Source of the DNA: a virus | Virus record (IMG/VR): IMGVR_UViG_3300037189_017154 | Coordinates: 17,188 to 81,187 of that record | Direction: 5' to 3' (one strand) | Length of the DNA: 64,000 bases | Shown here: positions 1 to 64,000 of the stretch, one piece after another | Layout of the letters: each line of letters starts with the position of its first letter | Position numbering within the stretch: the stretch's first letter is position 1 | Notes under the pieces: model-generated | Told to the model about the DNA's origin: nothing | The model's input: only the letters and a program-made list of their open reading frames with translations | Databases searched by the model: none | Translations under genes and position numbers: made by a program

Positions 1-207
1 CTACGGGAACTTAGATTAGAGAAGAATCTAAAACTTAGACAACTAAGTTCGGCTAGTGGTGTTGCTCTCGGCTACCTAAGTGAAGTGGAGCGTGCCGTCA
101 AAGACATCTCTTCTAAAATGCTGACCAAGATTCTAATCGCATTAGACATCTCTCTTTATGAATTTCTAATTCTTGTTGCCGAAAAAGAAAAAAATAAAAC
201 TCTCTAA
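1..207 (+). CDS. ClgR-like XRE-family HTH regulator, 5'-truncated
   Basis: Frame 1 is open from the first base of the window to a TAA at 205-207, giving 68 C-terminal residues; the start lies outside. The sequence has the Cro/CI-type HTH pattern LRELRLEKNLKLRQLSSASG followed by GYLSEVERAVKDISSKML, then a short helical tail ending in Lys-rich residues. The GYLSEVERGxKxxSSExL signature is characteristic of ClgR/PspC-associated regulators of actinobacteria, which activate Clp protease genes. A phage copy may act on the phage's small-gene promoters or on host proteostasis genes; that is inference. It is an HTH_XRE protein with good confidence, while ClgR orthology is only suggested by motif memory. 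Confidence 0.75.
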   Translation, partial: LRELRLEKNLKLRQLSSASGVALGYLSEVERAVKDISSKMLTKILIALDISLYEFLILVAEKEKNKTL

Positions 208-268
208 ATGTTGCTATTTGGAAGTCATAAGTAGTAAGCTATCTATACGCCAATGAAAGGAAAATAAA

Positions 269-538
269 ATGGCACTCACAAAAGCTCACAAGGTAAGTAT
301 CGAAAGACAAGTTCGAGCAGAATACACCGAACAAATCAGCAAGCTAAATGACCACTCTCTATTCCACATGGTCAAGGGCTTAGACGCTAAGGGCAACAGC
401 GTAGAGGGCAGACTAAAGACCTCTGCCATGAAGTACGGGTTCGAAGTTGGAATCCAAATTGCTACTGAAGTTCTGGAATCTCGTGGCCATGAAATGGTAG
501 AGTTCCAAGCTATGTTCTTTATGTGTGAGCACCTATAA
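269..538 (+). CDS. Small helical protein of unknown function
   Basis: 89 residues with a strong ribosome site (GAAAGGA) 7 bases before the ATG. The protein is charged and predicted mostly helical, with no signal peptide, membrane segment or cysteine pair. I do not recognise the family. No GATC occurs inside the gene, while the following spacer has one within 20 bases, the usual pattern of this arm. No clear promoter is visible just upstream, so it may be co-transcribed with the HTH gene ending at 207. Confidence 0.8.
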   Translation: MALTKAHKVSIERQVRAEYTEQISKLNDHSLFHMVKGLDAKGNSVEGRLKTSAMKYGFEVGIQIATEVLESRGHEMVEFQAMFFMCEHL

Positions 539-587
539 ACTAGGTACCACTGATCTATAGGCACACCGGAAATTATTTGCAAAACGC

Positions 588-613
588 GGAATAAATGTTG
601 CGGTTTGTCGGTT
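588..613 (+). promoter_or_regulatory. ECF-type promoter GGAAT-N18-GTT
   Basis: GGAAT at 588-592 and GTT at 611-613 are separated by 18 bases. This matches the SigR/SigH-type consensus. The gene start is at 653. A possible sigma-A -35 (TTGCGG, 598-603) overlaps it. Confidence 0.6.
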
Positions 614-652
614 GTAAATAGTAGGATTTAGTTAGTCAAGGAAAGGACTAAA

Positions 653-874
653 ATGCTCACTCAACTACCGCTAAACGAAGACAAGACTCTATTTGCTTCT
701 GTCGAAATGCCTGAACTACTATCTCAGTTTGTATCTGCTAACTCAGGGCGTAAGGGTAAAGTAATCTCTCTATCAACTAAACTAACCAAGTCTGGTTATG
801 GCGTATTGGTTATTGAGTTTATCCCTAAGGGTCAAACTAAAAGTCAATGGGCAACTATTAGCCCTGTTGCCTAA
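653..874 (+). CDS. Small protein, paralogue of the 2602-2841 product
   Basis: 73 residues, ribosome site GGAAAGG. The protein shares its whole layout with the product of 2602-2841: LPLN near the start, then FAxVxMPxL, GRxGxV, TKxGYGxLxIxF and a terminal QWAxxSPxA. This indicates a duplicated small beta-rich family within the arm. Function unknown. It is the only gene of its unit, with an ECF-type promoter upstream and an intrinsic terminator at 913-948. Confidence 0.85.
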   Translation: MLTQLPLNEDKTLFASVEMPELLSQFVSANSGRKGKVISLSTKLTKSGYGVLVIEFIPKGQTKSQWATISPVA

Positions 875-912
875 TCCCTAATCCCCGCCGAGTGTCGGAC
901 ACACTCACAAAA

Positions 913-948
913 TCCCTCGGGCGCGCACACAGCTCGGGGGATTTTTTT
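913..948 (+). terminator. Intrinsic terminator
   Basis: Stem TCCCTCGGG/CTCGGGGGA followed by a run of seven T. The same stem ends the RNA unit at 3229-3263. Confidence 0.8.
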
Positions 949-953
949 ATGCG

Positions 954-1064
954 GAGAGATCTCTGCGGCCACGTTCCTGGAGCTGCACCGGATCTTGCTG
1001 CACCTGGTGGATCCCGGAGCTTCGCCGGTGATGGATCTAAAACACGCCAAAAAATTATTTGCTA
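954..1064 (+). repeat. Spacer/promoter cassette, copy 1
   Basis: AGATCTCTGCGGCCACGTTCC occurs near 956-976 and again near 1717-1737. GGATCTAAAACACGCCAAAA followed by AATTATTTGC is present at about 1033-1062 and 1773-1802. The blocks between these are unlike each other in detail but both are made of GATC, CCGG and AGCT tetramers. The cassette appears duplicated with its promoter. Confidence 0.7.
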
Positions 1065-1068
1065 TTTG

Positions 1069-1094
1069 GGAATAATTTAGGGTATTTTCGTGTA
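1069..1094 (+). promoter_or_regulatory. ECF-type promoter, variant GGAAT-N18-GTA
   Basis: GGAAT at 1069-1073 and GTA at 1092-1094, spacing 18. It differs from the other members by one base in the -10 element. It is preceded by the ACACGCCAAA box at 1042-1051. Confidence 0.45.
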
Positions 1095-1139
1095 GTATTT
1101 ATGTAGCAACATAAACCAACTAATAATGAAAGGTATCAA

Positions 1140-1358
1140 ATGAAGACATTTTTTCTTCGTGCTTTGGTTCTAGTCCCGATTACTGCTATTGCTTACCTAT
1201 CTCAAAAAATCTCAGGTATGTATCTACAAAGTTGGGTTCTAAACAGCGTGGATGATGACCTAGTTATGTATTCCCGTTGGGAAGTAATTTCTTGGGTGTT
1301 CATCGGGCTTACCCTAATTGGACTAATCTGGGCTATGGTTGCTCCCGATAAAGATTAG
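1140..1358 (+). CDS. Two-helix membrane protein
   Basis: 72 residues with hydrophobic stretches at about 5-22 and 47-66. The N-terminus (MKTFFLRALVLVPITAIAY) is clearly related to that of the 13516-13719 product (MKFFVRRLLAGVVIVPLTAV), so the two are probable paralogues about 12 kb apart. Likely an inner-membrane protein; a holin-like or superinfection-exclusion role is possible but untested. The start has a GAAAGG ribosome site 7 bases upstream. Confidence 0.8.
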   Translation: MKTFFLRALVLVPITAIAYLSQKISGMYLQSWVLNSVDDDLVMYSRWEVISWVFIGLTLIGLIWAMVAPDKD

Positions 1359-1373
1359 GTTTTCTCTCTAATG

Positions 1374-1407
1374 CTAAACCCCCGCGCTTGCGGGGGTTTA
1401 GTTTTTA
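1374..1407. terminator. Bidirectional terminator between converging genes
   Basis: CTAAACCCCCGC/GCGGGGGTTTAG hairpin with T-rich flank on the + side and A-rich flank on the other. It serves the gene ending at 1358 and the minus-strand gene ending at 1431. Confidence 0.8.
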
Positions 1408-1430
1408 GCTGAGAGATCTCTGGAATGAGT

Positions 1431-1634
1431 TTATAGTTTCATTCCATACTTACGGAGATACTGGCGAATGTATTTGATGGCACGGAAATCACTAGGCGAA
1501 CTCGCTGAGTGAAAAAATCTGCCATCTGGCGAAGTCCAACGAATGTGACCTGACTTGGTTGCTTCTATTTGCCAACCTTGCTTAGTTGCTTTTTTGATTA
1601 GAGCCATAACATCTTTGTTTGTGGAGAGTGCCAT
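1431..1634 (-). CDS. HicA-like small protein (only minus-strand gene)
   Basis: 67 residues from the ATG at 1634, which has GAAAGG placed 6 bases upstream. A longer frame to 1685 would start inside the promoter, so the shorter start is preferred. The sequence has the HicA-type dsRBD-like pattern: helix with KKATKQGW, then GHIRWTSPDGRFF, a PSDFRA turn and a C-terminal helix. HicA proteins are RNA-binding mRNA interferases paired with HicB; no HicB is visible here. Phage orphans of this type are usually uncharacterised. Its promoter faces left and reads TTGGCA-N17-TAAAGT on the minus strand (about 1652-1681). Confidence 0.75.
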   Translation of the reverse strand: MALSTNKDVMALIKKATKQGWQIEATKSGHIRWTSPDGRFFHSASSPSDFRAIKYIRQYLRKYGMKL

Positions 1635-1651
1635 TTGGCAACCTTTCTTTT

Positions 1652-1681
1652 GTGGTAATACCACTTTACACCTCACCCGTG
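1652..1681 (-). promoter_or_regulatory. Minus-strand sigma-A-like promoter
   Basis: On the minus strand, TTGGCA AAATGTC and TAAAGT are 17 bases apart, matching the TTGCGAAATGTC...TAAACT class seen on the + strand. It sits just upstream of the gene starting at 1634. Confidence 0.55.
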
Positions 1682-1808
1682 ACATTTTGCCAAATTAGAC
1701 ACGCTGAAGCTTCTAGAGATCTCTGCGGCCACGTTCCTCCGGATCTTCGAGCTCCGGTCACGTGATTAATTTGGATCTAAAACACGCCAAAAAATTATTT
1801 GCAAATCG

Positions 1809-1834
1809 GGAATAATTTGTCGTAAGTTCGTGTT
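1809..1834 (+). promoter_or_regulatory. ECF-type promoter GGAAT-N18-GTT
   Basis: GGAAT 1809-1813, GTT 1832-1834, spacing exactly 18. It is preceded by the ACACGCCAAA box at 1782-1791. Drives the unit starting at 1880. Confidence 0.65.
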
Positions 1835-1879
1835 ATCTTATTTGTAGCAACAAAAAACAATCTCTAGGAAAGGTTCTAA

Positions 1880-1999
1880 ATGAGTGTTCACATCTGCGAA
1901 ATCTGCGATAACCCTGTTGAGTTCCAATGGTGCGTTGAGTGTGGTGAAACTGTTTGCGTAATCTGCCACAACGCTTACGGCTGTCCAGAAAACTATTAG
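1880..1999 (+). CDS. Mini zinc-ribbon protein, 39 residues
   Basis: Ribosome site GGAAAGG, ATG at 1880. Seven cysteines, most in paired form (CEIC, CVEC, CVIC), predict a compact treble-clef or zinc-ribbon fold binding one or two zinc ions. Likely a nucleic-acid or protein adaptor; function unknown. First gene of a three-gene unit (1880, 2009, 2262). Confidence 0.75.
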   Translation: MSVHICEICDNPVEFQWCVECGETVCVICHNAYGCPENY

Positions 2000-2008
2000 G
2001 AGAAAATA

Positions 2009-2248
2009 ATGTCCAACACCACTAACTTTGCGTTTGAAGAAGTAATGCGTATGGCAGGGGGGCGAGATGTGTATTCATCTTCTACCCTTGCCATGATCTA
2101 TGAAGAATGCGAGACCAACCGGCAAATCCAAGAACTTGCCGGTTGTCATCTTGTCGTAGCTTCTCCGGAGAAATCTCAGGAATACCTGACACGCTTGCGT
2201 TCTACTCTGAAACTGGTATTCTTTACTCGTAGTGATTATACAAATTAG
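2009..2248 (+). CDS. Small protein of unknown function
   Basis: 79 residues, nine bases after the previous stop, with AGGAG as ribosome site. No recognised motif; predicted mixed helical with a central EECETNRQIQEL helix. Middle gene of the 1880-2390 unit. It contains a single GATC, unusual for genes of this arm. Confidence 0.75.
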   Translation: MSNTTNFAFEEVMRMAGGRDVYSSSTLAMIYEECETNRQIQELAGCHLVVASPEKSQEYLTRLRSTLKLVFFTRSDYTN

Positions 2249-2261
2249 GAAAGGAACTAAA

Positions 2262-2390
2262 ATGTGCGAATGCGAAGATAGACCTTGCTGCGGTTGTCTT
2301 GCTGAGAGCGACATCTACGGAAGATACGAGCCAGACCCAATTGACGCTGAGCGTGCGCGTTTGGAAATGGATTACGACTACGAAGATTAG
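2262..2390 (+). CDS. Cys-rich acidic mini-protein
   Basis: 42 residues, start at 2262 after AGGAAAGG. The N-terminus MCECEDRPCCGC carries five cysteines and resembles the 18-residue product of 3456-3512 (MCEDYPCCGHDNGNC). The C-terminal half is acidic. A metal-binding knuckle is likely; role unknown. Last gene before the terminator at 2409. Confidence 0.75.
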   Translation: MCECEDRPCCGCLAESDIYGRYEPDPIDAERARLEMDYDYED

Positions 2391-2408
2391 GCTGCCGGCC
2401 GGTCTACC

Positions 2409-2441
2409 TAAACCCCTCGCATCGCGGGGGGTTTAGTTTTA
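2409..2441 (+). terminator. Intrinsic terminator
   Basis: Stem TAAACCCCTCGC/GCGGGGGGTTTA, three-base loop, T-rich tail. Confidence 0.8.
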
Positions 2442-2474
2442 CCTGGTGCAGCTTCTCCGGTGATCTTAAATTAC

Positions 2475-2486
2475 TTACCTAGGTAA
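2475..2486. promoter_or_regulatory. 12-bp palindrome TTACCTAGGTAA
   Basis: Perfect dyad between a terminator and the next promoter. The same palindrome occurs at 4357-4368 and a variant TTACCGCGGTAA at 3971-3982. Candidate operator for a dimeric HTH protein. Confidence 0.4.
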
Positions 2487-2533
2487 ATAAATAGAAGCTC
2501 GGAGATCTATGCGACACGCTGAAATAAATGTCG

Positions 2534-2559
2534 GGAATAAATGTTGCCAAATGTCGGTT
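2534..2559 (+). promoter_or_regulatory. ECF-type promoter overlapping a sigma-A-like promoter
   Basis: GGAAT 2534-2538, GTT 2557-2559, spacing 18. A TTGCCA hexamer with AAATGTC (from 2544) and a TATACTATAG tract downstream suggest a second sigma-A start in the same DNA. Confidence 0.6.
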
Positions 2560-2601
2560 CTATACTATAGACTGATAATGTCCAAACGAAAGGAAACCAA
2601 A

Positions 2602-2841
2602 ATGGCAGGACAAACCACACTACTACCACTAAACACCGAACGCTCTAAGTTTGCCGAAGTTGCTATGCCAACACTAGGCGACACTTACATTACCCCTAAT
2701 GGTAGAACTGGCATCGTTGTTGAAATGGTGGTCAAGATGACTAAGGGTGGCTACGGAACTTTGAACATCTGCTTTGAAACCATTGATGCCGAAACTGGCG
2801 ACATTGATGTTCAATGGGCTTGCGTAAGTCCAATGGCTTAG
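2602..2841 (+). CDS. Small protein, paralogue of the 653-874 product
   Basis: 79 residues from the ATG at 2602, chosen because GAAAGGA lies 7-13 bases upstream; a longer frame from 2509 runs through the promoter. It shares LPLN, FAEVAMPTL, NGRTGIV, TKGGYGTL and QWACVSPMA positions with the 653 product. Function unknown. Confidence 0.85.
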   Translation: MAGQTTLLPLNTERSKFAEVAMPTLGDTYITPNGRTGIVVEMVVKMTKGGYGTLNICFETIDAETGDIDVQWACVSPMA

Positions 2842-2877
2842 GCTTCGCCTAGCCTACTCCAAGGGGCTAGCCGAACG

Positions 2878-2913
2878 AACCCCCTAGCAGTTGGGCTAGG
2901 GGGTTCACCTTTA
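2878..2913 (+). terminator. Intrinsic terminator
   Basis: AACCCCCTAG/CTAGGGGGTT stem with a CACCTTT tail. Confidence 0.75.
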
Positions 2914-3053
2914 CCCGAAATGGATCACCGGAGCTTTAGAGATCTCTAGAGCTTCTCCCGGTATTATAGCTGCAGCTTTGGATCATACACCATCCATCGA
3001 TAATAGCTAATAGATTCCAATAACAATATCTTTATAATAAATTTGCCCTAGAT

Positions 3054-3083
3054 TTGACAAATATGCCGAACCTGTGCTTAGAT
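3054..3083 (+). promoter_or_regulatory. Sigma-A-like promoter of RNA unit 1
   Basis: TTGACA at 3054-3059 and TTAGAT at 3078-3083, spacing 18. Confidence 0.5.
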
Positions 3084-3086
3084 AGT

Positions 3087-3263
3087 ACTAACAACTTCAT
3101 ACGGGTAAATGTAAACGGCTTATGGATTTCGATTCCCTGCTCATACTAGTTAAGCTGGAGAATCGAAAATACGAGTGTCAGGACTTCCCTGCCGTCTCTG
3201 TAGTTGGTACTTGCAAGTACAAAGGATTTCCCTCGGGTTCGCGACTCGGGGGATTTTCTTTTA
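3087..3263 (+). ncRNA. Candidate structured noncoding RNA 1
   Basis: A promoter-to-terminator unit of about 175 bases with no ATG/GTG frame preceded by a ribosome site. Hairpins visible are CGATTC...GAATCG (3128-3166 area, extended by CC/GG and GCT/AGC), CAGG-ACTTC-CCTG, and GTACTTG/CAAGTAC (3207-3220). It ends in the stem TCCCTCGGG/CTCGGGGGA and TTTTCTTTT (3229-3262). The rest of the gap from 2914 to 3455 is tetramer-rich spacer. A tRNA cloverleaf or tmRNA could not be made to fit. Unknown class. Confidence 0.5.
3229..3263 (+). terminator. Intrinsic terminator of RNA unit 1
   Basis: Nine-pair stem with loop TTCGCGA, followed by TTTTCTTTT. Nearly identical to the terminator at 913-948. Confidence 0.8.
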
Positions 3264-3455
3264 TCGGGGGGCAAACTGATCCATAGACTGAGCTGGCCGG
3301 TGAGCTGAGCTAGCTGATCAGTTGCAGCTAAGATCACCAGGGATCTGATCAGGATCTATGAGCTGCCGGATGTTACAGACACTCCGGAATAGATTTGACT
3401 TTTCCGGTGTGTAGTGTATTCTTATAGTATTCCCGGAAAGGAAAGGAGGGGGCTT

Positions 3456-3512
3456 ATGTGTGAAGATTATCCATGTTGCGGACATGACAATGGCAACTGC
3501 CCTCGCAAGTAG
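3456..3512 (+). CDS. 18-residue Cys-rich microprotein
   Basis: ATG at 3456 follows a long purine ribosome site (GGAAAGGAAAGGAGGGGG). The peptide has four cysteines in a CEDYPCCGHDNGNCP arrangement, close to the N-terminus of the 42-residue product at 2262. It has its own promoter (TTGACT at 3395-3400, TATTCT/TATAGT region near 3417-3427) and terminator (3516-3544), which supports real expression despite its size. A metal-binding knuckle is possible. Confidence 0.55.
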   Translation: MCEDYPCCGHDNGNCPRK

Positions 3513-3515
3513 TTC

Positions 3516-3544
3516 TAGCCCCCGGTGCAAGCCGGGGGTTTTTA
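3516..3544 (+). terminator. Intrinsic terminator
   Basis: AGCCCCCGG/CCGGGGGTT stem followed by T run, 4 bases after the microprotein stop. Confidence 0.8.
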
Positions 3545-3593
3545 CTTACCGGCCGGAGCTTCACAGATCTCTAGAAAATATTTTTATATTTCG

Positions 3594-3619
3594 GGAATAA
3601 ATGGATTAGGCTAATGGTT
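3594..3619 (+). promoter_or_regulatory. ECF-type promoter GGAAT-N18-GTT
   Basis: GGAAT 3594-3598, GTT 3617-3619. Preceded by an AT-rich tract and TTTCGGGAATAAAT, the extended form shared with 4709, 9961 and 12137. No sigma-A -35 is visible, so this is one of the cleaner members. Confidence 0.7.
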
Positions 3620-3663
3620 ATTATTACTGTAAGGTAAATACAAATAACTCGAAAGGTTAGCCA

Positions 3664-3930
3664 ATGAACATCACGCCAGAGAAGTATGCCGAAATGGTAA
3701 TCGCAAAGTTTTACAAGGTTGAGAACATCTACAACTTGACTAGGGCTATTGCCAGAGTTGCCGACAAGTATGCCAAGTGGGTTATGGAAGCCAGTAACAG
3801 ACTTACTTGGGCAACTGACGGAACTGACGAACACGCTAAACAAAATGAACTTGCTCAAAAAGAAGCACTGGTCAAGTGTGAAGCGTATCGCCTAGCGTTA
3901 TTTATGCTCACCGATAAACTCCCTAAGTGA
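3664..3930 (+). CDS. Helical protein of unknown function
   Basis: 88 residues, ribosome site GAAAGG. The sequence is a continuous set of amphipathic helices (YAEMVIAKFYKVENIYNL, ELAQKEALVKCEAYRLAL). No family recognised. The terminator stem (3917-3941) begins inside the last codons, with the stop codon in the loop. Single-gene unit under the ECF-type promoter at 3594. Confidence 0.8.
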   Translation: MNITPEKYAEMVIAKFYKVENIYNLTRAIARVADKYAKWVMEASNRLTWATDGTDEHAKQNELAQKEALVKCEAYRLALFMLTDKLPK

Positions 3931-3941
3931 TTAGGGAGTTT
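3917..3941 (+). terminator. Hairpin overlapping the stop codon
   Basis: AAACTCCCTAA/TTAGGGAGTTT with GTGA loop containing the TGA stop of the preceding gene. No long T run follows, so efficiency is uncertain. Confidence 0.55.
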
Positions 3942-3970
3942 AGGGGAGCTCACCGGAGATCCTAAATCAG

Positions 3971-3982
3971 TTACCGCGGTAA
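3971..3982. promoter_or_regulatory. 12-bp palindrome TTACCGCGGTAA
   Basis: Perfect dyad, extended to 14 bp by flanking G/C. Same TTACC-GGTAA arms as the palindromes at 2475 and 4357. Confidence 0.4.
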
Positions 3983-4037
3983 CTAAAAGAAGCTCACAGA
4001 TCTCTAGAAGACACGCCAAAAAAAGTTTCAAATAAAC

Positions 4038-4067
4038 TTGCACAAAAAACAAAAACTACGCTAAACT
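4038..4067 (+). promoter_or_regulatory. Sigma-A-like promoter
   Basis: TTGCAC 4038-4043, TAAACT 4062-4067, spacing 18. ACACGCCAAA box at 4011-4020. Confidence 0.6.
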
Positions 4068-4094
4068 GAAATCACTCAGGAAAGGAGTTGCCAA

Positions 4095-4289
4095 ATGGCA
4101 ATGTTCGATGTAAAAATCCAAGTCAATTACTCAGGTCAAATCGAAGCAAGTTCGGCAGAAGAAGCCGAGCAACTTGCTTGGTCTGCTTACTACGGAGATG
4201 ACGCAACGCTAGAATACGATGGCGTTGAAAGTATCGAAGTTGAAGAAGCCGAAGAAGAAGAAGAAGAAGAAGAAGAAGAAGAAGAATAA
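4095..4289 (+). CDS. Small protein with a poly-glutamate tail
   Basis: 64 residues. Residues 1-50 look like a small alpha/beta unit (FDVKIQVNYSGQIEASSAEE). The C-terminus is an almost pure run of Glu encoded by a (GAA)n tract at about 4250-4286. A second in-frame ATG at 4101 is possible, but 4095 is better spaced from GGAAAGGAG. The tract is prone to slippage, so length may vary among relatives. An acidic tail could act as a DNA mimic or chaperone; that is speculation. Confidence 0.75.
   Translation: MAMFDVKIQVNYSGQIEASSAEEAEQLAWSAYYGDDATLEYDGVESIEVEEAEEEEEEEEEEEE
4250..4286 (+). repeat. (GAA)n microsatellite
   Basis: Near-uninterrupted GAA triplets inside the 3' end of the 4095 gene, in frame to give Glu. 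Confidence 0.9.
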
Positions 4290-4305
4290 AAATCTTCTGA
4301 AGCGT

Positions 4306-4342
4306 GAAGCCCGTCAGGAATCTCTGGCGGGCATTCTTCTTC
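4306..4342 (+). terminator. Intrinsic terminator
   Basis: GAAGCCCGTCA/TGGCGGGCATTC stem and TTCTTCTT tail. Confidence 0.75.
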
Positions 4343-4356
4343 TATAGATCTGTTAT

Positions 4357-4368
4357 TTACCTAGGTAA
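4357..4368. promoter_or_regulatory. 12-bp palindrome TTACCTAGGTAA
   Basis: Identical to the palindrome at 2475-2486; lies 29 bases before the -35 at 4397. Confidence 0.4.
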
Positions 4369-4396
4369 CTATAACTAGATCTCTGCAGCTGAAATG

Positions 4397-4426
4397 TTGC
4401 GAAATGCCGGCCGGCCCTGGTAGACT
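4397..4426 (+). promoter_or_regulatory. Sigma-A-like promoter
   Basis: TTGCGA 4397-4402, TAGACT 4421-4426, spacing 18; the spacer contains GCCGGCCGGCC. Confidence 0.65.
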
Positions 4427-4447
4427 GGAATCAACGAAAGGAATCTT

Positions 4448-4672
4448 ATGACTCACGCTAAATCTCAAAAAACTTTATTCCTAACACCGGAGCAACTTGA
4501 CGCCGGCGGTTATGAAAAGTGGGAGCTCGAAACTATTTATTGCTTGCCAGGTTGCGGCGTTCACTTTTACAGTCCGGACGGAATCGGCCGAATCTTTACC
4601 GGAGATGATTACGACCTGGCCGAAATGATTGGCGACCAGGGAGACCGGTTTGTGAGAATCCTGGAAGCGTGA
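4448..4672 (+). CDS. Small protein of unknown function
   Basis: 74 residues, GAAAGGA ribosome site. Contains CLPGCG and GGYEKWELETIY, with an acidic C-terminal half. Unlike most neighbours the gene is rich in CCGG and GCCGGC, closer in composition to the spacers, which may mean separate origin. Function unknown. Confidence 0.75.
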   Translation: MTHAKSQKTLFLTPEQLDAGGYEKWELETIYCLPGCGVHFYSPDGIGRIFTGDDYDLAEMIGDQGDRFVRILEA

Positions 4673-4708
4673 GCTTCGAAAAGGATCTAAAAATAATTAT
4701 TTATTTCG

Positions 4709-4734
4709 GGAATAAATAACTTGTAATGTCAGTT
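4709..4734 (+). promoter_or_regulatory. ECF-type promoter GGAAT-N18-GTT
   Basis: GGAAT 4709-4713, GTT 4732-4734. A TTGTAA/TAAGAT pair (4721-4726 and about 4743-4748, spacing 16) may give an overlapping sigma-A start. Confidence 0.65.
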
Positions 4735-4777
4735 GTTATTAGTAAGATGAACTTACCACTAGACAAAGGAAACTGAA

Positions 4778-5029
4778 ATGGAAGAACGCCTAAATAACTT
4801 ACTTGCTAAGTTCGAAATTGCTCGCCTAGACCAAGTTGGTATTCTTGCTCGCATGGAAGGACTTGCTGTTGAAATCCGTAATGCCGAAGCAGATGAAGAA
4901 TACCTAACTAAGTTAGTAGCAGACTTGGACAACATGTTGACAAGATTGAAGAGCAACAAAAAACTTATGCTCGAAGTGATTGAAGGTATGGATTCAATCC
5001 AAAGAGAACTAAATCAGGAGGAAGAATAA
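4778..5029 (+). CDS. Coiled-coil protein
   Basis: 83 residues dominated by heptad-like leucine/isoleucine spacing (LNNLLAKFEIARLDQ, LTKLVADLDNMLTRLKSN), predicted to form a dimeric coiled coil along most of its length. Function unknown. Stop overlaps the next start (TAAATG at 5027-5032), so the pair is probably coupled. Confidence 0.8.
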   Translation: MEERLNNLLAKFEIARLDQVGILARMEGLAVEIRNAEADEEYLTKLVADLDNMLTRLKSNKKLMLEVIEGMDSIQRELNQEEE

Positions 5030-5206
5030 ATGGCTACTTATGAAGAAGCTCCGATTAGTAAATGTACCGAGTGTAATGACTTGCCACTGATCTGTCGAAT
5101 GAAACTACACTCACTAGATCGATGGTATTACGCTTGGTCATGGCCGGGTGTGTACTGGGTATTCAAGAAGCTTCACCGATCGGTGTGTAAAAACACGCCA
5201 AAATAA
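5030..5206 (+). CDS. Trp/Cys-rich small protein
   Basis: 58 residues, ATG directly after the 5029 stop with AGGAGG 10 bases upstream. Contains KCTECNDLPLICR then a Trp/Tyr-rich segment (RWYYAWSWPGVYWVF) that could insert into or lie on membrane. Its last codons run into the ACACGCCAAA box and AATAAAT of the next promoter. It contains three GATC, unlike its neighbours. Unknown function; the 3' end may have been extended by spacer sequence. Confidence 0.6.
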   Translation: MATYEEAPISKCTECNDLPLICRMKLHSLDRWYYAWSWPGVYWVFKKLHRSVCKNTPK

Positions 5207-5209
5207 ATG

Positions 5210-5239
5210 TTGCCAAATGTCGCAACTGGGGTATAAACT
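5210..5239 (+). promoter_or_regulatory. Sigma-A-like promoter
   Basis: TTGCCA 5210-5215, TAAACT 5234-5239, spacing 18; ACACGCCAAA at 5193-5202. Confidence 0.65.
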
Positions 5240-5265
5240 GGACTTACTCGGGAAAGGAGTAAAAA

Positions 5266-5631
5266 ATGAGAGCAGTATTTACAGATGCCAAAAAGTGTGG
5301 TGCTAGTGAACTGGTGCTAACTGAAAACTGGTACGAGCAAATGAAGGAAGCAGTTGGGGGTTATGTCGAGATGGTTCGACTAACTGATTTCCTAACTATG
5401 TGGGTCAATGAAGAAGGTCTACTTCACGACTTGCCGATAAACGCAGTTGGCTCACTTGCTTACGGAGTTGCGTTTGATGCTATTGGAACACCAATCGCAG
5501 GGGACATCGTATTCACTGGTGGACTAAACGGCGAAGGTGAGCCAACTGGAATTACTCAGGATGGTCTTGATTGGCTAGCGATGGTTGGTCAGTACGGGAT
5601 TATTATGAACGCCAACAAGCGCAAAGACTAA
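5266..5631 (+). CDS. DUF3846-like protein
   Basis: 121 residues, AAAGGAG ribosome site. The pattern GGYVEMVRLTDFLTMWVNEE, then LPINAVGSLAYG and PIAGDIVFTGG matches the DUF3846 layout seen in many phages and plasmids, where a G-G-hydrophobic strand is followed by a VNEEG turn and a GD-V-TG strand. Biochemical role unknown. Own promoter at 5210 and terminator at 5650. Confidence 0.75.
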   Translation: MRAVFTDAKKCGASELVLTENWYEQMKEAVGGYVEMVRLTDFLTMWVNEEGLLHDLPINAVGSLAYGVAFDAIGTPIAGDIVFTGGLNGEGEPTGITQDGLDWLAMVGQYGIIMNANKRKD

Positions 5632-5649
5632 GTAATCTTTAGAGAGAAG

Positions 5650-5683
5650 CCAGACATCCGACAGGGTGTCTGGTTTTTCTTTT
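5650..5683 (+). terminator. Intrinsic terminator
   Basis: CCAGACA/TGTCTGG stem and TTTTTCTTTT. Confidence 0.85.
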
Positions 5684-5826
5684 ACGAGCTAGAGCAATTA
5701 CGATCCTAAACTAGCTGCAGATCATCCAGGGAGATCCTGGCCGGATCCTGGTTGCAGCTCAGCTCCGGATCTAGCTCAGCTCGCGATCCGGATCTAAAAA
5801 AAGTTTTAAAAATAGTGTGTTTGGAC

Positions 5827-5855
5827 TTGCGGAATAGTTTGGTTTCCTATACCAT
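5827..5855 (+). promoter_or_regulatory. Sigma-A-like promoter of RNA unit 2
   Basis: TTGCGG 5827-5832, TACCAT 5850-5855, spacing 17. The TACCAT -10 is shared with RNA unit 3 (9292-9297). Confidence 0.5.
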
Positions 5856-5861
5856 AGAGAT

Positions 5862-6090
5862 AACAAGGTTCCGACGGGAACTTTGGAGTGTGGCTGAATA
5901 GTTCTGAAAGTCAAATAGGCAGAACAAAGCAACGCCTGAACTTAGCGGTTCACCTTAGCGGGTAAAGGGCGGGTGTGCTCAAAGCGGTACTTAGAGACCA
6001 CATTGACTAGGCACTTCTGGTAAAAGCAATCCAGACACTCACTATGAACACCACGAAGCCCCTTGCGGAAACGCAGGGGGTTTCGTGCTT
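5862..6090 (+). ncRNA. Candidate structured noncoding RNA 2
   Basis: About 230 bases from promoter to terminator with no frame carrying a ribosome site. Visible pairs: GTTCC/GGAAC near the 5' end (5871-5880 area), GAGTGT (5886-5891) with ACACTC (6035-6040) closing the body, GTTCTG (5901-5906)/CAGAAC (5920-5925), GAAC (5938)/GTTC (5948), and CTGG (6017)/CCAG (6031) stacked on the closing helix. The terminator is 6052-6090. It resembles a multi-branched RNA; class unknown. Apart from this unit, the gap 5684-6160 is GATC/AGCT/CCGG spacer. Confidence 0.6.
6052..6090 (+). terminator. Intrinsic terminator of RNA unit 2
   Basis: CACGAA-CCCC-TGCG with CGCA-GGGG-TTTCGTG, GAAA loop. Confidence 0.8.
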
Positions 6091-6189
6091 CTGGCCAGCT
6101 TCACGGATCCATGGCCGGCCGGATCAGATCAAGCTAAGATCAATGCTAGGATCTTAGTTAGACACGCCAAAAAATTATTTCCAAAATAC

Positions 6190-6220
6190 TTGACAAAATG
6201 TCATTCCCGTATGGTACTAT
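6190..6220 (+). promoter_or_regulatory. Sigma-A-like promoter
   Basis: TTGACA 6190-6195, TACTAT 6215-6220, spacing 19; ACACGCCAAA at 6162-6171. Confidence 0.55.
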
Positions 6221-6263
6221 TTAGGTATGGCAAAAAGCCACAGACAATTAGGAAAGGAACCAA

Positions 6264-6533
6264 ATGTCTCAATTAGTTAGCACAGTAGTTAGATTTGTCG
6301 CACAGGAAAGAAATGTCAAGGAAGATTCTGTTACTGGAGTTCCTAGACTTATGGAAATTATCGGCTTCCTATGCGAAGATAAAATGGCAGACCTATCGGC
6401 TTCATACGAAATGGCTGTTCTAGCCTTGCGTATGTATGACGCCGAACTTGCCGTAGTCAAGCAAGTTGAAAAGGAAAAGCAGGCTGAAATCAAAAAGTAC
6501 TGGGACACAAAACTTGCTGAGTTCCCTGCCTAA
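6264..6533 (+). CDS. Helical protein of unknown function
   Basis: 89 residues, GGAAAGGA ribosome site. Long helices with a Lys/Glu-rich C-terminal segment (QVEKEKQAEIKKYWDTKL). No family recognised. Single-gene unit bounded by promoter 6190 and terminator 6548. Confidence 0.8.
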   Translation: MSQLVSTVVRFVAQERNVKEDSVTGVPRLMEIIGFLCEDKMADLSASYEMAVLALRMYDAELAVVKQVEKEKQAEIKKYWDTKLAEFPA

Positions 6534-6547
6534 TAAGTTCTAAACTT

Positions 6548-6580
6548 ACCCCCGAACGAAAGTTCGGGGGTTTAGTTTTA
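6548..6580 (+). terminator. Intrinsic terminator
   Basis: ACCCCCGAAC/GTTCGGGGGT, then TTAGTTTTA. Confidence 0.8.
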
Positions 6581-6696
6581 TTCAAGGATCTCTAAGCTCA
6601 CGCCGGCCGCCACGATCTAAACTCGCCAAACTAAATGTTGTAAAAATATTTGAAATGCGAGTAGAATGTAACTACGAACTACGAAAGGAAAACTAA

Positions 6697-6792
6697 ATGT
6701 TCGAAGACGCAATCAATGAAGAAGCCATCGAAGCACTTACCGAAGAGCAGGTGGATGAGGTTTTGGCAATTCTAATCAAGGCAGGTTACTAA
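6697..6792 (+). CDS. 31-residue acidic helical protein
   Basis: ATG at 6697 after GAAAGGA; stop TAA at 6790-6792 overlaps the next ATG. The peptide is one or two acidic helices (EEAIEALTEEQVDEVLAILI). A TTGTAA...TAGAAT promoter (spacing 18) lies about 6638-6667. May act with, or mainly serve to couple translation of, the next gene. Confidence 0.65.
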   Translation: MFEDAINEEAIEALTEEQVDEVLAILIKAGY

Positions 6793-7016
6793 TGGGCTAC
6801 TGGAAGATGAGAGGCTCATTCTCGGACTTGTTCGGACACGCAGAGCCAGAAGAGGTTACCGGTGTTTGGGGAGATTCACCGGCAGACATTATGGGCAACG
6901 CCATTGACCAAATTGTAAATACATTCCAAGAAGACATTGGAAGAATGCCAACCAAAACAGAGTTGAAGAACGGGTTGCTATTCACAATTCAAGTTATGGA
7001 TGAGTTGCCAGAATAG
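6792..7016 (+). CDS. Small protein of unknown function
   Basis: 74 residues, translationally coupled to the 6697 gene through TAATG. Contains EVTGVWGDSPADIMGNAID and a PTKTELKNGL segment. The tail is acidic. Not recognised. Terminator at 7031. Confidence 0.75.
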   Translation: MGYWKMRGSFSDLFGHAEPEEVTGVWGDSPADIMGNAIDQIVNTFQEDIGRMPTKTELKNGLLFTIQVMDELPE

Positions 7017-7030
7017 GTGATGACTCACCG

Positions 7031-7064
7031 AAAGCCCTAGCTTATGCTAGGGCTTTTACTTTAT
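7031..7064 (+). terminator. Intrinsic terminator
   Basis: AAAGCCCTAGC/GCTAGGGCTTTT stem. Confidence 0.8.
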
Positions 7065-7119
7065 AGATCTGTTTCCGGATCACCGGATAGAAGCTCCGGA
7101 AACACGCGAAAAGAATAAG

Positions 7120-7149
7120 TTGCGAAATGTCAGGGCTAGGGTGTAATCT
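7120..7149 (+). promoter_or_regulatory. Sigma-A-like promoter
   Basis: TTGCGA 7120-7125, TAATCT 7144-7149, spacing 18. The 20 bases ending here (GTCAGGGCTAGGGTGTAATC) are repeated at the 7577 promoter. Confidence 0.65.
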
Positions 7150-7177
7150 AGTTATACCCTAACGAAAGGAAATCAAA

Positions 7178-7516
7178 ATGGGCGACAGGTCAAGAATTAT
7201 TGTAAAGAGTGAGAGTTTCCCTAACGCTATTCACCTTTACGGACATTGGGCAGGGACAGACAACCTAACTGCCGTAGTAAATGTTTTAGCCAAGACAGAC
7301 AGAATTGGCGACCCTAGTTATCTAACGGCTCAACTTTTTTATGAGTTCGCTAGTGATTACGATGGCAATTTAGGTTTTGGTATCAGCGTAGATGATGATG
7401 GAGTTTTTGACGACAACTCACCAATTACTATTTTTGCCGATAATGGTGATGTTGCTTATCAAGATTACTTTTATACCAAGCAAGAGTTTTTGGAAAAGTT
7501 TGGAGTTAGTGTCTAG
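7178..7516 (+). CDS. Phage protein of the MGDRS family, unknown function
   Basis: 112 residues, GAAAGGA ribosome site. The MGDRSRIIVK start, IHLYGHWAGTDNL and YLTAQLFYEF segments recall a small conserved family found in phages and prophages, with IYLYGHWAG as hallmark. No catalytic motif. Acidic and Asp-rich in the middle. Likely cytoplasmic; function not known to me. Confidence 0.75.
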   Translation: MGDRSRIIVKSESFPNAIHLYGHWAGTDNLTAVVNVLAKTDRIGDPSYLTAQLFYEFASDYDGNLGFGISVDDDGVFDDNSPITIFADNGDVAYQDYFYTKQEFLEKFGVSV

Positions 7517-7576
7517 GCGAAAGCCTAGGCACTACCAAGCTTCACTAAAACAGATCTAAACTCACCGGCCGGAATG

Positions 7577-7606
7577 TTGACATATGTCAGGGCTAGGGTG
7601 TAATCT
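7577..7606 (+). promoter_or_regulatory. Sigma-A-like promoter
   Basis: TTGACA 7577-7582, TAATCT 7601-7606, spacing 18. The best -35 match of the set. Confidence 0.7.
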
Positions 7607-7634
7607 AGACTTATCAAGACGAAGGGAGTTCACT

Positions 7635-7850
7635 ATGGCAAAGCCAAGCGTGAAACTTGTAAAGGAATGGACAATCGCTTACGACAGCGACCTAGTTACA
7701 GTTAGTTACGGAACAGCAGTGTTTGAGCAGGACTATTGGAAATTAGTGAACAAGGTAACTAAAAAGACAACCTATTTTTACGGGGAGTCTGCGTGGTCAA
7801 ACGCTAGGCGTATTGCTAGCGACACAGACTTTGGTGCGTGGAGTATCTAA
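7635..7850 (+). CDS. Small beta-rich protein of unknown function
   Basis: 71 residues from the ATG at 7635, chosen because GAAGGGAG lies 7 bases upstream; the longer frame from 7584 crosses the promoter. Alternating beta-like pattern (LVTVSYGTAVFEQDYW, KKTTYFYGESAW). The stop TAA overlaps the next ATG at 7850. Confidence 0.75.
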   Translation: MAKPSVKLVKEWTIAYDSDLVTVSYGTAVFEQDYWKLVNKVTKKTTYFYGESAWSNARRIASDTDFGAWSI

Positions 7851-8041
7851 TGGAAACTTGCGTATTGTGTGTTGAGAAAAGACACAAAATCTATTGGGGC
7901 GAAATGTCTGAAAAAGATATGGAACTATCCGGAGTCACTTATCACAAGTGTTCATTCTGTTCATACGAACCTCTAATTTGGAATACCGGTATTGGAGATG
8001 CTAGTTGCGAGAGTTGTGGCAAATGGCAGAACGAGAGTTAG
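7850..8041 (+). CDS. Zinc-ribbon protein, 63 residues
   Basis: The ATG at 7850 overlaps the previous stop (TAATG). Three Cys pairs: CVLC, CSFC and CESC. A zinc-ribbon or double-knuckle fold is expected. Second gene of the 7635-8171 unit. Confidence 0.75.
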   Translation: METCVLCVEKRHKIYWGEMSEKDMELSGVTYHKCSFCSYEPLIWNTGIGDASCESCGKWQNES

Positions 8042-8054
8042 GGGAGAGACTCTA

Positions 8055-8171
8055 ATGGCCGATCAATGTGAACACGAGAACCTAAAACACGCTGATAGTT
8101 CGGCTCACTTAGCTTTCTGCCCGGACTGCGACCTAGAGTTTTTTTGTGAATGTGAAAATCCGGATTCGTAA
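8055..8171 (+). CDS. Cys/His mini-protein, 38 residues
   Basis: ATG at 8055 after GGGGAGAG. Contains CEHE, CPDC and CEC with several His, a likely zinc knuckle. Third gene of the unit. No terminator is obvious before the next promoter at 8200. Confidence 0.65.
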   Translation: MADQCEHENLKHADSSAHLAFCPDCDLEFFCECENPDS

Positions 8172-8199
8172 ACGGATCTAGTTTTATTCCAATATGTGC

Positions 8200-8227
8200 T
8201 TGCGTTTTTTGTTTTATGGTGTAGTCT
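8200..8227 (+). promoter_or_regulatory. Sigma-A-like promoter
   Basis: TTGCGT 8200-8205, TAGTCT 8222-8227, spacing 16. Confidence 0.5.
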
Positions 8228-8256
8228 AGTTATGTAGTTAGACGGAAGGAAATCAA

Positions 8257-8469
8257 ATGAACTTACTACAAGCTGAAATCCTAGTTATCAACCTTGAGCA
8301 CGAAATCAAAGCAGACGGAAAAATGTCTTTCGGCGAACCGGCTATGAAATCTATTAGCCGGCTTTTAGGAATTGACGCCTACAAGACTTTCGGGCGTGGC
8401 GTAAAGGGCCGCCAAGCTGCGCTCGATTGGCTGCGAGAACAAATCGCCGAGAACACGCCGGCAGAGTAA
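8257..8469 (+). CDS. Small protein of unknown function
   Basis: 70 residues, GGAAGGA ribosome site. Helical N-terminus followed by ISRLLGIDAYKTFGRGVKGR, basic in the centre. Possible nucleic-acid binder from charge alone. Terminator 8489. Confidence 0.75.
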   Translation: MNLLQAEILVINLEHEIKADGKMSFGEPAMKSISRLLGIDAYKTFGRGVKGRQAALDWLREQIAENTPAE

Positions 8470-8488
8470 AAAAGCTCTATCAATGTGA

Positions 8489-8516
8489 AAACCCCTGGGA
8501 AACCAGGGGTTTTTGC
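8489..8516 (+). terminator. Intrinsic terminator
   Basis: AAACCCCTGG/CCAGGGGTTTTT stem. Confidence 0.8.
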
Positions 8517-8545
8517 TATTTTTGCCGGAAAATAGATCTAAATTG

Positions 8546-8575
8546 TTGCTTATGATCATGATCACCCTTTATAAT
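8546..8575 (+). promoter_or_regulatory. Sigma-A-like promoter of the lipoprotein gene
   Basis: TTGCTT 8546-8551, TATAAT 8570-8575, spacing 18. This has the only consensus TATAAT among the arm promoters listed here. Confidence 0.65.
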
Positions 8576-8583
8576 TTAGGAAT

Positions 8584-8617
8584 ACTGATCTTCGGATCAG
8601 TAGTTGGGAGACCCGAC
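8584..8617 (+). promoter_or_regulatory. Two-hairpin 5' leader of the lipoprotein gene
   Basis: ACTGATC-TTCG-GATCAGT (8584-8601) is a 7-bp stem capped by a UUCG tetraloop. GTTGGG-AGA-CCCGAC (8603-8617) follows. They begin at the likely transcript start and probably stabilise the mRNA 5' end. Confidence 0.6.
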
Positions 8618-8658
8618 AATAAACGACCTGTACTAACGCAAGGAAAGGTGGTCGCTAA

Positions 8659-9219
8659 ATGAAGAGGTTCATCACAATAGCTAGTGTGCTCCTACTACTA
8701 GCTGGATGTTCATCAGCTGCAGCTGGATATGATCGAAAGCCGGTCGATCCTGTGCAGAAATTGAGTATTGTAAAAGCTAAGACTTTTACCCAAAAGGTAA
8801 AGTCTCAGCGTAATGCAATACGGATGAAGCAGGTTCTAAAGTACCTACGGACTAGAGTGGATCGGACATCGTATGTCTTTTCCGGATCTAGCCCTAGGGG
8901 ATGGGACTGCTCGGGATTGGTACGCTGGACCTATGAACGGTTTGGCCTAGAAATCCCTCACTCTGCCAATAAGCAAGCGCATATTGGTAAGCGTGTATCT
9001 CACCCCGTCCCTGGGGATATAGTTGTGTTCGCTTATAACGGCAGCACTAACTTTTATCACGCTGCGATCTATCTAGGGAACGGAAAGATCATTAACGCTC
9101 ACTACGGAGCTGGTACCACGATCATTCAACCATTGAGTGATTACAAAAGTGGCCAGATCCGGTTTGTTAGGGTTATTGATCAATTTGTCCCTAAAAAAGT
9201 TGGATCGTATTTCAACTAA
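8659..9219 (+). CDS. NlpC/P60 peptidoglycan hydrolase lipoprotein
   Basis: 186 residues. Signal peptide 1-16 ends in the lipobox LLAGC with Cys17 as lipidation site. The NlpC/P60 domain spans about 55-175: WDCSGL gives catalytic Cys84, YHAAIYLG gives His134, and NAH (146-148) supplies the third polar residue. The family are cysteine peptidases cutting D-Glu to diamino acid bonds in the cell-wall stem peptide. A membrane-anchored, phage-encoded copy outside the lysis cassette could remodel the wall of infected cells or block superinfection; that is inference. The gene is GATC-rich, unlike neighbouring small genes, and has its own strong promoter and structured leader. Confidence 0.88.
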   Translation: MKRFITIASVLLLLAGCSSAAAGYDRKPVDPVQKLSIVKAKTFTQKVKSQRNAIRMKQVLKYLRTRVDRTSYVFSGSSPRGWDCSGLVRWTYERFGLEIPHSANKQAHIGKRVSHPVPGDIVVFAYNGSTNFYHAAIYLGNGKIINAHYGAGTTIIQPLSDYKSGQIRFVRVIDQFVPKKVGSYFN

Positions 9220-9228
9220 ATACGGAAA

Positions 9229-9256
9229 GAGCTACAGCTTACGCTGTAGCTCTTTT
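9229..9256 (+). terminator. Intrinsic terminator
   Basis: GAGCTACAGC-TTAC-GCTGTAGCTC followed by TTTTT. Confidence 0.88.
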
Positions 9257-9268
9257 TCCGTTTTAGAG

Positions 9269-9297
9269 TTGCTTTTTGTTTTGTAATCTGCTACCAT
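9269..9297 (+). promoter_or_regulatory. Sigma-A-like promoter of RNA unit 3
   Basis: TTGCTT 9269-9274, TACCAT 9292-9297, spacing 17; same -10 as RNA unit 2. Confidence 0.5.
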
Positions 9298-9303
9298 CAT
9301 AAA

Positions 9304-9445
9304 GAGCCAATCAATAACGGTTTGTCATATTGTTTGGTTGGCTCGGCTTAGTAGTTTTTTGATTGTATTTCCCTACTAAGTCAGTTGTTTCCTTTCCATA
9401 AAGGCTCCCCGATAGTTTGTATTCCTATCGGGGAGTTTTATTTTT
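9304..9445 (+). ncRNA. Candidate structured noncoding RNA 3
   Basis: About 140 bases. The predicted start is followed at once by GAGCCAA (9304-9310), which pairs with TTGGCTC (9338-9344). CTTAGTAG (9347-9354) pairs with CTACTAAG (9373-9380). The terminator CTCCCCGATAG/CTATCGGGGAG is 9405-9435. Between the second stem and the terminator lies GTTTCCTTTCC (9387-9397), complementary to the GGAAAGG and AAAGGAAAC ribosome sites of many arm genes; CCTTT can also pair locally with AAAGG (9400-9404). No reading frame with a start signal. This unit fills the gap 9257-9450. Confidence 0.62.
9405..9445 (+). terminator. Intrinsic terminator of RNA unit 3
   Basis: 11-bp perfect stem with TTTTATTTTT tail. 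Confidence 0.88.
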
Positions 9446-9471
9446 ACGGAGGATCTAATTCTGGCGTGTTG

Positions 9472-9500
9472 TTGCGAATGTCGGTAGTAAGGTGTAATCT
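9472..9500 (+). promoter_or_regulatory. Sigma-A-like promoter
   Basis: TTGCGA 9472-9477, TAATCT 9495-9500, spacing 17. Confidence 0.6.
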
Positions 9501-9523
9501 GGTTATGACGAAAGGAAGTCATA

Positions 9524-9706
9524 ATGATTGGTGAAATTATCGCTATCAAAGTTATTGCTAAAATCGCAACCAAGGTATTAGCCCCGATTGCTAACGAACA
9601 CAAATCTCTAGACATTGCTCACAAGGTAGTGTCTGGTCTTGATAGTGTTGGAATTGACGATGTAAAGGAACTTGTATCTCTTAGGCGTAAAAAGAGAGTA
9701 AGGTGA
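9524..9706 (+). CDS. Small protein with hydrophobic N-terminus
   Basis: 60 residues, GAAAGGA ribosome site. Residues 1-24 are hydrophobic but interrupted by lysines (EIIAIKVIAKIATKVLAPIA), more like an amphipathic helix than a full membrane span. The C-terminus is very basic (SLRRKKRVR). Could bind membrane or nucleic acid. Unknown. Confidence 0.75.
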   Translation: MIGEIIAIKVIAKIATKVLAPIANEHKSLDIAHKVVSGLDSVGIDDVKELVSLRRKKRVR

Positions 9707-9710
9707 GACT

Positions 9711-9917
9711 ATGGAAAAGTGTTCGAGATGCGATAGAGATGTTGAGTTAGAACTTACTAGTTCGGAGTTCGGGGAGTGTCCGGAATGTAATGAAATCACG
9801 GAGCAAGAGATCTCTAAGAATGAAGCAATTATGGAGCAGGTATTCACTAGGCACGAAGCTGAGAGTGAAGCTGTAATCAAGGGGATCCAGGAAAGAATGG
9901 GAAGGTTCTACGACTAG
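9711..9917 (+). CDS. Zinc-ribbon protein with helical tail
   Basis: 68 residues. Two Cys pairs, CSRC and CPEC, about 20 residues apart form a typical zinc ribbon; a long acidic helix follows. Four bases after the previous stop with GGTGAG as ribosome site. Second gene of the unit. Confidence 0.75.
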   Translation: MEKCSRCDRDVELELTSSEFGECPECNEITEQEISKNEAIMEQVFTRHEAESEAVIKGIQERMGRFYD

Positions 9918-9960
9918 CTGCTCCGGCCGGTAAAGGATCTAAAAATAATTATTTATTTCG

Positions 9961-9986
9961 GGAATAAATCTAAGAAGTAATCAGTT
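9961..9986 (+). promoter_or_regulatory. ECF-type promoter GGAAT-N18-GTT
   Basis: GGAAT 9961-9965, GTT 9984-9986, with no sigma-A -35 in the region. GTT to ATG is 25 bases, the same as at 10222 and 12160. Confidence 0.7.
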
Positions 9987-10008
9987 CTTATTCTTGGAAA
10001 GGATACTT

Positions 10009-10212
10009 ATGTTTATAGAGCAACCCAGAGATGCCGAAATGGCAGAACTATTTGCGTTAGGTCTAATCAAAGAGCCTAAGGAAGAACCAAGACTAATCCT
10101 TGTTCCTTGTAAGCACCCGAAGTGGTGTAAGACACACGGGACTACACGGATTAGGTTTAGAATCCTGAAAAATAGAATCAAAAGAATTCTAAAATTTGGG
10201 AATAAATCCTAA
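10009..10212 (+). CDS. Small basic protein of unknown function
   Basis: 67 residues from the ATG at 10009, preceded by GGAAAGGA. Residues 35-45 hold CKHPKWCKTHG, a possible zinc site; the C-terminus is strongly basic (RIRFRILKNRIKRILKFG). Its last codons include the GGGAATAAAT of the next ECF-type promoter, so the promoter is partly coding. Confidence 0.75.
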   Translation: MFIEQPRDAEMAELFALGLIKEPKEEPRLILVPCKHPKWCKTHGTTRIRFRILKNRIKRILKFGNKS

Positions 10213-10224
10213 ACAAATCTAGTT
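10199..10224 (+). promoter_or_regulatory. ECF-type promoter GGAAT-N18-GTT
   Basis: GGAAT 10199-10203, GTT 10222-10224; begins inside the preceding gene. Confidence 0.65.
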
Positions 10225-10246
10225 CTATTTACTGAAAGGAAAATAA

Positions 10247-10408
10247 ATGACTAATCAAATCCCAGACCCAGACCAGAACCCGTTACTGAAATCACCACGC
10301 CTAAACCTAGAAACAGGTGAAGGGCGTAGAAGTTTCTTAGAGTGGTTATTTGACCCCGAAGTTGATAAAGCCTTTGAGCAGGCTTTCCCGTTAGAAGAAG
10401 GAGAGTGA
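10247..10408 (+). CDS. Small acidic protein of unknown function
   Basis: 53 residues, GAAAGGA ribosome site, 25 bases after the GTT of the promoter. Pro/Asp-rich N-terminus (MTNQIPDPDQNPLLKSPRLN) and an FLEWLFDPEVDKAFEQAF segment. Not recognised. The next gene starts two bases after the stop. Confidence 0.7.
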   Translation: MTNQIPDPDQNPLLKSPRLNLETGEGRRSFLEWLFDPEVDKAFEQAFPLEEGE

Positions 10409-10410
10409 GA

Positions 10411-10575
10411 GTGAGAGCAAGAGTGAAGCTAACACCTGAACAGATCACTGAGTTGGATAAGTTCCAGACACGGAAGCTCTATGAGTTTGTCTATCTAGGG
10501 ATGGCCGCCGGTATCATCCCCTTTGTCCCTAACCTAAGACTTAGCCGGATGGTGAGGAAGCTAAAACAGATCTAA
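10411..10575 (+). CDS. Small basic protein, GTG start
   Basis: 54 residues from a GTG at 10411, two bases past the previous stop, with GAAGGAGAG upstream. Sequence has LTPEQITELDKFQTRKLYEF then a hydrophobic stretch (FVYLGMAAGIIPFVP) and a basic tail. Possibly membrane-associated. The stop lies in the GATCTAA motif common to spacer ends, so the 3' end may be read into spacer. Confidence 0.55.
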   Translation: MRARVKLTPEQITELDKFQTRKLYEFVYLGMAAGIIPFVPNLRLSRMVRKLKQI

Positions 10576-10592
10576 ACTCGCCTAAGTAAATG

Positions 10593-10622
10593 TTGCGAAA
10601 TGTCTGTTGCTCAGTGTAAACT
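10593..10622 (+). promoter_or_regulatory. Sigma-A-like promoter (class archetype)
   Basis: TTGCGA 10593-10598, TAAACT 10617-10622, spacing 18. Confidence 0.7.
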
Positions 10623-10651
10623 GAAACACCAACTAGGAAAAGGAGTGTCTT

Positions 10652-10888
10652 ATGACTCACGCTGTTTATCTAAGAGACGATGTATTTGGAGATGTAATCG
10701 AAGCTTTATGGTTCTGTTCGGATCCTTGTGCTAGAACTCACCCTGAGTATCAGGGCTGGAACGGTTGCCAAGAAAACTACTCGCAACCAAACTGCCAGAA
10801 CGAAATGTGTAAAGAAGCCTTGAGTTGGTATTGCGAAGATGAGCAAATCTGGTATATTGGAGATACACCACAAGAGAAAGCGAACTAA
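10652..10888 (+). CDS. Cys-rich small protein
   Basis: 78 residues, AAAGGAG ribosome site. Six Cys (FCSDPCARTH, GCQENYSQPNCQNEMCKEAL, WYC) may bind zinc or iron. Acidic, Trp-rich. First gene of a five-gene coupled unit (10652-11595). Confidence 0.75.
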   Translation: MTHAVYLRDDVFGDVIEALWFCSDPCARTHPEYQGWNGCQENYSQPNCQNEMCKEALSWYCEDEQIWYIGDTPQEKAN

Positions 10889-11049
10889 TGGAAATCATTG
10901 ACCAAATCCTAAAAAACTTAGTCAAGTCTGGCAGAGTTGATAAAGAAGATAACGCTTATGCGTATCTTGCTGGAATGGCTTTCGCTGTTCTTACAGAAGA
11001 ACAGCAACAAGAAATCTTAGCGATTACTGAAAAGGAGTATGAGCATTGA
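10888..11049 (+). CDS. Small helical protein
   Basis: 53 residues, ATG overlaps the previous stop (TAATG at 10886-10890). Contains AYAYLAGMAFAVLTEEQQQEIL. Coupled within the unit; function unknown. Confidence 0.7.
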   Translation: MEIIDQILKNLVKSGRVDKEDNAYAYLAGMAFAVLTEEQQQEILAITEKEYEH

Positions 11050-11231
11050 GCAAGTATGTAAAACACCTAACTAATGACGAACTGCTAGAACGCTTGGCAG
11101 ATGAGTTAGCAACTATGCACAAGGAAACCTACATTGAGTTAGGTTCTTGGGAAACTGCCAGAGAGTTAGTAGAGCGTTTCTACGAAGTAAATACCGAAGT
11201 GACTGTTGGCAGAAAAAAGGAACAGAGATGA
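11046..11231 (+). CDS. Small helical protein with TTG start
   Basis: 61 residues from a TTG at 11046 that overlaps the previous TGA (ATTGA). AAAGGAG sits 9 bases upstream, which fixes this start. Acidic helices (NDELLERLADELATMH). Unknown function. Confidence 0.65.
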   Translation: MSKYVKHLTNDELLERLADELATMHKETYIELGSWETARELVERFYEVNTEVTVGRKKEQR

Positions 11232-11377
11232 ATAAACTAAACCACATTCTATCTATGCTCTCCGGTGAAAGTCAGATCGATGTGTTTCTTCTTGCCGAAG
11301 ATGAAGCTTTGGTTGAGATGATTACGAGTGGAACTGATTACGCTGAACTGCTAGACTATCTAAACGATAATTACTAG
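11228..11377 (+). CDS. Small acidic protein
   Basis: 49 residues from the ATG at 11228, overlapping the previous stop (ATGA), with AAAAAGGA upstream. The upstream in-frame extension from 11147 lies inside the previous gene and is less likely. Acidic, helical. Confidence 0.7.
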   Translation: MNKLNHILSMLSGESQIDVFLLAEDEALVEMITSGTDYAELLDYLNDNY

Positions 11378-11388
11378 GAAAGGAAATT

Positions 11389-11595
11389 ATGTTTAGGAAA
11401 TACTATGTCTATATTTTTGATTGCGTTCATTGTGCCAAGTTCTACGGAGAGCAATCTCTAACTAGAACTGGTGAATTGCTTTGTCCGTCTTGTGGAGCAG
11501 AGCAGTGGAAAGAAAGCGATTATGTTGAGAAGATGAGAGTGAAGCGTAAGCCTAAACCCTTTGACCCCTTGATTGCTTTTGCCGATTACATCTAA
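11389..11595 (+). CDS. Zinc-ribbon protein
   Basis: 68 residues, AGGAAAGGA ribosome site. CVHC and CPSC pairs about 20 residues apart give a zinc ribbon; the tail is basic then aromatic. Last gene of the unit, followed by the terminator at 11613. Confidence 0.75.
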   Translation: MFRKYYVYIFDCVHCAKFYGEQSLTRTGELLCPSCGAEQWKESDYVEKMRVKRKPKPFDPLIAFADYI

Positions 11596-11612
11596 TCATT
11601 CTTCACAAAGCT

Positions 11613-11644
11613 TCCCCGGTGATCACTAGATCGCCGGGGATCTT
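11613..11644 (+). terminator. Intrinsic terminator
   Basis: TCCCCGG/CCGGGGA stem with paired GATC repeats inside the loop and a short T tract. Confidence 0.65.
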
Positions 11645-11760
11645 TATACCTGGATCAGATCAGATCCGGATCAGTTGATCAAGCCGGATCGGATCTTGCC
11701 TGGCCGGTGCAGCTAGATCCGGAATGATCTCTCCGGAAGGATCTCCCGAAACACCTTACG
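11645..11760. repeat. GATC/CCGG-packed spacer
   Basis: About a dozen GATC in some 110 bases, mixed with CCGG and GGCC, and no reading frame with a start signal. It is representative of the spacers at 954-1040, 1712-1780, 5690-5800, 6090-6160 and 12720-12790. Confidence 0.75.
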
Positions 11761-11765
11761 AAATC

Positions 11766-11793
11766 TTGACAAGACACGCCTAACTGATAAACT
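11766..11793 (+). promoter_or_regulatory. Sigma-A-like promoter
   Basis: TTGACA 11766-11771, TAAACT 11788-11793, spacing 16; an ACACGCC box lies inside the spacer rather than upstream. Confidence 0.6.
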
Positions 11794-11820
11794 GGAACTA
11801 CCATTCGGGAAAGGAATGAA

Positions 11821-11988
11821 ATGAACAAGGCGAATAAGGCAAGGCGTAATGCCGAAGCGTTAGCGTTAGAGATTATCTTGCGTGAGCGTTCACGCTCTAA
11901 CGCTTCTGGCGTTCACGCCAACAAGGCAGACAAGCGAGCAAGAACTCGCAAGGCTAGACTAAACAAGGCGATAAGAGAGTGGAACTAA
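11821..11988 (+). CDS. Small very basic protein
   Basis: 55 residues, GGAAAGGA ribosome site. Arg/Lys/Ala-rich throughout (NKANKARRNAEALALE, KADKRARTRKARLNKA), typical of nucleic-acid-binding peptides. Stop overlaps the next ATG. An RNA- or DNA-condensing role is possible. Confidence 0.7.
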   Translation: MNKANKARRNAEALALEIILRERSRSNASGVHANKADKRARTRKARLNKAIREWN

Positions 11989-12107
11989 TGACTAAAAGAG
12001 AACTAACACCTGAGCAAGCTAAGGCCAAGCGTGCTGATGAGATTGCTTGCCGAGTATCTCTAAGCTTGTTTGTAATCTTTATGCTTATCCAAGTATTTAC
12101 TAGATAA
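11988..12107 (+). CDS. Single-span membrane protein, 39 residues
   Basis: ATG overlaps the previous stop (TAATG). Basic N-terminus KRELTPEQAKAKRADEIA, then a hydrophobic segment (VSLSLFVIFMLIQVF) ending near the C-terminus. Likely inserted in the inner membrane. Confidence 0.65.
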   Translation: MTKRELTPEQAKAKRADEIACRVSLSLFVIFMLIQVFTR

Positions 12108-12136
12108 AAACGGATCCAAATTTATTTCTAATTTCG

Positions 12137-12162
12137 GGAATAAATCTGTTAGAGTTTGAGTT
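12137..12162 (+). promoter_or_regulatory. ECF-type promoter GGAAT-N18-GTT
   Basis: GGAAT 12137-12141, GTT 12160-12162; GTT to ATG is 25 bases. No good sigma-A alternative. Confidence 0.7.
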
Positions 12163-12184
12163 GTTATTACTGAAAGGAATAAAA

Positions 12185-12709
12185 ATGACCAACTATGAAA
12201 AGTCTTATGACGAAGCCAAAACTAAGAAGTTCACCAAGCCTGAACTTTGGAGTGAAATCTTACCTAACCTATGGCTAGGTGGAACTGACGATAATGACCG
12301 AGTTGGTGATAAGCATTGCGAGTTTGATAGACAAGACATCTCTATCAAGCCACGACACTTTGATAGTGTCTATACCTTTTATGCTCACGCTAATCCTGTT
12401 GATTGGCTAGTGAAAGAGTTTAGATACGGCTACTTTGATAGTGCTGATACTGACTTTGATAAGTCAGCGTTTATGCGTATCGCTTACAACATCTTTACTG
12501 ATTGGAAGTCTGGCGATAAAGTGTTGGTGCGTTGCCAAGCAGGTCTAAATAGGTCTGGCTTACTTATGGCGATAGTGCTAATGCTTGACGGCTACGAAAT
12601 CCAAGAAGCGATTGACCTTATGCGTGAGAAGCGACACGAACTAGTGCTGTTCAACCCTAACTTTGTTGAGTGGTTGAGAAACCTAGACATTACCAACCCT
12701 AGTTGGTAG
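12185..12709 (+). CDS. Dual-specificity-type protein phosphatase
   Basis: 174 residues from the ATG at 12185, preceded by GAAAGGA. The CX5R signature reads VRCQAGLNRSG, with Cys nucleophile and Arg phosphate loop intact; the His that usually precedes Cys is Arg here. An upstream Asp-rich segment (FDSADTDFDKSAF) could supply the general acid. The family removes phosphate from Tyr/Ser/Thr or from nucleotides and lipids. Cytoplasmic, no signal peptide. The only clear enzyme in the ECF-type promoter group; a role in host signalling is inferred. Confidence 0.82.
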   Translation: MTNYEKSYDEAKTKKFTKPELWSEILPNLWLGGTDDNDRVGDKHCEFDRQDISIKPRHFDSVYTFYAHANPVDWLVKEFRYGYFDSADTDFDKSAFMRIAYNIFTDWKSGDKVLVRCQAGLNRSGLLMAIVLMLDGYEIQEAIDLMREKRHELVLFNPNFVEWLRNLDITNPSW

Positions 12710-12808
12710 TGTCTAGGGTTGAGGCCGAAGCTTGGAGATCACTAGATAAGATCACACCGGGCCGGCCGGGGGATCCAATTGGATCTACAAACACGCTAAT
12801 AAATAGAG

Positions 12809-12838
12809 TTGCGAATTATTTGTTTGTGTGGTTAGATT
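12809..12838 (+). promoter_or_regulatory. Sigma-A-like promoter
   Basis: TTGCGA 12809-12814, TAGATT 12833-12838, spacing 18; ACACGCTAA box upstream at 12791. Confidence 0.55.
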
Positions 12839-12870
12839 GACTTATTCCCGATTAGAAAAGGAGAAATAAA

Positions 12871-13101
12871 ATGGGAAAGAAGAAACTAGATACTTGGGCG
12901 TGGTTTGTTGCTCAGTATGAAAGTCAGGGCTACAAGTCTCTAAATCAGTTCGCAATCGCAACGGGCTTACAGAAGTCTAGCCTGAGTAGGTATTTCCACA
13001 ATCAGCGACACATTCCGTCAAACACACTTGCTACGCTCTGCCGAGAGTTGCGTGTCTCACCTTACGAGTTGCTAACTGCTATTGGTGAGAAAGTTTCATA
13101 A
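12871..13101 (+). CDS. XRE-type HTH DNA-binding protein
   Basis: 76 residues, AAAGGAGA ribosome site. HTH at about 24-60: SLNQFAIATGLQKSSLSRYF, NQRHIPSNTLATLCREL, then a short C-terminal LRVSPYELL helix. A compact Cro/CI-like repressor without an extra domain. Candidate binder of the 12-bp palindromes or ACACGCC boxes of this arm. Confidence 0.8.
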   Translation: MGKKKLDTWAWFVAQYESQGYKSLNQFAIATGLQKSSLSRYFHNQRHIPSNTLATLCRELRVSPYELLTAIGEKVS

Positions 13102-13185
13102 GCCAATCTCATAGAAAGAGATAACACCTGAGCAAGTGTTCTAAACTGCTCACTTACCGATAGACTTACAACATAAGGAGTTCTA

Positions 13186-13290
13186 ATGAAAAAGAAGCTT
13201 GCTAAAAGTTTGCTAAGTCTTAGTGGTGCTCTAATGGGTATTGCTCATAGATTATCTTGGACTGCTCATAACCTAAACACTAAAAAATAA
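13186..13290 (+). CDS. 34-residue basic, partly hydrophobic peptide
   Basis: ATG at 13186 after AAGGAG. KKKLAKSLLSLSGALMGIAH forms a cationic amphipathic helix. May be membrane-active. Translated downstream of the HTH gene. The gap before it (13102-13185) contains GAGCA/TGCTC and ACAC/GTGT pairs that may form a leader hairpin. Confidence 0.55.
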   Translation: MKKKLAKSLLSLSGALMGIAHRLSWTAHNLNTKK

Positions 13291-13303
13291 AGGAACAGAT
13301 CTA

Positions 13304-13432
13304 ATGACTGATAAAAATAAATCTAAGCTAGCTAAAAAAGAAAGCTGGTCTTGTATGCTGTGTGGAGCTACTACAACGGATCCAACACAAGCTCTAATCA
13401 CTTATTTCCACTGGCCTTGCCCTAAAAGGTAA
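13304..13432 (+). CDS. 42-residue protein with Cys residues
   Basis: ATG at 13304 after AGGAACAG. CMLCG and CP near the C-terminus with a His between them suggest a zinc site. Basic N-terminus. Last gene before the promoter at 13456. Confidence 0.55.
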   Translation: MTDKNKSKLAKKESWSCMLCGATTTDPTQALITYFHWPCPKR

Positions 13433-13455
13433 TAAAAGAAACACCGAATAAATAC

Positions 13456-13485
13456 TTGTGTATTTGTTCCCTTGTGGTATAAACT
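13456..13485 (+). promoter_or_regulatory. Sigma-A-like promoter
   Basis: TTGTGT 13456-13461, TAAACT 13480-13485, spacing 18. Confidence 0.6.
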
Positions 13486-13515
13486 GGACTTATCTCTCGG
13501 AAAGGAGATTAGGAA

Positions 13516-13719
13516 ATGAAGTTCTTTGTTCGTAGATTACTTGCTGGTGTTGTTATCGTTCCACTTACGGCAGTTGCTTATGTTCTTGTCTGTGCTTTGC
13601 TTATCGGTCTTGGTGCTGGGCAGAATGAATCGGTTGCTGGGTATTTCGGTATTGGTCTATGGTTTGGTGTAGGCTTGACCTTAGTGTTTGCTTTTGACGC
13701 TCTTAGGAAGGTGAAGTAA
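13516..13719 (+). CDS. Two-helix membrane protein, paralogue of 1140-1358
   Basis: 67 residues with hydrophobic segments at about 8-33 and 40-60. N-terminus MKFFVRRLLAGVVIVPLTAV parallels the 1140 product. Stop overlaps the next ATG. Together with 13719 it forms a membrane-protein pair. Confidence 0.8.
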   Translation: MKFFVRRLLAGVVIVPLTAVAYVLVCALLIGLGAGQNESVAGYFGIGLWFGVGLTLVFAFDALRKVK

Positions 13720-13904
13720 TGAAGTTCTTGTTGATGTTCTTGGCTGTCTGGTCTATTGTTGCTGGTATTTATTATGGTGAAGTAGAAGGACACTTTGTAT
13801 CCTTGATGATTGGTCTATCTCTTGGTGCTTTACTGATGTTTGGTGCTTTGGTTCTTGCGATTAGTGAGTTGCCACGATTCATTAGGCGTAGGAATAGACG
13901 CTAA
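13719..13904 (+). CDS. Two-helix membrane protein
   Basis: 61 residues, coupled by TAATG to the previous gene. Two hydrophobic helices (FLLMFLAVWSIVAGIYYG and LMIGLSLGALLMFGALVLAI) and a basic end (FIRRRNRR) that should stay in the cytoplasm. Holin-like size and topology but no proof. Confidence 0.78.
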   Translation: MKFLLMFLAVWSIVAGIYYGEVEGHFVSLMIGLSLGALLMFGALVLAISELPRFIRRRNRR

Positions 13905-13917
13905 CCTGTTTTACTAA

Positions 13918-13947
13918 ACACCCCTAGGAAACTAGGGGTGTTTTTTA
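13918..13947 (+). terminator. Intrinsic terminator
   Basis: ACACCCCTAG/CTAGGGGTGT stem, TTTTTT tail. Confidence 0.85.
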
Positions 13948-13965
13948 TAGTGGTATCCTTGACTT

Positions 13966-14118
13966 ATGATCGAAATAATTATTTATATTCTTTTAGCTAT
14001 AACTGGGCTGTTTATTTTTTACATAGCTGCCCTGCTACCTATAGCTAAGCTCATCTACACATACGGAGAGTCTAAAGACGATTGGTATTCGCATTATGAG
14101 GAAGAAGCATTAGATTGA
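13966..14118 (+). CDS. Small membrane protein
   Basis: 50 residues with a long hydrophobic N-terminal segment (IIIYILLAITGLFIFYIAAL) and an acidic tail. No ribosome site precedes the ATG at 13966, so the start is less certain. It is coupled to the next gene by TGATG. First of three consecutive membrane proteins next to a peptidoglycan-binding protein, which fits a lysis cluster. Confidence 0.6.
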   Translation: MIEIIIYILLAITGLFIFYIAALLPIAKLIYTYGESKDDWYSHYEEEALD

Positions 14119-14279
14119 TGGAGATTGCTGGTTTAGTATTGATCCTTGTATTCCTGGCCGGATTGACTGCCGGGATCTCATATTTGATCTTGTTCGTGTA
14201 TGCTAATCGAGTGATCCGGAATAATGATCCGGATCCACAAACTCTACTCGGAGTAGTATCTCCGAAGAAAGAAGACTAA
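14118..14279 (+). CDS. Single-span membrane protein
   Basis: 53 residues, ATG overlaps the previous TGA and its own TAA overlaps the next ATG. One hydrophobic segment (AGLVLILVFLAGLTAGISYL) and a polar tail. GATC-rich DNA. Confidence 0.65.
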   Translation: MEIAGLVLILVFLAGLTAGISYLILFVYANRVIRNNDPDPQTLLGVVSPKKED

Positions 14280-14440
14280 TGTCTAGTTGGCTTATTCGTT
14301 TGCGTGATCTAGTTTGGCCGGCGATCATCTCTGTGATCCTGGTATCTGCTTCTGTGATCGTTGCGTTCTTTGCTCCACCTATCGCCGTAGTTCTAGGACT
14401 CGGTGGTATCTCATTCGCTCTATTAGCTCAGCGTGCTTAG
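14279..14440 (+). CDS. Membrane protein, holin candidate
   Basis: 53 residues. Short basic N-terminus (SSWLIRLRDLVW), then two hydrophobic stretches split by PP (PAIISVILVSASVIVAFFA and IAVVLGLGGISFALLA). This size and hairpin topology fit a small holin. Coupled to the preceding gene; 21 bases before the peptidoglycan-binding gene. Confidence 0.6.
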   Translation: MSSWLIRLRDLVWPAIISVILVSASVIVAFFAPPIAVVLGLGGISFALLAQRA

Positions 14441-14461
14441 CTGAGAGATTGGTAATAAATT

Positions 14462-15028
14462 ATGTCAAGTAAGAAATCAAATGGATCTGATGATCTAGAT
14501 CCGATCGTAGATCAAGATCAGGATCTAGAAGTTGATCAGATTGTAGATCCGGAGCCGATCGTTGATCAGGATCCGATCGTAGATCCGGTTGTTGATCAGG
14601 ATCCGGTTGTTGATCAGGTTGTAGATCCGATCGTAGATCCGGAGCCGATCGTTGTAGCCCCGATCATTGAGATCACTGATGGTGGAATGATCCCGATCCC
14701 TTCTCGCCCGATCGTTCCTCAGGAAGTAACTCCGGCTGGCCCGGCTGTTGTTGGGTTTGGAGTCTTTGATGAAGTGTTCCTGGACAAGTGTATCTACAAG
14801 AATGTATACAATCGTAAGTCGCTAACGATCCACCACTTACAACGGAGATTGTATGAGCTAGGGTACATCGTAGCTCTAAAGGACAAGGATGGGTATTACG
14901 GGGATCTAACTAGATCAGCTGTAGCTCAGTTCCAGGCAGATCGTAATCTAGCTGGGGATGGCCTTATGACTGCTGAAGCCTTTGAGCTCATCTTTGCTAA
15001 CGATCCGAATGTGAAAGTCGTTCTATAG
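14462..15028 (+). CDS. Peptidoglycan-binding protein with DPIVDQ repeats
   Basis: 188 residues. Residues 10-70 are a low-complexity repeat of Asp-Pro-Ile/Val-Val-Asp-Gln units. Residues about 115-183 form a PG_binding_1 domain (LTIHHLQRRLYELGY, DGYYGDLTRSAVAQFQADRN, AGDGLMTAEAF). No catalytic domain is present. Likely wall-associated through this domain, with the repeat acting as spacer. The repeat DNA contains about 26 GATC in 250 bases. Next to the holin-like genes, so a lysis accessory role is possible. Confidence 0.82.
   Translation: MSSKKSNGSDDLDPIVDQDQDLEVDQIVDPEPIVDQDPIVDPVVDQDPVVDQVVDPIVDPEPIVVAPIIEITDGGMIPIPSRPIVPQEVTPAGPAVVGFGVFDEVFLDKCIYKNVYNRKSLTIHHLQRRLYELGYIVALKDKDGYYGDLTRSAVAQFQADRNLAGDGLMTAEAFELIFANDPNVKVVL
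14480..14715 (+). repeat. GATC-packed coding repeat
   Basis: About 26 GATC sites by hand count, mostly as GATCCGATCGT, GTTGATCAGGATCC and close variants, in frame to give DPIVDQ. Confidence 0.85.
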
Positions 15029-15044
15029 ATCGTTGTTCGCTGTT

Positions 15045-15085
15045 GAGAGATGCCAATCTGTTATACGGGTTGGCATTTCTCGTTA
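15045..15085 (+). terminator. Hairpin terminator
   Basis: GAG-ATGCCAA/TTGGCAT-CTC stem after the peptidoglycan-binding gene; T-rich tail is weak. Confidence 0.6.
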
Positions 15086-15127
15086 TTATCCTGTAATGTT
15101 GGGAAAAGACAAGACAAAGGAGAAATT

Positions 15128-15706
15128 ATGTCTAATTATGTAAAGCAGAACCACGAACTACCTAGTGAAGTGCTAGATAGTGCCAAATCTATTCCATCTC
15201 GGGATAAGCAGACTAGAAACGCTTATGTAAAGGCTCTAAGAGAGCAAGGGTGGACATTTGAGAGCATTAGCGTAGCATTTGGTATGACTAGGGAGAGAGT
15301 TCGTCAAATTGCCATTATGGAGAGCAATACGGACATTGTGAAGGACTATCCACTACCTTTACCACCATTGGCTCCCGAAGTAGTGAAAGTGAAGCGTGAG
15401 CTCATCTTGCCTAGCGACAAGGTGCTTAGTCGCTTACTAGAACTACAACCACTAGCACAACAGGTGCGTTCCAATAGCAAGAAGTATCGTAGTGAAGCAG
15501 AAGAATACTCACACTTACTAAATCACGCTATCGAAGTAGAAGGTGTATCAACTTATCGGTTAGCCAAACTACTAGGTATCACTCACGGGGCTATTCGTTT
15601 CCGTCTTGCTAGATACGGCTATAAGCCTGAAACGGCAGGTAAGAGTTCTGTTTACTCTGCTATTCTGGATAAGAATAGAGTGGGTATCACTACCACCATT
15701 GAGTAA
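15128..15706 (+). CDS. Two-HTH DNA-binding protein upstream of the terminase
   Basis: 192 residues from the ATG at 15128 (AAAGGAG upstream). HTH1 at about 41-63 (GWTFESISVAFGMTRERVRQ) looks like sigma-70 region 4. A Pro-rich linker (75-90) follows, then a helical middle and HTH2 at about 139-163 (VSTYRLAKLLGITHGAIRFR). The same order of parts occurs in the 19276 product. Its position 12 bases before the large terminase gene makes it the best small-terminase candidate, though a transcription regulator remains possible. The gene contains no GATC. Confidence 0.75.
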   Translation: MSNYVKQNHELPSEVLDSAKSIPSRDKQTRNAYVKALREQGWTFESISVAFGMTRERVRQIAIMESNTDIVKDYPLPLPPLAPEVVKVKRELILPSDKVLSRLLELQPLAQQVRSNSKKYRSEAEEYSHLLNHAIEVEGVSTYRLAKLLGITHGAIRFRLARYGYKPETAGKSSVYSAILDKNRVGITTTIE

Positions 15707-15718
15707 TTAGGAGTGTAA

Positions 15719-17128
15719 GTGGCTAAATCACTTATGGAACAGATCGCTTTACTACCACCTGAAGAACAAGCAAGAGTATTAGCTGGAATGGATCCGGAGA
15801 CTCTTATGTGGGACTGGTCTGCTTGGGGTAGACCTGAGCAACAAGCTCCCGTAGGTGATTGGAACATCTGGGCTTACATCGCTGGTCGTGGTGCTGGTAA
15901 GACTAGGACTGCTGCTGAGTGGGTTCGTGAAGAAGCGAAATACACTACAACAGGACAACGACGCTTTGCTTTGGTAGCAAGAACAGCAGCCGATGTACGA
16001 GATGTGATCGTAGAAGGTGAGTCAGGAATTATGAATGTGACTCCCCCTAGTGAAAGGCCACTATACGAACCATCTAAGCGTAGGTTGACCTGGCCTAACG
16101 GAAATGTCGCTACTTGCTTTACAGCAGACGAACCAGACTCTCTCCGTGGACCTCAGTTCACTCACGCCTGGGGAGATGAGATTGCTGCCTGGCGACAGAC
16201 ACCAGACGCAGCTGGTATGACTGCTTTTGATAACTTGCGTGTTGGAACTCGTCTTGGTGCTACTCCTAAGATTATGGTCACTACCACACCGAAGCGTGTT
16301 CCACTTTTGTATAAGTTGATCGAAGAAGCGAAGACAGGTCGAGTAGTGATCACTCGTGGATCTACTATGGATAACTCGGGGAACCTATCTGTTGCTTATC
16401 TAGACGCTATTACTGGTGTTTATGCTGGAACTCGCCTAGCTCAGCAAGAAATCTATGGTGAGATGCTAGACAGCGTAGAAGGTGCTTTGTGGACAGAAGA
16501 ACTGATTGAGCAACATAGACAAGGTGCTATGCCATTAGGGACTCCACTAAGAGTGATCGGTGTTGACCCTAGCGTTGCTGAGAACCCTAGAGATGAATGT
16601 GGGATCGTTGTATGTGCTTCTACCTCTGAGCGTGATCTGTATAAGCGACACGCTTGGGTATTAGAAGACGCTAGCGTTCACGGATCTCCGGATGTTTGGG
16701 CTAACAAGGTTGTTGAGATGGCTCGTAAGTGGGGATGTCCTGTAGTAGCTGAAGTAAACCAAGGTGGAGCATTGGTAAAGAATGCGATCCACACTATCGA
16801 TCCAAACATTACTGTATTAGAAGTTCATTCTAAGTATGGTAAAGCTCTTAGAGCTGAACCTGTTACATTGGCTTATGAGCAGGGTAGAGTTCACCATTTA
16901 GGTTATCTCGGATCCTTAGAGAGCCAGATGTATTCCTGGATCCCTGGAGAAGGTAAATCTCCCGATCGTGTTGACGCATTAGTTCACGCTCTCACTGCTC
17001 TAATGATCAAGCCTCCGTCTGGCTTTACTGGGGGAAAGATTACAGCTCGATCCGTGGCCGGAAGAAAGATCCCTAATGTTCGTGGTAATGACGCAACTGG
17101 ATCTAGGGGAATCTTTAGAGTTAGATAA
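15719..17128 (+). CDS. terL: Terminase large subunit
   Basis: 469 residues from a GTG at 15719 with AGGAG upstream. The ATPase has Walker A GRGAGKT (56-62) and Walker B with Asp153-Glu154 (HAWGDEIAAW). The nuclease part has VIGVDPS with Asp283, VVAEVNQGG around 345, and SPDRVDAL near 433, fitting the RNase H-like metal site. It translocates DNA into the prohead and cuts it. It follows the two-HTH gene, as large terminases follow small terminases. No start or frame problem seen. Confidence 0.95.
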   Translation: MAKSLMEQIALLPPEEQARVLAGMDPETLMWDWSAWGRPEQQAPVGDWNIWAYIAGRGAGKTRTAAEWVREEAKYTTTGQRRFALVARTAADVRDVIVEGESGIMNVTPPSERPLYEPSKRRLTWPNGNVATCFTADEPDSLRGPQFTHAWGDEIAAWRQTPDAAGMTAFDNLRVGTRLGATPKIMVTTTPKRVPLLYKLIEEAKTGRVVITRGSTMDNSGNLSVAYLDAITGVYAGTRLAQQEIYGEMLDSVEGALWTEELIEQHRQGAMPLGTPLRVIGVDPSVAENPRDECGIVVCASTSERDLYKRHAWVLEDASVHGSPDVWANKVVEMARKWGCPVVAEVNQGGALVKNAIHTIDPNITVLEVHSKYGKALRAEPVTLAYEQGRVHHLGYLGSLESQMYSWIPGEGKSPDRVDALVHALTALMIKPPSGFTGGKITARSVAGRKIPNVRGNDATGSRGIFRVR

Positions 17129-17135
17129 TTATTTG

Positions 17136-17161
17136 GGAATAAATCCCTTGCTTTGTCGGTT
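17136..17161 (+). promoter_or_regulatory. ECF-type promoter GGAAT-N18-GTT
   Basis: GGAAT 17136-17140, GTT 17159-17161, eight bases after the terminase stop. TTGCTT (17149) with TGTAAT (17175) may be an overlapping sigma-A start. Confidence 0.6.
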
Positions 17162-17204
17162 GTATGTAGTAGAGTGTAATCAACTACTACGAAAGGCTCT
17201 AACT

Positions 17205-17330
17205 ATGGACGCTTCTAACCTTTACTATGGCGACGAAACCCTAGACGATTGTACCCGTGAAGAATACGACGCTTGGGTAAATCGTCCTGAAGTTTGGGAC
17301 GACAACTGGGACAAGAAGGAAACTGACTAA
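17205..17330 (+). CDS. Small acidic protein
   Basis: 41 residues from the ATG at 17205, after GAAAGG; the longer frame from 17076 starts inside the terminase gene. Asp/Trp-rich (DDCTREEYDAWVNRPEVWDD). Stop overlaps the next start. Confidence 0.7.
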   Translation: MDASNLYYGDETLDDCTREEYDAWVNRPEVWDDNWDKKETD

Positions 17331-17554
17331 TGGCAACTACTAACCCTTACACCAACTACTCGGCCGAAGCTTTGGGCTATGCTCTGGAAGCAGCAAATCG
17401 CAAGGTATCACTTGGCGACACTAGCGAAGACTTGCTCACTATGATTGAGCAGATGGGCGAAGCTTTAGAACAGAAGCAGGGGACGGATAGGTGCCAACAC
17501 GGCGTCTATCTTTATGGTGATGTGTCCCCGTCTTGTTGGGAATGTGAAGCCTAG
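17330..17554 (+). CDS. Small protein with C-terminal Cys pairs
   Basis: 74 residues, coupled by TAATG. Helical N-terminus, then RCQHGVYLYGDVSPSCWECE, a likely zinc-binding end. The CxHGxY...CWxC pattern occurs in many small phage proteins of unknown role. Confidence 0.75.
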   Translation: MATTNPYTNYSAEALGYALEAANRKVSLGDTSEDLLTMIEQMGEALEQKQGTDRCQHGVYLYGDVSPSCWECEA

Positions 17555-17563
17555 TAATCTCTT

Positions 17564-17604
17564 AATAAATAATCCCTTATCAAGCTGGTAAGGGATTATT
17601 TATT
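17564..17604 (+). terminator. Long hairpin terminator
   Basis: AATAAATAATCCCTTA/TAAGGGATTATTTATT, 16-bp perfect stem. A nearly identical hairpin follows the next gene at 18100. Confidence 0.8.
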
Positions 17605-17671
17605 ATGCTGATCGGTTGCTTCTATGATCATTACCAGGCTAAAAATAGATCCAAAATAAATAAAAAATCTG

Positions 17672-17697
17672 GGAATAAATACCTTGCCTGATTGGTT
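17672..17697 (+). promoter_or_regulatory. ECF-type promoter GGAAT-N18-GTT
   Basis: GGAAT 17672-17676, GTT 17695-17697; TTGCCT with TAAGAT overlaps as a possible sigma-A promoter. Confidence 0.65.
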
Positions 17698-17739
17698 ATT
17701 TATAGTAAGATGAAATCACCACTCCGGAAAGGAACCCTA

Positions 17740-18087
17740 ATGAACCTAGAACACGCACAACTTTTTGAGTTTATTTGTGATGACGCTAGTTATGGTGGCA
17801 TTGGCTACTGGGCTAGTTTGGCTGATAATAACCCTGAGAAGCAGACCTACTCTGTGGAAGTAAGACCTGAATACAGAGATGATGAAATCAAGGACAAGGT
17901 GCTAACTTACCAAGACCTTTATGACGCTTGCGAGAAGTTAGCCACTGGTAAGGTGTCTGTAAATAGCAACACCAAGAAAGTCTGCCAACAGATTATTCTT
18001 GACCCTACTGATGATGTAGATTATGACGCAGAAGACGCAGACTGTATTGTCCAAGTTGCTATGTTCGGTGAAATCCTATTTGGCTAA
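17740..18087 (+). CDS. Acidic protein of unknown function
   Basis: 115 residues from the ATG at 17740, preceded by GGAAAGGA; the frame start at 17692 lies in the promoter. Mixed alpha/beta with GGIGYWASL, RPEYRDDEIKDKVLTYQDLY and DADCIVQVAMFGEILFG. The pattern resembles small phage proteins near DNA-metabolism genes, but I cannot name the family. Contains no GATC, in contrast to the array that begins 60 bases later. Confidence 0.78.
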   Translation: MNLEHAQLFEFICDDASYGGIGYWASLADNNPEKQTYSVEVRPEYRDDEIKDKVLTYQDLYDACEKLATGKVSVNSNTKKVCQQIILDPTDDVDYDAEDADCIVQVAMFGEILFG

Positions 18088-18099
18088 TCACTAATCTCT

Positions 18100-18142
18100 A
18101 ATAAGTAATCCCTTGCTGAGCTAGCAGGGGATTATTTATTTA
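18100..18142 (+). terminator. Long hairpin terminator
   Basis: AATAAGTAATCCCTTGCT/AGCAGGGGATTATTTATT. Sister of 17564-17604. Confidence 0.8.
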
Positions 18143-18149
18143 TACGGAT

Positions 18150-18609
18150 GATCATTGCTACTGATCATTGATCATTGATCATACGGATCCGATCATTTGA
18201 TCTGATCATTTGATCTGATCATTGATCATAGGCAGATCCGATCATATACGGTGATCCTGATCCATAGATCATTGCTGCTTAGATCCATTTGTGATCATTG
18301 ATCTTGATCTGATCTTATACGGTGATCTGATCTGATCTGATCATAAGTTTTGATCTAGATCTGATCTGCCGATCTATTACGGCTATACGGTTGATCATTT
18401 GTCCCTGATCGTTGCTTTGATCATTGATCTTGATCTGATCATTATTAGATCAGCTGATCTAATTATTTTTTATTCGTTAGATCATTTGATCATTGCTTTT
18501 TTATTTTTATTTGATCGTGATCAATAAGACGGAGCCTCTATCTAATGATCATTGCCTATCACTAATGATCAATACCCCCCTGTCCTTTATCAAGTGGAAT
18601 ACGGTGATC
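18150..18609. repeat. GATC array
   Basis: About 44 GATC by hand count in 460 bases (chance expectation about 2). Units are mostly TGATCATTGATC, TGATCTGATC and TATACGGTGATC; the TACGG motif recurs about seven times. No reading frame with a start signal. It begins just after a terminator. Confidence 0.92.
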
Positions 18610-18614
18610 ATTTA

Positions 18615-18992
18615 TAGCTCATAGCTCAGCTGGGTAGCTCAGCTCATAGCTCAGCTGGGTAGCTATCTAAGCTCATAGCTCAGCTCATAGCTCAGCTGGG
18701 TAGCTCAGCTCATAGCTCAGCTGGGTAGCTCATAGCTCAGCTCATAGCTCAGCTCGTATCTGGTAGCTCAGCTCATAGCTCGTAGCTCAGCTCATTAGCT
18801 AGCTCATAGCTCAGCTCAGCTCATAGCTCAGCTCGTTAGAAGTTTGTAGCTCAGCTCATAGCTCGTAGCTCAGCTCATCAGCTAGGTAGCTCAGCTCGTA
18901 GCTCAGCTCAGCTCGTAGCTCAGCTCATAGCTCATCAGCTAGGTAGCTCAGCTCGTAGCTCAGCTCATCAGCTAGGTCATCAGCTCAGCTCG
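18615..18992. repeat. AGCT array
   Basis: About 56 AGCT by hand count in 380 bases, built from TAGCTCAGCTCA, CATAGCTCAGCTGGG and GTAGCTCAGCTCATCAGCTAG variants. No reading frame with a start signal. It abuts the GATC array with no gap and almost no mixing of the two tetramers. Confidence 0.92.
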
Positions 18993-19066
18993 TTAGAAGT
19001 TTGTGTGTTATTTGGTTAGGTTAGGCTTGCCTAACTTACTAGGTCTGGTCTGGTTCGTTAGAAGTT
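18834..19066 (+). repeat. Direct repeats CGTTAGAAGTT, three copies
   Basis: Copies at 18834-18844, 18991-19001 and 19056-19066. The first interrupts the AGCT array, the second closes it, and the third lies between the two inverted repeats. Confidence 0.75.
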
Positions 19067-19120
19067 GGAGCGTTTGTCTGTCCAAATAGTTATGTAAAGT
19101 TAGGTAAGCCTTACCTAACT
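19020..19120. promoter_or_regulatory. Two related inverted repeats, candidate HTH-protein sites
   Basis: GTTAGGC-TT-GCCTAAC at 19020-19035 and AGTTAGGTAAG-C-CTTACCTAACT at 19098-19120 share GTTAGG/CCTAAC arms. Single-base or two-base centres suit protein binding better than an RNA hairpin. They lie between the arrays and the two-HTH gene at 19276. Confidence 0.6.
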
Positions 19121-19263
19121 GACGGCATCTCAGGAAAAATTCAGGAAACGATTTAGAGTGCTCCGAAAAACATGCGTTGCCGTCTCGCAGGCCAAAGTCA
19201 AAAAACGTTAAGGTATCACTTTTACGTACAGTACAGTCTTTCAATCAATGTCTCATCTTCTGC

Positions 19264-19275
19264 TAAACTGTACAC
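19264..19275 (+). promoter_or_regulatory. -10 element placing the transcript start at the ATG
   Basis: TAAACT at 19264-19269 lies 6 bases before the ATG at 19276, so the mRNA is probably leaderless. There is no ribosome site upstream. The -35 is poor. Confidence 0.45.
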
Positions 19276-19776
19276 ATGTCTAGACGTCCAGCTCGTAATC
19301 AAAAACTTCCGCCATCGGAGATCCAACTCTTCAAAACTCTCGACTACAATCACACCGTAGTCCGAGTCAAGGCTCTATTTGCAGCCGGTTGGACCCTGGC
19401 TTCCATTGGGGCGGCTTTCTACCCGTCTAAAGGACGTTCGTCTATCAAAGCTTGGGTGGATCGTCCTACGCCCCCGAACGTTGTCGTCGACGTCCCTATT
19501 CCCGATCCAAACTATAAAACCCCCAAAAACGGCTACGTCCGTAAGACTCCAGTTTCCCCGGGAATATCTACAGTCACAGAAGGTACTCTCAGACGTCTGG
19601 CACCCATAGCTAAACGCTACAGATCGGGTATGGCATCGACGTCCCCAGAAGCTATCGCAAACGCTGAGATGGACAAACTCGTGAAGGGACTTAGAGAAGT
19701 CGACGTCACTATTGCCGAGATTGCTCGTGCAGCCGGCGTAACACATCGAGCAATTTCCCGTAGACTGAGTAAATAA
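19276..19776 (+). CDS. Two-HTH DNA-binding protein beside the repeat arrays
   Basis: 166 residues. HTH1 at about 32-60 (VKALFAAGWTLASIGAAFYP), Pro-rich linker 63-83, helical TLRRLAPIAKRYRSG around 104-118, and HTH2 at about 143-164 (VTIAEIARAAGVTHRAISRR). This is the same order of parts as the 15128 product, with matching VKAL..GWT..SI..AF, LxPxAxxxRS and ITH/VTH..AI positions; the two look like distant paralogues. It likely binds the adjacent arrays or inverted repeats: a small terminase, replication initiator or partition protein. Coding DNA is rich in GACGTC. Confidence 0.75.
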   Translation: MSRRPARNQKLPPSEIQLFKTLDYNHTVVRVKALFAAGWTLASIGAAFYPSKGRSSIKAWVDRPTPPNVVVDVPIPDPNYKTPKNGYVRKTPVSPGISTVTEGTLRRLAPIAKRYRSGMASTSPEAIANAEMDKLVKGLREVDVTIAEIARAAGVTHRAISRRLSK

Positions 19777-20144
19777 TGCAGATATTAGCCGACGTTTTTC
19801 CAGCACACTTTTCCGCTGCTTCAGCAGGCGTTCTTACGGACGTCTTTCAACTCAACCCGATCTCTCAAAGTTCAGGAACGTTCTACGTCGCCACGACAAG
19901 AGTTATCGTCTCGGAGACTCACATCACAGTAGCTTCAGACTCCCCTGAGGGACCCCAGATAGTCTTTCACGAGCCGTATCTCTCTTTCTTTAAGGCAGAG
20001 TCTCAGACAGGCGTATATCGCGTTTTAACGACGTCTGGGAAGATGCTTGCATTTCAAAAAGACACATCCTGCGGTTGTGGCTCACGTCTACGTGCGTGGA
20101 ATCCATATCGCACCCTACAATCGATCATGGACCCAACGGAATGA
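19776..20144 (+). CDS. Conserved phage protein of unknown function
   Basis: 122 residues, ATG overlaps the previous stop (TAATG). Beta-rich (GTFYVATTRVIVSETHITVAS), with a C-terminal CGCGSRLRAWNPY segment whose Cys residues may bind metal. That C-terminal motif recurs in proteins near actinophage terminase and portal genes, from memory. Coupled to the next gene by ATGA. Confidence 0.72.
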   Translation: MQILADVFPAHFSAASAGVLTDVFQLNPISQSSGTFYVATTRVIVSETHITVASDSPEGPQIVFHEPYLSFFKAESQTGVYRVLTTSGKMLAFQKDTSCGCGSRLRAWNPYRTLQSIMDPTE

Positions 20145-20434
20145 CAGATATTCCCCTAATTCATTTCCTAGTTCTATCTCTCGCAACGTTTAGACTTGCA
20201 CGTCTGTTTACCACCGACGTTATTTTTGACTGGCTACGTCAACGAGTTTGGAAGCGATTCCCACCGTCCACAACCCTAGGCTATTTCTTCACTTGCAACT
20301 GGTGCATGTCCATTTGGTTCGGATCACTAGTAACTATTTCCTATACAATATATCCATCAGTAACGTTTGTCTGCTTGCTGCCGCTAGCTCTTTCTGCAAT
20401 TGCAGGGCTGGTATCTAACAAGCTTGATAACTAA
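20141..20434 (+). CDS. DUF1360-like membrane protein
   Basis: 97 residues from the ATG at 20141 (ATGA overlap). LSLATFRLARLFTTDVIFDW, then FFTCNWCMSIWFGSL and a hydrophobic C-terminal pair of helices match the DUF1360 layout, with RLTRLxxxD and CPWCxSxW-type motifs. An integral membrane protein seen in many actinophages, function unknown. Confidence 0.8.
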   Translation: MTDIPLIHFLVLSLATFRLARLFTTDVIFDWLRQRVWKRFPPSTTLGYFFTCNWCMSIWFGSLVTISYTIYPSVTFVCLLPLALSAIAGLVSNKLDN

Positions 20435-20460
20435 CTAGATAACTACAGGAGCCTCCCTCA

Positions 20461-22227
20461 ATGGCAGTTTTCAGACGTGAACAGAATCCAATTCGTGGAT
20501 CAGTTCCACCTACCCGAACTCAGGTAACATCAACACCTACTCCGTTCGGCTACACCCAGCTATCCCCGGCTACATACAACGTTATGCGTCCTCTAACTGC
20601 TGCCGCTGCACAAATCAAACTTAATGATCGCAGCGAAGCAGACCAGTTCAGAAACCGACGTCTATCATCTTCTTCTGCATGGCAGTCAGAAGCTTGGGAG
20701 TACTACGACGCAATTGGTGAAATCAAGTACGCATTCTCACTTGTTGCATCCGTTGTCTCACGTATCCGTCTTTACGCTGCAATCATTCTTGACCCAGCTG
20801 AAGCTCCGACTCCAATTCGTAATGCAGCTAGCATTGAAGAACGTCTAGCATCTGCCGCTGAGCGTGCTATCCAACGTCTAGACTCAGCCTACGGAGGCCA
20901 AGCAGGTCTCTTGCGTGACGCTGCTCTAAACCTCGCTGTTACCGGTGAATGTTACCTCGTACAGATTCCTGAACGTCAAGGATCAGGAATTCCTGAGTCC
21001 TGGGACATTCGCTCAGTTGATGAACTTCAGATTGACCAGAAAGGTCAGTACTCTGTTATCGCTAGACGAGAAATGCTTCAGGGAACTGCTAACGGAAAAG
21101 GCATGGGAATCAAACTTCCTGCGAACGCTTTTGTTGGACGTATTTGGAGAGCCCACCCACGTTTCTCAGAAGAGGCAGACTCCTCTTTACGCGGTCTGCT
21201 AGACCTCTGTGCTGAACTACTACTTCTAAACCGTACATTCCGTGCAACTGCACGTTCACGCCTAAACGCTGGTGCTCTCTATCTACCGGACGGCTTGAGC
21301 GTAGCTTCTAGTGCTGACCCTAACTATCCTTACGATGACGCTGACGGTCTATCTGCAGAACCTACTCCAGAAGAAATCGCAGACGAGTTCGAAGACCAGT
21401 TGATCGACGCGATGACAACCCCGATTCGCGACGAAGACTCTGCCAGCGCAGTTGTTCCACTTATTATTCGTGGTCCTGCCGAACTTGGTGACAAGATTAA
21501 GCAGTTCAAGTTCGAGCGTTCATTCGATGCAACTCTTGTTCAGCGTGCTGACCGTGTGCTAGAGCGTATTCTGCAAGGTCTCGACGTCCCTAAGGACATC
21601 GTTACCGGTCTTGCAAACGTAAAGTACTCAAACGCTGTTCAGATTGACGAGTCACTTTACAAGGCTCACATTGAACCGTTGATGCTTCTTATTGCTGACG
21701 CAATCACAGTTGTTTATCTACGTCCTTATCTACTTGCCAACGGTTTCTCACAGACCGACGTTGACAGAGTTGTTGCTTGGTATGACCCATCTGCTGTTGC
21801 AACTCGTAACGACCGTGCAATGGATGCTGACTCAGGTTTCGACAAGATGGCTGTCTCATACGACACATGGAGACGTGCTCACGGATTCTCAGACCAAGAT
21901 GCACCTAGCCCATCTGAAGTAGCTCTACGTATGATTATGGACAAGGGTATGATCACTCCAGAACTTACTGAAGCAATGCTTAATGCTGTTGCTCCAGAGG
22001 TCATGGAAGCCACTCGTAAGGCCTCACAGGCTAGCTCAGTGGCTCCAATTCCACCAGGCTTAGAGCAGATGCTACAGGGTGCCCAACCAGGCGCTCCTGC
22101 CCCTGCTCCCGCTGCTCCGGCAGCTCCAACTCCAGAGGCAATTCCGCCTTCTGGAGCTCCAACACAAGAAGCTCCGGCTCAGGAAAACCCGGCAGCTCCC
22201 CCAATTCCGCTAGCGGAACCACAGTAA
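20461..22227 (+). CDS. Portal protein
   Basis: 588 residues, CAGGAG ribosome site. The core (about 40-480) has the portal signature of a long wing/stem region ending in DIVTGLANVKYSNAVQIDES and HIEPLMLLIADAITVVYL, followed by an Ala/Pro-rich tail (from about 530). It forms the dodecameric vertex ring for packaging and tail attachment. Its place ahead of the protease and capsid genes supports this. The Pro/Ala tail is probably disordered and faces the head interior. Confidence 0.88.
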   Translation: MAVFRREQNPIRGSVPPTRTQVTSTPTPFGYTQLSPATYNVMRPLTAAAAQIKLNDRSEADQFRNRRLSSSSAWQSEAWEYYDAIGEIKYAFSLVASVVSRIRLYAAIILDPAEAPTPIRNAASIEERLASAAERAIQRLDSAYGGQAGLLRDAALNLAVTGECYLVQIPERQGSGIPESWDIRSVDELQIDQKGQYSVIARREMLQGTANGKGMGIKLPANAFVGRIWRAHPRFSEEADSSLRGLLDLCAELLLLNRTFRATARSRLNAGALYLPDGLSVASSADPNYPYDDADGLSAEPTPEEIADEFEDQLIDAMTTPIRDEDSASAVVPLIIRGPAELGDKIKQFKFERSFDATLVQRADRVLERILQGLDVPKDIVTGLANVKYSNAVQIDESLYKAHIEPLMLLIADAITVVYLRPYLLANGFSQTDVDRVVAWYDPSAVATRNDRAMDADSGFDKMAVSYDTWRRAHGFSDQDAPSPSEVALRMIMDKGMITPELTEAMLNAVAPEVMEATRKASQASSVAPIPPGLEQMLQGAQPGAPAPAPAAPAAPTPEAIPPSGAPTQEAPAQENPAAPPIPLAEPQ

Positions 22228-22238
22228 GGTAAACCAAG

Positions 22239-23354
22239 ATGACTCACTCAAAAACTACTCTAAAAGATCACTTAGCAGTGTCTCTAGCTAACGCTGTGGT
22301 TATGTATCACACTAGCCACGGTTACCACTGGAACGTCAAGGGACTTGACTTCAGAGAGTTCCACGAATTCTTTGGCGAAATATATGAAGACGTCTTTGGT
22401 TCTATAGACGAGTACGCCGAGAACATTCGTAAGATCGGATTTGACGCTCCTTTCACAATGCAGGAGTTCTTGGAGCTAGCTACCTGCGTTCCAGAGAAGG
22501 TCACCGTTAGCGATCCGACTCGCTTGACCGCTTCTCTGCTAGACGTCAACCTAAAGCTTATTAGCAGCCTAAAGGCAACCTTTGACTGTGCTAACTCTCT
22601 AAACGAGCAGGGCGTTGCTAACTTCCTAGCTGAGCGCATTGATGCACACCAGAAGTGGGATTGGCAGCTTGCTGCAACCCTTGGTAACCAGACTTACTCA
22701 ACGTCATTCATTGTTGTAGAAGCTGATATGCAGCCACTACCTCAGACTCAGGAAGGCTGGGATGACGAACTTGCATTCCTAGATGGCTACGACAACGAAG
22801 GTACTGCATTCTTTGCATCTGGCCGATCACGTGAACTAGTTCTTCCACAGAACGTTGAAGCAGAGCTAAAGTCTTTGGTTGACGCTCACAACGCTTCAGC
22901 AGGAGAAGGTCTGAAGACCACTTTTGCTAAGTGTAAGACCGTCTACCGCCGTGGAGCTCGTAAGTATGCTGGCGAACTAGCTGAAGGTACTACACGCCAC
23001 CGCTTTGCAGTTGCTCGTGTTGAACAGTTCCTATCTCAGATTGGCAGCGAAAAGCTACTAGCTACATTTAGCACTGACGATGCAGATCTTCTACCAAACT
23101 CACACCCTAAGGCTCTAAGCATTGATCCTCTAGTAGCTTCTGCTGCTGTTAAGAAGGGTCTAACTGTGACTGTTAAGAAGCCTGGAGAATACAAGCGTAA
23201 CGAGGACGCAGTCCTAGATATCGCTGAGTTCTCTGGTAAAGGCTACGACGCAGTGAGCCAGATCAAGGATGCTTGGATCTATGGACAGTCTAAAGGCAAG
23301 TCAGGCTACAATACAGCTCTGGCATTTGCACTAGGCTATTTCGTACACGGATAA
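22239..23354 (+). CDS. Virion-cassette protein with N-terminal Dps/ferritin domain
   Basis: 371 residues. Residues 8-160 match the Dps four-helix fold: HGYHWNVKGLDFREFHEFFG then DEYAENIRKIG and late ERIDAHQKWDWQL. By spacing to the Dps ferroxidase site, His30, His42, Asp57 and Glu61 are kept, while the third-position acid (Asp67 in E. coli numbering) is Gly46, with Glu47 beside it. The C-terminal 200 residues have RRGARKYAGELAEGTTRHRF, ARVEQFL and DADLLPNSHP, a module seen in other actinophage head-region proteins. DLLPxxHP also occurs near residue 108 of the giant protein downstream. Possible roles are DNA protection or iron/peroxide handling inside the head. Confidence 0.82.
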   Translation: MTHSKTTLKDHLAVSLANAVVMYHTSHGYHWNVKGLDFREFHEFFGEIYEDVFGSIDEYAENIRKIGFDAPFTMQEFLELATCVPEKVTVSDPTRLTASLLDVNLKLISSLKATFDCANSLNEQGVANFLAERIDAHQKWDWQLAATLGNQTYSTSFIVVEADMQPLPQTQEGWDDELAFLDGYDNEGTAFFASGRSRELVLPQNVEAELKSLVDAHNASAGEGLKTTFAKCKTVYRRGARKYAGELAEGTTRHRFAVARVEQFLSQIGSEKLLATFSTDDADLLPNSHPKALSIDPLVASAAVKKGLTVTVKKPGEYKRNEDAVLDIAEFSGKGYDAVSQIKDAWIYGQSKGKSGYNTALAFALGYFVHG

Positions 23355-23459
23355 TTAAATCCGATACTAATCAAAGTTTAGATAATAGGATAAACTTTTT
23401 CTAAGCTTGTTACAATATAAACAGTTAAGCCATACCTGTAAGTAGGAAGGTACTCTTCA

Positions 23460-26400
23460 GTGAGTCAAAATCTTAGTGCCCTTGTTGCCGCGTTAGAAAC
23501 TATCAACCAGAAAGATCTGGAGCTCAGCGTTGTTGAGACCGAACAGATATTCAAGAAGGGCGTTGTAACTCACGTTCTCCAGCAGAATGCTCTAGTTGCA
23601 TCAATCCGACAGGTGGCAATTAAAGACGTTCTAAAGTTCACCGACCGCTACATCGCTAGCAAGCTAGATAACGAAGACCCTCGTGATGTTTTCTTCAACG
23701 CTGCACGCGAGGTCACAAGTTTTGTTGAGTACGCTGTCAACGGTCCAGCTCTAGAAAGAGTGATGGCAGTTGAGCACAGGGACCTACTCCCAGCGGCTCA
23801 CCCGTTCTCAACAAAAACCATTAGCCCAATTACCGCATCAGCACTTCGCGTACGCAATGCTGCCTGGGTAGCCTGGGACCCACGTATTACTGATGATGCA
23901 GCACGTAAGGCTGTATTTGACGCATACGTACAGCAACCAAACACAACCAAGGGTTTGTATGCAGTTGCACGCCTTGAATCACTAACTGCTTCTGTTGTTC
24001 CAGCAGACATCAAGCTTGGTGCAGTTACAGCTGCATTTGGCGTTGGTAACCCATTTGCTGGTAACAACTCTTCAGCTGCTCGTTCTGCTCGTGCTAAGTT
24101 GCAGCGTCGTGACCGTAAGGGTCGATTTGCCGAGATGGGTGGAGGATCTCGTATCCTTGCAATGATCGGCAACATGATTAAGTCATTCACCGGTAAATTT
24201 GCTGGTATCCCTCAAGACAGCAACAACATTGAAGTTGAAATTGCTGGCAACTCAGATCTTCCTGGCGGTATTTACTCTGTACCAGCATCAAAGGTTGAAG
24301 GTCTTAAGGCTATTCTTCGTGGCAACATGGTATCTCCTGCAGTACCAGCCAACTCACGTAACTCACGTGCAGCTATCGACCTACAAGATCTACTTGCAAG
24401 CCGTAAGAGTGCTCCTACTGGTTGGACAGATAACGGTGATGGTAAATTCACATCTGCAGACGGTTATTCAGTTTCACAAATTGATATCCCTCAGGATGCA
24501 ACTGGAATGAATGATAAAAATGGTAACTTTTTACCATTTGAACTTCAAGGCAAATTTATCGGTGCTGGTCCAAACGGATCATACGACCGATCTAAGCCTG
24601 TGTTCGAACTTAAAGATGCTAACGGCAACGTAGTTGGTCGCGCTCAGGAATGGGCAAACCTTCAGAAGCTTGCAGCAGACTCAGACGAGTCTAAGGGTGC
24701 AGCTCCTAAGACAAAGGCACGTCTAAGAACCCCACAGCCTGCTGGCTTCCGTCAAGAACCTGGCGACAACACAGAGCCTATTGACGTAGTTGGCGATTCT
24801 GAAGTAGAGCCGCTACCGGCACCTCCACGTAAAGAAGATGATAATTTTGAAGCTAACTACATAAACTATTTAGCCACTAAGGATTACAAAGCTAAGGACG
24901 TTACAGATACCGATGGCAAGTACTTCCTATCTGAGCAAGAGCTAGCCGATGGCGGTAAACTTTGGCAAGTAGGCGACGATATGGACGACAACGGTCCTCA
25001 GTATGTAGCCCAAAAAGCAGACGGTACTTTTGAAGTTAATGGTAAGACTTTCTACCCAAAGAACTACGGCGGGGATGTTATTTCTGCTGCAGATGATGCC
25101 TTTAGTACTGCTGATAAGAATAGATCTGCTGGCAAACGGGGCTTTGCACAGGAGGCTGGTAGCGAAGAAAAAGTTAACAGCGAAACACTGGACGGCTGGG
25201 CAAAAAAGTACGGTGCAGTAGAAACTACTACTCCAGATGACACTGCTAAAAACATGAGAAGATGGGCATTAGATGGCCATGATATTGTTATGGAGAACGC
25301 TAATACTGATTCTATTAAGCCTTACAATTTTAAAATAAAGATTACTGAGGGCCCAGACGCTGGTAAGTTCTACTGGGGATCAAGCGTTGCAGATATCCCA
25401 TCTAACTATCAGTACGGTCTATCTAGGGAAGAGGATTTAGAACAACTCTTTTCATTCCCTAAAAATATAAAACGTAAAAAAGATGGCTTAGAGCCACTAA
25501 AAACAGATAAAAATCAGCAACGCGATAGCAAGATTGAAAGAATTAAAAACAATCGTGCTCAAAGAGCTAAAGTAACTAATGCTATAGCTACTGCAGACCC
25601 AAAAAAGATTCAAGAAGCCTTAGATGATGCAGCAATTCCAGAAAAATACCAGGATGTTCTAAAAGCTCAGCTCAAAAAAGCTCAGGATTTTGAAAATGGA
25701 TTGAGCGAAGATCCGCACTGGACTAAAGACGAAATTGCTGCTATCGAACAGATGGCAAAAGATTACGGCTATGAAGGCGATATAGTTCCTAATGAAGAAG
25801 GCGTGTACTCATTTACGCTAGGAAGCGAGGATGACTATAGTTGGGCCGAGCTAACTATATTCCCTGGCAATAGAGCTGACTTAACTCAGTATACTACTGG
25901 TGCATATAGTCCTGGTGGATGGGATGAGCCTCCTAGCCAGGATGTAGATTCAGAAACTAGATCAATCCCTGTAGGGTCTTCTATGGACGATCTCGAGAAT
26001 ATATTTGCTGGTGGAGATAATAGCTCCGATGCGCCAGAACCACCAGAGCGTGACGAAGACGAGGGCTTCTACCAAAAGCCGGGCGAAGAACCAGAAATTA
26101 AAACCGTTGATGACTACGTAAACTCAAAGTACGGTAGAGGTTTCAAGGAAACAACTACTGAAGCTGATAAAGCAGCTGGAAGACGCGTTTGGTTCTATGA
26201 AGACACAGACACTGGCGGTGGCGGTGAGGTCACTCAGAATGCTGACGGCACTGTTGATATTTCAGGTACCACTTTCTCTCAGGGTATGTTTGGCGAGAGA
26301 CAATCAGAATTTGATGACAGCTTTGACCCTAACTTCTATGGCGAGGGTGAAGACGGTAGAGTCGGTGCAATTGACGACGCCTTTGGTACTATTAAGTACA

Positions 26401-29400
26401 AAACAGGTGATCCTGGCGTACCTGACTCTGACGGCTTCGAGCAGGCTCCTGGCCTCCCTGGATTCAGACAGAAGTCCGGTAAGGGTAAATTTGAACTACC
26501 TGAAGACTTTGACAGTGTTAAGAACTGGAAAGATCTTGGCAATGGTAAGTACGAGTACACCTCTAAAGACGGACGTCTAAAGGTAAGGTACAACGAAGAA
26601 TTTGACGCCGAGCCTGACGGTGAAGGCGGTATGCGTGGCTACGAAAACTCATACGCTGAGATTGAACTAGACGGTGAAGTAATTGAAGACAGTCTAGATG
26701 CTAACGGTGCTTCTTTCCTTTTTGGTGAGGGTGAGAGAGAATTCGAACCAGCTGAGCTAGCTGACAGAGTAGTTAAGTCTCTTAAGGATGCCCAGAGCAA
26801 GGGCTTCAAGCAAGAAGCTGGGAAAGACTCAGAGGCCCAGGCCGAGTCATACTTAAATGAACTAGAGCAAGATGCTTCAGAGATTCTCGATAGAAACCCG
26901 ATGGGCACCACTGAATGGACATCTAAAGATGGAAGAGTTAAGGCAGTTCACGGTGATGACGGCAGTGCTGGTGAATACGTCGAGGTATTCCTAGATGGTA
27001 AATCCATTGGAGGTGTTGGTAAGTATTCCCCTGTGGAAGATCCAAAAACTGGAAATTATAGTGAACCATGGGATAGCCCTGATAAAGAGCCAGGTTGGGT
27101 AGCTGATGGGATCTACGAGCTTCTAAAGGAGAACCTAGCTACTGAAGGCTTCAAGCAAGAAGCTGGTAAAGAAAAATTTGAACTTTCAAAAGAGTTTTAC
27201 AACGACAAGAACTGGTCTAAGGAACCATTTAAAAATCCTGAATGGACTTCTGCAGACGGTAAGGTAAAAGTCAAGTACGTCTCTGATGGCGACGTAAATG
27301 ATGAAGGACGTCCAGTTGACACTTCTTACCTAGAAGTATCCGTTGATGGCGAAGTCATTGGAGATATTTCCGCACCTAATGCCCTTCAGTACAACGCAGG
27401 TGATCCTAACGACCCTGAATACATGAGGACCGGAATTCCAAGTTCTAAACTAGAACTAGACGAGTACGGCGACGATGTCCAGGCTATGGTTGACAATCAC
27501 CTAAAGTCTAAGGGTGGCTTCAAGCAGTCTGCTGGTGAAGCAGGTGGAGTTCGCAAGTCTCACATTTCTGACCTAGACAACTGGTCTAGTGACCCATCAG
27601 ATGGTGGAGAAGGTACATACACCTCTCCAGATGGACGTCTAACTCTCGAGGCTATGGCTGACGCTGACACCGACGGTGAAGGCGGAATGAAGGATCTATC
27701 TCGCATTGCTGTTTCTTATGACGGTGAAGAGATTGGAACTCTACCTAAACTTGGCGTAATGTACAACGAGGCAGATCTTGCTGACGACGTCGACAATCTA
27801 GTTAGCAAGTACCTAGAAAAGCAAACTGGTGGTTTCAACCAGCAGCCTGGTTCTGGCAGACGAAAAGTTGGAAACTTTAGAGTAATTCCTAGAGAAGAAT
27901 TCACCGACATTGTTGGTGCAGCTGATACTTCTGATGGCGGAATTGTACGTCTTGAGAAAACTAAGAACGGTACAATTACCCCTACCGCTTATAACAGATT
28001 TGGTCAGGTGATGGCTCAGAGCGAGCCTACAACTGATCTAGACGCTGCTCTAAAAGAGGGTGAGCGACTGCTATCTGGTCTTGAAGGCAAGGCCCAGGAC
28101 AGCCCTGAAGTTTCTGGATTCTCTCAGAAGCCAGGCGAAGAGCCACCAGCCTGGACTAAGGATCCAGCTACTCCTTTGCAGTACAACAAGCTTCAGGGTA
28201 TTCTTGACAACCAGGCTGACAGGCTTCCAACTGATGTCCGTGACATGGTTGAAGAAGCCGTTGCTAACAAGGCTCTAACCAAGGGCGAGATGGGCAAGCT
28301 CCTTGCTGAGGTTGGTAAGAGTGCTGATCTTTCAATTAGCTACACTCCTAAGGTTGATAAGGCTCATGCTTCTGATAGAGCTAACTGGAAGTATGATAAA
28401 AAATCTAAGAGTTACTCATACACCTCTGCTGACGGAAGACTGTCTATTAATGCTGTGTCTCCAGAAGACGGTGCAACTACAGTAACTTATGACGGTAAGC
28501 CAGTTCAGATATCTAGACCTTACGGCAGTGAGATCTGGCAATCAGTCGATAACGGTGGAGTTCCTATTGGAGATTCTGTCGATACTGCTATCAAAGATCG
28601 ACTAGATTTTGAAAATAAAACAGGCATCTATTCAGATAAGTCAGGCTTCGCTCAAGCTCCTGGATCTACTTCAAAAGCAATCCGTACTCCTCAGCCACAG
28701 GTTGACGAGGGTCGTGCGGCATCAGCTAAATTTGCCAAGGACGGTTTCCTAGAACAAACAACCAACTACGGCAGTGGTGACTCTGACTTGTCATGGGAAA
28801 TTGATGTTGATGACATGGAAAGTGCTGCAATAGTTGTTAAGTACTCTCCTAACCGTGGAACATGGTACGCATACGCTCAGTACAGAGATAAGAGAGGTAA
28901 TCTCAGTACTGCTGAAAATGGCGACTTAGGAGACTTTAAGACTGCAGAAGAAGCTATGGCTGCAGCTAGTGCTTTTAATAACGATGAAGATCGTATGGAT
29001 GAGTACAATGAAATCATTCGCGATGCTAGAAAAGCTCGTATGCAGGCAGTTGCAACTAAGTTTGAAGAGGCAGTTGCAAACAAAGACTACGATGCTCTAA
29101 AAGAGCTTTTAAATGATGAAGATGTTCTAACTTCAGAAGACTCCGATTTCTTAGAGAATGACATTCTAGAAGAGATGAACTCTATATCTCTTGAAGAAGA
29201 GCGCCAAAGCGATGTTGAGGATGCTCTCGCTTCGAATGATAAAGATAGATTAGAAGAGCTACTGGGTGATGACGACTACGAGGAGTATCACTCTAGGCTG
29301 GAAGACGCTATCAATGACTTCAAACATGGAGAAGAAGATCCAGACGGCTTCGAGCAAGCTCCAGGTAAAAAACTAACTCCTCGAAACAACCAAACTCTCA

Positions 29401-32400
29401 AACCAAACAGTATTGGTGGCTACGATACAGGAACCGACGGGGATGGCTATATAGAAGTAAATCCTAACAAGGACGGAACATGGGAAGTAAGTCACGCATA
29501 TAACTACCTGATCGATGAAAATGGTCCTGAAGGTGTTATGGATGAGGGCTCACAGACTTTCAAGACTAAAGAAGAAGCTATGGCGTATGCTAACGATAAG
29601 CTTGAATATTACAATAGTCAGGAAGTCTATGATGATGCCTCTGATCACGCTATGGAAGCTGCATACCGTGGTGGAATGTACGATGAGGGCTTTGAGCAAC
29701 GTCCTGGAAGACAAGTCAACATTGGTGATTTTGAGGTCTTTAAGGGTAACTATTCTCTAAGTGATAAATTTGAGGACTTCAATGTCAGAATTGAAAAGAC
29801 TCCAGAAGGTAAATGGAAAGTAACTCCATCAGTCTTTGGATTCCCTGGAAACGATGTAAACCGCCGCGAGGACTGGTTTGATCAAACTCCTCAAACATTT
29901 GACAACTTAGAAGATGCTAAGAAGTCAGCTGTTAAAGAAGCAAACTATCTAAGTAATGACACCAATAGATCCGGTGCCCTCGATGAGAGGGGACCAGGTT
30001 ATGGTTTCGCTCAGAAGCCTGGAAAGAAAGTAAGTCCAGAAGTTTCTGCTAAGAACAAGGAACTAGCTAAGAGACTTATGGAAAAGGGTGCTTTTGATCC
30101 TGATGGTGGTTTAGATGAAGATGACCCAGACTATGAAGCTCTTCAAGATATTAAGGATCGTAACGAGGCTTACCTAGATAACCTTGCTGCTACAGATCCA
30201 GCAGAGTATTTCTATACTATTGCTAAAGCTGGAGAGTTTATGGGCGCTGAACCATCTGACTTCAGACGTATGATTGAAAAGCCATACAACTACCATGCTG
30301 AAGTTCTTGAATCAGAGATGAACAGCTGGGTCGGAGACAACAACAGCGGCTACTGGTTAGATGAAATCGGTCACGGCTCTGAGGGCGAAGGCTTCGCTCA
30401 AAAAGCTGGAACTAAGAAAGTAAATCCAAAGGCAGCAATTCAAAAGATTATTGATGCAGCTCCTAAAGATCAGGGCTTTGCTCAGCGTGCTGGTAAAGAA
30501 GACGGTTTAAAGAGCAACGGTACAATTGCTGGAGATATCTATGATCCAGAGACCTACGGCATGATGGACTGGGCATCTAAATGGACAGATTTCTCGGTTT
30601 CTGAAGGAGAAAATAGGCTTGGCGAGTGGTGGAAGTGGCAAGAAGAGTTTGGTCAGTGGGCAGTTAGCGAAGATCCAAAAGAAGCTGCGGGTCAGGGTCT
30701 AGTTGACGTCTACACTCTTCGTGATATTTTAGATGGAAACGTTGGCACGTTTAATCCTCTAAGCAAGAGAGATTCCGGTTGGCGTGATCGAGGAGATGGT
30801 AGTCACGAGTTTAAATCTGAGACTATAAATATATTCCCTACTAAAAATGATGACGGAACATTTGATTACACCATTACTAATGCGGCTACCGATGAGTTGA
30901 TTGACACAATCGAAAACGTAGGTGCGGCTGATAGTGTTGAAAATCTTATTTCTGGTGAATTTAGATCAGATTTGGAAGATATTGGCTATGAAGTCAGTGG
31001 TAGATCTAGTAATGCTGTTAATCTATTCTCAGATCCATATGACAGAAGTAGAGGGTTTGCTCAAAAGTCTGGATCTGACTCCGGGCTATTAGAAGAAAAT
31101 CCTGCAGCTATTAAACTCAGCGGTAAATTTAGTGATACCGGATCTGGTGGAATAAACTATCAGGATTCTGAAGGTAGATCCAAGGGTAGCGTACAAATGT
31201 TCTTTACTAAAGATAAGAATGGTAAAGAAAGCTACGGTTGGATGGTCGAGTACCTACCATCTAATGGAGAAGGTATTGTACGTAAGAGTTTTATGCAAAA
31301 ATATGACGGTGCCTACGAAGGAAAACCGTGGATTGCAGCTGAAAAACATCTAAGAAATCTAATTGCTAAAGACAATGCTAGCCAGAACAAACAAAAAACT
31401 GGTGGATTCTCTGCTAAGCAGATGGAACCTGCAACTCCTGCCCAGTATGCTCTTCTACAAGAGTACGCTGACGAGAGAGTACCAGCTGATGATCTAACTG
31501 CACAGGCAATTCAAGACGCACTTGCTAACAGGAACCTAACTAAGGCACAGATGAGTGCTCTTATTGGTCCTATGAACGATGCTGAATTCAAGCCGGGCGT
31601 TGACCCTAACAAGCCAAGCGACCGTGCTCTTAAGTCATTAAACAGCAAGCTTGTCACTAAAGATCTAACTCCAGAAGAAGTCAAGGACATCCTAGACAAC
31701 CTACCGAACATGAACCGTGCAGAAGTTGATGCTCTAAACGACAGGCTTCGCAGGAAGAAGGATCGTCCAGAGACCATTGGTTTCGCTCAAGAGCCAGGTG
31801 GTTCTGATGACGAGAACATGGAGCAGCTAATGGGCGACGACCTAGGCAACGACAGAAACGTTGAAACCCAGGGCGAAATGTCTGACTACTACAACTCTCT
31901 CAAAGGTGACCGTATTGCAGAACTTCAAAAGAAACTCGATGCTGCAAATGAAGAAATCAATATCTTCGGTCTAGATGACTTGCAAGAAATGCTAGACGAG
32001 GCTGACCCAGATAGCGAAGCTAACCTAAAGAGATATGGTAAAACTTGGCCTGCAGAGCAGTCTTACATTGCAGCTCAGGATCTTAGAGACGCTGCAGAGC
32101 AAATTAGAAACAGCAATAACCCTAACGTTGACAAGAGTCTAGCTGATGATCTAGACAATGCCGCCAATCAGGTTATGAAGCGTATGGAAGATAGGATCAA
32201 TCCACTACTGTTCGCTTCAGTTGAAGATCCATATGGTACCAATTTTGATCTAGGTGATGTAGACACAGATCTAGACCAGATGCGTGAACTCTACTTTGAG
32301 ACTGACACAGATGAGATCAAGAAATATCTAGATCAAACTGGAGTCTACGGTGACGTTAGATCTGGTGGAGCAGAAGCAGTAGTTTCTGATAAACCAGAAG

Positions 32401-35400
32401 AAGATGGCGAAAACAAAGGCAAATACAGAGCTTCTGTAAGTTACGGTGGCGGAACTGCTGCTGATGATCAGGTAGAGTACTTTGATGACCCAGAAGATGC
32501 TAAAGACTGGGCAGCTAATGAAGTTTCTAACTTAAGTAGCTATCACCAAGTAGGTCTTACTCACCCAGACAAATCTTTCTCAGATCTTGATGCAGAAAGA
32601 GATGCTGCAATTGCAAATGGCACTGAGCAGGAGTTCCTAAGTAGACTATCTGACGTAGCAAAAATAATGAGAGATCAGAGAGGCGATGAAAAGCTATCTC
32701 GTGAACTTGATGACTACGTTGAACGTGCCCAGGCAGCTCTTGACAAGAAGAAGGGCAACGCAGGAGGTCAAGGCTTCGCTCAAAGACCAGGATCTGATGA
32801 GAACGAGCAAGATATAATCGACGACATCAAGTCTCGTGGACAAGATATCATTGATGGTCTTAGAGACAATGGCAAAATCGATGTTGAAACTGATGAAGAG
32901 TTCGAAGCTAGAATTGCTGACTATCAAAGGAACTTGGATGGTCTACTATTCCAACTAAACTTTGGCAATAGCGATACTTTAGAGCGTTTTGGGATGGATT
33001 TCGATTCCACAGCATGGACAAGTTCTGGTAATGACGAACTTCTTGCTCAGCTAGAAGATCTAGTTCCAGAAGCTAGAAGACGTCGTAGTAGTGCTATTTA
33101 TGGATCCCGTGGCTTTGCTCAGGAACCAGGCTCCGGAACCCCTGTCAGAAATGACAAACTAAACCCAACCAGTGATGGTGGATTTGGTACTAATCCTTAC
33201 TCTGATAGTCAAATTGAAGTCAATCCTACCAAAGATGGTAAGTGGGAAGTAAATCATGCTTATAACTACATGATTGACGAGAATGGTCCTACAGGTACCA
33301 TTGACGAGGGTTCTAAACTCTTTGATTCCAAAGAAGAGGCTCTTGCATTTGCTAATGAAAAACTTGACTACTACAACAGTTCTGATGTAGACAGAGATGC
33401 AGAAGATCACAATGCTGATCGTTATACTGGGTTTGATCAAAAGCCAGGCAACGCAGTTGTCTCTCCTAAGATGGGTGAACCAGCTTCAGATGCTCAGTAC
33501 GACTACCTCAAAGAACTTGGCGATACTCAGGATGGAATCAGTCCGGATCTAGCTACTGCAATCCAGGATGCTCTATCAAGTAAAAACTTGACAAAGGCTC
33601 AGGTGGGTGCATTGCTAGGACAACTTAGAGCTCTAAAGCCTAAGGCTGGTATTGATACAAGTAAGCCGACTCCTCGTCAAATTCAGAGAGTCAAAGATCT
33701 TGCGAACTCACTTGGCCTAAGCCCTGCTGAAAAGCGTAAGCTTGGTCTTAGCAAGGTGAGCAGCATGTCTTCTGATGAAGTTCAGAAGCTCATTGACAAC
33801 CTAAAGCGTAGAGGCGGGGGAGACGAGGGGTCAGGTGGTGTCCGCCCAAAAGGTAGACCCGGCGATAAGCCGGGTGGTGGCGGATCAGTAGGTCAAGTAC
33901 CCGGAAAATTAATTTCTTATACTCCTAGAAGTAAATTCTTAGAAAAAGATAGATCTGACGCTAAAGAAATTTATGACAGAGTAAATAAGAATCTTGACAA
34001 ATATGCTAGTCAGGATTCTGAATTTGCAAAAAAATTAGAAGAGTCTAAGAAGAAGTACCCTGAAGGCATCTACAGCATGATTGACATTGCTGCAGATCCT
34101 AACTCTACTCAGCAGCAAATTGACGATGTTATAAAAGACGTCAATGATCTTAATAAAGCTCTGCAGAGTAGTAAAGCGGATGTATTTGCTGGAGACACTA
34201 ATGTATTAGATGGTCTTGCTAAATATAAATTTGCCGAGCTAACCCCAGAAGTTAATAAACAAAAACTATCTGGAGGAAGCAAGAAGCACTCTGAAGGTGA
34301 CACTGTAGATTCTAGATTTAGTGCTATGTATAACCCTAACCTAGTTGAATACAAGAGCTCAGAAAATGGTAGGGGCTCCACTAATACAGCAATTGGTTAT
34401 GTAACTACCGATGCTTTAGAAGGCATGGCTGGAAATGAAATTCGTAATGCAAGTGTAGTTAACGATATTGCAAAAGATCTTAAAAATGGAGTTGGATTTA
34501 AAGAACCGATAATCATGATTTACGATCCAAAAACCGGTAAAGCATTTATTACTGAAGGTAACCATAGACTTGCTGCAGCAAAAAAGGCTGGAGTTAAATA
34601 CGTTCCAGTAAGAATTGTAAATCTAGATGTAGCTCCAGGTGACCAGATTAAGATGGAGCGAGTTGGTAAGCCTCTAGGACGTAGAGCTGCCCCTATTGGC
34701 GGAGGTGAGTGGTCTTCAACAATTCAGCCTAGTCAAATATTTGATGACTCTCAGCTTCTCCAAGAAGATGCCGGAGGTTTTGCTCAAGCAGCCGGATCAC
34801 CTAGAGCCAAGAGATTCAACGAAATGGCGGCTGACCGTAAGTTTGTAGACGCTACAACTGAAAAAGATGCTAAGAAAGATATTAGCCGTTGGAGTAGAGA
34901 AGAAAACGGTCTAAAAACTGAAATTACTGAACGTAATGGAAGATTCACTGCCAAGTTCAGCGATAAGCCTAAAGAAGAAGTAGACCTTGGTATCAATGAA
35001 TCTGCAGCGTTTAAAGAGGCAGAACGCCAGATTATGCTCAGAACCGCTGAGTTTGACACTGTTGACCTAGATGGCTTTGCTCAAAAAGAAGGCGACAAGG
35101 GTCCTAAGCGTCAACGCGTTCTAGAAGCCATCGCTTCAGTAAGCAACGCCCTCGGTCTATTCGACGAGTGGAAGGGTAAGACTACCAAGGTTCGTGAAGA
35201 TGTAAACAACGTTGGCGAATTTGTCAACAACATGCGTTACGTCAAGGCGGATCTTGAAAAAGCAATCAATAACCTAAAGAACTCTAAGGGTGTTGAAGAG
35301 AAGATGGCTGCCATCTCTGAGCTGACTGCTGCAATCAAGAAAGCAAAACTTGCTGCAAGAATTGCTAAGGATCGTTGGAAGAGAAATCACCCTGAAGACC

Positions 35401-37847
35401 TGAAGCCTAAGGCTCCAAAGACTCCTAAAGCTATTGAAGCTCCTACAGTTGAAAAAGTTAGCAAGAAGTTTGAAGACGATTTAACTGCAGCTGAAGAAGC
35501 AATCAGTCCTACCCCTGGACGACTTCCTAATCCTGAGCCTTACAACATTCCACGTGGTGGAGTGTACATGTATGACGAAAACGGTAACCGCCTACGTCAA
35601 GATGGCACACCTTTTAGACCGATTGGTCCTTCAGATCTGGATGGCTTCGCTCAGTCCCTACCGACCGAGACAGTATCTCCTAAAGATTTCAAGGCTAGAC
35701 AAGCTAAAGCTATAGCAGATAACAAGGCTGCTGCGGCTTCTATGATGGATATTTTCCGTAAGCGTATAAAGAACCCAGCTTGGCACAAATGGCAAGCTCC
35801 TTACTCAGATTATCCTGCCGACGATCCAATGACTGCTCCGGTTAATCCGAGCAACATGCCATTTAACCCTTCATCTAATCATCAATATAGTGCGATAAAC
35901 CACCACGCTCTAGCTACTGCAGCTGCTGAACGTGGCTATACAGACCCTCGCTGGATGACTTCAGCACAGGCTAAAAAACTTGGTGCTACTGTTCGTGATG
36001 GCGAGCAGGGTGTGAAGATCATGACATTTATGACTATTGAAGATGAAGAATCTGGAGAGCGCTCAATAGTCCAAGTACCTAGATTTGTTTTTAACGCTCA
36101 GCAAATGGATGGTCTAGAGCCTTATAGTCCTAGCCAACAACCAAAGATGGATGCTGCACAGGCTATTGATTTCGTTCTTGGTAGATTTAGTGAAGCCGAG
36201 AAAAAGCGTGGCAAGAGTGGAAATATAAAGATCTGGGAGGATCTGTACGGTAGTGACACCCCTATGTGGAGTCCTGCAGGAGCTCGTAGGCCTGAAAATA
36301 TTAGAATGCCTGATCGTAGCAAATACGACAGCCCTGAAGATTACCTATATAGTTTATTCCACGAACTAGCCCATGCAACTGGAACTCAGGATAGACAGGG
36401 TAGAGAAGCCCACCTAGCTCAAGCGCGTGGGGACATGACTATGGGTCAGCTAGCGGTTGAAGAAGCCACTGCCGAGATTGCTTCTCAGCTATTACTACAG
36501 CGTCTAGGTCTAAACTATAATCCAGACAGAACAGCCGAATACCTAAGATCTCACGATCTTAATGATGCTCAGCTAAATGAAGCAATGGCAAAAGCAGAGC
36601 TAGCAGTTGATTATGTACTAGGTAACGATGTTCTCCCTCCATGGCATAACAGCTCTAGCGACATGATGGAAGCTGCAGAAGTCCCTGGATATACTCCACC
36701 TGCTTCACGTAGCTGGAACCCTAATACTAACCTAGGTCCTCAGGACGCTCCTTCAGCATTCCCTGCTGGAACTCCAGGATCTGATGAAAACCCAGAAGTA
36801 ACTGGTTTTGCTCAGAAGCCTGGAAAGTTTGACAGAACTGGTAAAAAGTCTGTAACTGATAGCAAGACTGCAACAGAAAAAGTTATGGCCGGTCTTCTTG
36901 AGAAGATCAAGCAGGGAGAGACTCCTTGGCGTAAGCCTTACAAAGAGGGCGAAAAGTACGCAGGTATAGCTCTACCTAGAAACCCATCGTCTAAGCACAT
37001 CTACTCGGGTGTAAACGCTATGGCTCTAAGATTTGCTCAAGAAGAGAATGGCTATAGCGATCCTCGATGGATGACCTATAACCAAGCTTCGGCAATGGGT
37101 GGTCAGGTACGTAAGGGTGAGAAGGGTACATTCATTCTTGTTCCTATGCGTATCACTCAGCAGGATGAGAAAGACCCAAACAAGAAGCGTTCATTCACCA
37201 TGTTCAAAGCTACTGCAGTATTTAACGCTGAGCAGATTGATGGTCTGAATCTACCTGAACTATCTACAGAGAGCCTCCCTAAGATGACTCCTCTAGATGC
37301 ACAGGAATTCATTGTTGAGCGTTACAAGAAGGCAATGGCAGCTCGTACCGGCAAGGCTCCAAACATCAAACATACTTATGTTGGAAGTGGTGGAGCACAC
37401 CAGGCTCCAAACTGGGGAACCTTATCGGATGAAGTTACTCTACCTAACCTAGAGCAATTTAATTCTCCTGAAGATCTGTTTGACACAATCGCTCACGAAC
37501 TTGTACACAGTACAGGCCACCCAGATCGTCTAGACAGATCGGATCTAACCAAGGACTATGCCAATGATTTAGAGTCTAGAGCTAGAGAAGAACTTATTGC
37601 TGAAATTGGAGGTGCTCTACTAGCTAATATGTTTGGTGTAGATGCAACATTTGATAACAGTGCAGCATATGTTCAAAGCTGGCTAAAGCACCTACAATCC
37701 AACCCAGACGAGATTATCAATGCAACTAGCCAGGCCCAAAAAGCTGTAGACTATATTCTTGGTACAGATCTTGGAGACTGGAGCCCGATTGACGGATATA
37801 GCATTGGAAATGCTGTCCAAAAACCTACAGAAGAAGAGGAGTCATAA
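23460..37847 (+). CDS. Giant modular protein: GFxQxxG-linked domains, ParB-like domain, tandem ArdC-like domains
   Basis: 4,795 residues (roughly 0.5 MDa) from a GTG at 23460 with AGGAAGG upstream. Residues 1-230 are helical, with DLLPAAHP and RRDRKGRFAEMGG. From about 428 to 4450, some 25 short GFxQ(K/A/E)(P/A/S)G linkers separate domains of 40-300 residues. Six copies carry (Y/W)TSxDG(R/K), two carry EVNPxKDGxWEVxHAYNY, and three carry PATPxQYxxL. A ParB/sulfiredoxin-like domain with FKEPIIMIYD and EGNHRLAAAKKAG lies at about 3620-3750. Two ArdC-like units follow (about 4075-4400 and 4470-4780); each has an N-terminal DNA-binding-type part and a zincin with HELAHATGT (4301) or HELVHSTGH (4679). 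ArdC proteins protect incoming DNA from restriction. Position between portal and protease suggests packaged cargo; cutting at the linkers is a hypothesis. Confidence 0.85.
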   Translation: MSQNLSALVAALETINQKDLELSVVETEQIFKKGVVTHVLQQNALVASIRQVAIKDVLKFTDRYIASKLDNEDPRDVFFNAAREVTSFVEYAVNGPALERVMAVEHRDLLPAAHPFSTKTISPITASALRVRNAAWVAWDPRITDDAARKAVFDAYVQQPNTTKGLYAVARLESLTASVVPADIKLGAVTAAFGVGNPFAGNNSSAARSARAKLQRRDRKGRFAEMGGGSRILAMIGNMIKSFTGKFAGIPQDSNNIEVEIAGNSDLPGGIYSVPASKVEGLKAILRGNMVSPAVPANSRNSRAAIDLQDLLASRKSAPTGWTDNGDGKFTSADGYSVSQIDIPQDATGMNDKNGNFLPFELQGKFIGAGPNGSYDRSKPVFELKDANGNVVGRAQEWANLQKLAADSDESKGAAPKTKARLRTPQPAGFRQEPGDNTEPIDVVGDSEVEPLPAPPRKEDDNFEANYINYLATKDYKAKDVTDTDGKYFLSEQELADGGKLWQVGDDMDDNGPQYVAQKADGTFEVNGKTFYPKNYGGDVISAADDAFSTADKNRSAGKRGFAQEAGSEEKVNSETLDGWAKKYGAVETTTPDDTAKNMRRWALDGHDIVMENANTDSIKPYNFKIKITEGPDAGKFYWGSSVADIPSNYQYGLSREEDLEQLFSFPKNIKRKKDGLEPLKTDKNQQRDSKIERIKNNRAQRAKVTNAIATADPKKIQEALDDAAIPEKYQDVLKAQLKKAQDFENGLSEDPHWTKDEIAAIEQMAKDYGYEGDIVPNEEGVYSFTLGSEDDYSWAELTIFPGNRADLTQYTTGAYSPGGWDEPPSQDVDSETRSIPVGSSMDDLENIFAGGDNSSDAPEPPERDEDEGFYQKPGEEPEIKTVDDYVNSKYGRGFKETTTEADKAAGRRVWFYEDTDTGGGGEVTQNADGTVDISGTTFSQGMFGERQSEFDDSFDPNFYGEGEDGRVGAIDDAFGTIKYKTGDPGVPDSDGFEQAPGLPGFRQKSGKGKFELPEDFDSVKNWKDLGNGKYEYTSKDGRLKVRYNEEFDAEPDGEGGMRGYENSYAEIELDGEVIEDSLDANGASFLFGEGEREFEPAELADRVVKSLKDAQSKGFKQEAGKDSEAQAESYLNELEQDASEILDRNPMGTTEWTSKDGRVKAVHGDDGSAGEYVEVFLDGKSIGGVGKYSPVEDPKTGNYSEPWDSPDKEPGWVADGIYELLKENLATEGFKQEAGKEKFELSKEFYNDKNWSKEPFKNPEWTSADGKVKVKYVSDGDVNDEGRPVDTSYLEVSVDGEVIGDISAPNALQYNAGDPNDPEYMRTGIPSSKLELDEYGDDVQAMVDNHLKSKGGFKQSAGEAGGVRKSHISDLDNWSSDPSDGGEGTYTSPDGRLTLEAMADADTDGEGGMKDLSRIAVSYDGEEIGTLPKLGVMYNEADLADDVDNLVSKYLEKQTGGFNQQPGSGRRKVGNFRVIPREEFTDIVGAADTSDGGIVRLEKTKNGTITPTAYNRFGQVMAQSEPTTDLDAALKEGERLLSGLEGKAQDSPEVSGFSQKPGEEPPAWTKDPATPLQYNKLQGILDNQADRLPTDVRDMVEEAVANKALTKGEMGKLLAEVGKSADLSISYTPKVDKAHASDRANWKYDKKSKSYSYTSADGRLSINAVSPEDGATTVTYDGKPVQISRPYGSEIWQSVDNGGVPIGDSVDTAIKDRLDFENKTGIYSDKSGFAQAPGSTSKAIRTPQPQVDEGRAASAKFAKDGFLEQTTNYGSGDSDLSWEIDVDDMESAAIVVKYSPNRGTWYAYAQYRDKRGNLSTAENGDLGDFKTAEEAMAAASAFNNDEDRMDEYNEIIRDARKARMQAVATKFEEAVANKDYDALKELLNDEDVLTSEDSDFLENDILEEMNSISLEEERQSDVEDALASNDKDRLEELLGDDDYEEYHSRLEDAINDFKHGEEDPDGFEQAPGKKLTPRNNQTLKPNSIGGYDTGTDGDGYIEVNPNKDGTWEVSHAYNYLIDENGPEGVMDEGSQTFKTKEEAMAYANDKLEYYNSQEVYDDASDHAMEAAYRGGMYDEGFEQRPGRQVNIGDFEVFKGNYSLSDKFEDFNVRIEKTPEGKWKVTPSVFGFPGNDVNRREDWFDQTPQTFDNLEDAKKSAVKEANYLSNDTNRSGALDERGPGYGFAQKPGKKVSPEVSAKNKELAKRLMEKGAFDPDGGLDEDDPDYEALQDIKDRNEAYLDNLAATDPAEYFYTIAKAGEFMGAEPSDFRRMIEKPYNYHAEVLESEMNSWVGDNNSGYWLDEIGHGSEGEGFAQKAGTKKVNPKAAIQKIIDAAPKDQGFAQRAGKEDGLKSNGTIAGDIYDPETYGMMDWASKWTDFSVSEGENRLGEWWKWQEEFGQWAVSEDPKEAAGQGLVDVYTLRDILDGNVGTFNPLSKRDSGWRDRGDGSHEFKSETINIFPTKNDDGTFDYTITNAATDELIDTIENVGAADSVENLISGEFRSDLEDIGYEVSGRSSNAVNLFSDPYDRSRGFAQKSGSDSGLLEENPAAIKLSGKFSDTGSGGINYQDSEGRSKGSVQMFFTKDKNGKESYGWMVEYLPSNGEGIVRKSFMQKYDGAYEGKPWIAAEKHLRNLIAKDNASQNKQKTGGFSAKQMEPATPAQYALLQEYADERVPADDLTAQAIQDALANRNLTKAQMSALIGPMNDAEFKPGVDPNKPSDRALKSLNSKLVTKDLTPEEVKDILDNLPNMNRAEVDALNDRLRRKKDRPETIGFAQEPGGSDDENMEQLMGDDLGNDRNVETQGEMSDYYNSLKGDRIAELQKKLDAANEEINIFGLDDLQEMLDEADPDSEANLKRYGKTWPAEQSYIAAQDLRDAAEQIRNSNNPNVDKSLADDLDNAANQVMKRMEDRINPLLFASVEDPYGTNFDLGDVDTDLDQMRELYFETDTDEIKKYLDQTGVYGDVRSGGAEAVVSDKPEEDGENKGKYRASVSYGGGTAADDQVEYFDDPEDAKDWAANEVSNLSSYHQVGLTHPDKSFSDLDAERDAAIANGTEQEFLSRLSDVAKIMRDQRGDEKLSRELDDYVERAQAALDKKKGNAGGQGFAQRPGSDENEQDIIDDIKSRGQDIIDGLRDNGKIDVETDEEFEARIADYQRNLDGLLFQLNFGNSDTLERFGMDFDSTAWTSSGNDELLAQLEDLVPEARRRRSSAIYGSRGFAQEPGSGTPVRNDKLNPTSDGGFGTNPYSDSQIEVNPTKDGKWEVNHAYNYMIDENGPTGTIDEGSKLFDSKEEALAFANEKLDYYNSSDVDRDAEDHNADRYTGFDQKPGNAVVSPKMGEPASDAQYDYLKELGDTQDGISPDLATAIQDALSSKNLTKAQVGALLGQLRALKPKAGIDTSKPTPRQIQRVKDLANSLGLSPAEKRKLGLSKVSSMSSDEVQKLIDNLKRRGGGDEGSGGVRPKGRPGDKPGGGGSVGQVPGKLISYTPRSKFLEKDRSDAKEIYDRVNKNLDKYASQDSEFAKKLEESKKKYPEGIYSMIDIAADPNSTQQQIDDVIKDVNDLNKALQSSKADVFAGDTNVLDGLAKYKFAELTPEVNKQKLSGGSKKHSEGDTVDSRFSAMYNPNLVEYKSSENGRGSTNTAIGYVTTDALEGMAGNEIRNASVVNDIAKDLKNGVGFKEPIIMIYDPKTGKAFITEGNHRLAAAKKAGVKYVPVRIVNLDVAPGDQIKMERVGKPLGRRAAPIGGGEWSSTIQPSQIFDDSQLLQEDAGGFAQAAGSPRAKRFNEMAADRKFVDATTEKDAKKDISRWSREENGLKTEITERNGRFTAKFSDKPKEEVDLGINESAAFKEAERQIMLRTAEFDTVDLDGFAQKEGDKGPKRQRVLEAIASVSNALGLFDEWKGKTTKVREDVNNVGEFVNNMRYVKADLEKAINNLKNSKGVEEKMAAISELTAAIKKAKLAARIAKDRWKRNHPEDLKPKAPKTPKAIEAPTVEKVSKKFEDDLTAAEEAISPTPGRLPNPEPYNIPRGGVYMYDENGNRLRQDGTPFRPIGPSDLDGFAQSLPTETVSPKDFKARQAKAIADNKAAAASMMDIFRKRIKNPAWHKWQAPYSDYPADDPMTAPVNPSNMPFNPSSNHQYSAINHHALATAAAERGYTDPRWMTSAQAKKLGATVRDGEQGVKIMTFMTIEDEESGERSIVQVPRFVFNAQQMDGLEPYSPSQQPKMDAAQAIDFVLGRFSEAEKKRGKSGNIKIWEDLYGSDTPMWSPAGARRPENIRMPDRSKYDSPEDYLYSLFHELAHATGTQDRQGREAHLAQARGDMTMGQLAVEEATAEIASQLLLQRLGLNYNPDRTAEYLRSHDLNDAQLNEAMAKAELAVDYVLGNDVLPPWHNSSSDMMEAAEVPGYTPPASRSWNPNTNLGPQDAPSAFPAGTPGSDENPEVTGFAQKPGKFDRTGKKSVTDSKTATEKVMAGLLEKIKQGETPWRKPYKEGEKYAGIALPRNPSSKHIYSGVNAMALRFAQEENGYSDPRWMTYNQASAMGGQVRKGEKGTFILVPMRITQQDEKDPNKKRSFTMFKATAVFNAEQIDGLNLPELSTESLPKMTPLDAQEFIVERYKKAMAARTGKAPNIKHTYVGSGGAHQAPNWGTLSDEVTLPNLEQFNSPEDLFDTIAHELVHSTGHPDRLDRSDLTKDYANDLESRAREELIAEIGGALLANMFGVDATFDNSAAYVQSWLKHLQSNPDEIINATSQAQKAVDYILGTDLGDWSPIDGYSIGNAVQKPTEEEES

Positions 37848-38017
37848 TGGCTAAAAAAGAAATGCCAGAAGATCCAATGGAGCCTAAACGTTACACAGAA
37901 GATGACCCAGAGTACTGGGCTCTGATGGCAAGAATTATTGGCAACCCTGTTCCAGACTTTGAAGATGATTCTGATGAAGTCGATGAAAATGGCGTCTACC
38001 GCGGAAAATCGAAATAG
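37847..38017 (+). CDS. Small acidic protein
   Basis: 56 residues, ATG overlaps the stop of the giant gene (TAATG). Acidic (DDPEYWALMARIIGNPVPDF, DDSDEVDEN) with a basic last few residues. Could be a chaperone or a short structural peptide. Unknown. Confidence 0.7.
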   Translation: MAKKEMPEDPMEPKRYTEDDPEYWALMARIIGNPVPDFEDDSDEVDENGVYRGKSK

Positions 38018-38078
38018 TCACTTTTACAATAGAAGTGTACAATAAATATAAATACTACTCAACAACAGGACTTTTTAG

Positions 38079-41000
38079 ATGATCACATTTATCGGCCAAT
38101 CTGGGTCGTTGCTCTTGTTTACAAGTGAGCACCATGGTGTAGTTGTCGACACCGATTTTAATATGGTTGTTGAGTCAGGCGTTCCTGAGACTCTATTTTC
38201 TAGCCGTAGCTGGGAAAAATCTGATACAGAGCCTGGTCAAGATCTAACTGCTTTAGCCTCCATCTCTTTACAGACTATGGATGCAAAAACTATTATTGCG
38301 TCTGCTGGACGTATGTATACCATTCCAAAATCTGCTCAAGCAGAAGCCAAGAAAGCTCTTGAATGGCACAAGGAGCACCACCGTGGCGGCACTCCTGTCG
38401 GCATGAATACAGCAAGAATTCTTGCTAAGGGTGGGCAAATAAGCCTACAAAAAGTACGCCACATCGCAAAGTACTTCCCTCGTCACGAAGTTGACAAAAA
38501 GGGTAAAGGCTGGAAGCCAGGCCAAGATAACTTCCCAAGCAACGGCAGAATTGCGTGGGCCTTGTGGGGTGGTGATTCAGCTTGGCGTTGGGCTGTTGAT
38601 ATTGTAAAACACGCAGATCCAAAACCAATTAAAGCTGGTGGCGGTTATCTGGCTCAGCAACAGCCTCAAGACCCTTTCCACAATGCGTTCACTCTTGAAG
38701 AAAACTATGGTCCAGAGTTTATGGCTCGTGTATGCCTTGATGGATCTGGACTAGATCGCCTATACAAAGTTGACATCGATGGTCAAGTTTACGTGTGGGA
38801 TAACGACTGCTGGGACGACATGGGAAATGTCGACAGCGATGTCTGGGACTATGACCAGGGGTTAGATTATGAAGATGATGGCATAGAAAAAAGTCACATT
38901 CTTATTGATGCATCGTCTGCTGTAATGATTGCAGCTCGTTTGGCAAACAATCCTTTCGGCAAAGTTTCTGTTTTTGATCTTGATGAGGACGAAGCTAGAC
39001 TAGCTGCCCGATCAATTCCTGAAGAAGACTGGGAGATGATTGACCTAGGTATGGTAGCTGCTGGTGAAGGTGGTATTGGCCCAGCGTCATATACTCCAAA
39101 GGAACGTGCAGCAAACGTAGCTAAGCAACCTCGCTCTGCGGGTGGAAGATTTGGATCAAAGGGTAGTAAGGCTCAAGTTGGCCAGAAGACTACACCTGGA
39201 GCTAGCAACCCTGGTTCAGCTCCAAGTGCTGGAAAACCTGGGGGCATAAGCCTGGAAGATCAGAGAAAGAATGCTAACTCCGGTCTTCCTCCTCAAGAAA
39301 TACTTGAAGGTCCTCTAGATACTTCTGGAATCCTTGGAGAACCTCGTACTCCAATCGATAGACCTAACGCTCGAATATCTGGCACTCTTCCTGCAATGAC
39401 AAAGGAAGATCTCCACCAGGTTCTTTATGACTTCCCTGCTTGGGTTCAGAGCCAGCGTGCTTCTTATAGTCCTGGTGATTACCACACTCCTATGACTAGT
39501 GCTGGTGATGAGAAAAAAGAATCAGAAGACCCAGAATCTTACGACCACCCTTTACTTAAAAAGTGGCGTGCCACTAAACTCCGCGAAGAGATCAAACCTT
39601 CTACAGACACTAGCTGGGCAGCCCCGGTTGTTGCTGCTGCAGGAGTGGCTGAGGCTCAGAAGCCAGCCGTAGATCCTGAGAAGGAAGTTCAAAAAGATGA
39701 AGCCAAACCAGAAGGTGCTCCAAAGAGCAATCCAAAACCTAGCGATCCTGGTAAGCCGGTACAGCTTACTCCTGAAACTTCTGACGTACAGCCTCTGTAT
39801 TTTGCTATTGTTGCTCCAGATGACCCTCAAGCAGTAACCGATCTAATTAGCATGGTCCCAGCCAGCTCAACGTCAACTGCTCCTATGATCTACAAGCGCT
39901 TAGATAAGAAGTGGGTTCGTGATGAGAAGACACTTGCTGATCTAAAGTCTGCAACTCCTCCACCTGTTGTCCCTCTTGACTCTGCAACTCTGAACGATGT
40001 TCTAAAGCAGGTTGACGGTCTAGTTGCATCTGCTGGTTACCTACAACACCAGATGATAGTTCTATGGGGACCTAGAGAAGATATTCTTGTTGCTGCTGGT
40101 GGCCTTGATAAAAACAGAGGTAACGCAGAAGAACTTCGCCGTTACTGGACTGTTGGCAAGGGTGCAGCCAAGATTCGTTGGAACACTAAGGGTGACTGGA
40201 CTCGTTGTGTTCGTCATTTAGAAAAGTATCTAGGCCCACGTGCTAAGGGATATTGTGCTCTACGCCACAAGGAAGTTACTGGTCTGTGGACTGGTGATAA
40301 GCGCCATCGTGAGCTATATGGACGTAAGGGTGTAAATAGTAACAAGGCATTCTTCAGTGATGAAGTCCTTAAGTCTTCAGAAATGGTCATCGACTCAGTA
40401 ACCTTAGTTGCTCGTGCTAATGATGCTAAGCACCGTCTAGGTCTATTGGCAAGTGCACCTATTGCCACATCTACTAATGGAGGAATGTTCCGTATTCCTT
40501 TAGTAATCCCTGAGGGTAAGCAAACCGGAGATGGTCGTACTTTCCGCAAGGGATCAATCACAATGCGTGAACTACCACTGCCATTGCTATGGCAAGTTAG
40601 AACTTCAGACGGACACAATGGGTCCGTTGTAATCGGTCGAATTGACCGAATGGAGCGTACTGAAGAAGGTATTGGAAATGCTGTTGGCATTTTTGATACT
40701 GGAGAGTATGGGCGTGAAGCCGAACGTTTGGTTCGCAACGGATTTATTCGTGGCGTATCAGCCGATATGGATCAGTTCGAGGCTGAAGAAGAAAAAGAAA
40801 AGAAAACTTCTAAGTCAAAGACTGAGAACGACATCGACATCGATGACGATAAAAAAGTTGGTGGGGACAAACTCACTATAAATAAAGCTCGGGTAATGGC
40901 AGTCACTATGGTGCCAAAGCCCGCGTTCCAAGAATGCAAAATCTTCCTCGTAGAGGAAGGTGAACCCCAGGAGGATAATATGATTCCACAAGATGGAATA

Positions 41001-42791
41001 TATGCCGAAGACGTGGATTCACCTGACAATGCTGCACTTGTTGCATGTGCAATTGTTGCTGGTGTAATTCCTGTCGTGCCACCTGCTGAATGGTTCAACA
41101 ATCCTAAGCTAAGTAAGCCTACTCCTATCACCGTTACTGACGATGGTAAAGTATTCGGCCACATTGCAGCTTGGAACGTTGATCATATCGGTTTGGTAGC
41201 AGGCACCAAACCTCCTCGCAGCAAGAGTAACTACTCTTACTTCCACACTGGCGTGATTCGTACTGCCAATGGTAAGGATGTACCTGTAGGTCAACTTACG
41301 CTAGCGGGAGGACATGCTTCACTAGAGGCTAGTGCCCTAGACGCTGTAAAGCACTACGACGACACTGCATCAGCAATTGCTGACGTACATGCCGGCGAAG
41401 ATGCTCACGGTATCTGGGTATCAGGAGGTCTACGCCCATCCGCAACCCCTGAGCAGATCCGTTCGCTTCGTGCATCGGCTCCATCAGGTGACTGGCGTCC
41501 AATCCGTGGCTCACTTGAGCTAGTAGCTGTATGCCAGGTAAATGTTCCTGGTTTCCCGATCGCTCGTGCTCGTGTTGCTTCAGGTGCTGTTATGGCTCTT
41601 GTAGCGGCTGGTGCTCGTCCACTTGCTGAGCTAAAAGCTTCGCAGTTGTACGGCCCAGAAGCATTGGCTGCTGCTGCTAAGGCTAAGTTCGACCAGCTTC
41701 GTGCTGAGCGTGCTGCTGTTTTTGCAGTTAAGTCAGCTGAGCTATCAAACAAGATCCATGGTTACGTTGATGCTCTAGCAATTACTAAAGCAGAACGCGA
41801 TACCGCTGCCAAGAAGCGTCAGGCTCTACCGGACGGTTCATATCCGATTCGTAATGAAGACGATTTGAAGAATGCTATCCAGTCATTCGGCCGTGCTAAG
41901 GAAGAAGACCGTGGAAAGGTACGTCGCCACATTATGCGTCGTGCTAAGGCCCTTGGCAAAATAGATCTAATCCCAGAGAAGTGGAATAAGCAACATGTTG
42001 CATCTACTTCAGAGTCAATCACAGCTTCAACTCAGCCGAATGAACTTCGTGCTCGTGTTGCAGCAGCTGCGGCGGCTCTGGGAAAATCTGATGCGGTTGA
42101 GCCTGTAAATCCTCTCCCTACAGTACCTGTTAAGGCTGAAGCACCTCTTGGTGTAGAACCTAAAGACAAGCCTGTAATGGAGAAGCAACCAGTCGATGAA
42201 CGACTTACTCAGGAACAAATTGAGCAGAAGGTTATCCAAGAAGTTAAAAAGGATGCCGACCCATATGCTCAAGCTGGAGGTAAGTACATCCCTGGTAAGA
42301 CTCAACCGCGTGATGAGTATGGCAAGTTCCGTAAGGTTCTAGCCAGACTTAAGCTCAACCTAGGTGTTGCAGGTCTTGAAGATGTAGCCAGAAAAGTCTC
42401 AGCGGCAGAGGGGTACACCGAAATCGGTGACTACGGAACTGCTGCTAAGGCTGCTGGTGATCTGATTGACACTGTAGATCGTTTGGACACTGGTGCTTTG
42501 AATGCAAAGTCACTAGAGAACATCCGTACTACAACGCAAGAACTAGGTAAAACTATTGCCAACCTACCACTGCCATTTAAGGATCCAAACGCGAAACTTA
42601 GATACAGTGACCTCCCACCTGTTCTGAAAGAGTTGCTTGACAACATGACAGATCGAGTGGAGCAGAAAATTGGTTCTAAGGATGCGGCCGTCGCTACCCA
42701 AGACGTACGTTCCTTTAAGTCAGGATCTAAGCTTTATAGCCAGTCGGATATTTCGACTCAGTTTAATAAGCTTCTAAGACTCCTAACCTAA
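38079..42791 (+). CDS. Capsid maturation protease within a 1,570-residue multidomain protein
   Basis: 1,570 residues. N-terminal part (about 95-190) has GGTPVGMNTARILAKGG and SNGRIAWALWGGDSAWRWA, a small domain frequent in actinophages. QPRSAGGRF follows near 350. A Cys/His-containing domain (RYWTVGKGAAKIRWNTKGDW, RAKGYCALRHKEVTG) lies about 690-760. The prohead protease is about 790-960: GHNGSVVIGRI gives catalytic His846 and RGVSADMDQF gives Ser894, as in S78-type HK97 proteases. After it come a beta domain (1000-1170), a DUF6582-like unit (LPDGSYPIRNEDDLKNAIQS) and a helical end with QPRDEYGKF. It should process scaffold, capsid and perhaps the giant protein. Most HK97-type proteases are 150-300 residues, so this is unusually large. 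Confidence 0.85.
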   Translation: MITFIGQSGSLLLFTSEHHGVVVDTDFNMVVESGVPETLFSSRSWEKSDTEPGQDLTALASISLQTMDAKTIIASAGRMYTIPKSAQAEAKKALEWHKEHHRGGTPVGMNTARILAKGGQISLQKVRHIAKYFPRHEVDKKGKGWKPGQDNFPSNGRIAWALWGGDSAWRWAVDIVKHADPKPIKAGGGYLAQQQPQDPFHNAFTLEENYGPEFMARVCLDGSGLDRLYKVDIDGQVYVWDNDCWDDMGNVDSDVWDYDQGLDYEDDGIEKSHILIDASSAVMIAARLANNPFGKVSVFDLDEDEARLAARSIPEEDWEMIDLGMVAAGEGGIGPASYTPKERAANVAKQPRSAGGRFGSKGSKAQVGQKTTPGASNPGSAPSAGKPGGISLEDQRKNANSGLPPQEILEGPLDTSGILGEPRTPIDRPNARISGTLPAMTKEDLHQVLYDFPAWVQSQRASYSPGDYHTPMTSAGDEKKESEDPESYDHPLLKKWRATKLREEIKPSTDTSWAAPVVAAAGVAEAQKPAVDPEKEVQKDEAKPEGAPKSNPKPSDPGKPVQLTPETSDVQPLYFAIVAPDDPQAVTDLISMVPASSTSTAPMIYKRLDKKWVRDEKTLADLKSATPPPVVPLDSATLNDVLKQVDGLVASAGYLQHQMIVLWGPREDILVAAGGLDKNRGNAEELRRYWTVGKGAAKIRWNTKGDWTRCVRHLEKYLGPRAKGYCALRHKEVTGLWTGDKRHRELYGRKGVNSNKAFFSDEVLKSSEMVIDSVTLVARANDAKHRLGLLASAPIATSTNGGMFRIPLVIPEGKQTGDGRTFRKGSITMRELPLPLLWQVRTSDGHNGSVVIGRIDRMERTEEGIGNAVGIFDTGEYGREAERLVRNGFIRGVSADMDQFEAEEEKEKKTSKSKTENDIDIDDDKKVGGDKLTINKARVMAVTMVPKPAFQECKIFLVEEGEPQEDNMIPQDGIYAEDVDSPDNAALVACAIVAGVIPVVPPAEWFNNPKLSKPTPITVTDDGKVFGHIAAWNVDHIGLVAGTKPPRSKSNYSYFHTGVIRTANGKDVPVGQLTLAGGHASLEASALDAVKHYDDTASAIADVHAGEDAHGIWVSGGLRPSATPEQIRSLRASAPSGDWRPIRGSLELVAVCQVNVPGFPIARARVASGAVMALVAAGARPLAELKASQLYGPEALAAAAKAKFDQLRAERAAVFAVKSAELSNKIHGYVDALAITKAERDTAAKKRQALPDGSYPIRNEDDLKNAIQSFGRAKEEDRGKVRRHIMRRAKALGKIDLIPEKWNKQHVASTSESITASTQPNELRARVAAAAAALGKSDAVEPVNPLPTVPVKAEAPLGVEPKDKPVMEKQPVDERLTQEQIEQKVIQEVKKDADPYAQAGGKYIPGKTQPRDEYGKFRKVLARLKLNLGVAGLEDVARKVSAAEGYTEIGDYGTAAKAAGDLIDTVDRLDTGALNAKSLENIRTTTQELGKTIANLPLPFKDPNAKLRYSDLPPVLKELLDNMTDRVEQKIGSKDAAVATQDVRSFKSGSKLYSQSDISTQFNKLLRLLT

Positions 42792-42842
42792 ATAATAAAC
42801 AACTCAAAAACAGGGTAAAATAAAGTCTGGGTAGAGTGCCTG

Positions 42843-42928
42843 CCGCATGGTGCGGTAAGTCCCTTTGCTTTGGACCGAACAGCAAGGTATGTGAAATACG
42901 CATATCTCTAACTATCCTAGGAGGATAA
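42843..42928 (+). promoter_or_regulatory. Structured 5' leader of the major capsid gene
   Basis: Hairpins CCGC/GCGG (42843-42855), GTCC/GGAC (42859-42875) or the alternative CCTT..GCT/AGC..AAGG, and GTAT/ATAC (42887-42899). ATCC/GGAT (42914-42926) encloses the AGGAGG ribosome site. The arrangement may tune the high expression of capsid; no known riboswitch class fits. Confidence 0.5.
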
Positions 42929-44761
42929 GTGGATCACATTAAATCGCAGGTAGATGGCCTAGCAGAACTAAGCGACGAGCAAGTCGCCGCTCTGCAAGAG
43001 TCAATCGTACGTGAATTTGAATTGGTCGAGGGTAAAGACCCATCTCCTGAGGTTGTTGACGCTATGACGTCACTTGCCGACATGTTGGACACCGTACGCG
43101 GTGAAACCAGTCGTCGCGAGGCCGCTAAAGAAGAGCTTGCTGCTCGTGCTGCCGAAGCGACTATGCGTGTTACAGGTGAGGACGGGGAGAACCCAGTTGG
43201 CGACATGCCAGTTGAGGAAGCTCCAGCTGAAGGTACTCCTGAAGAAGAGGCTACAGAAACCCCTGAAGAAGAGGCTGTAGAAACTCCTGAAGAAGAGGCC
43301 AAAGAAACTCCAGCTCAAGAGGACGAGGAAAAAAAGAAGGCTTACTCAGCTGAAACCTCTGACGCATCAATGACTCAGGTTGAAGGATCTGAACTATCAA
43401 CCGAAGAAACCCAAACAACTACAACCGCTGACGCAGTTCAGCAGGAAGAGCAGGCCCCAGTGACCGCAGCAGCAGAAGAGAGCTTCCAGGCTCCAGCTGA
43501 CCGTCAGCCTGTTATTCAGGTTTCAGAGCCAGCAAAGGTAGCAATTACCGCTGGTGCTGACATCCCTGGCTACAGTGCTGGATCATCCATCTCTGACATG
43601 ACCGAAGTTGCATTAGCAATGGAGAAGAGAATTCATTCTCTACGTCGTGTTAACGGTGGAGATGGAGAGCAGCACATCGTTGCATCCATCACAACCGAAT
43701 ACCCAGAGGCTCGTACTCTAACAACTGACGCAGAGTCAAACGCTCTGAAGATTGCAGCCGTCGCAGGCCCAGAAGCACTTGTTGCTGCTGGTGGTCACGC
43801 AGCTCCATTCGAAGTCAAGTACGACATCTACTCAATCGGCTCAAGCAACGTTCGTCCTCTACGCGATGCATTGCCTCGCTTCCAGGCTGACCGTGGCGGT
43901 ATCCGTTTCGTAACTCCTCCATCATTCGCAGCTGGTACTTATGACACAGCTGTTGGTGTATGGACTGCAGCTAACGACTCAGCTACCACTCCTAGCCCAG
44001 CAAGCAAGACTAGCTACACTGTTACAGCTGCTGCTGAAAACACAAAGGCTACTGACGCTGTAACCCTACAGCTACAGTTCGGTAACTTGATGACTCGTGC
44101 TTACCCAGAGTTGATTGCTCGTCACAACGAGCTAGCTCTAGTTCAGCACGCTCGTGAAGCTGAGCAGAACCTACTAAGCGCACTAAGCAGCGGTTCAACT
44201 GCTGTTACAACTACTAACCTAATCGGTTTTGGTCGTGACTTCCTAGTTCAGATCCGTCGTGCAGCTGTTGCTTACCGTAACCGTCACCGTATCGCTCATG
44301 ACACTCAGCTTCAGGCTTTCATCCCTGAGTGGGTATACGACGCTATGGCAGCAGACCTAACCTTGGCAATGCCAGGTGACGGTACTCTGTCTGTATCTAA
44401 GTCAGAGATCGATGGTTACCTAGCACACAGCAACGTAACTCTAGTTGCTTCTCCAGACATGACTGTATTTGGTTCACAGAGTGCTGCTGCACTTCTTGAG
44501 TTCCCGGACAGCTTTGACTGGTACCTATTCGCTGAGGGAACATTCTTGTTCCTTGACGGTGGAACTTTGGACCTTGGAATTATTCGTGACTCCACCTTGG
44601 TTGGCACAAACGATTACAAGATGTTCATTGAAACATTCGAAGCTGTTGCAAAGGTTGGTATTGAGTCTCTCAAGGTCACCTCAACCATCAGCATCAACGG
44701 TGTTGCTGCTGCATTGCGCGACACCACAGGCGGTACTGCTGCCGCTACTATCGAGCTTTAA
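42929..44761 (+). CDS. Major capsid protein with acidic N-terminal scaffold-like domain
   Basis: 610 residues from a GTG at 42929 with AGGAGG upstream. Residues 1-75 are helical; 85-135 are acidic with PEEEA/TPEEEA repeats; the HK97-fold capsid region runs from about 200 (VKYDIYSIGSSNVRPLRDAL, RNRHRIAHDTQLQAFIPEWV, YKMFIETFEAVAKVGIESLK). The N-terminal 190 residues resemble the delta domain that serves as built-in scaffold and is removed by the protease. SFQAPA at 185-190 resembles the giant protein's GFEQAPG linkers and may mark the cut. Followed by a terminator, as usual for an abundant product. Confidence 0.9.
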   Translation: MDHIKSQVDGLAELSDEQVAALQESIVREFELVEGKDPSPEVVDAMTSLADMLDTVRGETSRREAAKEELAARAAEATMRVTGEDGENPVGDMPVEEAPAEGTPEEEATETPEEEAVETPEEEAKETPAQEDEEKKKAYSAETSDASMTQVEGSELSTEETQTTTTADAVQQEEQAPVTAAAEESFQAPADRQPVIQVSEPAKVAITAGADIPGYSAGSSISDMTEVALAMEKRIHSLRRVNGGDGEQHIVASITTEYPEARTLTTDAESNALKIAAVAGPEALVAAGGHAAPFEVKYDIYSIGSSNVRPLRDALPRFQADRGGIRFVTPPSFAAGTYDTAVGVWTAANDSATTPSPASKTSYTVTAAAENTKATDAVTLQLQFGNLMTRAYPELIARHNELALVQHAREAEQNLLSALSSGSTAVTTTNLIGFGRDFLVQIRRAAVAYRNRHRIAHDTQLQAFIPEWVYDAMAADLTLAMPGDGTLSVSKSEIDGYLAHSNVTLVASPDMTVFGSQSAAALLEFPDSFDWYLFAEGTFLFLDGGTLDLGIIRDSTLVGTNDYKMFIETFEAVAKVGIESLKVTSTISINGVAAALRDTTGGTAAATIEL

Positions 44762-44789
44762 GCCTTAGTAGTAAATCAGTAATCGTTGA

Positions 44790-44813
44790 GGGGGGCCCGG
44801 AAACGGGTCCCCC
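44790..44813 (+). terminator. GC-rich hairpin after the capsid gene
   Basis: GGGGGCCCG-GAAA-CGGGTCCCCC with one bulge. No T run follows directly, so partial termination or mRNA 3' protection is possible. Confidence 0.6.
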
Positions 44814-44853
44814 AATACGAAAAAACTTTAAACTTTTTTATTAAGGAATATAA

Positions 44854-45993
44854 ATGGCCACTTTTGACGGAGCGTTTCCAGCCCCGAAGATCGTACCTTC
44901 CGCATTTGGATTGTTTTCTGTAGTTAAGCCGGAAAATCCAAATTCTGAAGATAAGTGGGTTCGTGGTTTTAACCAATGGTGGGAGACCAGACCTAACTAT
45001 GTACGTAACTGGGATGAAACTAGCACTACTTCTTATGTAGTTGATACTAATCCAGCTGCTCCTCGTTACAGCTACCACATTCCATTTTTTATCGAATCTG
45101 AAGATTTTGCTTCGACTTTTGGTCTTAATGGTGAAGACAGATTTGCAAAAGTTCTTCGTCAACTTGAAGGTGTCTCTCAGAAAGCCTGTGAAGTAGAACT
45201 TTGGGATGGTGCAGTAGCACTCCAAGGAACTGGCACTGACTTAGTAAACCCATACCTATCTAAGGGATCTAGCGTCACGGTTCTTTCGGGACGTAAGTCT
45301 GATGGCTCAATTGCAGATCCTACTTCTGATGGTGCAGCAATTTCTGTTAAGCATGGTGTAGCTGTGCTTGAGTATCAAATTGGTCAGTACTCTTCTGGTG
45401 GTGAGCAGGGCTGGATCCACATGACTCGTGATGCAGCTGCAGTTCTTAGTTCTTATAATCAAATGGTATTCCACCAACCCGGAGCTTTAAATACACAGCA
45501 CCTACAGACTTTTGGTGGTACCCCTCTAATAGTCGGATCTGGCTACTCAGGTAACGGTCCAGTAGTTAACGTAACTAATAAGGCTGCTGACGGAACTAAC
45601 GCAACTTTAACTACAGCTAACAACCACGGCCTTGCTGTTGGTGACACTGTAGTTGTTACTGGTGTTGACTCTACTTTCAATGGTACTTATGTGACTACCA
45701 CTGGTACTACCGCAACTACGATTAAGTATGCTAAAGCATCTACTGTATCTTCTACTGCCGCTACTGGCACTGCTCAAATGCAGGCTAATAGCCGCTACAA
45801 ATGGATTTACGCATCAGGTGAAGTACGAGTTTATCTCGGAAAAGCTGAAGTGGTAAATGACAGCTTAGCTCAAGGCTATGGTGTTACATCAAATCAAAAT
45901 GACATGAAAATTAAAGCTACTCGTGCAGCCGCCGTGTACTTTGATACATCCATCCACCTAGGTGTCAAGGTTGACTTGACTCTAACAAACTAA
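44854..45993 (+). CDS. Head or tail structural protein with one FCCH-like insert
   Basis: 379 residues, AAGGA ribosome site. Residues 1-230 look like a compact structural fold (FNQWWETRPNYVRNWDETST, SRYKWIYASGEVRVYLGKAE later). A module at about 245-300 has NHGLAVGDTVVVTGVDSTFN and GTYVTTTGTTATTIKYA, the beta module repeated in four other proteins here. Directly after the capsid gene, so a second capsid-like, decoration or head-tail protein. The exact role is not settled by sequence. Confidence 0.72.
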   Translation: MATFDGAFPAPKIVPSAFGLFSVVKPENPNSEDKWVRGFNQWWETRPNYVRNWDETSTTSYVVDTNPAAPRYSYHIPFFIESEDFASTFGLNGEDRFAKVLRQLEGVSQKACEVELWDGAVALQGTGTDLVNPYLSKGSSVTVLSGRKSDGSIADPTSDGAAISVKHGVAVLEYQIGQYSSGGEQGWIHMTRDAAAVLSSYNQMVFHQPGALNTQHLQTFGGTPLIVGSGYSGNGPVVNVTNKAADGTNATLTTANNHGLAVGDTVVVTGVDSTFNGTYVTTTGTTATTIKYAKASTVSSTAATGTAQMQANSRYKWIYASGEVRVYLGKAEVVNDSLAQGYGVTSNQNDMKIKATRAAAVYFDTSIHLGVKVDLTLTN

Positions 45994-46012
45994 CAATTAA
46001 GGAGAATAGGTA

Positions 46013-47557
46013 ATGCCTACTCAAGACTATGCAGCCAGCATCCAAGGTGTGTCGATCCGTGTCACCCGCTTGGACGCATCTGGCAACTTGATGACAGGTC
46101 CCGGTGACAGCTACGCAACATCAGCTTTCATGCGCTTGTCATTCACCCCTGAATACGAAGAAGGTGACGAGATCACTGAGAAGTCAGCAAACGGTACAGT
46201 TTGTGTAACTTACAAGTCTCCAGACACTCTGAAGCGTATCACTATGGAACTAGCTATTTGTGAGCCAGATCCAGAACTAACTGCTCTATTATCTGGTGGT
46301 CTCTTGCTTCGCAAGAACCTAGGTACTTTTGCTTCAGCTAACAACCAGTCAATTGGTTGGGCAGCTCCAGGTGTTGGCGATGACCCAGCAGGTAACGGTG
46401 TTGCTATTGAAGCTTGGTCATGGGCTATTAAGAACGGTAAGAAGGCAGGAACTCTTCCTTACTTCCACTGGGTATTCCCATACGTTAAGGTTCGTCAGTC
46501 AGGTGACCGCGTTATTGAAAACGGTCTATTGGCTAACACATTCGAAGGCTACGGTCTAGGAAACCCTAACTTTGCATCTGGTATTGATGGTCGCTGGGAG
46601 TTCCCAACTGCAGCTGAGCGTCCTTACTCATACGCACGTTCTGCTTGGGCTCCAGTAGGTCTATCTGGTTTCTACACTTGGAACTACGCTGGTGAAGGTA
46701 CTACCGAACTTGGTACTCCTAACTACACAGCTGTTACTTCACTTGATGGTCTTAACTACAGCCTATCTACTGAAGCAATCACAACTGCTGGTGCGATCAC
46801 TCTAGTTACTTCAGCTAGCCACACTTACAGCGTTGGCGACAGCATTACAGTCGGTAACGCAGATACTACTTACCTAGTAACTAACAAGGCTGCTACTACT
46901 TCTACTGTAACTTTGACACTTGCGTCTGGTCACGGTGTTGTAGTTGGTGACAAGATCATTGTTTCAATTGGTGACAGTGCATTTGACGGTACTTATGGTG
47001 TAGCTACAGTGTCGACTAACGACATTACCTACGCTAAGACCAATGCGGTTGCTGTGACTAGCGTTGCTGTAAACAGTTCATCTGCTGTTGTTACTCGCAG
47101 CATCTTCAATGGTACATTCACTGCTCTTGCAGGTACAACTGGAACTAGCGTTGCTGTTGCTCGTCGTGTTGCAATTTCAGCATGTACAGGCGCTACAACT
47201 ACTGGTACATACACTGCTACAGCTCACGGTCTAGTTACTGGTCAGCTAGTGACAGTGACTGGTTTCTCGACTAACGCAGCATTCAACGTTACCGCTGCTG
47301 CTATTACAGTAACTGGTGTAAACACCTTCACTGCAACTATCTCAAGCACAACCGCTACAGAAACTATTGCGGCCGTTGCTCAGGTAACTCGTGGTACTGC
47401 AATCACTGCAACTGCGGTTCCTTACGGTGCTTCTGTTTCATCAGCTGTGGCTGGTACTGCAGGTACAACTGGATACAACGTTCCTGGTAACATCAACTAC
47501 AACCCTGATGTTGCAATTGACCGCGTTATCAAGTCTAACGAGGACCCAACCTCTTAA
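46013..47557 (+). CDS. Probable major tail protein with FCCH-like inserts
   Basis: 514 residues, AAGGAGAA ribosome site. Residues 1-240 fit a tail-tube type protein (SFTPEYEEGDEITEKSANGT, YFHWVFPYVKVRQSGDRV). From about 255 the chain is Thr/Ala/Val-rich and holds three or four beta modules (GHGVVVGDKIIVSIGDSAFD, AHGLVTGQLVTVTGFSTNAA). These would decorate the tail surface. Its position before the adaptor genes is slightly unusual for a tail tube gene. Confidence 0.65.
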   Translation: MPTQDYAASIQGVSIRVTRLDASGNLMTGPGDSYATSAFMRLSFTPEYEEGDEITEKSANGTVCVTYKSPDTLKRITMELAICEPDPELTALLSGGLLLRKNLGTFASANNQSIGWAAPGVGDDPAGNGVAIEAWSWAIKNGKKAGTLPYFHWVFPYVKVRQSGDRVIENGLLANTFEGYGLGNPNFASGIDGRWEFPTAAERPYSYARSAWAPVGLSGFYTWNYAGEGTTELGTPNYTAVTSLDGLNYSLSTEAITTAGAITLVTSASHTYSVGDSITVGNADTTYLVTNKAATTSTVTLTLASGHGVVVGDKIIVSIGDSAFDGTYGVATVSTNDITYAKTNAVAVTSVAVNSSSAVVTRSIFNGTFTALAGTTGTSVAVARRVAISACTGATTTGTYTATAHGLVTGQLVTVTGFSTNAAFNVTAAAITVTGVNTFTATISSTTATETIAAVAQVTRGTAITATAVPYGASVSSAVAGTAGTTGYNVPGNINYNPDVAIDRVIKSNEDPTS

Positions 47558-47572
47558 TAGACAAGTAAGAAC

Positions 47573-47613
47573 GGGCGGCGCGTTAGAGTGTTTATCACAA
47601 AACGCGTCGCCCG
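47573..47613 (+). terminator. Strong hairpin between structural genes
   Basis: GGGCGGCGCGTT/AACGCGTCGCCC with one mismatch and a 17-base loop. It resembles a terminator, but the T-tail is poor and the ribosome site of the next gene follows closely. Confidence 0.6.
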
Positions 47614-47634
47614 CTTCACTAAGGAGAAGATTAA

Positions 47635-48744
47635 ATGACAGCTCTATGGGTTACACCATCAGATCTAGGATCTTACGAAAACACAGAGTTTGCTCAGGAG
47701 GCCTGCGAAATGGCATCCTATCTAATGTGGACTATGTCTGGTAGAAAGTTCACTGGAGAAGTAACTGTAACTGAACGTTACGTTTGTGCTAAGCGTGCAT
47801 ACCGTATGGGCCCTTCTTCTAAAAACTACTATGCCACACTAATTTCTGGTGAGGTATACAATATTCCGATCACTGATTTCCAAGAATATGCTGAATTGGT
47901 ATCGGACGGTCTCTCCCCTGAGTCACGTATTAAGTTACGTGGTAGACCGATAACAAAGATCCATTCAGTTCGTATTAGGACCGGAGCTATCCTTAGTGAG
48001 GATAGTTATTACCTAGTGGATCACTCTACGTTACAGGCAGCAGCAGGTGTTCCATGGACTCCTTGTAACGTTGAAGTAACCTACACTTATGGCTCTCCTA
48101 TTCCAACAGCTGGAAAAATGGCTGCTCGTACTCTTGCCATTGAGTTTGCAAAGCTCTGGGCTGGAGATGATGACTGTATGCTTCCACAGCGTATTACATC
48201 TATTTCTCGCCAGGGTGTTTCATACACACTTCTAGACTCACAAGACTTTATTGAGGACGTTAGAACCGGTCTATATATAGTAGATCTATTTCTGAAGTCA
48301 ATCAACCCAGACAAGGCTAGAGCTAGAGCTAAGGTGTTCTCTCCTGATGCTCCTAGAGGACGTCGCTATACTCGTAAGGAATTACCACTTGCAGTTAATG
48401 CTGCTACTGACATTACCTTAAACAGGGATACTACTGCAACTTGGACATCTGCTGGCAAAGCCGGTGTTGATGTAAGTCTATTTTTTGATGAACCTGGATG
48501 GACCCCTAGCGTGACTCTAAGAAGTTATTCTGGATCTAAAACAGTAGAAATTACTGCAGCTGACATCACCCTTAACAGCGGTGCTGAGACTGTAACTTTT
48601 CCGGTCACATACAAGAATGCCTGGGGTGCTCTTGGAATGGTAGATCCTGGAACATGGACTCTATACGCAACTAAGACTGTTGCTGGTGTTACGACCGTAT
48701 CAGAGATTGAGACTGGAAACCTCCAGATCAAGTTATATAACTAG
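47635..48744 (+). CDS. Head-tail adaptor-like protein with C-terminal Ig-like domain
   Basis: 369 residues, AAGGAGA ribosome site. Residues 1-190 follow the adaptor pattern: helical start (FAQEACEMASYLMWTMSGRK), a central beta part (RIKLRGRPITKIHSVRIRTG) and a helical end (MAARTLAIEFAKLWAGDDDC). Residues 250-369 form a beta-sandwich-like tail (ATWTSAGKAGVDVSLFFDEP). Likely sits under the portal. Confidence 0.7.
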   Translation: MTALWVTPSDLGSYENTEFAQEACEMASYLMWTMSGRKFTGEVTVTERYVCAKRAYRMGPSSKNYYATLISGEVYNIPITDFQEYAELVSDGLSPESRIKLRGRPITKIHSVRIRTGAILSEDSYYLVDHSTLQAAAGVPWTPCNVEVTYTYGSPIPTAGKMAARTLAIEFAKLWAGDDDCMLPQRITSISRQGVSYTLLDSQDFIEDVRTGLYIVDLFLKSINPDKARARAKVFSPDAPRGRRYTRKELPLAVNAATDITLNRDTTATWTSAGKAGVDVSLFFDEPGWTPSVTLRSYSGSKTVEITAADITLNSGAETVTFPVTYKNAWGALGMVDPGTWTLYATKTVAGVTTVSEIETGNLQIKLYN

Positions 48745-48757
48745 AAAAGAGTAGAGA

Positions 48758-48967
48758 ATGTCAGTTCAGACAAACTTCCGTGCCGTCGACATGCTCGGTG
48801 GCGTAAAGGCTGCAGAGGTTGTAGTTGATGCCCCTAAGAAGGTAGCACCTAAGCCAATTGCTAAGAAGGTTGAAGAACCAGAGGTTGTAGTTGAGCCTGA
48901 GGTTGTAGTAGAGCCTGTAGTAGAAGAGCCAGCCGTAGTAGTAGAAGACGACAAAGTAGAAGAGTAA
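48758..48967 (+). CDS. Val/Glu/Pro-repeat small protein
   Basis: 69 residues. After a short N-terminus it is a repeat of VVVEPEVVVEPVVEEP, highly acidic and probably disordered. Lies between head-tail genes and is probably a minor structural or assembly factor. The start has a weak AGAG ribosome site. Confidence 0.65.
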   Translation: MSVQTNFRAVDMLGGVKAAEVVVDAPKKVAPKPIAKKVEEPEVVVEPEVVVEPVVEEPAVVVEDDKVEE

Positions 48968-48971
48968 ATAA

Positions 48972-49478
48972 ATGGCATTAGCGGTAGATATATCTAACGT
49001 GTCTGAAGACGCACTTGCGTTGAAAGATATGATGGATGGTGTTGTTGAGCGAGTGGGTACTATATACCAGTCGTATAACGTACCCCTACCCGCTCGTCGT
49101 TATTGGACTTTTGGTACTCCAATCGTTGACTGTGAACAAATGGTGGTGGCCGTGCAGCAGCTATATCTTGGCCCTCCGGGAGATCAAGCTAGCAGACCAC
49201 AGCGTTGTAACGTACCTAGAACGGTAGTTATGAACATCATGGTCGCACGTGCCGTCCCCATTGTTGGACAGAATGGACGTCCACCTACAGCAGAGCAGAT
49301 CGAGAAATCTGGTCACATTTCGGCTGTAGATTCCTGGGTGCTCATGCAAAGTATCAATTTGTTAGATCAGTGGGATGAGACTGGTTTTGGTGCAGGCGTT
49401 ATTGCCACATTGGAGGCCCCGTCAGCTGAGGGTGGTTACCAGGTAATCAACCTGCAGGTGACAATGGCGGTTCCATAA
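48972..49478 (+). CDS. Head-tail connector or tail terminator protein
   Basis: 168 residues, five bases after the previous stop. Alpha/beta pattern with CEQMVVAVQQLYLGPPGDQA, VVMNIMVARAVPI, and a C-terminal GGYQVINLQVTMAVP strand, as seen in small connector and tail-terminator proteins. Assignment rests on size and order more than on a motif. Confidence 0.6.
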   Translation: MALAVDISNVSEDALALKDMMDGVVERVGTIYQSYNVPLPARRYWTFGTPIVDCEQMVVAVQQLYLGPPGDQASRPQRCNVPRTVVMNIMVARAVPIVGQNGRPPTAEQIEKSGHISAVDSWVLMQSINLLDQWDETGFGAGVIATLEAPSAEGGYQVINLQVTMAVP

Positions 49479-49479
49479 A

Positions 49480-50028
49480 ATGCCAGCATATGTAATTAAT
49501 GACAGCTGGCTAACGTACGCCATCGGACAGGGTAGACGCCTAGCTAAAAGAAGCGTACGCCGAGGCCGTGGATTTGGTGGAAATCCTTCTGGTATAGGTG
49601 CGTCATCACGCCCTTCTCTTACTTATAAATTTTCTGGTGTAGTTTTTTACGAACCTGTTTTAGAAAGATATTTACACTCTCCTACCGGAGCCGTGGGACG
49701 CTGGATGACTGTCCAAGGAAATAAAGTAGTTGTCGGTGCTAAGGCTCAGGTTGGTGTACGAACCGGACGTCTAAGAGAATCTATTAGAATCCAGGACCAT
49801 AGAGCCGACGCACGAGGCCAAGTAATGAAAATTGGATCTACTGTCAATTATGCCTACGTGCATCACGAGGGTATGAAACCAGTCGTAATCACCCCTAAGG
49901 GTAATCACAAGACCCTCAGATTTAGAACCGGTGCTCGTATTATTTACAGTAGAAGAGTGGTTCACCCTGGATTTAAGCCAAATAGGTATTTGAAAGATAG
50001 CCTAAAATTAATAGATGGAGTTAAGTAA
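49480..50028 (+). CDS. HK97 gp10-like head-tail protein
   Basis: 182 residues starting 2 bases after the previous stop. The gp10/tail-completion signature appears as VGVRTGRLRESIRIQDHRAD, STVNYAYVHHEGMKP and HPGFKPNRYLKDSLK. Basic N-terminus with GRGFGG. Joins head and tail or caps the tail tube. Confidence 0.75.
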   Translation: MPAYVINDSWLTYAIGQGRRLAKRSVRRGRGFGGNPSGIGASSRPSLTYKFSGVVFYEPVLERYLHSPTGAVGRWMTVQGNKVVVGAKAQVGVRTGRLRESIRIQDHRADARGQVMKIGSTVNYAYVHHEGMKPVVITPKGNHKTLRFRTGARIIYSRRVVHPGFKPNRYLKDSLKLIDGVK

Positions 50029-50073
50029 ATAACTTCATGTCCACATTCAATACTAAATTAAGGATACGTAAAT

Positions 50074-50400
50074 ATGGCTAGATTCAAAGACTTTGGTGGA
50101 TCAGTTGACACAACTGCTGAACCAGTAAAATTCAAGCTTTTTAACGAAGAGTTCGTATGCGTGAAGCAGCTTCAAGGCAAGGTTCTACTAGAACTTGTTG
50201 CTGATTCAGGTTCGGACGATGCTGCAAAAACTGCATCAGTAATGACTAAGTTCTTCAAGACCGTTCTTCTCGATGAGAGCTACGAGCGATTCGACGCACT
50301 TCTAAACGACAAAGAAAAGATTGTTCCAGTAGAAACTCTTGCTGAGATCACATCATGGCTTGTCGAGGAGTACTCAGACCGCCCCAACGATCGGCCATAG
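50074..50400 (+). CDS. Tail assembly chaperone, short form
   Basis: 108 residues, AAGGATACG ribosome site. Sequence fits the G-like chaperone (KFKLFNEEFVCVKQLQGKVL, ETLAEITSWLVEEY). It ends with TAG at 50398-50400 inside the overlap with the next frame. Acts with the longer fusion form to hold the tape measure during tail assembly. Confidence 0.82.
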   Translation: MARFKDFGGSVDTTAEPVKFKLFNEEFVCVKQLQGKVLLELVADSGSDDAAKTASVMTKFFKTVLLDESYERFDALLNDKEKIVPVETLAEITSWLVEEYSDRPNDRP

Positions 50401-50834
50401 GGTTAATCGAGTGGGGGCTCGACTTATGGCCGTACGTAAACGGTAAATGCATTTTAAATGGAATACGACTAGAAAGTTTGGAGGCATCTGACATGCTAGA
50501 TGTACTTCACTATCTTCTAGAAGATGCTTTTGATGTGAGCTCTGCGGAACAGGCTCAGGCTAGAGATCAGATTCGAACTACTTTATACAAAGACTTTTAT
50601 GGCAAAACATACAAGTATGCTGCTAAAAAGAAAAACGATGGCTTTAGTACAGCTAGCGGATTTGACGATCAAGAGTTTGCTGAAGAGAATAAGTTGTCTG
50701 CTGAAGAAGATTCAGACATTAAACCATTTAATCCTAGGTATAAAGAACCTACCAAACCATTTACCCCTGCCACCGAAGTTGGACCTGACATGTTAGATCC
50801 TTTTGGTGGAGTACTAGATAGTCCATTGGGATAG
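50385..50834 (+). CDS. Tail assembly chaperone extension reached by -1 frameshift
   Basis: The frame overlapping the end of the previous gene continues to 50834 without its own ribosome site. A -1 shift at CGC CCC AAC (50380-50388) would join it, giving about 253 residues: join 50074-50385 and 50385-50834. Directly downstream is a hairpin CGGCCATA (50392-50399)/TATGGCCG (50425-50432) with inner TCGAG/CTCGA. The C-terminal part has KDFYGKTYKYAAKK and PFNPRY. Order and overlap match the lambda G/GT arrangement; the A-site codon does not fit the classic heptamer. Confidence 0.75.
   Translation, partial: QRSAIGLIEWGLDLWPYVNGKCILNGIRLESLEASDMLDVLHYLLEDAFDVSSAEQAQARDQIRTTLYKDFYGKTYKYAAKKKNDGFSTASGFDDQEFAEENKLSAEEDSDIKPFNPRYKEPTKPFTPATEVGPDMLDPFGGVLDSPLG
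50392..50432 (+). promoter_or_regulatory. Frameshift-stimulating hairpin
   Basis: 8-bp outer stem CGGCCATA/TATGGCCG and 5-bp inner stem TCGAG/CTCGA, three bases after the slippery site. The stop codon of the short form lies across the end of the 5' arm (50398-50400). Confidence 0.65.
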
Positions 50835-50843
50835 AGGTGACGC

Positions 50844-53800
50844 ATGGCAATTGTAGGTGAAGCTCATATTATTGTTCGCGCTTTAACAAATAGAGTTAAA
50901 GGCGACATTCGTAATGGGTTCAGCGGATCTGAAAAACTTGGATCTCAGGCTGGTAAACAGATTAGTGGTGCTTTTTCTAAAGCATTCAACGCGGCTGGAA
51001 AAGATGGTATATCTTTCTTTGGTCGCGTCTCTAAGGGCCTACAAGCCTTGCGTCCTGGTGCTGCTCAAGCATACGATGCATTTGCCTCTTTGCAACGTAA
51101 ATTCTACACAATGGGAACCGCAGCTGGCGGTCTTATTGGTGGAATATCATCACTAGGTAGTGCTGCACTAGCACTTGGTGGTGCACTGGCAGCTGCTGCT
51201 CCAGCTGCAATAGCCCTTGGTGGAGCCATGGTGTCTCTCAAGCTTGCTGGCTTTGTAGGCAAACTTGCTATGAAGGGAGTTGCGGAAGCAGCTTCTGCCT
51301 TATCTGAGCAACAGAAGGGTCTAGGCAAGACTGCTAGAGAACTTAGAGAAGATATGCAGCAGCTGGCTTTTGAAGCCGAAGAAGCTGCACTGGGGGAAAT
51401 GAGAGCAGGACTGTCCCTAGAGCAGGCTAGAGAAAACCTAGCTATGGTACAGGATCTACCTCCTAACTCTAGAGCTAGACGAGAAGCTGAACTGGCATAT
51501 GCCGAGGCCGATCTCAATATGAGACAGGCTATAGATCGAAATAAAGATCTACAGGAGCAGCAGGAGAAAGGCTCCAGAGGCTTCGGGCGTAATCCTATGG
51601 AAGACGCTCTAAAAGGTCTAAACGTATATCAAAAAACTTTTGCTAAATTCTTAGCCGGATTATCTAAGTACATGACTAGACTTCGTCTAGTTGCAGCTAG
51701 AGGTCTATTGCCACCTCTTCAAAGTGCCATATCACTAATTGTTAAAAAGGGATTCCCTGTACTTGAAAAGGGTGTTGGTGCTATTGCAGTAGCAATGGGC
51801 AAGGCTGCTAAGGATTTTGCCAAAATAATCACCACCACTCAAAATCTTAAAGCAGTAAACTCCGTAATGCAAATGTCTGCTCATTTTATTCAGCAGATGG
51901 GAAAACCTTTAGGTAACATATTTGCAATATTAGTTTTGCTACTAAAACAAGCTGCTCCTTTGCTCAGCATGTTTACTAAATTTTTAAATAAAAAAACTAA
52001 AGGATTTTTGTCTGATCTAAGGATCAAAGAGGCAACAGGTGAGCTAAGAAGATTCTTTGTTAGAGCTGGAAAGCTTGCTGCCCAGCTTGGAGCTATCCTC
52101 GGTAATACTTTTGGAGCTTTTGGTGGAATTGTTAAGGCTTCTGTAGGTAAGAACTCTGGCGGTGGATTACTACTAGATTGGTTCCAAGAAGTAACTGCAA
52201 AGTGGAAAGCACTTAGAAACGCACCTGAAGGCATTGAAAAAATGCGTGAAAGTCTTTATGTTGGGGCTAAAAATGCTAAAAGTCTGTTGCAGCTTGTTGG
52301 TGACTTATTTAGAACTTTGTTTGGAACTCTTCAGACTCCAAATCTTCAACTATTCTTTGATGCGGTTAGAGCGGGAATACCTTCACTTAAAGACATGTTT
52401 GAAGAAGTTGGATCTGCTTTGCCAATTATGGGTGAGCTTATAACCAACATCCTAAGGTTTTTTGGAGCATTTGCACAGTCTGGTGCTGTAGTTGAGTTCT
52501 TTAAGATCTTAAATGGTGCAGCCAAAATGCTTGCAAACTTTATGGAAAAACCTATGGTAAAGGCGTTCTTTAAAGCTACTGCTAAAATTCACGCCTTTGC
52601 TCTTGCTTTTGGTATGCTAGCCATATATGGTGGCAAAGCCCTAGATATTGTTGTCGGTGGTGCAGCAAAATTTATGGGCTTTCTGGATAAGATGGCTCAG
52701 CACCCTATTCTGACCTTTCTTGGCTTATTAGCCGGTGCATTTATATATTTATATAAAACTAATGCGGATTTTAAAGCTTCTATGGATGAGTCCTGGAAAG
52801 CAATTCAGGATTTAATAAAGCCGGTTGTTGACGTAATAAATCTAGCTCTCAAAGAGTTTGGTCAATTAATTTCTTCCGAAGTTAGTGCTGGGGTTAACAA
52901 ACTTATAGTTCCTTTGACTAAGTTGGCAGAGGTTCTTATGGCTTTAATTCCCCCGTTAATGGAAGCAATTGTTCCAACTCTAAAAATATTTGTAGATATT
53001 CTTGTACTGGTAATCAAATATGGATCTGATCTAGTTGCACAGTTTGTATCTTCATTAGTTCCTGCCATACAAATTCTCTCGGAACTAGTAGGAACTTTGC
53101 TTAAAGCATTTGCTCCTTTAGTAGAGCTTTTGATTAAAGATCTAATCCCAGTAATTGCCTTATTTATATCTCATATCATAAACTTGGCACTAACCCTATT
53201 AAAAGATTTTACTCCAGTAATTAAATCAATTATTGAAGCCATAACTCCACTTGTAAAAATATTTACGGAAATGGCTGGGACTGTACTTAGAGAGTTAATG
53301 GATGCTTTCTATCAGCTTACCGCTGCATTTGTAGGTAAGGGTAACGGACTTAATGGAATAATTGGTGGACTAGTAGATCTGTTCGGTTCACTAGGTAAAA
53401 TCATTGCCGACACTGTAGTTCCAATATTTAATAATCTAGTCCAGCATATTTTCCCTCTGTTTAATCAAATGGTTGCTGAGCTTGCACCTGTAGTTATAAA
53501 ACTTATTACTGACGTTCTTCCAATAATTGTAAAAATTGCAGAAGCTTTTGGAGAAGTATTTCTTCAAATTGCTAACGTTGCTATTCCTGTAATTTCTGGT
53601 CTTGTTAGCGCATTCCTGCCTATTATTAAAGTTCTAGCTGAGCAGCTAATTCCTATATTTGATTCCCTGCTCACTGCGGTTCTCCCTCTATTTAAGAGCA
53701 TTATTCCGGCAATTACTCCTTTAATTAGTGAATTAGCTTTGTTTATTCAAAAACTATTTGAAGCAGTTGTTCCATTTATAGAGAAACTTATGCCAAGCAT

Positions 53801-55559
53801 AATGTCTCTTATTGGGATGCTTCAACCTATATTTATTAAATTAATGGAAGTTATAACTCCAATAGCAGATCTCTTTATCCGACTATTAGATCCAATTCTA
53901 TCTTTAGTCATGCTAATGCAGGATCTATTTTTAGAAGTTATTCAACTTGTAATAGACATAGTAATTTCTTTGGTAGAAACCCTACTGCCTCTTTTTGACA
54001 TCTTTGTAAAGCTTATAGACCCGATCGAATCTCTGATCAAGAGTTTGCTTCCTCCACTAAAAACTATTATTTCCACAGTGGTGGATGTATTTATTACATT
54101 ATTTAAATCAATTATGCCTGTAATTGACGCTCTTCTAGACATACTTATTCCAGTTATTGATACTTTAATAAGAACCGTAATTCCACCTTTGACTCAAATT
54201 ATTATGGTTCTTGTTGACTCTTTCCTTGATCTATTTAATGCAGTTATGCCAGCAATTTCTGGTGTACTAAAGGCTCTGCTTCCAGCGGTTGCTGATGTTG
54301 TTAAGGCTGTATCTCCACTAGTTCAGGTGCTTGTTAATCAGCTTGGCCCAATAATTTCAGACGTAATAATTCCTGTAATTAAGTCATTGATTGATCCTTT
54401 AATCTCTATAGTTACAGTTTTTACAGATATTGTTAAAGCTCTTGCTCCATTTATTGCTCAGGTGGTTCAGCAATTAATGCCTGTAATTACAGAATTAGTT
54501 AAAATTCTTGTGCCTCTTATAGATAGTTTAATAAAAATGTTACTGCCTGTTATTAAAGATATTTTGACAGCAATACTACCTTTGATCTCAGTTCTAATTG
54601 CTGATCTAGTTCCGGTATTTGGCGATATTATTACGGCATTGATGCCTTTTATTACAACTTTGCTTAACCAACTTATTCCTGTAGTTATGCAATTACTTCA
54701 TGCTTTAGAACCAATTATAGATTTATTGTTGGATATACTCAAGCCACTTCTTCCTATAATTAGTGATCTATTTAAACAATTATTGCCCCCTATTCTTGAA
54801 ATTGTTAAAGCATTTTCTAAATCTCTTGGACCTATACTAGAGCTTCTTCTTACACTTATAGAACCAGTGATTGACGTCATAACTACTTTGGCTAGCATTC
54901 TCTCTGGTACGTTGAGCATAGGGATTGCAGGTATGGTAAATGGGTTAAAACTTATAATGCCTGCAGTCATCGGCGTTACAGATGTGATTGCCAAGCTTGC
55001 AACAGGAATTGTAACTGGTCTTGCTAATGCGTTTACTTTCCTTATTAATATGGCTAAAGGTTTTGCAATTGTTTTTAAGCAAATATTTACTGGAATAAAT
55101 ATAGTCATAAAAGCAGTACTAAATGGTCTTTTAATTGCAGTTGAAGCTGTACTTAACTTTATTATTGCTTCAATTAACACCTTGTTAGATGGAATTAATA
55201 TAGTTCTTGATGGCATAAAGATTGCAACTTTTGGTGCTGTAGACATACATCTAGATCCAATTAAGCCAGTAAAACTTACTAGGCTAGCTGAGGGTGGTAC
55301 TGTAATGCCTAGCCCTGGTGGATCTATTGTTAACATTGCTGAAGCTGGTAAGCCTGAAAGAGTAGTCCCTCTGGACTCAAACGGGCTATCTGCTGGAGAT
55401 AAAGCTGTTTTAACTGCGATCAAAGACATGGCAGCTTCTGGTGCCGGAGGACCTGGCATTGAAATTAACGTCTATGCTAGTGAAGGAATGAGCGTCAAGG
55501 ATCTAGCAGCTGAGGTATCAAGACAACTTTCATTCTCAATGCGTAAGGGCACGATCTAA
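50844..55559 (+). CDS. Tape measure protein
   Basis: 1,571 residues. N-terminal 1-260 has helical and Gly/Ala-rich parts (GGLIGGISSLGSAALALGGA). Residues 480-1450 are a long series of hydrophobic helices punctuated by Pro every 10-20 residues (PLIDSLIKMLLPVIKDILTA), which sets tail length. The C-terminus has TRLAEGGTVMPSPGGS and EAGKPERVVPL, a motif common at the end of siphophage tape measures. Predicted tail length by the usual 0.15 nm per residue is about 235 nm. Confidence 0.92.
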   Translation: MAIVGEAHIIVRALTNRVKGDIRNGFSGSEKLGSQAGKQISGAFSKAFNAAGKDGISFFGRVSKGLQALRPGAAQAYDAFASLQRKFYTMGTAAGGLIGGISSLGSAALALGGALAAAAPAAIALGGAMVSLKLAGFVGKLAMKGVAEAASALSEQQKGLGKTARELREDMQQLAFEAEEAALGEMRAGLSLEQARENLAMVQDLPPNSRARREAELAYAEADLNMRQAIDRNKDLQEQQEKGSRGFGRNPMEDALKGLNVYQKTFAKFLAGLSKYMTRLRLVAARGLLPPLQSAISLIVKKGFPVLEKGVGAIAVAMGKAAKDFAKIITTTQNLKAVNSVMQMSAHFIQQMGKPLGNIFAILVLLLKQAAPLLSMFTKFLNKKTKGFLSDLRIKEATGELRRFFVRAGKLAAQLGAILGNTFGAFGGIVKASVGKNSGGGLLLDWFQEVTAKWKALRNAPEGIEKMRESLYVGAKNAKSLLQLVGDLFRTLFGTLQTPNLQLFFDAVRAGIPSLKDMFEEVGSALPIMGELITNILRFFGAFAQSGAVVEFFKILNGAAKMLANFMEKPMVKAFFKATAKIHAFALAFGMLAIYGGKALDIVVGGAAKFMGFLDKMAQHPILTFLGLLAGAFIYLYKTNADFKASMDESWKAIQDLIKPVVDVINLALKEFGQLISSEVSAGVNKLIVPLTKLAEVLMALIPPLMEAIVPTLKIFVDILVLVIKYGSDLVAQFVSSLVPAIQILSELVGTLLKAFAPLVELLIKDLIPVIALFISHIINLALTLLKDFTPVIKSIIEAITPLVKIFTEMAGTVLRELMDAFYQLTAAFVGKGNGLNGIIGGLVDLFGSLGKIIADTVVPIFNNLVQHIFPLFNQMVAELAPVVIKLITDVLPIIVKIAEAFGEVFLQIANVAIPVISGLVSAFLPIIKVLAEQLIPIFDSLLTAVLPLFKSIIPAITPLISELALFIQKLFEAVVPFIEKLMPSIMSLIGMLQPIFIKLMEVITPIADLFIRLLDPILSLVMLMQDLFLEVIQLVIDIVISLVETLLPLFDIFVKLIDPIESLIKSLLPPLKTIISTVVDVFITLFKSIMPVIDALLDILIPVIDTLIRTVIPPLTQIIMVLVDSFLDLFNAVMPAISGVLKALLPAVADVVKAVSPLVQVLVNQLGPIISDVIIPVIKSLIDPLISIVTVFTDIVKALAPFIAQVVQQLMPVITELVKILVPLIDSLIKMLLPVIKDILTAILPLISVLIADLVPVFGDIITALMPFITTLLNQLIPVVMQLLHALEPIIDLLLDILKPLLPIISDLFKQLLPPILEIVKAFSKSLGPILELLLTLIEPVIDVITTLASILSGTLSIGIAGMVNGLKLIMPAVIGVTDVIAKLATGIVTGLANAFTFLINMAKGFAIVFKQIFTGINIVIKAVLNGLLIAVEAVLNFIIASINTLLDGINIVLDGIKIATFGAVDIHLDPIKPVKLTRLAEGGTVMPSPGGSIVNIAEAGKPERVVPLDSNGLSAGDKAVLTAIKDMAASGAGGPGIEINVYASEGMSVKDLAAEVSRQLSFSMRKGTI

Positions 55560-55562
55560 AAA

Positions 55563-57203
55563 ATGATAAAGACAAACTATGTATATAACCCAACGTTTAG
55601 TTTGGGCACGGCTGGGTGGTCTACATCCAACGCTACTCTTTCTAAAGTAGCTAGCTCTATAGCATCTCCGTCATACTATGGGGATTCTTACGGCAGCTTA
55701 TCTAAGACTGGAACTAGCAACCCGTCTATCTATACAACTACTAAGTTAGCTACTACCGTGGGGTCTACATATACCTTCTCGGCATATGTAAAAATTCCTA
55801 CTGGCCAAGAGTCAGGAACTTATCAGCTATCTATTGGATGGTATACAGCGGTACCTGCTTTAGTTTCTACATCAACTTCAACTAGTACATCACTGACTAG
55901 TTCGTCTGGCTGGACAAGGATCACTGTTACTGGTACTGCTCCAGCTACTTCTACTCAGGCTCAGCTGAACATTATAAATACAAGTGGAAGTACAGTCGGT
56001 CAAATATTTTTGGTTGACGCACTTCAGTTTGAAAATAATGCTACTGCTAGCCCCTTTGTTGAGCCAATCAGTCAAGATCAAGAAAATAACAAAACTAACA
56101 ATGTTTTACGTCCGGTTCCTCCTCCACATCTAACCGGTATTGAGCTTAACGCTGATATCATGCTTAATGGACTTCTTCTTAACACAATTGACAACAACAA
56201 TGTTTTGTGGGTATGTACTGACATTAAAGGTTGGTGGGATCTTCCAGATCCTGAAATTCTAGATCTTACAAGAGGTCTGGATGACGGTTCATATGATGTG
56301 AGCGGAAGATACACAGCTAGAAATCTAACTTTAACTGGGTCAATTCTTGTACCTAGTAGAACATACACAGCTGCGGCTAGAGATAGATTGATTTCAGCTA
56401 TAAACTTAGTAGCTACTGGTGGGTGGTTGTATGTAGATGAAAGCCCTACTAAAGCAGCTTACGTACGTTTGAGCGGACGTCCAAACATCGAGGTTGTTAA
56501 CGCTAGAGGTCGTATTGACTTCTCTATTGGCCTAAAAGCAGCTAATCCAGTAAAGTTTAAATGGAACTGGAATGATGCTAATGGCTATGAGTACTCATCA
56601 GTGTCTGCAGGCGGATCTACTGCTATAACTAATGCAGGAAATTACCCCGTACCTGTTGTGTACACGCTTACTGGAGGAACCAGTGGCTTGACTGCTCCTA
56701 TAACAATTGTAAACTCTACTACCGGTAAAACACTGACTGTAACTAAAAAAATCCGTGGGTCTACCTACTCCGAGTCTATTGGGACTACCCTGGTAGCTTC
56801 TGGTGTAGTGACTATTGGATTTGGCGCAACTGTTCACTCTTTCTTAGTTGGAGATATTGTAAACGTAGCCAGTATTAGTACTGCTGGTCGTACCGGTCTG
56901 AATACTACTGGTGCTGTTATCACAGACGTAACTGATACAACTTTAAGTTTTGCAAAAACTACTGGTGATTTAGCGTCTCTTTCTACTAATGGAACTGTAA
57001 CTTTAGCTGCGGCTGACATTTTAGAAATTGATACTTATAATAAGTCTGCCGTATTTAATGGATCTTCAAGTATTGCTAGATCTTATATTGATACTTTGAC
57101 AGATTGGACAACTCTTCTACCTGGAAGCAATACCATTCAATTTACCCCGACGTCTGGATCTACATCCTTAACTGTAAAATACAGATCTGGTTGGATCGGT
57201 TAG
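55563..57203 (+). CDS. Distal tail protein with N-terminal carbohydrate-binding-like domain
   Basis: 546 residues, 3 bases after the tape measure stop. Residues 1-165 look like a jelly-roll CBM (NYVYNPTFSLGTAGWS, YTFSAYVKIPTGQES, LVDALQFENNATASPF). Residues 185-345 fit a Dit-type N-terminal domain (DLTRGLDDGSYDVSGRYTAR, LSGRPNIEV). A further beta module (FLVGDIVNVAS...TLSFAKT) is at about 415-475. Forms the hub between tail tube and baseplate and may bind wall sugars. Confidence 0.78.
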   Translation: MIKTNYVYNPTFSLGTAGWSTSNATLSKVASSIASPSYYGDSYGSLSKTGTSNPSIYTTTKLATTVGSTYTFSAYVKIPTGQESGTYQLSIGWYTAVPALVSTSTSTSTSLTSSSGWTRITVTGTAPATSTQAQLNIINTSGSTVGQIFLVDALQFENNATASPFVEPISQDQENNKTNNVLRPVPPPHLTGIELNADIMLNGLLLNTIDNNNVLWVCTDIKGWWDLPDPEILDLTRGLDDGSYDVSGRYTARNLTLTGSILVPSRTYTAAARDRLISAINLVATGGWLYVDESPTKAAYVRLSGRPNIEVVNARGRIDFSIGLKAANPVKFKWNWNDANGYEYSSVSAGGSTAITNAGNYPVPVVYTLTGGTSGLTAPITIVNSTTGKTLTVTKKIRGSTYSESIGTTLVASGVVTIGFGATVHSFLVGDIVNVASISTAGRTGLNTTGAVITDVTDTTLSFAKTTGDLASLSTNGTVTLAAADILEIDTYNKSAVFNGSSSIARSYIDTLTDWTTLLPGSNTIQFTPTSGSTSLTVKYRSGWIG

Positions 57204-57248
57204 AATAGATATATAAATGACGATTAGACGCAAGGTTAAATATATCCA

Positions 57249-60200
57249 ATGGTAGATGCTGCAACGTATAAATACTTTACTGTTGACATAGTAAGTAACA
57301 CAATACTCGCTGAAATTCCTTTTAGTGATGTGAGTTTTGAGCGAGCTCTAAAAGGTTCTGGAAAATTTGCTGGAACCATAGCTATTAGCGAAGAAACAAA
57401 CAATTTAGATCTATATGAATCAACTATGCCTGGTAGAACTGCTGTTTACGTTTTACGAAACGGAGTTTGCGTATGGGGCGGAATTATTTGGTCAAGAGAC
57501 TACAAAGTAACAAGTAAGGAGTTATCTGTAGACGCTTCTGAGTTCACTAGTTATCTACAACACAGGTACGTATGGAAAACTTTTAATTACAATCTTGAAG
57601 CAAAGGCTGAAAAAACTGTAGCTGGTGGAAATGTTAAAATTACTTTCCTAAATAGAAGCTACACCATGCCTACTCTGGACAGCGCTGGAAATAGAGTAAA
57701 AGCGTACATAAGTTTTGGTGAGCAAGGCTATGCCCAATACGGTGGATTCTATGAAGTTCTAAGTAGTCCTGCACCCACAAATACTTATTTTTATGTCAAG
57801 ATCCCTAAGCTACCTACTAGAGCTAGCAGTTACTATTCAAAAGTCACTGTCACTGCAAAAGTAGATACGTATCAATACATACGAGATATGCTTGATGGAG
57901 TTTTTAGTGATTTTATTGATACTGAATTTGCTAACGAGTTAATTGCACCTGGTGTTAAAGAAGCTAATACAATTACATATAGAAAAGTAGATAATTCAAT
58001 AGCTACAATAACAACGCTTTCTGCCCACGGGTTAATTCCGGGCCAACGTGTAGAAATTGTAAATTTATATGTAACTGAATTAAATGGTACTTTTACGGTT
58101 CTCTCTGTTCCGTCGTCAAATACTTTTACTTATGATGTAACTGGTTTAATTTCTACACTTGCAATAAATACATCTCCACTAACTAGCGTTTACTATCCAA
58201 TAAAGAGCAGACGCGTCACCGAAACAAGTAAGCGTGGAATTACTAAAGTAAAAAGAATTTCAAATGTGGCTTATATAACCACTAGATATCCTCACAAATT
58301 TGCTGTTGGAGATATTATCACAATGAAAGTTGAAGAAAAATATAAAGCTTTCAACAACGGAGATCCTGCGGTACCTGTAACAGTTACATCTGTTCCTAGC
58401 GATAAAGTGTTTACTTATGCAAACACTGGGTCAAATACTTCATCTGATGGAGTAACTGTGACAGACTCTAGATGTGAGTTTTCTGTTAGTAGAAAAATTC
58501 TTGAATTAACAGTATACGATGGCTACAGTTTAAACTTTAGTGCTGATGACTATGTATTAGTAAATGGTGTAGATGATCCGTCATGGGGAGTACCTATGTA
58601 TGATGGGTACAAATATGTGATTGCTACTGATACGGCTTCTCCTAAAACTTGGTTCCAGTTTGATCCTGAATTTGATATGACTGTAGAACCGTCAAGTGTT
58701 ACTCAGATCAAAACTAAAAAATATACAACATCTAGTAATTTAATTACTATTGTCACGAATTCTGCTCATGGATTTATGGTTGGTGACACCATTATCATAA
58801 ATATGGCTAAAGCTGATAAATTTTATGATGGTACTCAGACCATAAAAACAGTCACAAATTCTACAACTTTCTCATACACTCCTAAAGACCCTGGAACTGC
58901 TGATACTAAACAAGCAATGGCAGCTGGAACTGCTAAACGTATAAAGACTCAGCTTGCCCCTATTGCAAACACTTCTTACACTATAGAGGCAAAAAAGCGG
59001 GTATTGTCTACTGCAACAATTAGAACTACTGCGGCCCATGGCTTTGTTGTTGGAGATACAGTACTTGTTTCTTGTGATGATACGACTTTTAATAACTCAG
59101 ACTCTCCTGTGCTCATCCTTGACGTACCTACTACTACAACTTTCTCATACACAAGTGTTGGAACATCGGTGCCCACCTTGATTGCTGCTACTGGTACAGC
59201 AGTTGCTGTGTATACAAATTATGGCGTGGCTAGATACCCAACTCATATATCATCTAGCGGAACTTCTAGAACTATCTATTTCTATGGAGACGAGCATGGG
59301 TTTACTGCAAATCAATTTGTAACTGTTTACATAAAAGGTAAAACAAAATATAACAACAATAGTATTCCTGTACAAATTACATCTGTTACTGATAACAGCT
59401 TTACATACACTGTTACTGGATCATATACTGAATCTTATGTGGCTGCCCCGGATGATAGCAAAGTTCTAAAATCCGCCACAGTTTCTAAAATTCCTACTGC
59501 ATTCTCTAGAACTTATGGAGAGTTTCCTAATAATGCTGGCATGGGTGGAATTACTTATAGTAGTAATAACTATAGCCAAAAGGAGATCATCAATGCTCCG
59601 GTAATTGGAAGTGCCTTGACAAACGTTGGGGATATGCTTAACAAATACTCAAATAGCGTAAATGGATTCCAATATAGAATAGATTGCTCCGTCGAGAGTG
59701 TTGGCGGTATAAATGTATTCAAACGAAAATTTGTTCTTATACCTAGAACTCCTACTAGTCTTACTACTTACTTACTAACAAATCCTCTTGATCCTGGAGA
59801 GTATGCTCCTATAAGTGCTTTTGGTGCAGACAAACTTACTTTTGAGTACCCAGCGAATATTAACGATGTAACTCTGCAAGAAAATGCTGAAAATGGGGTA
59901 ACTCGTATGTTTGTAGTAGGTGATGGTAAGGGATCTGGCGGTGGAGATACTGGTGCTAGATATTCTGCTGCATCTGATAATGCACTACTAGATGATGGAT
60001 GGCCTTTACTAGAAAGTAGTGAAAAAGTTAGCTGGCCTTTAGTAGGTTACAATCAGATCAACTTGGATAACTGGGGTAATTACGATGTTGAAGGAGATCT
60101 ACAAAAATCTGCAGAACGTTTCTTAGCTGAGTCAAAGCCACCTATGGGTGAGTATTCAGTAGAAGTTAATGGATCTATTGACCCTGCCGTTGGTTCATAT

Positions 60201-60398
60201 AATCCAGGAGATTGGTGTCAAATAGTTATTAAGGATGATTTTATCTCTAAGCGTCTAAATAGTGCACTCGAGCCAAGAAAGAATGCAATACTTAGAAAAA
60301 TTGAATCTATTAAGGTAAAAGTTCCTGAGGGCCCGGAAGCCACCGAAACTGTAACATTAAACTTAGTTCCAGAATGGGATATTGATCGACATGGGTAG
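57249..60398 (+). CDS. Baseplate/tail-associated protein with multiple FCCH-like inserts
   Basis: 1,049 residues. Residues 1-130 and about 780-1049 have the phage tail hub pattern (FERALKGSGKFAGTIAISEE, GRTAVYVLRNGVCVWGG; later NGFQYRIDCSVESVGG and AERFLAESKPPMGEYSVEV). Between them lie at least five copies of the HGF-GD-V...FTY beta module (starting near residues 258, 355, 500, 600 and 680). The inserts separate the two halves of what would otherwise be a normal hub protein of about 500 residues. Confidence 0.78.
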   Translation: MVDAATYKYFTVDIVSNTILAEIPFSDVSFERALKGSGKFAGTIAISEETNNLDLYESTMPGRTAVYVLRNGVCVWGGIIWSRDYKVTSKELSVDASEFTSYLQHRYVWKTFNYNLEAKAEKTVAGGNVKITFLNRSYTMPTLDSAGNRVKAYISFGEQGYAQYGGFYEVLSSPAPTNTYFYVKIPKLPTRASSYYSKVTVTAKVDTYQYIRDMLDGVFSDFIDTEFANELIAPGVKEANTITYRKVDNSIATITTLSAHGLIPGQRVEIVNLYVTELNGTFTVLSVPSSNTFTYDVTGLISTLAINTSPLTSVYYPIKSRRVTETSKRGITKVKRISNVAYITTRYPHKFAVGDIITMKVEEKYKAFNNGDPAVPVTVTSVPSDKVFTYANTGSNTSSDGVTVTDSRCEFSVSRKILELTVYDGYSLNFSADDYVLVNGVDDPSWGVPMYDGYKYVIATDTASPKTWFQFDPEFDMTVEPSSVTQIKTKKYTTSSNLITIVTNSAHGFMVGDTIIINMAKADKFYDGTQTIKTVTNSTTFSYTPKDPGTADTKQAMAAGTAKRIKTQLAPIANTSYTIEAKKRVLSTATIRTTAAHGFVVGDTVLVSCDDTTFNNSDSPVLILDVPTTTTFSYTSVGTSVPTLIAATGTAVAVYTNYGVARYPTHISSSGTSRTIYFYGDEHGFTANQFVTVYIKGKTKYNNNSIPVQITSVTDNSFTYTVTGSYTESYVAAPDDSKVLKSATVSKIPTAFSRTYGEFPNNAGMGGITYSSNNYSQKEIINAPVIGSALTNVGDMLNKYSNSVNGFQYRIDCSVESVGGINVFKRKFVLIPRTPTSLTTYLLTNPLDPGEYAPISAFGADKLTFEYPANINDVTLQENAENGVTRMFVVGDGKGSGGGDTGARYSAASDNALLDDGWPLLESSEKVSWPLVGYNQINLDNWGNYDVEGDLQKSAERFLAESKPPMGEYSVEVNGSIDPAVGSYNPGDWCQIVIKDDFISKRLNSALEPRKNAILRKIESIKVKVPEGPEATETVTLNLVPEWDIDRHG

Positions 60399-63300
60399 TG
60401 ACAGACTTTCTAGGCACAGAAGTATAGGATCTTATTTAAATTATCTAGATGAAAAATCTAGGTATAGCGAATATAGAACTGACTACTCTAGTGTTATTGC
60501 CACAAATGCTATTGGTGAATCTTCTTTATCTGAAGAATTATCAATAATTGAAAAAGCTATACAAAGTGGTAACTATATCTCTGGTGAAGCTGGCTGGAGA
60601 ATAACTGGTAATGGTGACGCTGAGTTTGGCAACGTTGTGGTTCGTGGAGACATAACTGCTTACTCCGGTGCTATTGGATATTGGAATATATCTAGTCCGG
60701 CTGTTACCCGTGTAGTTGGAACTACAACACTACTGGGAACCTTTCTTGAGAGCTCTGGTATTGGTGATAATGATGATAGCGTCACGTCAGGCACATACGT
60801 AGGTCTATTTAAGTCTTATTCTCCAGATCCATTTGACGTATCCGTTAAAAGTAGAACTAACAACGTAGCCACTCTTACAATACTTGGTCACGATCTATTA
60901 ATTGGAGACTACATAATTGTAGCTTTAGAGGATGACACTACCTTTAACTCTAACGGTGCGATAGTTCAAATCACCGATATTGATTATGAAACAATTAGTT
61001 ACGCTAACACTGGTGCTGATGTAGCTAAGTCAGACTCTATTGGCTACGTATATTTCCAGAACAAGGACGTAGCAGGTCTTTACCTTCGTGACTATTCAAA
61101 ATCTGAGTTTGATTATGGGTATTTTTCTAATACTGGTATAAAGTATGTTTCAGCTGAAGACGTAAACTTAATTGAAAACCCTAGTTTTGAATATAAAAAT
61201 GACTCCAATGTCATTACATCTTCTACAACATCTTGGTCTCAGGGTACAGGATTAACTTTAGCATCTTTAGATATTAGTTCTATATATTCTAGTGATAGCA
61301 CTTACGGTGGAAAACTTACATGGGCTGGCACTGGGCTATCTACCTATTTATCTTCAAAAATTGACTATTCTTCCGGAAGTAGTTATAGCGTATTTAATTC
61401 AGGAAAGAGTCTTTACCTTGATCTGACAGTTTTTCCTTACTATGTTCCTGTAGCCAAAACTATAAGCTCTATAGCAAGTTGGTCAGTGGGAAGTACTTGG
61501 TATCTAAAAGTATACTCCACAGCTCACGGATTTTCTGCAGGAGATACTGTATTTTTAGACGTTAATGCTACTTTTACTAAAGATGGTGTAACAACAACCC
61601 ACTGTCCGCATACAATTGCTGATGGTACACTTGGATACACCTTTACCGTCCTATCTAGCCCTGCCCCGGCTGCTAATTATTTTTATGTAAATGCAAATCC
61701 AAGTGGAAGTTTTAACGCTCCTGAGCAAACTTTAACAACGGCTTCTGCCACCGGCGTGTCTAAATCTGCTTATAAAGCATATGAAGTTGCTTTGGATTTA
61801 ACTGCAATACGGTTTAGATATGAGAACGGTACTACAACCCCAATAACTGATGTTGTATCTATTGCAACAGAAGCTTTATGGAATTCTGGAAAAAATAAAT
61901 ACTTATTTAGTAATTCAAATGATTACATTTTTTCTTATATTAAGCATCAAAATGACCCAACTTTCGTGGTTGCGCCAATGTATAAAACTGATCCTATTAT
62001 TATTGATGCTGAAAGCCTTGAAACTAGTTACAGAAGCTCTAACATTGATAGTTTAAATGATCAGTTAGATTTTTATTTAGATATTCCTGGCTGGTTGCTT
62101 AAGCACGACGGTAATTACGTAGTTTCTGGTACAAAAGTAACTAATTCTTCTGGAATAGGTTACATTGTAGATAATGTTTTATTGTCAACTGCATCTAATT
62201 TTTTCTATGGTTCTTATCTAGCCACAAATAGTTGGGCTGATGGTAATAATAATCCTGCTCAAGCGTCTATTGAAAGCAGTAAAACTTGGTTAAATGTAGA
62301 CTTAGCGAGTCAATCTGCTAGCCTAGATTATTTTGATTACGTTAAGTTTAGAAATAATACTTTTACTAAAACTATGATTCAGCGGCCATCTTTAAGTATG
62401 AATGATTCTTTAGAATTATATGTACCTTTTTCTGGAAATACTTATGACACACTTACTCTTAGTTCTGGAGAATATCAGTATTTAGCTAGTGAATCTAGTT
62501 ATAAAAACATTAACTCTAATTTAAAACTTATAACTGGAGATAATAATTCTCAGTTTGAGCTTTCTACTAGCAGTAGATATATAGATACTACTACTGGGAT
62601 TCTAGATTATAGAGTTGCAGCTGTTATATCTGGAAACGTAGAGTCATCATACGGTTCTGAAACTTCTACTATTAGAATTGCTAGCGATAAATTTGTTTGG
62701 ACTTATCTACCAGATGAAATGACAACTGATGAAAGAGTTGTTTTTGATCAGGATCATATACTTTTATCTGCTCCTCAAACTACTATAAATGGTGATTTAT
62801 TAGTTACTGGAGCTGCGGTTTATGACGGTGGAGCTACCTATTCTGGAGATACTTCTTATCAAAGAATAAGAATTACATCCGTTGATGGTGTTGGAAGCGG
62901 TACCCAAGGTTTTCAGTTGGGAGCTACTCTTGGCTTAAATCTTCAAATGGATAGAAATAGTATTCAGGGGTATAACAACAGCGTTGCATCAGCTATAGAT
63001 ATAAATGCTTCAGGTGGATCAGTTAGTATTGGAAGTACCTCATCTGATGTGGAGATTAAAAAACTAACTGTTGCAGGATACGTCACTAATACTTCTGGTG
63101 GAGTACTAGGAACTACTACAACCATTCCTAATGCTGGTTTAACGAACTCTGCAATAACAATTAATGGATCATCAGTGTCATTGGGTGGTTCAATAACAGT
63201 TGCAAACTTTAATGGTTCTGGAACATCAATCACTGGTTTGCAATCTGCTGCTGGTATTGCACTACCTATATCAACTGCAAATAACACTACTGCATCTGGT

Positions 63301-64000
63301 GCAATCACACTTCAAACTGGTACTTCTTCCACTTCTTCAACTACTACTGGCACATTAACAATCGCTACTGGAAGTCACTCAAATACAAGCAGTGGTCTTT
63401 CTGGTGCAATAAGCATTAAGTCTGGAGATACTACTGGTGCTGGAGGTAACTCTGGTGCAGTGACTATTGATGTTGGAACTGGTTCTGGTACTGGTGCTCC
63501 AGGAACACTGAGCATCGGTAATACAAATGCTAAAATCATAAATCTTGGTTCTAGTGCTAGTGGGACTAAAACTTTAACTATACAACCTAGTGCAAGTACT
63601 GGTACTAATACAATAGGTATTGGAACAGGAACAGTCTCTACTGGTGCTATGGTCATAAACATTGGTACCGCATCTATTTCTTCTGGAAGTTCTTCTATTA
63701 CTATTGGTGCTTCTGGTGCTACAACTACAATAAATGGAACGCTTGTAGCGTCTGCTCCTGCTGATTCTCTTACAGGCACATCTTTACCTGCTGCAATTAC
63801 GTCTGCTTCTGGGTTAGCAACCGTTGGAACTATTGATACAGGAACTTGGAATGCCACTGCAATTGCTGATGGAAAAATTGCATCAGCTCTTACAGGTAAA
63901 ACTTACAATGGCCTAACAATTACAACTAGCACAGGTACTTTGACAATTGCTGCTAGTAAAACTCTTACCGTAAATAACACAATTGCAATAAGTGCTACTA
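60391..64000 (+). CDS. Tail fibre protein, 3' end outside window
   Basis: ATG at 60391 overlaps the end of the previous gene by 8 bases. The frame is open to the window end (more than 1,200 residues). N-terminal 1-100 has an attachment-like segment with GDAEFGNVVVRGDI. Next are two beta modules (LGHDLLIGDYIIVALEDDTT; TAHGFSAGDTVFL), NPSFE starting a CBM-like jelly roll near 265, and a Gly/Ser/Thr-rich repetitive shaft after about 900 with VGTIDTGTWNATAI, a motif frequent in phage fibres. Likely the receptor-binding fibre. Confidence 0.82.
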   Translation, partial: MGSDRLSRHRSIGSYLNYLDEKSRYSEYRTDYSSVIATNAIGESSLSEELSIIEKAIQSGNYISGEAGWRITGNGDAEFGNVVVRGDITAYSGAIGYWNISSPAVTRVVGTTTLLGTFLESSGIGDNDDSVTSGTYVGLFKSYSPDPFDVSVKSRTNNVATLTILGHDLLIGDYIIVALEDDTTFNSNGAIVQITDIDYETISYANTGADVAKSDSIGYVYFQNKDVAGLYLRDYSKSEFDYGYFSNTGIKYVSAEDVNLIENPSFEYKNDSNVITSSTTSWSQGTGLTLASLDISSIYSSDSTYGGKLTWAGTGLSTYLSSKIDYSSGSSYSVFNSGKSLYLDLTVFPYYVPVAKTISSIASWSVGSTWYLKVYSTAHGFSAGDTVFLDVNATFTKDGVTTTHCPHTIADGTLGYTFTVLSSPAPAANYFYVNANPSGSFNAPEQTLTTASATGVSKSAYKAYEVALDLTAIRFRYENGTTTPITDVVSIATEALWNSGKNKYLFSNSNDYIFSYIKHQNDPTFVVAPMYKTDPIIIDAESLETSYRSSNIDSLNDQLDFYLDIPGWLLKHDGNYVVSGTKVTNSSGIGYIVDNVLLSTASNFFYGSYLATNSWADGNNNPAQASIESSKTWLNVDLASQSASLDYFDYVKFRNNTFTKTMIQRPSLSMNDSLELYVPFSGNTYDTLTLSSGEYQYLASESSYKNINSNLKLITGDNNSQFELSTSSRYIDTTTGILDYRVAAVISGNVESSYGSETSTIRIASDKFVWTYLPDEMTTDERVVFDQDHILLSAPQTTINGDLLVTGAAVYDGGATYSGDTSYQRIRITSVDGVGSGTQGFQLGATLGLNLQMDRNSIQGYNNSVASAIDINASGGSVSIGSTSSDVEIKKLTVAGYVTNTSGGVLGTTTTIPNAGLTNSAITINGSSVSLGGSITVANFNGSGTSITGLQSAAGIALPISTANNTTASGAITLQTGTSSTSSTTTGTLTIATGSHSNTSSGLSGAISIKSGDTTGAGGNSGAVTIDVGTGSGTGAPGTLSIGNTNAKIINLGSSASGTKTLTIQPSASTGTNTIGIGTGTVSTGAMVINIGTASISSGSSSITIGASGATTTINGTLVASAPADSLTGTSLPAAITSASGLATVGTIDTGTWNATAIADGKIASALTGKTYNGLTITTSTGTLTIAASKTLTVNNTIAISAT

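Follow-up and report, generated by a model that had tools for sequence, protein, structure and literature searches.

The two overlapping reading frames that directly precede the tape measure gene in this viral DNA are, in all likelihood, a functional tail assembly chaperone frameshift of the lambda G/GT type, and comparison within the gene family indicates that the slip signal fixed across the lineage appears to be the tetramer C_CCN, on which one tRNA-Pro would re-pair with CCC. The window, that is, the whole 64,000-nt stretch of DNA analysed, lies inside an 81,187-base virus record. In the proposed mechanism, most ribosomes would translate G to the TAG that ends it, while a fraction, having read ...GAC CGC CCC, would meet a hairpin 6 nt further on. 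The single tRNA-Pro would then slip back one base and re-pair on a CCC made up of the final C of CGC and the two leading bases of CCC, after which the ribosome would go on to read CAA CGA TCG.... The product, a GT fusion of 253 aa, would carry the junction ...SDRP-QRSAIGLIEW, and together with G it would serve the tape measure protein as a pair of tail assembly chaperones. For this explanation as a whole, a one-tRNA slip on C_CCC aided by a hairpin, a probability of roughly 80% is estimated. The lambda gpG/gpGT type of -1 frameshift in tail assembly chaperones is of a kind already known (reviewed in PMC5009743), and it is the family-wide reliance on C_CCN that seems to be the new part.

The overlap in a -1 relation of the open reading frames at 50074-50400 and 50355-50834, pointed out in a preliminary description of this DNA, is confirmed. 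The -1 frame (T) is bounded upstream by a TGA at 50343-50345 and ends with its own stop at 50832-50834; it shares 50346-50400 with G and would contribute 149 codons after the slip, and the tape measure gene that follows encodes a product of 1571 aa (Table 1). As in lambda gpG/gpGT, two -1-related frames thus lie directly 5' of the tape measure gene and the slip falls near the end of G; the difference is that a family-conserved C_CCN tetramer is found here, not a fixed heptamer. A tblastn search with G returned 14 phage records (Microbacterium, Arthrobacter and Gordonia; 28.6-55.7% identity), and all 14 matches fall inside genes annotated as tail assembly chaperone or tail assembly protein, a homology from which we infer the chaperone role of the pair. 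Searches of PHROGs and Pfam placed neither G nor the T part in a family. An AlphaFold model of G (pLDDT 82.6) gave no Foldseek match at E<=0.001; with VIA-align, the best-ranked structure was 3fgx (Z 7.6), and the HK97 tail assembly chaperone 2ob9 came third (Z 4.5, rmsd 6.4, 84 residues, 8% identity). The latter match is weak and decides nothing, and these matches of a predicted fold are consistent, if weakly so, with the chaperone identity of G. Elsewhere in the window, tail-region ORFs at 44854-45993, 46013-47557 and 57249-60398 carry, by eye, repeated short motifs like 'aHGfvvGDtv...fNGty', and a 24-base tandem repeat of 3.2 copies at 43235-43311 corresponds to an ETPEEEA-like acidic stretch in the ORF at 42929-44761.

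Table 1. Features of the proposed frameshift region, in window coordinates.
Feature	Position	Strand	Basis
G, probable tail assembly chaperone, frame-0 product, 108 aa	50074..50400	+	ORF translation; tblastn
T part, -1 frame, predicted to be reached by frameshift	50346..50834	+	-1-frame conservation from just past the slip site
Shine-Dalgarno-like GAGGAG, 11 nt 5' of the tetramer	50365..50370	+	Sequence; possible second stimulator
Candidate C_CCC slip tetramer (Z_ZZN class); tRNA-Pro from CCC 50383-85 to CCC 50382-84	50382..50385	+	CGCCCN conservation
Possible 3-pair basal extension, 50387-50389 with 50435-50437, beyond a 2x2 internal loop	50387..50437	+	RNAfold of 50383-50480, window only
Putative stimulatory hairpin, 10-pair outer and 6-pair inner stem, containing the frame-0 stop TAG 50398-50400	50392..50432	+	RNAfold
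Tape measure protein gene, directly downstream of T	50844..55559	+	PHROG tape measure families, best phrog_305 2.4e-42

Conservation was counted on two overlapping sets of relatives. The first, the window plus 92 loci, fell to 90 once three had been set aside before counting: L080 and L091, whose G continues past the contig end, and L090, in which an early stop interrupts G. Merging identical sequences left 60 distinct loci. In L090 the WLMEEY motif lies further on, past the early in-frame stop, which may be a sequencing error or a real lesion. The second comprised the best 80 of 419 relatives from a further scan and partly repeats contigs of the first, and the combined wider set holds 86 distinct 75-base sites. 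Alignments of the G protein covered 77 of 97 distinct sequences plus L174 in one case and 55 in another. In the window the frame-0 codons are CGC (50380-82), CCC (50383-85) and AAC (50386-88), followed by GAT, and this slip site occurs once in the record. CGC CCN stands in frame in 59 of the 60 distinct G loci, CCN lying 4-12 codons 5' of the stop of G; the sole exception is the distant Gordonia phage GMA2. All 86 distinct 75-mers contain CGCCCN, and CGC is present in all 80 loci of the second scan, the query of which was an amino-acid pattern ending in RP, so that relatives without the RP dipeptide could not be returned. Arginine before proline is written CGC in only 35 of 191 cases in the flanking genes of the loci and in 4 of 32 elsewhere in the window, and the other arginine codons within the G genes are CGC in 44 of 213. 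The third base of the proline codon is T in 35, G in 27, A in 18 and C in 6 of the 86 sites, and on the tree the 7-mer has changed at least 28 times, CGCCC never. That CGCCC is invariant while the third proline base and the next codon are free argues that the signal shared by these phages is the tetramer C_CCN.

Whether one tRNA or two would slip can be approached through the codon that follows. A strict X_XXY_YYZ heptamer is present in 26 of the 86 sites and CCCGGAA, in which re-pairing is possible with a G-U, in 24, whereas the remaining 36, mostly CCT ACG and including the window, permit no A-site re-pairing. It is conceivable that in the window, too, tRNA-Pro and the A-site tRNA slip in tandem, the latter re-pairing imperfectly from AAC to CAA, and the heptamers and CCCGGAA do make tandem slips likely in the relatives that carry them. 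However, on CAA the anticodon for Asn would retain one pair at most, and the 36 sites that allow no such re-pairing tell against tandem slipping as the common mechanism, so that a two-tRNA slip in the window is improbable. A heptamer reading of C_CCC_AAC was rejected on the same ground of absent A-site re-pairing, in agreement with the preliminary description, which had noted that AAC to CAA breaks the X-XXY-YYZ rule. Its further remark that the slippery sequence is unusual holds in that there is no strict heptamer, as is the case in 60 of the 86 sites, but the site would not be an aberrant heptamer; it is better described as a tetramer of the Z_ZZN class, which has been tested in E. coli. The hairpin-driven P-site slip of one tRNA on CCC that was proposed there is probably right in essence, given the invariant CGCCC, the varying next codon and the many sites at which the A-site tRNA cannot re-pair. 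It is from these patterns that we infer the slip itself, during which tRNA-Pro may occupy the A site or the P site or be passing from one to the other.

The Z_ZZN tetramers of Sharma et al. (2014; PMC4066793) resemble the present site in that a single tRNA re-pairs on ZZZ and a stimulator is needed, and in spacing, the distance from tetramer to stimulator being 5 nt in the constructs of that study and 6 nt in the window. They differ in that the C_CCN motifs described there were synthetic, whereas here a natural gene family retains the motif, with all four N. According to the same source, C_CCU and C_CCC shift at least 4 times above background in E. coli with the IS3 pseudoknot, and C_CCA and C_CCG merely 1.8-3.6 times (PMC4066793); CCG and CCA, weak tetramers in E. 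coli, together account for 45 of the 86 sites here, many of them within heptamers or CCCGGAA. The latter is exactly the 'threetwotwo' motif of PRFect (PMC10885494). Among the eight backward motifs in the main text of that paper none is, by its name, a bare CCC, and the CCCCAAC of the window would therefore probably be missed. A search of the open-access literature, limited in scope and weak as a sign of absence, turned up no description of the present site.

If GT is made by frameshifting, the T frame should be meaningful from the slip onward, and this is where its conserved residues begin: directly after the slip in the -1 frame, with W15 and G20 invariant and W10 kept in 57 of 59 loci. The alternative that T is translated alone, from the ATG at 50355 or a later start, with the hairpin acting as a coupling or terminator element, can draw on the presence of that ATG in the window and on GenBank, where 11 of the 12 phage records examined list T by itself as a 'hypothetical protein'. 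However, 32 of 59 loci offer no ATG, GTG or TTG between the point where the -1 frame opens and T codon 20, no Shine-Dalgarno sequence is evident by eye 5' of ATG 50355, and independent initiation cannot account for an invariant choice of CGC among synonymous codons. With conservation running from the slip onward and loci that lack a start before T codon 20, it is very unlikely. The T genes of L001-L011 (e.g., L001:2863-3297) are annotated as separate hypothetical proteins; in phage Big4 (L001) the annotated start at 2863 lies downstream of the conserved W...WPY and cuts it off, so this annotation would miss the frameshift.

A single sequence does not fix the position of the slip, as the overlap in the window spans 50346-50400. 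The loci together do so more closely. In 21 of 59 a -1-frame stop directly precedes the nCG codon, and no earlier slip is possible; in L041-L043, where G ends after CGC CCA AAA GAG CAG, the frame-0 stop comes three codons past CCA, and no later slip is possible. Any slip is thus confined by comparison to CGC CCN NNN NNN NNN, of which CGCCC is the sole invariant part. The equivalent place is occupied, to within about one codon, by A_AAA_AAA in GodonK and Phendrix, distant Gordonia phages in which the genes are annotated as joined; in GMA2, with a frameshift note on its T, the sequence is G_GGA_AAC. A -1 slip at another codon of the overlap, which the window by itself would permit, is scarcely to be expected given these bounds, and neither is slippage of the polymerase on the CCCC run, for which a stretch of no more than three or four C, with N free, is a poor substrate.

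The one-tRNA slip on C_CCC would need a stimulator, and the candidate is the hairpin that starts 6 nt after the tetramer. RNAfold pairs 50392-50401 with 50423-50432 in an outer stem that adds a G-U and a G-C to 8 Watson-Crick pairs and 50407-50412 with 50417-50422 in an inner one, at -23.1 kcal/mol (z -4.07); none of 200 dinucleotide shuffles folds as well, and the z remains -3.49 when codons are shuffled with the T-frame peptide kept. The preliminary description had counted 8+5 bp, a fair count of a fold that exceeds chance against these shuffles, beginning 3 nt after AAC, which is also so; its view that this is closer than usual does not hold, since the short spacer was measured from a heptamer and the distance from the tetramer is 6 nt. 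As no convincing consensus structure emerged from RNAalifold run on the full set of sequences, the stem was tested by register. One register stands out: at least 7 pairs follow one another without a break in 58 of the 86 sites, the best of 34 other registers reaching 7 of 86, and 28 sites lack such a run there; in a smaller set, 7 or 8 of 8 pairs form in the shared register in 23 of 53 sequences and in none of 21 other registers. In the 58 sites with the run, the stem begins 3-8 nt from the tetramer, and in 55 of them 5-8 nt, within the range of about 5-9 nt looked for. The mean z of the 86 sites is -2.76 against T-frame-synonymous shuffles (55 at -2 or below), which in the overlap keep the T peptide and not the G peptide. 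Covariation in the stem is modest, with 73.0% of cells paired against 70.4% after shuffling (reached by none of 500 shuffles), and over the whole stem the number of pairs changed on both sides is not above that in shuffles, 312 of 500 reaching it; one stem pair alternates among G-C, G-U, U-G and U-A. In two Arthrobacter phages (L008:2834-2853 and L011:2774-2793) the hairpin is another one, of 8 pairs (GCGTCCTA...); it encloses the G stop and is as far from C_CCT as the hairpin of the window is from its tetramer.

The upstream GAGGAG may be a second stimulator. It occurs in 18 of 46 distinct upstream stretches. The energy of the duplex with the anti-Shine-Dalgarno sequence averages -6.6, and after synonymous shuffling -4.3; for the window, however, an equally good pairing is reached by 23% of the shuffles, and in the CCCAAAA clade pairing is weak (-3.3). 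An Rfam search of the window returned no match, and ARAGORN found no tRNA in it.

Hairpin strength appears to vary with the class of slip site, the mean z against T-frame-synonymous shuffles being -3.96 for tetramer-only sites, -2.18 for CCCGGAA and -1.64 for heptamers. Within one supported clade, the tetramer-only L024 and L033 have the hairpin (z -3.5 and -3.8), and the CCCAAAA members L026, L032, L037, L041, L071 and L079 are without a hairpin in the shared register (z 0.3 to -1.6). A counter-example is L088 (CCCCACG), tetramer-only and without local structure (z 0.11). As only two supported independent pairs exist on the tree, significance is out of reach, and a trade-off between heptamer and hairpin stays a suggestion. 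It is tentatively proposed, at somewhat less than even odds, that in this actinobacterial phage lineage the C_CCN slip of a single tRNA-Pro is the sole fixed element, and that A-site slipperiness and hairpin strength come and go around it, one in exchange for the other.

The present comparison has consequences both for annotation and for the study of frameshifting. Slip sites outside the X_XXY_YYZ rule can be located by family comparison alone; frameshift finders that demand a strict heptamer would miss 60 of the 86 sites, 36 of these without any A-site re-pairing, and at least 11 sequenced phages, with T entered as a separate 'hypothetical protein', would have their annotation corrected. The family would further provide a natural set in which to test how far a hairpin and the following codon tune a single-tRNA slip on proline. 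If the proposed exchange is true, the lineage would constitute a natural tuning series for -1 frameshifting, within which L024 and L033 against the CCCAAAA members of their clade would offer a direct natural contrast.
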